This document shows, one piece after another, positions 1 to 20,265 of a stretch of 20,265 bases of DNA. Within the stretch, counting starts at the first letter, position 1, and each line of letters begins with the position of its first letter. The notes under the pieces were generated by a model that had not been told where the DNA came from, did not search any database, and worked only from the letters and a program-made list of their open reading frames with translations. Both the position numbers and the translations under genes were made by a program. Source of the stretch: a virus; IMG/VR virus record IMGVR_UViG_3300043788_000144, positions 1 through 20,265 of that record. The stretch is one strand, 5' to 3'.

Positions 1-272
1 ATATTGTACACGCTAATTCGACAAAGCTACGAACTAGTGGTCGACACGCATTCAAGTTCACGGTTGCGAGCGAAGACGATCTCCTCAAAGCCAAGCAGGT
101 ATACGAAGTAGCCGAACTCAAGAGCGTCCTGTGTCCCACATACGTAGGGCCCGTCTGGGGAAAGATCGACCCGGCGCGGGTCGTCGACTTCGTACGATTC
201 AACAGGCTCGACTGGAGGCTCAATCTCCAGGTACACAAACACATATGGGATCCGGACGCTAGGGGTACGTAA
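1..272 (+). CDS. queE: QueE-like 7-carboxy-7-deazaguanine synthase, C-terminal fragment (5' end outside window)
   Basis: QueE is a radical-SAM enzyme that turns carboxy-tetrahydropterin into 7-carboxy-7-deazaguanine, the step after QueD on the way to preQ0. The frame starting at base 3 is open from the window edge to the TAA at 270-272 and gives 89 residues. The closing residues, WRLNLQVHKHIWDPDARGT, match the usual end of QueE (L-Q-x-H-K-x-I-W-x-x-x-x-R-G). The radical-SAM CxxxCxxC motif would lie upstream of the window, so it cannot be checked. The stop overlaps the ATG of the next gene by one base. The presence of queD, folE and a dpdA-like gene further on supports the call. A minus-strand ORF over the same bases is rejected. 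Confidence 0.8.
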   Translation, partial: IVHANSTKLRTSGRHAFKFTVASEDDLLKAKQVYEVAELKSVLCPTYVGPVWGKIDPARVVDFVRFNRLDWRLNLQVHKHIWDPDARGT

Positions 273-538
273 TGTTCAGGAGAAGGCGGACAGAAGAACT
301 TCCAGGTATCATCGAAGTGCTAGCTACCGAGTTTAGCGTCTGGTACTGGGATTCAATGCTCTGCAGGGTTTATCGTAAGAGTCGAGAAACGCCGACGGCA
401 GGCATACAGAACTGCGATCTACCTGTAACAGAGAACAACCTGAAGGGCGCCACGAAGAAGGCGGCCCGTAAGGAATACGACAGGCTGCTTTCCGAGCAGC
501 ACGAGGCGGAGGAGCGTCTACATGCCCAAGAGGCTTAG
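272..538 (+). CDS. hypothetical protein, 88 aa
   Basis: I do not recognise this protein. It starts at an ATG that shares its first A with the stop of the queE fragment, with AGGGG six bases upstream as a plausible ribosome binding site. The N-terminus is very basic (FRRRRTEE), the middle is aromatic (VWYWDS, two cysteines near 31 and 48), and the last third (about 58-88) is a charged helix rich in K, E, R and A, likely coiled. There is no signal peptide or membrane segment. It is translationally coupled on both sides, so it is probably expressed with queE, but nothing shows that it acts in the deazaguanine pathway. Confidence 0.6.
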   Translation: MFRRRRTEELPGIIEVLATEFSVWYWDSMLCRVYRKSRETPTAGIQNCDLPVTENNLKGATKKAARKEYDRLLSEQHEAEERLHAQEA

Positions 539-716
539 GGTCTACCTAGACCTGGAACTAGCGGAAGAGGACCCAGAAGGCGAACAGGCGGCTAACGTAC
601 TGAGGGAAGCTAATAATAAGTCCGACCTCACCAATATCGTCTTGTTCGCAGACGAATACGAATTCGCCGTCTCAGACCTGCTCGTCCACGGCTTGGTCGA
701 CGAAGCTCGGCCGTAG
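522..716 (+). CDS. hypothetical acidic protein, 64 aa
   Basis: I do not recognise this small acidic protein. The ATG lies 17 bases inside the end of the previous gene and is preceded by a purine-rich AGGCGGAGGAGCG stretch that fits a strong ribosome binding site. The sequence reads as one compact alpha/beta unit: a strand (RLRVYLDLEL), an acidic helix (about 15-32) and a hydrophobic end (IVLFADEYEFAVSDLLVHGLV). It is the last gene of the queE-led unit; a large three-way-junction hairpin follows directly after its TAG. Confidence 0.6.
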   Translation: MPKRLRVYLDLELAEEDPEGEQAANVLREANNKSDLTNIVLFADEYEFAVSDLLVHGLVDEARP

Positions 717-717
717 A

Positions 718-803
718 GCGTCTGGCTCGGGGATCTCGTACACCCCCCCTACCGAGAGAATCCGCTCAACCGTCCCCCCAACTGAGCGGGCTCCGAGCCA
801 GGC
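718..803 (+). other. three-way-junction RNA element with two C-rich 14-nt loops, probable terminator or ncRNA
   Basis: A 9-bp perfect outer stem (722-730 with 793-801, CTGGCTCGG/CCGAGCCAG) can extend to 12 bp with wobble pairs. It encloses two hairpins: TCTCG/CGAGA (734-738 with 753-757) and CCGCTCA/TGAGCGG (762-768 with 783-789). Each of these has a 14-nt loop carrying a run of seven or six C. A third hairpin follows outside (CCGATG 813-818 with CATCGG 831-836). No T-run follows. It fills the gap between the queE-led unit and the secreted-protein gene at 863, so a Rho-type or actinobacterial T-less terminator, a leader, or a small RNA are all possible. Confidence 0.6.
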
Positions 804-862
804 TCCCTGCTACCGATGCAGGCGTCGGAACATCGGCGGACAACAGGAGAGAAAGGGACAAC

Positions 863-1825
863 ATGTCTCGAACGAAGATGCTGCTGGCAACAGCAGGTAT
901 CGTCGGACTTACGTTTGCGGGGCTGGCAACAGCCAGCGCCGCGAGCGCGTCAACCGTACACGGTGTGAAGCATGGCGTATCGACGTTCGTGCACTATACC
1001 ACCTCCGGTCCGAACGCGACCGCCGGATACTTCACCAGCCCCCTGCAGAGCGGAGACGTGTTCACACACATCGAAGGCTTCATGGGCTCGGGCGGCACCT
1101 CCTCGCTGGAGAACCTGGGAACCGGACCGCTCAACGCCGCAGGCATCGGTCTATGCAACCAGGGTAACGGCGATGCCGTCCGCATGGGAACCGGTTTCGT
1201 CAATGCCTCAGCAGGCACCAAGGAAGTCATCGCTGCCTGGGGCAACCTCGGAACCGCACTGGCGTTCGGCGATCCGTGTGCCAACGGGGCACCTGCCCCG
1301 TCCGGAAGCCTGACGGTAACTGGCCTGCCGGCTAGCATTCCGGCGACATCCACCGAGGGAGCCCTGAATGCGATCGCCGCGATTCCTGATTCGACGGTCG
1401 CAGTCGGTGACACTATCGACGGGCAGATTCTCGCCCATGCAGGATTCGGTGCCTCTGGATGCGGGCCTAACCAGACCGCTTTCGAGTGGCAGGACCTGAC
1501 TACCAATCCGGGCGTATTCCACACCTACTGTGCGACTACCGGATTCACGCCGCTCTACAACGAAGGAGACATCGGCGTTATCGGTGACACCCAGGGCATG
1601 GCGCCGCCGGCCGTCAATCGCCTGGCCGACTATGCGCACGTCGGTCTGACAGAACTGATCGGCCTACATCACGGCGTTCACGGCTCGTTCCAGAACAACG
1701 CGAACTGGACCGCCTTCCCGGTCTTCGCCAGCACGAACGGCGCCTCCAGTGGCTCGATTTTGCTGCAGGTGAACGGATTCAAGAACGACGGTACGGGCGT
1801 TACCTCCGGGACGCCAGTCAGCTGA
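863..1825 (+). CDS. secreted protein, beta-rich; remote resemblance to G1 (eqolisin) peptidase fold without clear catalytic residues
   Basis: The 320-residue product has a classical signal peptide: basic MSRTK, a hydrophobic core to about residue 25, and a likely cleavage after ASA near 30. The mature part is rich in G, S, T, A and N, with few charges and six cysteines, as expected for an extracellular beta-sandwich protein. By eye, segments GYFTS...FTHIEGF, then GDTIDGQILA, then RLADYAHVGLTEL line up loosely with the order of strands in G1 glutamic peptidases. The usual Gln and Glu do not seem present, so this is only a fold-level guess; a structural or host-binding exoprotein is equally possible. 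The start is supported by AGGAGAGAAAGGG about eight bases before ATG. Codons are more G/C-ending than in neighbouring genes. Confidence 0.7.
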   Translation: MSRTKMLLATAGIVGLTFAGLATASAASASTVHGVKHGVSTFVHYTTSGPNATAGYFTSPLQSGDVFTHIEGFMGSGGTSSLENLGTGPLNAAGIGLCNQGNGDAVRMGTGFVNASAGTKEVIAAWGNLGTALAFGDPCANGAPAPSGSLTVTGLPASIPATSTEGALNAIAAIPDSTVAVGDTIDGQILAHAGFGASGCGPNQTAFEWQDLTTNPGVFHTYCATTGFTPLYNEGDIGVIGDTQGMAPPAVNRLADYAHVGLTELIGLHHGVHGSFQNNANWTAFPVFASTNGASSGSILLQVNGFKNDGTGVTSGTPVS

Positions 1826-1911
1826 ACCGAGATCGATGGCTAGTCCTGATATTCATCGCGCTGCTCGGAGTAGGCGCCTACTTCGACATCGTGGCGGCGG
1901 GACTGCCGTAA
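1822..1911 (+). CDS. putative 29-aa single-span membrane peptide, CTG start overlapping the previous stop (or -1 frameshift extension)
   Basis: Directly at the TGA of the secreted protein, the -1 frame is open from CTG 1822 to TAA 1909-1911. It encodes a charged start (NRDRW) followed by a strongly hydrophobic helix (LVLIFIALLGVGAY). No ATG, GTG or TTG lies upstream in this frame within reach. Two readings fit: a separate small membrane protein started at CTG through a CTGA stop/start overlap, or a C-terminal membrane anchor added to the secreted protein by a -1 frameshift. The overlaps ATGA, GTGA and TTGA elsewhere in the window make the first reading credible. Chance is not excluded. Confidence 0.4.
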   Translation: MNRDRWLVLIFIALLGVGAYFDIVAAGLP

Positions 1912-1973
1912 GCAAGCACCGGTCGGTACCGTTCGACTAAATAGCGGGTAGATCGATAACGTACGACCGTTGC

Positions 1974-2040
1974 GGGCGAGGGCCTGGTCTTAGGGAGGCT
2001 GAGCTACCGGGCCCTCGCTCGGAGCGGGCAGTCCGTTCCG
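1974..2040 (+). terminator. tandem GC-rich hairpins ahead of the GH12-like gene
   Basis: Hairpin one pairs GCGAGGGCCTGGT (1976-1988) with ACCGGGCCCTCGC (2006-2018), 13 pairs with one T-G wobble, and can extend two pairs further out to 1974 and 2020. Hairpin two pairs CGGAGCGG (2020-2027) with CCGTTCCG (2033-2040), one G-T wobble, with a 5-nt loop. No T-run follows, so it is either a T-less terminator or a structured 5' leader of the next gene, whose ribosome binding site begins eight bases later. A weak promoter-like pair (TCGACT at 1933, GATAAC at 1955, 16-bp spacer) just upstream would put these hairpins in the leader. Confidence 0.6.
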
Positions 2041-2061
2041 TAAGGCGGAAGGGAGCATTAC

Positions 2062-2916
2062 TTGATAACGGCTATCAAGAGGCGTAAGAGGCTCATCGCA
2101 TTACTAGCGGTCCTGACGCTCGTAGGATTTACGGTGTCCTTCTGCAAGGGCGAAGGATCTGGGTCTCATCCCTTCACGGGCGTGAACCTAGCCGCGCATG
2201 TCCAGGGCGATCCTACGCCGAGACCCGCGACGGCCCAGACGTGTATCTCTACAGGAGATCTGGCTGTCACTGGGGGCGGTGTCGGTAACTACAAGCTCAA
2301 TCCCGACAACTTCTCCAGTGGGGACGGTAATGCCGTCGTATGCAACTCCGACGGCCTGACCGACTACTCGATCCAATCGCAAACAGGTTCGGGTACCAGT
2401 CCTGTAGCATACCCGAACATCGACGCAGGCTGTAACAGCACTGCCGGCGGTAACTGCTCCACCGGATGGACCGAGCAGGAGTACTCAGCCATCGGCGACC
2501 CTGTCGTTTATGCTGCCGGAGGCGGTAGTACCGGAGGAACTGACGAATGGGACTCCCTGTTCGACGAGTGGTTCGCACCCGCCACGACAGGCTGTCCTAC
2601 CGTTGAGATCGGGATGATGTTCAACGGTGCGAACCTGGCCGCCGCCAGCGGCACGCTGGTTACTATCAGCGGAAAGAACTACTACTACAAGACCGAAGCA
2701 CGAACCGGAAGTGGCTGCTCCTGGACGTACTACCTGTTCCGCAGGCAGACGTTCACATCCAGCATCACCAACTTCGACATGAAGGTGTTGTTCACGTACG
2801 TCCACGATAACGGATCACTGCCGGCTACCGACCTATGGCGTTACGAAGGCGTCGGTAACGAGCTGTGGTCCGGTGGGGCTGGCCTGACGATGTCCGGCGT
2901 AAGCTTCGCACAGTAG
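2062..2916 (+). CDS. secreted or membrane-anchored glycoside hydrolase family 12 homologue (endo-beta-glucanase fold)
   Basis: GH12 enzymes cut beta-1,4-glucans or xyloglucan by a retaining mechanism with two glutamates on a concanavalin-like beta-jelly roll. The 284-residue product starts with a basic stretch and hydrophobic segment (IKRRKRLIALLAVLTLVGFTV), a signal peptide or uncleaved anchor. The mature part follows GH12 order: QTC near the start, a YPN...GC...GNCS loop, FDEWF, the nucleophile segment VEIGMMFN with Glu182, ITNFDMKVLF, and the closing GNELWSGGAGL with acid/base Glu267. Length after the signal (about 255) suits the family. The TTG start is preceded by GGAAGGGAG. A GH12 gene is unexpected in a phage; the target could be host or environmental glucan. 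Both catalytic glutamates appear intact, so activity is plausible but inferred. Confidence 0.75.
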   Translation: MITAIKRRKRLIALLAVLTLVGFTVSFCKGEGSGSHPFTGVNLAAHVQGDPTPRPATAQTCISTGDLAVTGGGVGNYKLNPDNFSSGDGNAVVCNSDGLTDYSIQSQTGSGTSPVAYPNIDAGCNSTAGGNCSTGWTEQEYSAIGDPVVYAAGGGSTGGTDEWDSLFDEWFAPATTGCPTVEIGMMFNGANLAAASGTLVTISGKNYYYKTEARTGSGCSWTYYLFRRQTFTSSITNFDMKVLFTYVHDNGSLPATDLWRYEGVGNELWSGGAGLTMSGVSFAQ

Positions 2917-2941
2917 TATACAACTAGTCAACTGACTGTTG

Positions 2942-2981
2942 TGAGTGAGACCTGGCTAGCTCTCCGGTCAGGTCTCACTCA
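2942..2981 (+). terminator. 13-bp perfect-stem hairpin after the GH12-like gene
   Basis: TGAGTGAGACCTG (2942-2954) pairs perfectly with CAGGTCTCACTCA (2969-2981) around a 14-nt loop. There is no T-run after it. It sits between the stop at 2916 and the ribosome binding site GGGAGG of the gene at 3010, so it probably ends or stabilises the GH12 transcript. Confidence 0.65.
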
Positions 2982-3009
2982 GAGCAGTTAGCAATAACGG
3001 GAGGCTATC

Positions 3010-3279
3010 ATGCAGGACCTTATTATAACCGGCTGTCTAGGTGTCCTAGGGGTCATGGCCATACTGTTCTTCATTTTCCGAGTCATGGCGCCCTATATGA
3101 CATCTACGAACATAGCGTCCTTCGTATCTCGTATACCATGCGCGAACTGTGACGATACTGTACACGGCTGTACGCACATGGCAGGCGTGCGAAGTACGTG
3201 GGTTCACGACTCAACAGGTCGGACGCCCTGTCTCGATGACGAAGGGAATCCAACAGGTACGAATGCGTTTCACGGCTAA
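3010..3279 (+). CDS. small membrane protein with cysteine cluster, 89 aa
   Basis: An N-terminal membrane helix (about residues 5-28, ITGCLGVLGVMAILFFIF) is followed by a soluble tail with PCANC, then GCTH and another cysteine near 74, which could bind a metal or form disulfides. GGGAGG seven bases before the ATG supports the start. I do not recognise a family. It is the third consecutive gene with an export or membrane signal, each separated from the next by a long hairpin, and the last before the promoter at 3316. Confidence 0.65.
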   Translation: MQDLIITGCLGVLGVMAILFFIFRVMAPYMTSTNIASFVSRIPCANCDDTVHGCTHMAGVRSTWVHDSTGRTPCLDDEGNPTGTNAFHG

Positions 3280-3308
3280 CAAATAACCTACAAGACTTTT
3301 CACAGTAA

Positions 3309-3345
3309 GGTCCTCTTGCTGGTCAAGAGGATCTTGCTATATAAT
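3309..3345 (+). promoter_or_regulatory. sigma-A-like promoter overlapping alternating inverted repeats (possible operator)
   Basis: A -35 box TTGCTG (3316-3321) and a perfect -10 box TATAAT (3340-3345) are separated by 18 bp, and the gene at 3373 starts a sensible distance downstream. The -35 lies inside an inverted repeat CCTCTTG-5-CAAGAGG (3312-3318 with 3324-3330; 10 pairs with one wobble if extended to 3309-3333). The spacer itself holds a second dyad, CAAGA-3-TCTTG (3324-3336). Three TCTTG/CAAGA half sites in alternating orientation covering -35 and spacer suggest a repressor-binding site; the first repeat could also work as a weak terminator for the upstream gene. Confidence 0.6.
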
Positions 3346-3372
3346 AAATATACAAGCACAGGAGAAACCGAA

Positions 3373-3672
3373 ATGGAACTCAAAGCAGCCGTCCGCCTTA
3401 TCGGCGTCGTAGAAGACGTACACGGAGCACAGGTCCGCGTAGGCGTTGACTACGGAGCCGTTACGGTGTGGGCTCCACAGCCTGGCGGGAACGCTCTCGA
3501 CGATCAGCAGTTCACCGAGTTCATGGGATACCTACAGCAGGCTTACGAAGACTCGACCCGCAAGGCCTACGCCGAAGAAGATGCGATCTCCGACCTATCT
3601 GAAGCCAAGGTAGACGAAGACTCTTCCCGTGAAGAGTTTGATAGGCAGGGACTAAACTGGATGGGTCAATGA
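3373..3672 (+). CDS. hypothetical protein, 99 aa
   Basis: I chose the ATG at 3373, preceded by AGGAGAAACC, over an in-frame TTG at 3316 that lies inside the promoter. The product has a beta-rich N-terminal half (KAAVRLIGVVEDVHGAQVRVGVDYGAVTV in two or three strands) and an acidic helical C-terminal half (about 55-95) rich in D, E and A. No membrane segment or known motif is visible. It is the first gene after the promoter and overlaps the nuclease gene by ATGA, so it opens the recombination operon and may serve it. Confidence 0.65.
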   Translation: MELKAAVRLIGVVEDVHGAQVRVGVDYGAVTVWAPQPGGNALDDQQFTEFMGYLQQAYEDSTRKAYAEEDAISDLSEAKVDEDSSREEFDRQGLNWMGQ

Positions 3673-4865
3673 TCGATACGAATCTCATCCACGAGGTTCA
3701 CGGATCAGAGCTGACTGCCTTCCGTCATTGCCGCTTGCAGCATGAGTGGTCGTTTTCAGGCGGCTATAGCTTGCCAGTTCAGCCTGCACCTCTGGAGTTC
3801 GGCTCCGCATTCCACATCGGGATGGAGACCTTCTGGAATCCAGAGACATGGCACCTGCCTCTAAAGGAGTTGTACGCTCATGCCCGTGATGCCTTTGTTG
3901 CCGAATGCGAACGTCAGAGGACCGTATACCTACAACGGCTCGAGCAGTACGCTCTCGATCCCGAAGCCAAAGTTGATTATGGCTCCCGTGTCGAGCTCGG
4001 CAAGGGCATGCTCCGCAAGTTCGTCCGTACTATTGATCGTAAAGCCTTTACTCCGGTTGCTGTAGAACGCGAAGCATTCGTTCCGATTTACGACGAGCAA
4101 GGCAACCAGGTCTTTTGCAGATGTAGTGGTTGTCAAGACAAGTACATAAAGCGCTTCGGATCTATTCCAGGTAAGATAGATCCTTCAGGTCAAGCTACTC
4201 TCGGTAGATGGACTGGCCTTCCTGTCTACTACGGCATACGCGTAGACGCTATGCTGCAGGACAGAGAAGGCGGACACTGGATCGTTGACTGGAAGACCGC
4301 CGCTCAGCTCCTGAGAGATCAGACTATCCTTGAACTAGATGGCCAAGTCGGTAGCTACTGCTGGGCGATAATGCACATGCTCAACCTGGACGTTCGAGGA
4401 TTCAAGTACGTCCAGATCTTTAAGGGCTATCCGCACAAGCCTAAGCTCCTGCAGCGCCCTATGCAAGGTCGCTGGTATTCAGTCGCTAAGCAACAGCGCA
4501 CTGACTACGAAACGTATGCACGCCACGTACGCAAGTACGACCTGCCAGGATACGAGGCGGGCTACTACGATGAGTATCTGTACTGGCTCCATGCAAACGG
4601 ACCAGAGTTCGTACGGTGGTTTACTATCCATAAGACTGGAGTCCAGCTCGACAGCATCGGTAACGACATTCGTGACCAGATCCTGGATCTACTAGCTCCA
4701 CATCGAGTCTATCCAAGCTCTAGTCGCATACAGTGCCAGATGTGCCACTTCCAGGAACCGTGCCTCGAGAGACAGTCTGGAGGCGACTACCAGGACATAC
4801 TTGACACCCAGTATATACAAGGACCTCCCTACTACGTAGTTCAACGTGAGATGAGGCGGAAATGA
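3669..4865 (+). CDS. Cas4/RecB-like PD-(D/E)XK nuclease with Fe-S cysteine set
   Basis: The family cuts or resects DNA ends; phage members with Fe-S clusters work in recombination. The 398-residue product shows the RecB/Cas4 order: Cys21 near the N-terminus (TAFRHCRLQHEW), EFGSAFHIGME with His49, then YYGIRVDAML with Asp193 and IVDWKTA with Asp207 and Lys209 (the D-x-K of the core), and a C-terminal CxxC-x5-C (Cys356, 359, 365). Cys21 plus the last three would bind a 4Fe-4S cluster. An extra CRCSGC insert at 150-155 is unusual and may bind zinc. The start overlaps the previous stop as ATGA. A Sak4-like ATPase and an SSB-like gene downstream fit a recombination module. Confidence 0.85.
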   Translation: MIDTNLIHEVHGSELTAFRHCRLQHEWSFSGGYSLPVQPAPLEFGSAFHIGMETFWNPETWHLPLKELYAHARDAFVAECERQRTVYLQRLEQYALDPEAKVDYGSRVELGKGMLRKFVRTIDRKAFTPVAVEREAFVPIYDEQGNQVFCRCSGCQDKYIKRFGSIPGKIDPSGQATLGRWTGLPVYYGIRVDAMLQDREGGHWIVDWKTAAQLLRDQTILELDGQVGSYCWAIMHMLNLDVRGFKYVQIFKGYPHKPKLLQRPMQGRWYSVAKQQRTDYETYARHVRKYDLPGYEAGYYDEYLYWLHANGPEFVRWFTIHKTGVQLDSIGNDIRDQILDLLAPHRVYPSSSRIQCQMCHFQEPCLERQSGGDYQDILDTQYIQGPPYYVVQREMRRK

Positions 4866-5077
4866 AATACGAGAGAATCCTGGTTGCTGCGAATGCCGTT
4901 GCGGGGCTCTCACAGGCTATTCAAGTCTTTCTGAACTATAAACGCGGTCAGAGAGAAGAGACGCGTATTAAAGAGGCCCATGAGATGAACATGAAGTATC
5001 TCGAATGGCAGATGCGGCCGTACAGCGAGCGCGTTCTAGATACTTTAGGCACCCTAGAGCCTCAGAAGGCGGAATAA
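4862..5077 (+). CDS. hypothetical helical protein, 71 aa
   Basis: ATG overlaps the nuclease stop (ATGA). The product is predicted mostly helical: a mildly hydrophobic first helix (ERILVAANAVAGLSQAIQVFL) and a long charged helix (about 27-60). The first helix is short and carries charges at its start, so a peripheral membrane or coiled-coil role is more likely than a true membrane span. I do not recognise a family. The tight coupling between the nuclease and the ATPase genes suggests an accessory part of that module. Confidence 0.6.
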   Translation: MKYERILVAANAVAGLSQAIQVFLNYKRGQREETRIKEAHEMNMKYLEWQMRPYSERVLDTLGTLEPQKAE

Positions 5078-5379
5078 TGGCACTGGATAAGAAGTACGGC
5101 CGCGTAACGATAGAGCGCGGCGACGTAGGAGAGGACGAGCCAGTAGTCGTCTTCCGAGGCAAGGATGTGAGCTTGCCGAAGCTGCTCGGCCTATACTGGA
5201 ACATGTGCGAGAAGATCGGATCGCCGAAGCACCATCTCGATCTGATCAACCAGCGCATCGACGAGATCTGCGAATGGCAGGACGCTCATCCTGAACTAGT
5301 TCACATCCCTAACAGCGACGGATTCGAAGACTGTTTGCGGAAGCCAGTCGACGTGTCTCAGGGCGAGGAAGTAGAGTAG
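5077..5379 (+). CDS. hypothetical conserved-looking phage protein, 100 aa
   Basis: I chose the ATG at 5077, which shares one base with the preceding TAA and follows AGAAGGCGG, rather than a longer in-frame start at 5005 that would run across most of the previous gene. The product has a beta start (GRVTIERGDVGEDEPVVVFRGKD) and a helical second part with LPKLLGLYWNMCEKIG, then HHLDLINQRIDEICEWQ, a pattern reminiscent of small proteins next to recombination genes in actinobacteriophages; I cannot name the family. The gene ends one base into the GTG of the ATPase gene. Confidence 0.65.
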   Translation: MALDKKYGRVTIERGDVGEDEPVVVFRGKDVSLPKLLGLYWNMCEKIGSPKHHLDLINQRIDEICEWQDAHPELVHIPNSDGFEDCLRKPVDVSQGEEVE

Positions 5380-6293
5380 TGACAGAAGAGCTCGACCTAA
5401 GGACGATCGAGCCGTCGAGCATCCTAGCTCCCGGTGTACCAGTACCTGACTCTTTCGGGGGCATCCCATGCGCCCCCGTGAGTGAACTACAGCCGTACAT
5501 GAAACTGCTTCTGTACGGAAGGCCTGGAGCAGGCAAGACCTACCTCGCCTCGCAGGCTTCGAAGGTTCCTGCTATGAGCCCCGTGGCCTACATGTCTAGC
5601 GACGCTTCAGAGGCAGATACTCTGACGAAGGCTGCACCGAGTGCGATTCACCTCCCGATCTCCAAGTGGTCTGAGTTCTGGGACGTATACAACGCAGCAG
5701 CAGTCGGCATCAAGGACCCATCAAGGATTCCGTTCAGGACGATAATCATTGACACGGGCACTGAGGCCGAACGTATGTGGATGCGCGACATCATGGTCGA
5801 CCTGGAGAAGAACGGAAGGCCTTCAGGCGGTGAAGTTAATGTCGACGTCCCGAGCGTCCGTGAATGGGGACAGTCGATCAGTGGTATGAGACGTCTAGTC
5901 CGCGCCTTCCGAGATCTGCCGGTCAACTTCATCGTGACGGCTCACGAAACTGAGATGCGAGACAATGCCGGTATTACCTGGTTCAAGCCCGACTTCCCGG
6001 GCAAGCTCAAGAACCAGATCGCGGGCATGTTCTCCTGCGTTTGGTACGTATATACCAAGGCCGAGCAGGAGATGGACGGTAAGCGGAAGATCATCGTCTC
6101 CGAACAGCGCCTCCTGCTAACCGGTTATACCGAAGGCTTCGTCTGTAAGACGAGAGCCGGCACGCTGCCTCGGGTCGTCCAGGAGCCGCAGATGGCCGAC
6201 CTGTATTCTGCGGTCACAGGACGATCTCCCATAACAGGTGAAACCTTGCCTTCAGGCGACGACAGGCAGGAGAAGATCGGTGAGTCGAGCTAG
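5379..6293 (+). CDS. Sak4-like RecA-fold ATPase (AAA_24 type), recombination
   Basis: Sak4 proteins are phage RecA/Rad51-fold ATPases that promote single-strand annealing together with a phage SSB. The 304-residue product has a Walker A motif GRPGAGKT (47-54) after a short N-terminal extension, a Walker B strand TIIID (121-125) and a later strand NFIVTAHETE that fits the sensor region. Length matches single-domain Sak4 proteins. The GTG start shares one base with the preceding TAG and follows GGGCGAGGAAG. The nuclease upstream and the SSB-like gene downstream support the role. The last residues (GRSPITGETLPSGDDR) are repeated in a diverged copy about 290 bases downstream at 6512, described separately. 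Confidence 0.8.
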   Translation: MTEELDLRTIEPSSILAPGVPVPDSFGGIPCAPVSELQPYMKLLLYGRPGAGKTYLASQASKVPAMSPVAYMSSDASEADTLTKAAPSAIHLPISKWSEFWDVYNAAAVGIKDPSRIPFRTIIIDTGTEAERMWMRDIMVDLEKNGRPSGGEVNVDVPSVREWGQSISGMRRLVRAFRDLPVNFIVTAHETEMRDNAGITWFKPDFPGKLKNQIAGMFSCVWYVYTKAEQEMDGKRKIIVSEQRLLLTGYTEGFVCKTRAGTLPRVVQEPQMADLYSAVTGRSPITGETLPSGDDRQEKIGESS

Positions 6294-6444
6294 TAGAAAA
6301 CTCCGTAGAACGATTGCACGTGACCAACTGCGTGATTATCGTCAAGAACGGGCAGCTGACCTGCCTATCTGGAGACAGCCTACTCTCGGAGCGCTAATCG
6401 CCAAGCTCAAGAAGAGCCGTAGCAATCAGGAGAAGTCCCAGTGA
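6280..6444 (+). CDS. small basic protein, 54 aa
   Basis: I chose GTG 6280, which follows GGCAGGAGAAGATC, instead of an earlier in-frame ATG at 6238 inside the ATPase gene. The product is strongly basic (about a quarter Arg and Lys), begins with SRASRKLRRTIARDQLR and continues into IWRQPTLGALIAKLKKSRS, so binding to nucleic acid is possible. No family is recognised. It overlaps the ATPase gene by 14 bases and the next micro-gene by GTGA, and it sits in a segment that seems to have been inserted between the ATPase and SSB genes. Confidence 0.6.
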   Translation: MSRASRKLRRTIARDQLRDYRQERAADLPIWRQPTLGALIAKLKKSRSNQEKSQ

Positions 6445-6509
6445 GCGATTGCATACGGTGTGCACCCTGTCACGTACAATACGATCTCCCTCTCCCCCAA
6501 AGCGCCTAG
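6441..6509 (+). CDS. 22-aa cysteine-rich micro-protein
   Basis: GTG 6441 overlaps the previous TGA (GTGA) and is preceded by AGGAG with eight-base spacing, a better translation signal than many larger genes here. The product MSDCIRCAPCHVQYDLPLPQ plus two residues has CxxCxxCH, which could bind a metal. It is too short for a homology call, and the coding status rests on the ribosome binding site and the overlap. Confidence 0.5.
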   Translation: MSDCIRCAPCHVQYDLPLPQSA

Positions 6510-6511
6510 CA

Positions 6512-6592
6512 GGAAGGAGTCCTATAACAGGCGAGACACTACCGGCAGCCGATGACAGAAACTCAATCAGTACTGGTAACGGAACGGAGTAA
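6512..6592 (+). pseudogene. diverged duplicate of the Sak4 C-terminal tail
   Basis: Read from 6512, this frame gives GRSPITGETLPAADDRNSIS and six further residues before the stop at 6590-6592. The first 17 match the real Sak4 end (6219 onward, GRSPITGETLPSGDDRQ) with three differences, while many codon third positions differ. There is no start of its own: upstream the frame belongs to the 22-aa gene region. It ends four bases before GTG 6597, the likely SSB start. It looks like the original Sak4/SSB junction, left behind when the segment 6219-6511 arrived with its own copy of the tail. Confidence 0.65.
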
Positions 6593-6596
6593 CGAA

Positions 6597-7103
6597 GTGG
6601 GTATCAAGGTTACAGTCAGCGACCAGGAAGCCTCCTCAGGCGACAGAGAAAATCTTCCAGTCGGCAAGTACCACTGCGCGATCACCGACGTCCGACTCGA
6701 CAGTCCAGGGGCTGGAGACAACATCGGTAGACCAATGCTTGTCTTCGACTTCACCGTTCAGGACTCGGAGCTTCACCAGCCGGCGAGGCTGAACGAGTTC
6801 AAGGACAGGCACATCTTCACCAACGCCTGCATCTGGGAGGGGGCCCTCTACACCATCGTCGGCATCCTGAAGGCGATGGGCAAGTACGAAGAGAACCTCG
6901 ACGCGGACGGCGAGCTCGACGCGCCGGATGACCCCGACTACTACATCGGCACCCAGATGTTCGTCCGTCGGGCGACCAACAACAAGCAGCGGCAGAAGTT
7001 CCCGGACAACCCGGACTACTGGATTCAGGCTTCCGGCTTCTCCGCGATCAAGTCCAAGGTCGGAGCGTCCACGAGTTCGAGCGACAACTCGCTCCTGCCG
7101 TAA
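6597..7103 (+). CDS. DUF669-like phage ssDNA-binding protein, 168 aa
   Basis: Proteins of this kind coat single-stranded DNA and are often encoded next to Sak4-type annealing ATPases. The sequence shows LPVGKYHCAITDVRLDS, then RPMLVFDFTVQD, a HIFTNACIWEGALYTIVGILKAMG segment and IGTQMFVRRA, the order seen in DUF669/SSB-like phage proteins, and ends in a Ser-rich, acidic-poor tail SSSDNSLLP. I prefer GTG 6597, preceded by CGGAG at seven bases, to the ATG at 6552, because 6512-6592 is an out-of-frame copy of the Sak4 tail and 6552 has no ribosome binding site. From about 6780 to 7060 almost all codons end in G or C, unlike its neighbours. Confidence 0.7.
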   Translation: MGIKVTVSDQEASSGDRENLPVGKYHCAITDVRLDSPGAGDNIGRPMLVFDFTVQDSELHQPARLNEFKDRHIFTNACIWEGALYTIVGILKAMGKYEENLDADGELDAPDDPDYYIGTQMFVRRATNNKQRQKFPDNPDYWIQASGFSAIKSKVGASTSSSDNSLLP

Positions 7104-7110
7104 CAAGACC

Positions 7111-7289
7111 GGGACTGCTCGACGATAACATTGGTTCAGAAGAAGTTCGTTGAAAGCCAAAGCGGGCAGTCCCGCCCTGAATGTCCGGCTCAAGGACAGA
7201 TTGTCGAAGGCGCCACATGACGCATTCTTGAGCCGGGCCTTGAGGGCCGTAAACTCGGAGTAACGTGAACGGGTTCGACTCCCGTACGG
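7111..7289 (+). promoter_or_regulatory. structured leader ahead of DUF397-queD-folE, with mutually exclusive stems and a tRNA T-arm-like hairpin
   Basis: This gene-free stretch holds several stems. GGGACTGC (7111-7118) can pair with GCAGTCCC (7166-7173), but the same right arm also forms the local hairpin GCGGG-CAGT-CCCGC (7162-7175), so the two exclude each other. CCGGCTCAAG (7185-7194) pairs perfectly with CTTGAGCCGG (7227-7236) and encloses two small hairpins (7195-7205 and 7210-7223). GGCC-TTGAG-GGCC (7236-7248) follows, then ACGGG-TTCGACT-CCCGT (7269-7285), which matches a tRNA T-arm. No acceptor or anticodon arm is convincing. An attenuator or riboswitch controlling the deazaguanine genes is an inference; a decayed tRNA is another option. 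Confidence 0.5.
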
Positions 7290-7307
7290 TCCGCGGAGGT
7301 GATAAGG

Positions 7308-7520
7308 GTGTGGCGTAAGTCGTCGTTTTCTAACATGAACGGAAACTGCGTAGAAGTACGCCTAGGACTAGACGGCTCTGCAGACATGCGAGACTCTAAG
7401 GACAATCGTCAGGGCCCCGTCTTAAGGTTCACTCCAGAAGAGTGGCACGCCTTCCTGGACGGCGTCAAGAAGGGCGAATTCGACGATCTCGGAGGGAGTA
7501 AGGTTGTTTCGGATAAGTAA
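7308..7520 (+). CDS. DUF397 domain protein
   Basis: DUF397 proteins are small actinomycete proteins usually encoded next to an XRE-type regulator, with which they are thought to form regulatory or toxin-antitoxin-like pairs. Here the whole 70-residue product is the domain: WRKSSFSNMNGNCVEV, then MRDSKDNRQGPVLRFTPEEW and AFLDGVKKGEF, all hallmark segments. GTG 7308 is preceded by GGAGGTGAT, an excellent ribosome binding site; an earlier in-frame GTG at 7299 lies inside that site. No XRE partner is present in the window. It overlaps queD by 17 bases, so it is the first gene of the deazaguanine operon. A role against a host DUF397/XRE system is possible. Confidence 0.9.
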   Translation: MWRKSSFSNMNGNCVEVRLGLDGSADMRDSKDNRQGPVLRFTPEEWHAFLDGVKKGEFDDLGGSKVVSDK

Positions 7521-7917
7521 GGACTTTGAGTTCAGCGCCGCGCATCACCTGGAGGGACTGCCTCCCGAGCATCAGTGTGCCAGAGTTCACGGACATAACT
7601 ATACCGTCAGACTCATCCTCGAAGCGGATAACCTAAACGGGGTCGGCTTCGTGAGGGACTACGGTGAGCTCGACCAGTTCAGGGACTGGCTGAAGAACGC
7701 GTTTGACCATCGGGACATCAACGATGCAGAGTTCGTAGGCAATCCAACAGCCGAGAACATGGCCCGAGCGATATACGAGGTCACTGCCACGCTGTTCCCC
7801 GAACTCGCAGGCGTCGGAGTATCCGAAACGCACAAGACCTGGGCGTACTTCTATCCAGGCGTAGTATCTATGACCGAGCCTCCCGACGAGGGCCTGGAAC
7901 TGGAAGGACGTAAGTGA
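7504..7917 (+). CDS. queD: QueD, 6-carboxy-5,6,7,8-tetrahydropterin synthase
   Basis: QueD converts dihydroneopterin triphosphate, the FolE product, to 6-carboxy-tetrahydropterin, the QueE substrate. The 137-residue product has the zinc ligands of the PTPS fold: AAHH at 12-15 and HGH at 29-31, with the catalytic cysteine Cys25 four residues before the HGH (CARVHGH). FDHRDIND and SETHKTWAYF match the later conserved Asp/His and Glu positions. The TTG start follows GGAGGGAGTAAGG, and the gene overlaps folE by GTGA. Length is in the usual range. PTPS itself is less likely given the QueE and DpdA homologues. Confidence 0.9.
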   Translation: MFRISKDFEFSAAHHLEGLPPEHQCARVHGHNYTVRLILEADNLNGVGFVRDYGELDQFRDWLKNAFDHRDINDAEFVGNPTAENMARAIYEVTATLFPELAGVGVSETHKTWAYFYPGVVSMTEPPDEGLELEGRK

Positions 7918-8492
7918 GCGTAATAGGTCCGCAGTATCTGGCCAACGCCTCGCCAGAAGATCTCGTCGACGCTCTGCTCCGAAAGACCTGTCCGGATGTC
8001 TACGACCCCGAAGCAGAACACTTCGCCCAGACGCCTAGACGGTTCGTCAAGATGCTCAGGGAGCTTACCGATGGGACCGAGGACTTTGTCTTCACGACCT
8101 TCGCGGCCAATGGCCATGAGATGGTCGTAATCAAAGACATCCGCTTCGTCAGCCTGTGTGCACACCATATCGCCCCGTTCACCGGCGTATGTCATATCGG
8201 TTACATACCGGAGAAGCTCGTGGCCGGTATCTCGAAGTTCGCTCGTCACGTCCGAGCGATGGCGCACACCCTCACCGTCCAGGAAGACTTGACTACCAAC
8301 ATCGCAGACTCCCTCGACGACATTCTAGACCCAAAAGGAGTTGCGGTCGTCATGAGCGCTACGCACTCGTGCATGTCTGTACGGGGAGCGCTAGCTCACG
8401 GCACAACCACGATCACTTCGGCGATGCGTGGCGTCTTCTCGGAGCATGACCGAACCGCAAAGATAGAATTTATGGAACATATCCGTGGTTAG
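7914..8492 (+). CDS. folE: GTP cyclohydrolase I (FolE)
   Basis: FolE opens the guanine ring of GTP to make dihydroneopterin triphosphate, the first step to folate and, here, to 7-deazaguanine. In the 192-residue product the zinc set is intact: Cys82 and His85 in SLCAHHIAPF and Cys153 in THSCMSVRG. GISKFARHVRAMAHTLTVQEDLT is the typical central motif, and LDPKGVAVVMSATH precedes the last cysteine. The length is near the short bacterial forms. It is translationally coupled to queD (GTGA). A phage copy raises precursor supply for DNA modification. Confidence 0.95.
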   Translation: MSVIGPQYLANASPEDLVDALLRKTCPDVYDPEAEHFAQTPRRFVKMLRELTDGTEDFVFTTFAANGHEMVVIKDIRFVSLCAHHIAPFTGVCHIGYIPEKLVAGISKFARHVRAMAHTLTVQEDLTTNIADSLDDILDPKGVAVVMSATHSCMSVRGALAHGTTTITSAMRGVFSEHDRTAKIEFMEHIRG

Positions 8493-8778
8493 AGAAGTTA
8501 TACCAGAATACGACGAGCCTGATGATATACCAGACATCAAAGTCAAGATGGTCGGAGAGCCTCCAGATACGGTTAATCATCCGCCGCACTATAATCAGCA
8601 CCCGAGCGGTATCGAGTGTATCCAGGTCGTCGAATGGTTCAATTTCAATCTCGGTAATGCCATCAAGTACATATGGCGAGCCGGCGATAAAGGTGGACTA
8701 GAAGATCTGAAGAAGGCTCGCTGGTATATCAACCGGGAGATAGCCCGTCTAGAGGCGGAGTCAGAAAGAGGTCAGTAG
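8485..8778 (+). CDS. DUF3310 protein (phage nucleotide-kinase-like family)
   Basis: The core VNHPPHYNQHPSGIECIQVV with NAIKYIWRAGDKGGLEDLKKARWYI is the DUF3310 signature, a small helical phage family sometimes annotated as nucleotide kinase without proof. The 97-residue product has about 25 extra acidic residues at the N-terminus. The start at GTG 8485 overlaps folE by eight bases but its ribosome binding site is weak; an internal ATG near 8548 is possible. Its place between folE and the DpdA-like gene suggests a nucleotide-pool role, which is inference. Confidence 0.85.
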   Translation: MVREVIPEYDEPDDIPDIKVKMVGEPPDTVNHPPHYNQHPSGIECIQVVEWFNFNLGNAIKYIWRAGDKGGLEDLKKARWYINREIARLEAESERGQ

Positions 8779-9539
8779 TGGAAGTAGCCCTTATCGCCCC
8801 GGTCCCGCTCCTGGATACCACGGAGTACCAGAAGTTCCACATGGTGCTCCCAGCTGTAGTAGGCAACTGGGAGTACGCCGAGTTCTACAAGAGGCTCGGC
8901 CTTAAAGAGGGTTACTACGTCATACTAGACAATGGCGCTTGGGAGGGCGCGTCTCTTTCGTCCACGGAGCTCATGAATATGGCCTACAGGTTCCACGTTC
9001 AGGAAGTCGTAGTGCCTGACATCATCAATGGCCAGCCCGAAGACACCCTGACCATGATGCGCGCCTTCTTCAACTCGGCCGCAGTATCAGGGACCTACTA
9101 CGGAGGATGGCATAGGCCTGCATACGCTGCCGTAGTACACGGCTCTTCGATTACTGAAGCTATAGACTTCGTCGATATAGTCGCCAGTGAGTTTCCTCAG
9201 ATAACTGTATTCTCCCTGGCCAAGAAGTTGCCACGCTTCTGCAAAGACTGGAACGCTAGGGGCAAGATAGCGGAGCACATTCGTCATACATACGGAGACA
9301 GATTTCAGATCCATCTCCTAGGGTTCAACGAGCACATACCAAGCGAGCTGGACATACTGGCTCGTAGCATAGACATGACTACGCCCTACACCTGTTCCTT
9401 CAAGGATAAGGAACTGGGTGTACTAGATGAAATACACGTACCGAGACCCGCTAACTATTTTAGCCTCGGACGAGATGCATTCAACATGAAAAAACTGATG
9501 TACAACATCGAACTAGTAGTAGGAAAGGCAGACCGATGA
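8778..9539 (+). CDS. dpdA: DpdA-like 7-deazaguanine DNA transglycosylase (TGT fold)
   Basis: DpdA proteins are distant relatives of tRNA-guanine transglycosylase that exchange guanine in DNA for preQ0 or related bases. The 253-residue product reads as a TIM barrel with ILDNGAWEG (Asp51 in the position of the TGT D-S-G-G motif), VVVPDIINGQ (Pro80-Asp81), AAVVHGSS, then HLLGF followed by ILARSIDMTTPY, the order expected for phage DpdA. The zinc-binding cysteines of bacterial TGT are absent, as in phage members. GTG shares a base with the upstream stop. FolE and QueD upstream and QueE at the window start strongly support DNA rather than tRNA modification. The exact base installed cannot be told from this. 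Confidence 0.8.
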   Translation: MEVALIAPVPLLDTTEYQKFHMVLPAVVGNWEYAEFYKRLGLKEGYYVILDNGAWEGASLSSTELMNMAYRFHVQEVVVPDIINGQPEDTLTMMRAFFNSAAVSGTYYGGWHRPAYAAVVHGSSITEAIDFVDIVASEFPQITVFSLAKKLPRFCKDWNARGKIAEHIRHTYGDRFQIHLLGFNEHIPSELDILARSIDMTTPYTCSFKDKELGVLDEIHVPRPANYFSLGRDAFNMKKLMYNIELVVGKADR

Positions 9540-10363
9540 GGCAGCACGGAAATCGCGGAGCCAACCTCGCATATCCAACGGGACCGTTCTTCGAAAGCTT
9601 CATAACAGACCATGAAGCTCTTCCGACCGCGCCGCTCAACGTCGATCACGTCACCGACGTCCGACAGTTCTACATGTACGCGAACGGTCCAGACCCTTCA
9701 GCACCGCCGTCGATCGCGCAAACCGGTATCGGAAACTGTACATGTGCTGGCGCTGCCGAAGGCTTTAGCATCTGCTCCGCGTTCAGCGGTATCTTCCCGG
9801 GCGGAGTTCACTTTCCGACGAACAACGTGATTGGGCTGTACGAACGATTCGGCTACAAGCTCGGCGACGAGTCGACTGACAACGGCGCTCAGCTCACCCA
9901 GGTCGCGGCATCGCTCGTGACTGAAGGCATCGTAGACGACGAGGGACATACACACCAGCTCGCCGGCTGGGTACAGCTCCAGGACCCGACGAACCCTTGG
10001 ACGCTTCGCCGAGTTATCAACATGTTCGGCTTCGTCTACATGGGTTACTGTCTGCCAGACGATGCGATGCAGGAGTTCGACGACGGACAACCGTTCACCG
10101 ATACGTCGCCATCCGCCGACCCGAACGAGGGCCACTGCATGATCTACTCATACAGCGACCTGACTAGCTGGACTGAGTCGCCCGACTCCGCCAGCGGCAA
10201 GGTTGTCACCTGGGCAGACGCTCAGGGACTCTCGCCAGCCTGGAATAGCAAGTACGGCTATCAGGGACTCGTTCTGGTTACGCAGGACTACATCAGGCTG
10301 AACGGCACTACCGTCCAGGGCTATAACCTAGAGCAGATGCTGCACGAAAGCCAGGGCGCCTAA
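9536..10363 (+). CDS. papain-like (C1-fold) cysteine peptidase homologue
   Basis: The 275-residue product carries the papain set in order and spacing: Gln62 six residues before Cys68 (QTGIGNC, as Q19 and C25 in papain), His200 in EGHCMIYSYSD, and Asn237 in AWNSKYGYQG, resembling the N-S-W-G end motif. There is no signal peptide, so it would act in the cytoplasm or in the virion. ATG overlaps the dpdA stop (ATGA), putting it in the same operon. Possible jobs are cleavage of a host or virion protein, or a transglutaminase-like or amidase activity on a DNA-modification intermediate; none can be chosen from sequence. Confidence 0.7.
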   Translation: MRQHGNRGANLAYPTGPFFESFITDHEALPTAPLNVDHVTDVRQFYMYANGPDPSAPPSIAQTGIGNCTCAGAAEGFSICSAFSGIFPGGVHFPTNNVIGLYERFGYKLGDESTDNGAQLTQVAASLVTEGIVDDEGHTHQLAGWVQLQDPTNPWTLRRVINMFGFVYMGYCLPDDAMQEFDDGQPFTDTSPSADPNEGHCMIYSYSDLTSWTESPDSASGKVVTWADAQGLSPAWNSKYGYQGLVLVTQDYIRLNGTTVQGYNLEQMLHESQGA

Positions 10364-10365
10364 GA

Positions 10366-10551
10366 ATGAAGAAGGGGCACGAAGATAGATCAGGTAATCG
10401 TCCTGGTGCAGGTAAGCCTCCGGCAGAGGGGATTGTCTACGCCAGTATCGCAGATAGGCCGTATAACTGTATCTGCTCTTCGGTGGTTCTGCCTGACGGT
10501 AAAAGCATATACATCAAGTACATGAACACGATGTGTACTGCGAGGCACTGA
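10366..10551 (+). CDS. hypothetical protein, 61 aa
   Basis: The ATG begins two bases after the previous TAA. The first 20 residues are polar and glycine-rich (KKGHEDRSGNRPGAGKPP), followed by a short beta unit (GIVYASIADRPYNCICSSVV, then DGKSIYIKYM) with three cysteines. I do not recognise it. The ribosome binding site is weak (AGGGCG) and the gene is probably read by coupling; the next gene begins on its last base. Confidence 0.5.
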   Translation: MKKGHEDRSGNRPGAGKPPAEGIVYASIADRPYNCICSSVVLPDGKSIYIKYMNTMCTARH

Positions 10552-10844
10552 TGGATATCTACCGGGTCCTTTTCGAGACCGTTTCACAAAGCGCTCTGGG
10601 CAAGTACTGCAACGCGAATCCAAGGTTCTACAAGAATGTCACACAGACCGTTCCGAATTCACAGATCCCTGACGAAGACTGGTACGAGGTCAAGGGAAAT
10701 GAAACTGATAACCCCTGGAGCCAGTACAACCAGCTGAAGAAATGGGATCGGGCCGACGAACAGTTCGTTCGTAATATCCGCCTACAGAAACTGGTAAGCG
10801 AGCCTAGCTGGGAAGAGGTCCCTGATCCCCATGCTATCAGTTGA
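10551..10844 (+). CDS. hypothetical protein, 97 aa
   Basis: I chose ATG 10551, which overlaps the TGA of the previous gene by one base and has GCGAGG just upstream, over GTG 10533. The product is charged and rich in W, Y and N (DWYEVKGNETDNPWSQYNQL), likely helical in its second half. No known motif, signal or membrane segment is visible. It lies just before the polymerase gene and may serve replication, but that is only position. Confidence 0.6.
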   Translation: MDIYRVLFETVSQSALGKYCNANPRFYKNVTQTVPNSQIPDEDWYEVKGNETDNPWSQYNQLKKWDRADEQFVRNIRLQKLVSEPSWEEVPDPHAIS

Positions 10845-10983
10845 CGTACCTCAAGAGCTGAAGGATATACTGGACAGCCGTGCGGGCAAGGTCCACTCGG
10901 CCGAAGGTCGGGTAATGCAGACTCTCGCCGAAATACTAACCCGCTTCGAGGAAATGATACGGAGTGGAACCAAGACACCCTAA
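10831..10983 (+). CDS. hypothetical helical protein, 50 aa
   Basis: This frame is open from ATG 10831 to TAA 10981-10983 and overlaps both neighbours (14 bases before, 20 bases after). GGAAGAGG lies about a dozen bases upstream. The product starts LSVDVPQELKDILDSRAGKV and continues with an amphipathic helix (QTLAEILTRFEEMIRSG), a shape seen in small ribbon/helix or dimerising proteins. It fills an otherwise 119-base gap between tightly packed genes, which is the main reason to accept it. Confidence 0.55.
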   Translation: MLSVDVPQELKDILDSRAGKVHSAEGRVMQTLAEILTRFEEMIRSGTKTP

Positions 10984-13651
10984 GGCGAACTGCGAAGCCT
11001 GTCCACTCTTCGACAGAGACTACGCTTACGTCCCTAGCACGGGCCCGAGCCGCTGCAAGATCGCTCTGGTCGGACAGAATCCTGGATCGCAGGAGATCAG
11101 GATAGGCAAGCCGTTCACTGGCCCCAGCGGCAGGCTCCTAGATCAGGTCTTGAAGCATTACAAGCTAGACCGATCTGAGATGCTAGTAACGAATGCTGTC
11201 TCTTGCACGCATCGCCAGGACTCCACGATGAAGCCTCCGGCAGCTGCAGTGGCAGCCTGTCGTCCGAGACTCATGGAAGAACTACACCAGCGTGGAGCCG
11301 AGAAGATCGTCTCGATGGGTAACGTCCCGTCTCAAGGGTTCCTCGGCGTAAGAGATTCGATCACCCGCCTACGAGTAGGCGCTGCCCGCGACCTAGAGAT
11401 AACCGCAGGGCACTTCGCCAAGCTGTACTGTACGTATCACCCAGCTGCATGTCTCCGGGGAGCGCAGTACTTCCCGTCAATGGTCAATGACTTCGGCAAA
11501 CTAGTCAAGCCGCCTCCCCCATGGCAGGAGCCTACGTATGTTGTCTGGGAAGATTCGATCACAGCTATCCGCGGTATCAAGGAAATGCAACGTAGAGGGA
11601 TCAGTCGAATATCTCTCGACATCGAAACATCCGTACCTGCCGATAAAGATACCAGTTTTGACCACCCGTATCGGTACAAGATACTTTGCATTGGCTTGGC
11701 CTATTCACCGACTAAGGCTATTGTCATCGGGAGAGCAGCCTGTCAGGACCCGCTCGTCCTAAAGATGCTGAAACAGTTCCTAGTCGGCAAGACAATCATC
11801 TGCCAAAACGGTAAGTTCGACAAGCAAGGCCAATACGCGCACGGCTGCGACTTCACGTTCACGTCTGACACGATGCTACAGTCGTACGTCATGGATGAGA
11901 GGCCTGGTATTCATGGACTCAAGGTCCAGCTCGAAGAGAAGCTCGGGTATCCGAGATATGCTGACGAGATCACGCAATACGTCGGAAAAGGCAAAGCGAA
12001 GTCGTTCGCGAACATTCCCCTTGATATCCTTTACCGCTACAACGCATACGACACGTGCGGCACTTTCGCTCTGGACGAATACAACATGGAGCTGCTACAC
12101 GGGGATGATTGGGCTGCACCCGTCCGAGATCGGCATGACGGTGAACGTTGGGGACTCGTTCGGCTTCACAGTTTCATGGTCCAAACAGCCAATAACCTCT
12201 CCTACGTGGAGCTCAATGGGTTTCCCGTTGACCTCAAGTACAATGCAGAGCTCACCAGGAAGTACGATGGAGAGCTCTCCCGCCTAGAGCAGGACATGTT
12301 CGACCTGCTGGACGGAGTCAGATTCAATCCCCGGTCCCCGCAACAACTGAAGAAGATCTTCGCCAACATGAACGTCCCGCTTCCTATGGTCCGTAGACCT
12401 AACGGAACGGTATCCGCCTCCACGGCAGCGGACGTATTGAAGGACTTGTACGAGAAGTACAAGTCAATCACTACTAAGGCGATAGGCAGGTCCGATACGC
12501 CTGAAATCGTATACGAGAGTACTGAAGAGGCTTTCCTTCGAGCCCTGCTGGCATATCGTAAGTTCGCCAAGATGAACGGCACATACGTCCGCGGCTTGAA
12601 GAAGCACGTATGGAAGGGCCGAGTCTTCCCGACGATCATGATTCACTCTACCGTATCGGGCAGGACATCACAGAAGAGACCGTCGCTTCAGGTCATTCCT
12701 CACGCCAACGAGATCAAGAGACAGTTCGTTACGTCGGACTACAACAAGTGGCGATACGACTGGGAACCGTACCGCGACTACAGCGTACTGTGTGAATTTG
12801 ACTATAAGCAGATCGAACTACGGGTGCTAACCTGGCTAGCTCAAGAGGAGTACTTCCGTGAGATATTCGCAGACGAGAACCGGGACCTATTCAAAGAACT
12901 TCTTCCAGTTGTCAGACCCGAACGGTCTAAGAAGACTAATCTACACCCCAAGGACAGACGAAATATCGTCAAAGCCTTCGTCTACGGATTGGCTTACGGC
13001 CGAGAGGCAAGCTCCATTGCCGAGGAGTACGGGATACCGGATCAGGATGCTCAGGAAATGTACCGTGACTTTTTCCGGGCTATCCCGAATATTGTCAGGT
13101 TCAGAAATCAGGTCAAGCGAGACGCGGTGTCGCAGAACGACCTCGTCACTCCCTTCGGACGGAGAAGAAGGTTCTGGCTAGTCACTCCAGACAATAAGAA
13201 GGAAGTTGAGAACGAGGCGCTATCATTCTATCCACAGTCCATTGCATCCGATATAGCGATACAGGCATTCAACTGGTTGAGACCGCAACTAAAGGGAATT
13301 GCATACGTACGTAATCTTGTGCACGACGCTATCTTCACGGAGTGCAAGGAAAGTAACCTGGAGAGAGTAGCGGACATAGTCATTTCCACCATGCAGGCGT
13401 CAGCTTACGCCGTCATGGGCGATTACGTCAAGATCGGTGTAGATGCGGAGGTAGGCAGGACATGGGGCGATATGATCAGCCTAGAGAGTTGGCTCGACGG
13501 GAAGAGACCCTACCCGTCGGAAGTGGCCGTGAGACAGACAGCCGTTCTAGTTCCGCACACTACGCCGACGCTCAGTTTGGCAGGCCCGATTGGGTCATGT
13601 GCGGATTTCAATGGGGCCAAGGAGTGCGAGTCCTCGCTAGTAAGATTCTGA
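10964..13651 (+). CDS. family A DNA polymerase with N-terminal family 4 uracil-DNA-glycosylase domain (SPO1-type fusion)
   Basis: The 895-residue replicative polymerase begins with a UDG domain (about 1-180): all four Fe-S cysteines (Cys10, 13, 81, 99), motif GQNPGSQE (37-44) and HPAA at 159. Then comes an intact 3'-5' exonuclease: Exo I Asp219/Glu221 (LDIETS), Exo II Asn282/Asp286, Exo III YNAYD at 359-363. The polymerase domain has motif A with Asp613 (FDYKQIELR), motif B Lys670 to Gly675 (KAFVYG) and motif C VHDA with Asp788; the usual Glu after this Asp is Ala789. About 45 residues after the expected end are unusual. The GTG start overlaps a small gene. The UDG domain may act as a uracil or base sensor, as in SPO1-like phages. 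Confidence 0.92.
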   Translation: MEPRHPKANCEACPLFDRDYAYVPSTGPSRCKIALVGQNPGSQEIRIGKPFTGPSGRLLDQVLKHYKLDRSEMLVTNAVSCTHRQDSTMKPPAAAVAACRPRLMEELHQRGAEKIVSMGNVPSQGFLGVRDSITRLRVGAARDLEITAGHFAKLYCTYHPAACLRGAQYFPSMVNDFGKLVKPPPPWQEPTYVVWEDSITAIRGIKEMQRRGISRISLDIETSVPADKDTSFDHPYRYKILCIGLAYSPTKAIVIGRAACQDPLVLKMLKQFLVGKTIICQNGKFDKQGQYAHGCDFTFTSDTMLQSYVMDERPGIHGLKVQLEEKLGYPRYADEITQYVGKGKAKSFANIPLDILYRYNAYDTCGTFALDEYNMELLHGDDWAAPVRDRHDGERWGLVRLHSFMVQTANNLSYVELNGFPVDLKYNAELTRKYDGELSRLEQDMFDLLDGVRFNPRSPQQLKKIFANMNVPLPMVRRPNGTVSASTAADVLKDLYEKYKSITTKAIGRSDTPEIVYESTEEAFLRALLAYRKFAKMNGTYVRGLKKHVWKGRVFPTIMIHSTVSGRTSQKRPSLQVIPHANEIKRQFVTSDYNKWRYDWEPYRDYSVLCEFDYKQIELRVLTWLAQEEYFREIFADENRDLFKELLPVVRPERSKKTNLHPKDRRNIVKAFVYGLAYGREASSIAEEYGIPDQDAQEMYRDFFRAIPNIVRFRNQVKRDAVSQNDLVTPFGRRRRFWLVTPDNKKEVENEALSFYPQSIASDIAIQAFNWLRPQLKGIAYVRNLVHDAIFTECKESNLERVADIVISTMQASAYAVMGDYVKIGVDAEVGRTWGDMISLESWLDGKRPYPSEVAVRQTAVLVPHTTPTLSLAGPIGSCADFNGAKECESSLVRF

Positions 13652-13842
13652 CACATGCAGAACTACAGTACTTGACCCCCATTGCCGTAATGGCTAGGCG
13701 AAGAGAACTTTCCCTTACGTGCTGGATAGGCGTTGGAGGAAACAACGATACGGTACTCATTGACGCTCCGGACTATCCCTCGGCTATGGAAGCGCTATTC
13801 CGCCAGTGGAGCCCGAACCGTAAGAAGGAGATCGAAGCTTGA
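13597..13842 (+). CDS. hypothetical protein, about 81 aa (start uncertain)
   Basis: The frame is open far into the polymerase gene, but the protein-like part is at the end: QYLTPIAVMARRRELSLTCWIGVGG and IDAPDYPSAMEALFRQWSP. ATG 13597 and GTG 13624 are the candidate starts; neither has a good ribosome binding site, so coupling from the polymerase is likely. No family is recognised. The stop is overlapped by the TTGA start of the next gene. Confidence 0.5.
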   Translation: MCGFQWGQGVRVLASKILTHAELQYLTPIAVMARRRELSLTCWIGVGGNNDTVLIDAPDYPSAMEALFRQWSPNRKKEIEA

Positions 13843-14165
13843 GATCCGTACTGTTCATCGACGGCTATGCAAAAGGCCACGTAATACCCTGTGATGATAA
13901 CGCTCCGGTATGGCGAGTAGCAATCCCTCCCGATCCTCGGATAACCGAATACTACGATCCTAATGAACCTATACCGACGCTCCGAACTGATGATTACTAC
14001 TTCCACATGATAGGGTTCTACGGACTCATCATCCGGATAGCGTCTATCCACATGAACTACGAAAACATAGATCCATACGATATGAGAATAGTCCTAAGTC
14101 GGGAAGCTAGGCAAGCGGCGGTCGAGATGCCGGCAAGGGGAGGATCCGGTCGCAACCCGGTATAG
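13839..14165 (+). CDS. hypothetical protein, 108 aa
   Basis: TTG 13839 overlaps the previous TGA and follows AAGAAGGAG at a good distance. The product begins RSVLFIDGYAKGHVIPCDD and is rich in Y, D and P (EYYDPNEPIP, DDYYFHMIGFYGLIIRIASI), with a short hydrophobic patch around 60-72 that is too polar at its edges to be a sure membrane span. I do not recognise it. The coding end runs into GAGGATC, which pairs with GATCCTC at 14172-14178 in the 61-base gap before the HNH gene. Confidence 0.6.
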   Translation: MRSVLFIDGYAKGHVIPCDDNAPVWRVAIPPDPRITEYYDPNEPIPTLRTDDYYFHMIGFYGLIIRIASIHMNYENIDPYDMRIVLSREARQAAVEMPARGGSGRNPV

Positions 14166-14226
14166 AGGGTCGATCCTCAGGTAAGAGTGGGTCGCCAAAC
14201 TGGCTAGGCCAGGGACAAGGTGTAAA

Positions 14227-14760
14227 GTGGCTTTAAAGCAGAGTGAGGATGATCCCGCCCACCACCCTCTCGAAATTCTAAAAGTCTGCAGCAAGTGCAA
14301 TGAAACAAAACCGGAGAGCGCCTTCTACAACTGCAGGAACAGCCCAGATGGCCTGCAGTACTGGTGCAAGACTTGCATGAAAGCACACAACCAGAACAAA
14401 GAATGGACGGACCAGCGTAAATGGCGAAAAAATAATCCCGATAAGCAAAAAGACGCAGAGAGAGCACACTATACGTTTAACTACGCGCAAGACAAACCGA
14501 AATACGTAGCAGCCAGAGCGCGAAGGAGAGCCGCAGAGAATCAAGCACTGTGTGAGTACCGAGAGTGCAAATCTATAGACAGGCGTACAGTCTGGGAAAG
14601 GGACAAAGGGGTCTGTCAACTGGCTCTTCTTTGCGAAGGCGCATTCGTCCCGTTCGATGCCATGCATATGGACCATATCATACGACTAGCCGACGGGGGT
14701 CTGCACTGTTACCTAAACGTCCAGACTAGTTGCGCGCCGTGCAACAGGTTCAAATCTTGA
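14227..14760 (+). CDS. HNH endonuclease with N-terminal zinc finger (probable free-standing homing endonuclease)
   Basis: HNH enzymes nick or cut DNA; phage copies are often selfish homing genes. The 177-residue product has a zinc finger CSKC-x21-CKTC (about 21-52) followed by a basic helix, a long Arg/Lys-rich linker, and a C-terminal HNH core: WERDKGVCQLALLC, HMDHIIRLADGGLH with the catalytic His, then an Asn (YLNVQTSC) and CAPCNRFKS. The start is GTG 14227. The coding DNA is A-rich with many AAA codons, unlike its neighbours, which points to acquisition. It lies after the polymerase genes, a common homing target area, but no split gene or intron is evident. Confidence 0.85.
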   Translation: MALKQSEDDPAHHPLEILKVCSKCNETKPESAFYNCRNSPDGLQYWCKTCMKAHNQNKEWTDQRKWRKNNPDKQKDAERAHYTFNYAQDKPKYVAARARRRAAENQALCEYRECKSIDRRTVWERDKGVCQLALLCEGAFVPFDAMHMDHIIRLADGGLHCYLNVQTSCAPCNRFKS

Positions 14761-14823
14761 TTACCAGCAGAAGAAGTAGGCATCTGGTCCCGCCTCCCAC
14801 CGCCACACATTAAAGGAGTAGTC

Positions 14824-15108
14824 ATGCAGATCGGAATAGCCAATACTAAGGCTAGCGTTAACAACTCGGCTACATACAATTCAGCAATCGCGGGAGCCGC
14901 AGCCGGACTCATATTCGCGGCGCTAAACGTCTACGTATTCAAGGGACACGTACCGTCTGGAATTACTACCGCTATCTACACCCTGATCTGCGCAATCTCA
15001 ACCGCCGTAGCTGGATTCTTGACTCGCCGAGACTTCAAAGACGAGCCAGCTCCCGCTGATGCGCCTGCAGACGTCAAGGCCAGATTCCAGCAGGATTCGA
15101 CGAGCTAA
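14824..15108 (+). CDS. two-span small membrane protein, holin-like, 94 aa
   Basis: AAAGGAG five bases before the ATG gives one of the best ribosome binding sites here. Two membrane helices are evident (about 21-40, AIAGAAAGLIFAALNVYVF, and 45-66, SGITTAIYTLICAISTAVAGF), joined by a short KGHVP turn and followed by a charged tail RRDFKDEP. This is the shape of class II holins and of several actinobacteriophage membrane proteins. It is on the plus strand, away from the hydrolase cassette, so a holin role is not assured; antiholin or membrane superinfection functions are alternatives. Confidence 0.7.
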   Translation: MQIGIANTKASVNNSATYNSAIAGAAAGLIFAALNVYVFKGHVPSGITTAIYTLICAISTAVAGFLTRRDFKDEPAPADAPADVKARFQQDSTS

Positions 15109-15227
15109 AAGATCTTGATAAGCTATATGTGCTCTTTTTTCTTCCGCGCGTTGTCCTCGCTAAAACAATGGAAGACTAGCGATGAACATAGAGCTATTAT
15201 CCCCAATGACCCCGCAAGATCTTTTTT
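15107..15227 (+). ncRNA. candidate structured RNA of about 120 nt with nested stems, possible pseudoknot and 3' T6
   Basis: An 11-bp outer stem joins AAAAGATCTTG (15107-15117) to CAAGATCTTTT (15215-15225). Inside, AGCTATATGT (15121-15130) pairs with ACATAGAGCT (15186-15195) with one mismatch, then TCTTCC (15140-15145) with GGAAGA (15170-15175), then TTGT (15151-15154) with ACAA (15165-15168). The loop bases TCGCTA (15157-15162) match TAGCGA (15177-15182), which would form a pseudoknot or an alternative fold. Six T follow the outer stem (15222-15227), as for an intrinsic terminator. No ORF with a start signal fills the stretch. It may be a small RNA, or a long terminator/leader. Confidence 0.5.
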
Positions 15228-15253
15228 GGACAAATTTAGTCTCTCGATAAATA
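15226..15253 (+). promoter_or_regulatory. possible promoter for the 15274-16129 genes
   Basis: TTGGAC (15226-15231) is followed after 16 bp by TAAATA (15248-15253) in an AT-rich run, and the first gene starts 20 bases on. The -35 begins in the T-run that ends the structured RNA. The -10 is a poor match, so this is tentative. Confidence 0.35.
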
Positions 15254-15273
15254 AATAAAGAAAGGCGAGCACG

Positions 15274-15438
15274 ATGACAGTCGAAATTACCTGGACGGAT
15301 CAAGGGCCTTCGCATACATTCGAAGTAGCGAATGCTGGGGTGGACGAGCATCGCCAGATTGTTCTAAGCTGGCATGGATCAAGAACGGACCTCAAGATAC
15401 CACTGGACAACGTTAGATTCTGGACGGTGAGCAAGTGA
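15274..15438 (+). CDS. hypothetical protein, 54 aa
   Basis: ATG 15274 follows AAAGGCGAG. The product reads as a small beta domain: TVEITWTDQGPSHTFEVA, QIVLSWHGSRTDLKIPL and VRFWTVSK. No family is recognised. The stop overlaps the GTG of the next gene (GTGA), and the next product has similar size and beta character, so the two may act together. Confidence 0.6.
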   Translation: MTVEITWTDQGPSHTFEVANAGVDEHRQIVLSWHGSRTDLKIPLDNVRFWTVSK

Positions 15439-15680
15439 CTGAAAAGGCAACAGCCTGCGTGATCGAGATATACCAGACAGAGCCAGAAGAGACCGACGAT
15501 ACGCTAGCAGGTAGCGTCATCATGCCGGACAAAGTCCTCATTAACGGGCACCCTGTACTAACCCAGGGCGGGGTAAGGATCAACGCCATAGAAATACCCG
15601 TAGGAAAGGAACTCGCAAGCGTTACAGTCACGCTACTAGTTCGCCGAATCATAGTCGCGGCTGAGGGGGACATACATTGA
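15435..15680 (+). CDS. hypothetical beta-rich protein, 81 aa
   Basis: GTG 15435 overlaps the previous stop. The product alternates hydrophobic and polar residues in several strands (ATACVIEIYQTEPEE, VLINGHPVLTQGGVRINAIE, ASVTVTLLVRRIIVAAEG), suggesting a small beta sandwich or barrel. No motif or signal is seen. Its end overlaps the TTG start of the RuvC-like gene, so they are coupled. Confidence 0.65.
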   Translation: MTEKATACVIEIYQTEPEETDDTLAGSVIMPDKVLINGHPVLTQGGVRINAIEIPVGKELASVTVTLLVRRIIVAAEGDIH

Positions 15681-16129
15681 GAATCATCTCAATAGTACCC
15701 GGTAAGATAACCGGCTGGGCCGCCTGGGAAGAAGGACTGCCCATCGACCACGGAAGCATGGGCCCGAAAGAGCACCACGGCGAACTGTGGCGCCTGCTAG
15801 TAGGCGAATGGCAGCAGGCAGATACTGTTATCTGCCAGTCGTACACCAGGTCTCTTCGAGATACTGTATCAATCGAATACACGGGAACAATCAAGAGTGC
15901 GGCAGATGTCTTCAATATGAGACTAGTCATGCAAGGAGACCACGTACTAAACAGTATAAGTAACCACAAGCTGAGACGATGGGGGGCGCAGCACACCAGC
16001 TGGTACGTAGATCGCTACCAGGTCGCAGCGGAAGGCCACATACTATTCCATCTTCTCCACAACGTCTACGTGCCTGAGGCGCTTAGGCAGCGTACGATAC
16101 TGACTCTAAGGCCAGTCGCAGAGAATTAA
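15677..16129 (+). CDS. RuvC/RNase H-fold protein with apparently lost catalytic acids
   Basis: RuvC-like phage proteins resolve branched DNA using acidic residues of an RNase H fold. Here the outline is kept: strand one IISIVPGKITGWAAW (normally I-D-P-G-x-x-T-G-W), a later strand ADTVICQSYT (normally V-I-E), a central helix with the pattern of phage RuvC-like proteins, and a C-terminal segment QVAAEGHILFHLL (normally with Asp before the His). In each place the acid is replaced: Val7, Gln54 and the Ala/Glu stretch before the last His. It should therefore bind but not cut, or use a different chemistry. TTG overlaps the previous TGA. It is the last plus-strand gene before the convergent element. 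Confidence 0.6.
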   Translation: MRIISIVPGKITGWAAWEEGLPIDHGSMGPKEHHGELWRLLVGEWQQADTVICQSYTRSLRDTVSIEYTGTIKSAADVFNMRLVMQGDHVLNSISNHKLRRWGAQHTSWYVDRYQVAAEGHILFHLLHNVYVPEALRQRTILTLRPVAEN

Positions 16130-16206
16130 GCCGGAGCCCGGCACAGTGTGAGATCCCACACATCCCGCACTGAAAGAGGGGCGGACGCCTCAGACCGGGC
16201 TCCGGC
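16130..16206. terminator. 77-nt structured element between convergent units, probable bidirectional terminator
   Basis: A perfect 12-bp inverted repeat, GCCGGAGCCCGG (16130-16141) and CCGGGCTCCGGC (16195-16206), starts on the base after one stop and ends six bases before the opposite stop. Inside are GTGTG/CACAC (16146-16150 with 16157-16161), an alternative CAGTG/CACTG (16144-16148 with 16168-16172), and GAGG/CCTC (16176-16179 with 16188-16191). No T-runs flank it. The 7-bp ends resemble an acceptor stem and the length is 77, but there is no T-arm or anticodon arm. Confidence 0.75.
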
Positions 16207-16212
16207 AGCTTG

Positions 16213-17175
16213 TTATGACCAGGTTGCTCCACCATCGACAGATGTCACGGCCCTAGCGTGTATCACTAGTCCGTCTTCGATTGCGTAGGTCACGTTACCT
16301 GGATGAGCAGGCTGCCCCGGATTAGAGGCTACACCTGAGGCTGTCCACTTCTTACCGTCGGTTGTCGTGACCGTGCGGCAGTGTACAGACTGTCCGTCGA
16401 TCGCGTAGACCACGATGCCCTCGTGCGGAGTAGTCTGAGGCACCTGCGGCATGAACTGGTCCGCCCAGCTCGAATCCGCTACGTCGATGTCGCAGCTAGC
16501 CTCGCCGCAGGTAACTACGGGGTTAGACCCTGGAATGGGAGTATTCGCGTTTGTCAGGTTGTCACCGTACTGCACGTACACCCAACTAGTGTTCTGGACG
16601 AGTAGCTCCTGTGCTTGCTCTACGCTCCAGTTGTAGTCGGCCACGCCGTACCGTACCAGGCTCATGTCGACGCCTGCGTCTACGAGAGCCGTATTCAGCG
16701 CGCCGAGGTTGTCATAACCGACGTACAGCGTCGTCATCCAGTTACGAGCCGCCCGAGCCTTACAAGCCACTACAGCGGCGTCGTAGGTCCCGGCCAGACT
16801 CTCGATGTCGCCGACATCGGCAAGCCCAGCGGCCAGAACGAGCTGAGAGGGAGTCTGATCGATGAGAATGACACCGCATCCTCCGTTCTTGAACCGAGCT
16901 ATCTCTTCCGCAGTCGCCTCGATGATCGAAGAGCCCGTTGCGTATAGGGCAACGATTCCATCCTTGACAACGGGCACCTTACTTGAGTTGGCTGCTATCA
17001 CATCTACGAATCCTACGAAGTTCACTGTCCGCCTTCTTTCTTCCGCCTTGAAATGCTTGTCCATTTCGGCCTGCGCGTCCGCCTGACGCAAGTGCCTTCC
17101 TGTCCTCCACTTACAGTCTGGGCAGCCAGCTCTAAAGAACAGGAGCCCGGCGTGAGCCATTCCGTCATATCTCAC
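16213..17175 (-). CDS. GH25/DUF1906-like cell-wall hydrolase with N-terminal zinc-ribbon-like part and two C-terminal repeats
   Basis: Such TIM-barrel domains occur in actinomycete and phage proteins thought to degrade peptidoglycan. The 320-residue product has three parts: residues 1-50 with CPDC...H...H (possible zinc site); a barrel from VNFVGFVDVIAAN (51) through ILIDQTPSQ, DIESLAGTYDAAVVACKARA, LYVGYDNLGAL to WVYVQYGDN and CDIDVAD; and two repeats of about 28 residues (VVYAIDGQSVHCRTVTTTDG and VTYAIEDGLVIHARAVTSVDG). The repeats may bind the wall or be receptor-binding. GTG 17175 overlaps the upstream stop; a second GTG before NFVGF has AAGGCGG upstream and could give a shorter product. 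It may be an endolysin; a tail-associated protein is the alternative. Confidence 0.6.
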   Translation of the reverse strand: MRYDGMAHAGLLFFRAGCPDCKWRTGRHLRQADAQAEMDKHFKAEERRRTVNFVGFVDVIAANSSKVPVVKDGIVALYATGSSIIEATAEEIARFKNGGCGVILIDQTPSQLVLAAGLADVGDIESLAGTYDAAVVACKARAARNWMTTLYVGYDNLGALNTALVDAGVDMSLVRYGVADYNWSVEQAQELLVQNTSWVYVQYGDNLTNANTPIPGSNPVVTCGEASCDIDVADSSWADQFMPQVPQTTPHEGIVVYAIDGQSVHCRTVTTTDGKKWTASGVASNPGQPAHPGNVTYAIEDGLVIHARAVTSVDGGATWS

Positions 17176-17606
17176 TTGACGATCTTTTCGTCGAGAGCCT
17201 TGATCGCGTTTAGTACCTCAGTAATGCCTCCCTCCGTATGGGTATCTAGCCGGTCACACAGAAGTTCAGTATCCTCGAATGTCTTGGCAGCTCTAGCATC
17301 CGCCGCAACACTCTGCAGGTTCTGGCCGACCATGATGACCGAGAGCAGGACTAGCTGCAGGAAGAAGGAAGCAACCCACTGAACGATTCCGTATGTACCG
17401 CCCTTGATGGCTGTTGGTAGGGCCAGGAGGTCAAAGATCGCGAACGCGTAAGCGCACCACATCGTGCCAACGATCTTCGTACAGAATATGGCCAAGGTCT
17501 TATTGACCTTGTCCCACCAATGCTCAGACGGGAGATGATCGAGAGTGTGCTCATGGACGGGATGTCCATGTTTAGTAAAGCCCCAGCGAGGCTTCTTATC
17601 CGGCAT
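17172..17606 (-). CDS. two-span membrane protein, DUF1003-like, probable holin component
   Basis: The 144-residue product has a His-rich soluble start (KHGHPVHEHTLDHLPSEHWW), two membrane helices (about 38-60 and 70-95: VGTMWCAYAFAIFDLLAL and GIVQWVASFFLQLVLLSVIM) and a helical tail with QSVAADARAAKTFEDTELLCD, the pattern of DUF1003-like proteins. ATG follows GGCGGGC. It is immediately upstream of the hydrolase gene (GTGA overlap), the usual place of a holin. Confidence 0.7.
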   Translation of the reverse strand: MPDKKPRWGFTKHGHPVHEHTLDHLPSEHWWDKVNKTLAIFCTKIVGTMWCAYAFAIFDLLALPTAIKGGTYGIVQWVASFFLQLVLLSVIMVGQNLQSVAADARAAKTFEDTELLCDRLDTHTEGGITEVLNAIKALDEKIVK

Positions 17607-17617
17607 ATGCCCGCCTT

Positions 17618-18490
17618 CTATTTATGGGATATTACTATTACTGCCAGAACGATCGTGACCACCACCGACAGAAGCGCAACCCCGATAGCTATACTTGATC
17701 TCAACTGCTGGGCTGTCGAGGACCGCTCCATCTGCTGTAGTACATCATTCTCGCGTCTATCGATTACTGCATTACTACTTCCAGAGTTAGAACCCTCACC
17801 GCGGTCGATACGTTCCTTCAGTTCAGTGATACGGTCGGTCAGTGACTTCTCCAGGGTGGCGATCAGGGTGCCGATCTGGTCGATCTGCTTGGTGAACGAG
17901 GTCTCGCTCTTGGTAGCAGCGGTGGTGTTAGCGTCGTTCTGCTGCGCCACCGATTCCTTCTGCGCCAGCAGCGCCGCGTCCAGTGCCTCTTTGCTGGCCT
18001 TTTTCTCCTGATCGCCTCGAGTATCACGTTCAGCAAACTGCAACTCGATGCCGCGGAACTTTTCCTCGTGCAGTTCTCGCAGGTGTGCTATCTCGGCCCG
18101 CGTCTCGGTCGGGATAGTACGTACCTCCTCGAAGGTCAGCCGGAGCTTTGCTTCCAGGGCGTTCAGCCTAGCCTCGATCAGACTCTGCAACGCATCGACC
18201 GCGGCGTCTCGAGATGGTCCGACTACGCCGAGAAGTCCCTTGACCTCACTGAACTCAGCGTTTACCGCACGGACCTCAGCTTCCAGACGAGTAGACAACA
18301 GCAGTCGTACCGACTCGATCTCCCGTCTGATCTCTTCGGTGGCATTGTCTAGCTCGCGTCGAAGCTGTTCTGTAGTTAGCTTAGTAGGGTCAGGAACAGG
18401 AACCCAGCCGCCTCCGGGAGTAGAGCCGGCTATCCGTCCTACGCCAGGATTATCCTGCCTAACAAAAAGCGTACTATCTTCCTCTGACAT
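17618..18490 (-). CDS. coiled-coil protein with C-terminal membrane anchor, 290 aa
   Basis: A Gly/Pro-rich start (PGGGWVPVPDPTKLT) leads into a long coiled coil (about 40-255: TEEIRREIESVRLLLSTRLEA, then KEALDAALLAQKESVAQQN) and one C-terminal membrane span (IAIGVALLSVVVTIVLAVIVI) ending in HK. Proteins of this build are common beside lysis genes of actinobacteriophages; function is not known to me, with a spanin-like or holin-partner role possible. From about 17830 to 18000 the codons are almost all G/C-ending, unlike either side, which suggests recent exchange of the coiled-coil part. Confidence 0.7.
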   Translation of the reverse strand: MSEEDSTLFVRQDNPGVGRIAGSTPGGGWVPVPDPTKLTTEQLRRELDNATEEIRREIESVRLLLSTRLEAEVRAVNAEFSEVKGLLGVVGPSRDAAVDALQSLIEARLNALEAKLRLTFEEVRTIPTETRAEIAHLRELHEEKFRGIELQFAERDTRGDQEKKASKEALDAALLAQKESVAQQNDANTTAATKSETSFTKQIDQIGTLIATLEKSLTDRITELKERIDRGEGSNSGSSNAVIDRRENDVLQQMERSSTAQQLRSSIAIGVALLSVVVTIVLAVIVISHK

Positions 18491-18504
18491 CTACTACGCC
18501 CCCA

Positions 18505-18639
18505 CTACACCCACGAGTTACCTTGATATATACGAAACACGTTAACTGTTCTATGTGCTAGAATCAACGGCGCGGTTATGGACGAACCTATAGCAATGAC
18601 CACACCGCCCGTGACGCTTATGACGAGCGACACGTCCAA
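18505..18639 (-). CDS. small membrane protein, 44 aa, TTG start
   Basis: In a 158-base gap between longer genes the minus strand is open from TTG 18639 to TAG at 18505-18507. TAGGAG stands six bases before the TTG and coincides with the stop of the upstream gene, so translation would be coupled. The product is a single membrane helix (VSLVISVTGGVVIAIGSSIT, continuing to about residue 28) with a basic tail (HRTVNVFRIYQGNSWV). It could be a small holin or antiholin. Confidence 0.6.
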   Translation of the reverse strand: MDVSLVISVTGGVVIAIGSSITAPLILAHRTVNVFRIYQGNSWV

Positions 18640-18648
18640 TGCATACTC

Positions 18649-19029
18649 CTATACGTGATACAGCCTATCCAGGTACTGCAGGCCGGGAGAAGGCTTAGGA
18701 ATATTTCCGGGACAGTCCTGGCCAATAAAGGAATTCCTGGCCCCGAGAATGAGAGTCACGCCAAGCTTACTAGTCTGAGGAGATCCGCGACTAGCCTTAG
18801 CAACTACGGGCAAGCTAACCACCTCTCGCCAGAAGGAACAACTGCTCTCTATACGCTGTTCGTCAGCCCGGGTACGAAAGATCAACACCAACACCCCTAG
18901 GATGAGTATGCCTACTATTACGCACAGGGCGATGAACGCTGCCCGCTGAAGAGTCGATGCCTGACTCGCTATCTTGTGTAGACTCTCGTCCAGGTCAGAA
19001 GTAGGCCTGGGCTCTTCACTTCCCATCAC
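18649..19029 (-). CDS. single-span membrane protein, 126 aa
   Basis: An N-terminal acidic helix (SEEPRPTSDLDESLHKIASQ) precedes a membrane span (about 30-50, AFIALCVIVGILILGVLVLIF), followed by a basic stretch RTRADEQR and a soluble tail with two or three cysteines. Start is GTG 19029 or the adjacent ATG 19026; GAGGGCGG lies upstream. It overlaps the previous gene by 14 bases. This order (charged helix, span, external tail) suits an inner-membrane spanin or accessory holin, without proof. Confidence 0.65.
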   Translation of the reverse strand: MMGSEEPRPTSDLDESLHKIASQASTLQRAAFIALCVIVGILILGVLVLIFRTRADEQRIESSCSFWREVVSLPVVAKASRGSPQTSKLGVTLILGARNSFIGQDCPGNIPKPSPGLQYLDRLYHV

Positions 19030-19435
19030 TATCCGCCCTCTCTGCCAGGAGTCTTCTCATGTCACGACGAATCTCTACCTGCCAAGTCTCGAATACTTCC
19101 CGGTCGATCGCGTTGACCTTAACGCTATTAACAGCCTCAAGGACTTCTCGAGCCAAGTCCTCTAGTATCGCCTTGCCAGTTACAAGCTCAGACAGTACGG
19201 CCAGCTTACCCTGGAGTTCGCCTACCTGATGCTGAAGGTCCGATATCTGCTCTTTCTGGCCATTAATCGTATCTTCCTGGACTCTAGCCTTAGCTTCCCA
19301 GGCCTGAGCAGATTCTCTATAGTTATTGACTGTCTGCGTATTTCTACCTACCCGCAGAGCTACCCCCAACAAAGTACCAATCGTAATAACCGTACCAAGT
19401 ACCCCGACGATAGAAAGCCAGGCACCCCAATGCAT
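19016..19435 (-). CDS. membrane-anchored coiled-coil protein, 139 aa
   Basis: An N-terminal membrane anchor (WLSIVGVLGTVITIGTLLGV) is followed by a long coiled coil (about 35-130: AWEAKARVQEDTINGQKEQI, DLQHQVGELQGKLAVLSEL). That is the build of i-spanins and of the large anchors found after tail genes. It begins three bases after the tail-protein stop, making it the first gene of the membrane cassette. Confidence 0.7.
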   Translation of the reverse strand: MHWGAWLSIVGVLGTVITIGTLLGVALRVGRNTQTVNNYRESAQAWEAKARVQEDTINGQKEQISDLQHQVGELQGKLAVLSELVTGKAILEDLAREVLEAVNSVKVNAIDREVFETWQVEIRRDMRRLLAERADSDGK

Positions 19436-19438
19436 ATA

Positions 19439-20265
19439 TTACACCCAACTCCCCTCGTATATATAAAAAGTCTTGGCGGTAGCCTGCCAGCCACCGCCGG
19501 TTTCCTCTGCCGTAGCCGTCAGGGAGCCACTTCCTGACAAAGTAGAGACTCCGGGAACGACTACAGCGCCGTGACTGCTGAGAGAGCCAGAGCCTGTCAG
19601 AGTAGCTACTCCGGTCAAGACGCCTGCGACACCGCCAGCAGCCGTCAAGGACCCTGAACCGGAAAGCACCGAAGAGGGACCGATAGATACAACTGGAGAG
19701 AGAGTACCGCTACCAGTAAGAGTTGCGGTAGGAGAAATTACCGTAGCTGTATTGAAAGCTATCAGCAATCCGCCGTTGACCTGAGAGACGCTATCTCCAC
19801 CGTTCTGGACACCAGTAGCCCCGGCAGCGCCTCCAGTATTAGACGCGGCTATTAGACCGACGTTATTTCCCGAGCCTATAGAACTGCTAACCTGCGAGAA
19901 TATATCACTGAAGCCTGAAGGTGGCGTTATAGTACCGACAGAAGTCGCCCCGGCCTCACGGGTAAATCCGAACCAGACCAACAAGTCGTCAGCGAAATCG
20001 GTAGTAACACCTGCTACGTCGATCGTCGTAGACGCAGTGTTGATCTGGCCGCTCCCTGCAAATGCAGGGTCTACACTACCGTTCACCGAAACGATTGCAC
20101 AAGCCCACTCGGTAGCCGTAGAGGCGGTAGTAGTTATCGTCGTGGAGCCGGGAGTCCACCCCTCCGTACCAAGATACGTATAAGTTAGCAACTGCGCTGA
20201 GCCAGAGCCAGCGCCGCCCGTAACCGAAGACTGCGCGGCAAATGACGGAGCCGAGAACGTAACGT
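19439..20265 (-). CDS. tail/minor tail protein, C-terminal part (5' end outside window)
   Basis: The frame is open to the right edge of the window, so the TTG at 20191 is not a real start; residues before it (TFSAPSFAAQSSVTGG) continue the same style. The protein is rich in G, S, T, A and V with few charges, has a domain with TYTYLGTEGW...ACAIVSVNG and ends in four repeats of an L-x-G-S-G-S/T-L unit, then WQATAKTFYIYEGSWV. This looks like the end of an actinobacteriophage minor tail or fibre protein, probably receptor-facing. It is the first gene of the minus-strand unit seen here. Confidence 0.7.
   Translation of the reverse strand, partial: VTFSAPSFAAQSSVTGGAGSGSAQLLTYTYLGTEGWTPGSTTITTTASTATEWACAIVSVNGSVDPAFAGSGQINTASTTIDVAGVTTDFADDLLVWFGFTREAGATSVGTITPPSGFSDIFSQVSSSIGSGNNVGLIAASNTGGAAGATGVQNGGDSVSQVNGGLLIAFNTATVISPTATLTGSGTLSPVVSIGPSSVLSGSGSLTAAGGVAGVLTGVATLTGSGSLSSHGAVVVPGVSTLSGSGSLTATAEETGGGWQATAKTFYIYEGSWV
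19520..19722 (-). repeat. four coding repeats, L-(T/S)-G-S-G-(S/T)-L unit
   Basis: Within the tail protein the units LTGSGTLSPV, LSGSGSLTAAGG, LTGSGSLSSHG and LSGSGSLTATAEE begin at 19720, 19666, 19600 and 19540 (minus strand), spaced 54, 66 and 60 bases. The DNA copies are diverged while the protein pattern is kept, which indicates selection on a beta-strand repeat rather than recent duplication. Confidence 0.75.

Follow-up and report, generated by a model that had tools for sequence, protein, structure and literature searches.

Does the open reading frame (ORF) at 2062-2916 of this viral DNA encode an exported GH12 endoglucanase, as the original prediction held? In this work, the window (the whole stretch of 20,265 nucleotides, positions 1 to 20,265 of IMG/VR record IMGVR_UViG_3300043788_000144) was analysed, and the ORF was confirmed as described, with exact ends, a TTG start codon and 284 residues (Table 1). 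A purine-rich AGGGAG lies a few bases 5' of its start. The protein comprises a hydrophobic N-terminal segment (about residues 10-27), a low-confidence linker up to about residue 58, and a GH12 beta jelly roll at about residues 59-283. A second IMG/VR contig of the same phage type (28,286 bases), hereafter the sister contig, is for the most part collinear with the window, and the two are 91-100% identical. The protein that it encodes is identical, and the two genes differ at one of 855 nucleotides, in a third codon position. Apart from this contig, the viral contigs, phages and plasmids searched yielded no closer relative, and the nearest relatives of all were at most about 32% identical in a segment. 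A tRNA-Ser called by ARAGORN within the same reading frame (2501-2592) had no Rfam match and is probably false.

Table 1. Features of the GH12-like gene and its surroundings, in positions of the window.
Feature	Position	Strand	Basis or remark
GH12-family protein gene, diverged, 284 aa	2062..2916	+	ORF call, phmmer, hhalign, AlphaFold model, Foldseek
Hydrophobic segment after basic KRRKR	2089..2142	+	putative Sec signal or signal anchor; sequence and hydropathy
WDSLFD motif, W163-D168	2548..2565	+	D168 corresponds to the GH12 aspartate (D99, T. reesei Cel12A), D164 to N95
VEIGMM motif, residues 181-186	2602..2619	+	E182 corresponds to the nucleophile; G184 and M186 in place of invariant Met and Trp (E, M, W each 52/52)
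GNELWSGGAGL motif, residues 265-275	2854..2886	+	E267 corresponds to the acid/base; G265, E267, G272 52/52; W269, G274 51/52
Neighbouring exported protein, 320 aa, no known family	863..1825	+	signal peptide, ASA-S cleavage motif; sequence
Hairpin before the first exported gene	707..816		inverted repeat 75%; fold of 720-850 z -2.2
Strong hairpin between both exported genes	1967..2027		inverted repeat 82%; -51.6 kcal/mol, z -5.0
Strong hairpin just 3' of the GH12 stop codon	2932..2991		inverted repeat 87%; -44.1 kcal/mol, z -8.2

The phage protein belongs firmly to the GH12 fold family. In a phmmer search of the PDB sequences, all matches at E below 0.001 were GH12 proteins, with the GH12 domains of 7mks/7mkr at 9e-7, 2bw8 at 6e-5, 1h0b at 9e-5 and 3wx5 at 5e-4. 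The best of these is the GH12 domain of Acidothermus GuxA; its entry is labelled 'family 6' after the parent protein, and it was identified as the GH12 domain in a Foldseek search of the predicted structure. The comparison by hhalign with 14 bacterial GH12s gave a probability of 99.1% (E 6.8e-19, 222 columns). The AlphaFold model (44 relatives in the alignment) is moderately confident, with a pLDDT of 76.5, and its prediction was guided by the GH12 homologues in that alignment. The GH12 part of the model starts at about residue 59, and its top 50 PDB matches in Foldseek were all GH12 (best E 9.4e-15, TM 0.81 by target). Thus, the predicted GH12 homology is upheld, the jelly-roll fold for which a structure prediction had been proposed as a check is well supported by this homologue-guided model, and a chance resemblance is ruled out by phmmer, hhalign and Foldseek. 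The profile search that had also been proposed gave a divided answer, positive with hhalign and silent with Pfam GH12. No match to PF01670 was obtained at E up to 10 in the whole record, while controls were detected and bacterial relatives scored 46-125 bits. The protein was unmatched in the scans of Pfam, PHROGs and NCBIfam, no carbohydrate-binding module was found in it by Pfam, and the structure search of BFVD returned one weak match (TM 0.21), which was taken as no hit. A scan of genome contigs found 54 loci, mostly from Actinomycetota, among them the 14 used with hhalign. In their best segments, these loci are 24-32% identical to the phage protein; the seven loci that were checked are all above the Pfam GH12 cut-off. 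A whole-genome search with the single phage protein gave 0 matches even in GH12-bearing genomes, so this search carries no negative value.

The N-terminus of the protein looks like a Sec signal or a signal anchor. Residues 1-30 hold the basic start and the sole strongly hydrophobic stretch, and the Kyte-Doolittle maximum in 15-residue windows is 2.71 from residue 11, against 1.08 for the next best window beyond residue 40. Neither a good lipobox nor a clear AXA site was seen in this N-terminus, so cleavage and retention as a membrane anchor are equally likely. The original proposal of a signal or anchor and of export is therefore favoured to the extent that sequence alone can favour it, by the basic lead and the hydrophobic core. 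Furthermore, the six cysteines beyond the signal region fit an extracellular, disulfide-bonded protein. C124 and C132 are present in 52 of 52 bacterial relatives. C61 keeps its position; its usual partner column is Ala, and C94 stands three residues on, where another viral GH12 (L061) likewise has Cys. C178 and C219 would form a new pair.

The active site was compared by aligning the protein with 52 relatives from bacteria; 33 columns of this alignment were at least 94% conserved. E182 and E267 align with the nucleophile and the acid/base of GH12, and the third active-site acid is matched by D168. Each of the three is found in all 52 relatives, and the claim that both catalytic glutamates are present is borne out. 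Of the near-invariant columns the phage protein retains 20, including D168, E182, E267, C61, C124, C132, W170, G265, W269, G272 and G274. It loses 13 (W84F, C91A, H125N, P138E, Y167F, M184G, W186M, P195A, V209Y, Y226F, D246Y, R250N and F280V), which is more than any relative. Five residues are reported to be absolutely conserved in GH12, namely W22, M118, W120, E116 and E200 in the numbering of Trichoderma reesei Cel12A (PMC4680936). Only the two glutamates are retained in the phage protein, whereas W22, M118 and W120 correspond to F84, G184 and M186, as mapped via motif spacing (N-x-W, N/D-x3-D, E-x-M-x-W) and not by direct alignment. In T. reesei Cel12A, where D99 has a role in the active site, the mutants M118A, W22A and D99A were shown to have an activity below 1%, and W22F 38.7% (PMC4680936). 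With G, F and M at the positions of M118, W22 and W120, the phage protein may therefore be inactive. Because the residues that define the endoglucanase cleft are replaced, its membership among the endoglucanases is doubtful, and this part of the original prediction is not supported.

Bacterial GH12 endoglucanases of the type of the Acidothermus GuxA GH12 domain, Rhodothermus marinus Cel12A and Streptomyces CelB2 are 20-28% identical to the phage protein over the domain. The predicted jelly roll, the three acids, the C124, C132 pair and the GxExWxGGxGL motif are common to both. The phage protein differs from them in having F, G and M for the -2, -1 and +1 residues W, M and W, and in the replacement of His125, Arg250 and others.

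We hypothesize that the product of the gene is a glycanase of the GH12 type, diverged and exported and with its cleft remodelled, which would act on a glucan at the surface of the infected cell (probability about 0.45). This reading is favoured by the GH12 homology found by three methods and by the three active-site acids, kept despite the loss of 13 of the 33 near-invariant columns. It is also favoured by the retained C61, C124 and C132, the six cysteines after the signal region, the hydrophobic N-terminus with its basic lead, and the unchanged protein of the sister contig, where the sole nucleotide change is in a third position. The replacements at the M118, W22 and W120 sites, read in the light of the Cel12A mutants, argue against it, as do the distance of the nearest relative and the homologue-guided, moderately confident model. 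The main rival, which we consider rather unlikely, is a dead GH12 fold exported as a sugar-binding or surface-coating protein, for example one that changes how other phages adsorb to the infected cell. The loss of three of the five absolutely conserved residues, including the Met that is essential in Cel12A, would suit such a protein, as would a possible uncleaved membrane anchor and a branch that, at 4 changes per column, is the longest in the tree. However, both catalytic glutamates and the supporting aspartate are still present, which would be superfluous in a lectin, and four retained near-invariant residues (G265, W269, G272 and G274) surround the acid/base.

The gene lies in a phage, as had been claimed. 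By comparison with Pfam, PHROGs and NCBIfam, the window encodes a fusion of UDG and DNA polymerase A, a Sak4-like protein, an exonuclease, QueD, FolE and the end of QueE. The DNA polymerase A, Sak4-like protein and exonuclease genes are on the same strand as the GH12 gene, and tail-type genes occupy the right end and run on along the minus strand in the sister contig. Streptomyces phages provide the closest match to a minor tail protein of the sister contig, and the host is therefore likely to be an actinobacterium. In the DNA polymerase A (10964-13651), the fused N-terminal domain belongs to the uracil-DNA glycosylase superfamily, and both domains are far over the Pfam cut-off. The end of QueE (3-272), QueD (7504-7917) and FolE (7914-8492) belong to the 7-deazaguanine (preQ0) pathway, whose usual role in phages is the modification of DNA. 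An ORF at 8778-9539 might by its position be the inserting transglycosylase and matched nothing, and a 94-aa membrane protein (14824-15108) is weakly like actinobacterial holin superfamily III.

The protein encoded upstream of the GH12 gene, by a neighbour likewise bracketed by hairpins, contains four cysteines, and its signal peptide is clear. No match worth counting was found for it in Pfam, PHROGs, NCBIfam or the PDB, the only relative found is in the sister contig, and its single-sequence structure prediction reached a pLDDT of 32. The window contains five inverted repeats with arms of at least 18, and three of them stand exactly before, between and after the two exported genes. The second and third of these hairpins fold far better than shuffled sequences. 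T-runs are absent from the flanking hairpins, and the best guess is therefore that they serve as actinobacterial-type terminators or as protectors of mRNA. With hairpins in these places, the two exported genes look like separately transcribed cargo, and the GH12 gene with its neighbour resembles an insertable cassette. Such a unit of its own, adjoining another exported protein in a phage context, also agrees with an exported glycanase.

The original prediction further stated that GH12 is not a usual phage cargo. This is true of isolates: 50,697 isolate-phage records were searched with the window protein and with one GH12 each of bacterial and viral origin, and none of these queries gave a match. 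The same bacterial query matched 21 plasmid records, so that the search of phage records can see the family. The statement is weakened by a pattern scan of IMG/VR, in which seven other contigs with GH12 were found, two of them with the domain in tail proteins. One (L063) encodes a 1210-aa tailspike-like protein (L063:5023-8652) with a pectate-lyase-like N-terminal part and the GH12-like domain mid-protein, which keeps E-x-M-x-W and an AGFEIWQGG motif. In the other (L060), the GH12 domain stands behind tail-fibre sequence, with a weak match to CBM5/12. An endolysin gene is nearby in L061 and an integrase gene in L064, and L062, with its cellular-looking genes, may be bacterial DNA. The position of W120 is Met in L064 and Phe in L061, and the Met of M118 is kept in all other viral GH12s, which is a weaker drift at the same place as in the phage protein. 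A common origin of the viral GH12s was rejected, as the tree needs 5 changes, at least 2 of them forced by starred branches, although the branches are long and the placement is unsure. GH12 in phages is thus rare and not unique, and it probably has more than one origin. Two leads to viral GH12 in the literature proved to be false text matches, to GH120 and GH127.

These tail proteins raise the possibility of a virion-associated depolymerase, packed in the particle to open a path through host glycan. Like the window protein, the L060 and L063 domains are viral GH12s with catalytic Glu motifs. They are, however, parts of a tail fibre or tailspike and keep E-x-M-x-W, whereas the phage protein is free-standing with a signal-like, hydrophobic N-terminus and is encoded apart from the tail genes, on the opposite strand. 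No tail domain was found in the ORF by Pfam or PHROGs, and the ORF lies outside the tail region. We regard this reading as very improbable.

Slightly better placed, and still quite improbable, is an auxiliary metabolic gene for an endoglucanase or xyloglucanase of the ordinary type, which would release plant polysaccharide in the soil as food for the infected host. The GH12 family itself and the mostly actinomycetotal origin of the nearest bacterial members would favour it. Moreover, soil viruses are known to encode active glycosidases, a GH5 endomannanase (PMC6786970) and the chitosanase V-Csn (PMC9485262). These resemble the present case in that an uncultured virus encodes a polysaccharide hydrolase homologue, and differ from it in belonging to other families and folds and in being proven active. 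Against a metabolic gene, the glucose-holding residues of subsites -2 to +1 are replaced, the Pfam scan gave no carbohydrate-binding module, and the distance of the gene from its nearest bacterial relatives indicates no recent host copy.

To return to the diverged glycanase, the protein has kept the catalytic acids and lost the sugar-gripping residues next to them, so the polysaccharide that it cuts or binds is probably not ordinary cellulose. During infection, the GH12-fold glycosidase of this actinophage would be exported and either released or tethered to the host surface through the hydrophobic stretch at its N-terminus. It would still use the double-displacement machinery of GH12, with E182 as the nucleophile, E267 as the acid/base and D168 in support. 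The rebuilt -2 to +1 subsites would lead to cleavage of a beta-glucan-like or other polymer, unlike the plain cellulose cut by bacterial GH12s. Its most likely target would be polysaccharide on or around the host cells, and the cleavage would aid the release or spread of virions. It is possible, although still on the unlikely side, that the phage lineage remade the GH12 fold into an exported enzyme of new specificity for a host surface glycan, with three cleft residues replaced and the acids kept. Standard annotation based on Pfam misses such phage genes. The GH12 family has been studied in depth, and the residues that are replaced in the phage protein are the ones regarded as indispensable. 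A natural GH12 with the acids and without those residues would represent either a new specificity or a route from a glycosidase to a binding protein.

What the first reader, a model, noticed from the sequence alone, without database searches (positions are those of the whole stretch)
15677..16129. RuvC-like protein with all expected catalytic acids replaced
The RNase H outline is clear in IVPGKITGW, VICQSYT and AAEGHILFHLL, yet Asp, Glu and the last Asp of the active site are Val, Gln and Ala/Glu. A non-cutting branch-binding protein could protect replication forks, regulate packaging or act as a decoy, in company with two beta-rich small proteins coupled upstream.
Basis: partly seen in the sequence, partly recalled or inferred. 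Interest (0 to 1): 0.65.

Follow-up and report, generated by a model that had tools for sequence, protein, structure and literature searches.

The report
Phage DNA-junction cutter turned non-cutter
A small phage protein still has the fold of an enzyme that cuts crossed DNA strands but has lost every catalytic residue, and it has been kept through long evolution, so it probably does a job that needs no cutting.

Summary
The 150-aa ORF at 15677-16129 folds confidently as RuvC (AlphaFold pLDDT 91; Z 13.9 to Deinococcus and Thermus RuvC). All four catalytic positions are replaced: D7>V, E54>Q, H114>Y, D117>A (Deinococcus RuvC D7/E67/H139/D142). Of 77 other phage relatives, all keep D7 and E54 and all keep an acid at 114 or 117. 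Only three loci are dead: the window, a 98% identical sibling, and a diverged (about 39%) ortholog in a 79.6-kb contig that shares D7>V and D117>A but keeps E54. They form one clade (support 100/95, catalytic columns left out), sister to live orthologs at the same gene position. So inactivation happened once, with E54>Q added later in the window lineage. The dead gene is not decaying: window against sibling shows 6 synonymous and 2 non-synonymous changes, and relative to the polymerase it has diverged about as much as live copies. No substitute resolvase was found in the 79.6-kb contig. Best reading: a retained, nuclease-dead RuvC-fold protein that most likely binds branched DNA, or has been repurposed. 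The upstream small genes are swapped out in relatives, so they are not fixed partners. The role itself is inferred.

The parts
15677..16129 (+). RuvC-fold protein without catalytic residues, 150 aa, TTG start overlapping the upstream stop (TTGA); last gene of the rightward cluster
   Evidence: orthologs L002 6001-6453, L094 13356-13799 (dead), L004 9291-9734, L007 5001-5444 (live)
15695..15697 (+). codon 7 GTA (Val) in place of the first catalytic Asp
   Evidence: D in 77/77 live relatives, V in the three dead ones
15836..15838 (+). codon 54 CAG (Gln) in place of the catalytic Glu
   Evidence: E kept in the diverged dead ortholog L094
16016..16018 (+). codon 114 TAC (Tyr) in place of catalytic His/Asp
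16025..16027 (+). codon 117 GCA (Ala) in place of the last catalytic Asp
15435..15680 (+). 81-aa gene directly upstream, coupled by start/stop overlap; not conserved in relatives
15274..15438 (+). 54-aa gene upstream, overlaps the 81-aa gene by 4 nt; not conserved in relatives
14227..14760 (+). HNH protein (PHROG 'endonuclease VII'-like), the only other junction-nuclease candidate in the window; a clean insertion of about 590 bp absent from the sibling
10964..13651 (+). DNA polymerase A with N-terminal uracil-glycosylase-like domain; used as anchor for synteny and as divergence yardstick

Best explanation
The gene encodes a RuvC-like phage resolvase ortholog that lost nuclease catalysis once, in the common ancestor of the window phage and the L094 phage, and has since been kept as a functional non-cutting protein. 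Shown by computation: the RuvC fold, loss of all metal-binding residues, single origin, conserved gene position, and continued constraint. Inferred: it still works through the RuvC body, as a dimer that binds branched or recombining phage DNA without cutting it, shielding junctions or forks from host and phage nucleases or displacing host RuvC. I put about 0.93 on 'dead as a nuclease', 0.9 on 'kept by selection', and about 0.5 on 'branched-DNA binding'; the remainder is mostly a protein-binding or transcription role.
For: Fold: pLDDT 91.4, RuvC Z 13.9, the same as for the live ortholog (pLDDT 93.5, Z 13.9). Catalytic loss: D7 and E54 in 77/77 live relatives; window V, Q, Y, A at 7, 54, 114, 117. 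The diverged ortholog L094 shares V7 and A117 and the changed HTxWYxxRxQVAAxxHIL segment. Monophyly 100/95 with catalytic columns removed, sister to live L004/L007 (98/96). Same position after pol, with the same xTGA start overlap, in dead and live phages. Constraint: 6 synonymous against 2 non-synonymous changes between window and L002 (P 0.003-0.008 under neutrality). For pol identity 0.65-0.68, RuvC-like identity is 0.39 in the dead pair and 0.41-0.44 in live or mixed pairs. Catalytic-dead RuvC-family proteins can keep binding junctions: NtMOC1 inactive and ZmMOC1 D115N are solved with Holliday junctions (titles 6lct, 6is8).
Against: Only two lineages (three contigs) carry the dead form. 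T11 and the lysine aligned to TthRuvC K111 (junction contacts, PMC3834835) are lost in both. Net charge is 0 and +2, though live members average only +0.4. No DNA binding, dimer or expression has been measured. The selection test rests on 8 changes.
Confidence: 0.5

Rival explanations
1. Exaptation to a non-DNA-junction role: the RuvC body now serves as a protein-binding or transcription factor, as in the mitochondrial elongation factor TEFM and the RNase H domains of Tex/Spt6.
For: TEFM, Tex and Spt6 are among the fold matches (Z 10.0-11.0), and TEFM is a published pseudonuclease dimer clamp (PMC9950373). The two dead lineages share new residues beside the old active site (W109, an extra Y110, Q115, V116, A117, Y56), and the predicted catalytic helix starts about one turn earlier than in the live ortholog.
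Against: RuvC proper scores higher (13.9). There is no added domain such as the helix-hairpin-helix of TEFM. The live relatives match Spt6 just as well, so the match says nothing specific.
Confidence: 0.3
2. A decaying pseudogene: the phage no longer needs a resolvase and the gene is on its way out.
For: Related 77-87-kb phage contigs (L005, L102, L108) have no RuvC-like gene, so the function is dispensable in this group.
Against: An intact ORF survives an estimated 1.7 substitutions per site between dead lineages. dN/dS is low. Divergence relative to polymerase is like that of live copies. Conserved start overlap and position.
Confidence: 0.07
3. A still active nuclease with a shifted active site that uses other acids (E67, E119, D112, D49).
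For: E67 is kept in both dead lineages. Five live relatives show that the helix acid can move from 117 to 114.
Against: E67 is conserved in live members too, so it is not a replacement. E119 is Q in L094. No acid stands at positions 7, 114 or 117 in either dead lineage, and none at 54 in the window. In DrRuvC substitution of these residues abolishes activity (PMC9228767).
Confidence: 0.05
4. The HNH protein at 14227-14760 took over the resolvase job and freed this gene.
For: Best PHROG match is 'endonuclease VII' (E 4e-18), three genes upstream.
Against: It is a clean insertion missing from the sibling that has the same dead RuvC-like gene. No HNH or endonuclease VII hit in L094's 79.6-kb contig. 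Pfam gives HNH only, not Endonuclease_7.
Confidence: 0.04

Closest known systems
Phage RuvC-like resolvases of the PHROG_1981 / actinophage type (for example Curtobacterium phage Nonagon gp54, Micrococcus phage Kurnik)
   Same: Homologous by sequence through the live orthologs L004 and L007 (E 5e-15 to phrog_1981), and the same fold. Nonagon has the gene last before convergent tail genes, as here.
   Different: Those keep D-E-H-D. The window has V-Q-Y-A, and its sequence alone finds no hit in the phage collection.
Bacterial RuvC (D. radiodurans 7w8d, T. thermophilus 4ld0, E. coli 1hjr)
   Same: Same fold over about 127-131 residues, Z 12.6-13.9.
   Different: No catalytic residue left; 13-18% identity; no Pfam RuvC hit.
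Lactococcus phage bIL67 RuvC
   Same: Phage RuvC fold, Z 10.8 (4ktw). Its engineered D8N mutant is nuclease-deficient (PMC3864405), the laboratory analogue of this natural state.
   Different: bIL67 RuvC is active by nature.
TEFM / Tex / Spt6 RNase H-fold pseudonucleases
   Same: RuvC-type fold without catalysis, reused for another task.
   Different: Much larger or multi-domain proteins, no sequence link; analogy only.
TldR, nuclease-dead TnpB-derived phage regulators
   Same: Phage-borne RuvC-fold proteins that lost cutting and serve as RNA-guided regulators (PMC13418256, abstract; detail of the dead RuvC from own knowledge).
   Different: RNA-guided and much larger; unrelated to junction resolvases beyond the fold.

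Membership tests
RuvC-like Holliday junction resolvase (phage type) | RNase H fold with RuvC topology | tested here: met
   pLDDT 91.4; 7w8d and 4ld0 Z 13.9
RuvC-like Holliday junction resolvase (phage type) | sequence homology to accepted members | tested here: met
   38% identity, E 5e-30 to live ortholog L004; nested in the family tree
RuvC-like Holliday junction resolvase (phage type) | catalytic D-E-(D/H)-D metal site | tested here: not met
   V7, Q54, Y114, A117
RuvC-like Holliday junction resolvase (phage type) | junction-contact residues | tested here: inconclusive
   K98 and an aromatic at 56 kept; T11 and the K111-like lysine lost in both dead lineages
RuvC-like Holliday junction resolvase (phage type) | symmetric cleavage of Holliday junctions as a dimer | not testable with these tools
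PHROG_1981 | significant profile match | tested here: inconclusive
   window: no hit; sibling E 0.15; dead ortholog L094 E 2.5e-5; live L004 E 5e-15
Endonuclease VII (for the neighbouring HNH protein) | Endonuclease_7 domain (PF02945) | tested here: inconclusive
   no hit, but no control rang either; HNH PF01844 E 3e-6
TEFM-like pseudonuclease factor | RuvC-fold core without catalysis plus added domain and polymerase binding | tested here: inconclusive
   fold Z 10.8; no added domain in 150 aa; binding not testable

The most novel reading that the evidence does not exclude
A lineage of phages carries a natural pseudo-resolvase: a RuvC-fold protein that lost catalysis once and was then refitted (new W-Y/Q-V-A-A segment, longer helix) as a binding protein that controls branched DNA, recombination or transcription during infection.
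Probability: 0.45. Interest if true: 0.7.

Novelty: new variant of a known kind. Interest (0 to 1): 0.52.

Why it matters
Engineered catalytic mutants of RuvC are standard tools, but in the literature searched here I found no natural phage lineage that keeps a dead resolvase (open-access papers only). If it binds junctions, these phages have replaced cutting by protection or competition, a new way to manage branched DNA. It comes with a ready control: live orthologs at the same gene position in sister phages.

Tried and rejected
tblastn of the window protein in 50,697 phage records: no hit; the link came through synteny and the live ortholog. Pfam and NCBIfam: no hit. PHROG: only a chance-level match. 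Genome contigs of bacteria: no relative. Three more scans of IMG/VR for dead-clade members found only the three known loci. D117>A alone is not a mark of death: five live relatives have A117 with D114 instead. BLASTP, MAFFT and HLLH-anchored alignments differ in the helix register; the MAFFT and BLASTP register was adopted because it keeps A118 and H121, and in neither register does an acid fall at the Asp position. Other resolvases: RusA (controls rang) none; Pfam RuvC (controls rang) none; Endonuclease_7 and phage endonuclease I none, but without a ringing control. Partnership with the upstream small proteins rejected as a fixed feature.

Full report
What was checked. The ORF at 15677-16129 (+, 150 aa, TTG start) is real. 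The window is a 20.3-kb virus record, a fragment. Upstream lie replication and nucleotide genes: a PD-(D/E)XK protein, an AAA protein, GTP cyclohydrolase, QueD and DNA polymerase A with a UDG-like domain. Downstream, genes run the other way. The ORF is the last gene of the rightward cluster.

Finding relatives. The protein alone has no match in phage records, Pfam or NCBIfam, and only a chance-level PHROG match. IMG/VR gave one sibling, L002 (98%). A search with the polymerase gave L004 and L005. Just after its polymerase, L004 carries a 147-aa ORF with the intact motifs IDPG, CESF and HAGDARRH. It is 38% identical to the window protein (E 5e-30) and hits phrog_1981 at 5e-15. L007, 72% identical to L004, is a second live ortholog. 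A four-row alignment then gave 80 loci, and a polymerase alignment gave more.

The catalytic residues. In an alignment of 80 family members, position 7 is D in 77 and V in 3, and position 54 is E in 78 and Q in 2. Position 117 is D in 72 and A in 8; five of those A rows carry D at 114 instead. The family profile aligns to D. radiodurans RuvC (E 4e-5) with E54 on Glu67, H114 on His139 and D117 on Asp142. That enzyme's catalytic residues are Asp7, Glu67, His139 and Asp142, and substitutions abolish activity (PMC9228767). The window has V7, Q54, Y114 and A117. Of 19 other positions conserved in at least 80% of live members it keeps 14. So the loss is focused on the active site and its neighbours (T11, A115, F56>Y).

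A second dead lineage. L094 (79.6-kb contig, polymerase 67% identical to the window's) carries the gene in the same place: pol, a 126-aa gene, a small gene, then the RuvC-like gene, then convergent genes. It has IVPG, CESY and QVAAQRHIL: D7>V and D117>A shared with the window, E54 kept. A tree without the catalytic columns puts the window, its sibling and L094 in one clade (100/95), sister to L004 and L007 (98/96); the dead state needs one change. The dead lineages also share W109, an extra Y110, Q115, V116, Y56 and G87, which neither live sister has.

Is it kept? The window and the sibling differ at 8 bases after the start codon, 6 synonymous and 2 not; with neutral changes the chance of so few amino-acid changes is 0.003-0.008. 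The two dead lineages are an estimated 1.7 changes per site apart and both are intact ORFs. For polymerase identity near 0.66, the RuvC-like proteins are 0.39 identical in the dead pair and 0.41-0.44 in live or mixed pairs. The xTGA start overlap with the preceding gene is kept in window, L002, L094, L004 and L007, although the preceding gene differs. Homology between window and sibling resumes exactly at the start of this gene (15678).

Structure. The window model has pLDDT 91.4 and the live ortholog 93.5. Both match RuvC best, Z 13.9. In the window model the last catalytic helix begins at residue 109, eight residues before position 117; in the live model it begins at 114, four residues before Asp118. 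Confidence is lower there (block mean 79), so this is a hint only.

What replaces the cutting? The window's HNH protein (14227-14760) is a clean insertion missing in the sibling and has no counterpart in L094's contig. RusA and RuvC (with ringing controls) and Endonuclease_7 and phage endonuclease I (without) were not found in the seven contigs searched. Three relatives of 77-87 kb lack the RuvC-like gene altogether. So phages of this group seem able to live without their own resolvase of these kinds. These records are not known to be complete.

How it may work. Shown: RuvC body, no metal site, kept by selection. From the literature: nuclease-dead RuvC-family proteins can still hold junctions (inactive MOC1 forms are solved with Holliday junctions, titles). 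TEFM shows that the same body can become a transcription clamp (PMC9950373). K98 aligns with the region of TthRuvC K122, which is kept, while T11 and the K111-like lysine are lost, so binding may be altered. My favoured mechanism is non-cutting binding of branched phage DNA; the main rival is a protein-binding or transcription role.

Limits. There are three dead contigs from two lineages; no protein has been tested; the collection scans were by short conserved peptides and may miss members; the library searched holds open-access papers only.

Noticed in passing
16130-16206 (and L094 about 13781-13859, L092 near 15973, L004 near 9748, L102 near 15275, L108 near 13530): Strongly folding element between the convergent genes (-47.1 kcal/mol, z -5.7 in the window). 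Relatives have the same loop motif GGGCGGACG inside differing complementary stems, also in phages without the RuvC-like gene; no Rfam match. Possibly a two-way terminator or a structured RNA/DNA site.
   Followed up: partly
14171-14760: HNH gene present as a clean insertion relative to the sibling phage L002/L003: a free-standing mobile endonuclease.
   Followed up: partly
L005 9971-13372: DNA polymerase of the 86.8-kb relative carries an insertion of roughly 270 aa that looks like an intein with an endonuclease-like domain, in the exonuclease region.
   Followed up: no
10964-13651: Family A DNA polymerase fused to an N-terminal uracil-DNA-glycosylase superfamily domain, with GTP cyclohydrolase (7914-8492) and QueD-like (7504-7917) genes nearby: possible deazaguanine DNA modification.
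   Followed up: no
L015, L021, L029, L040, L052: Live-looking RuvC-like relatives in which the helix acid sits at position 114 (DANAA) instead of 117 (HANDA): a swap inside the active site.
   Followed up: no
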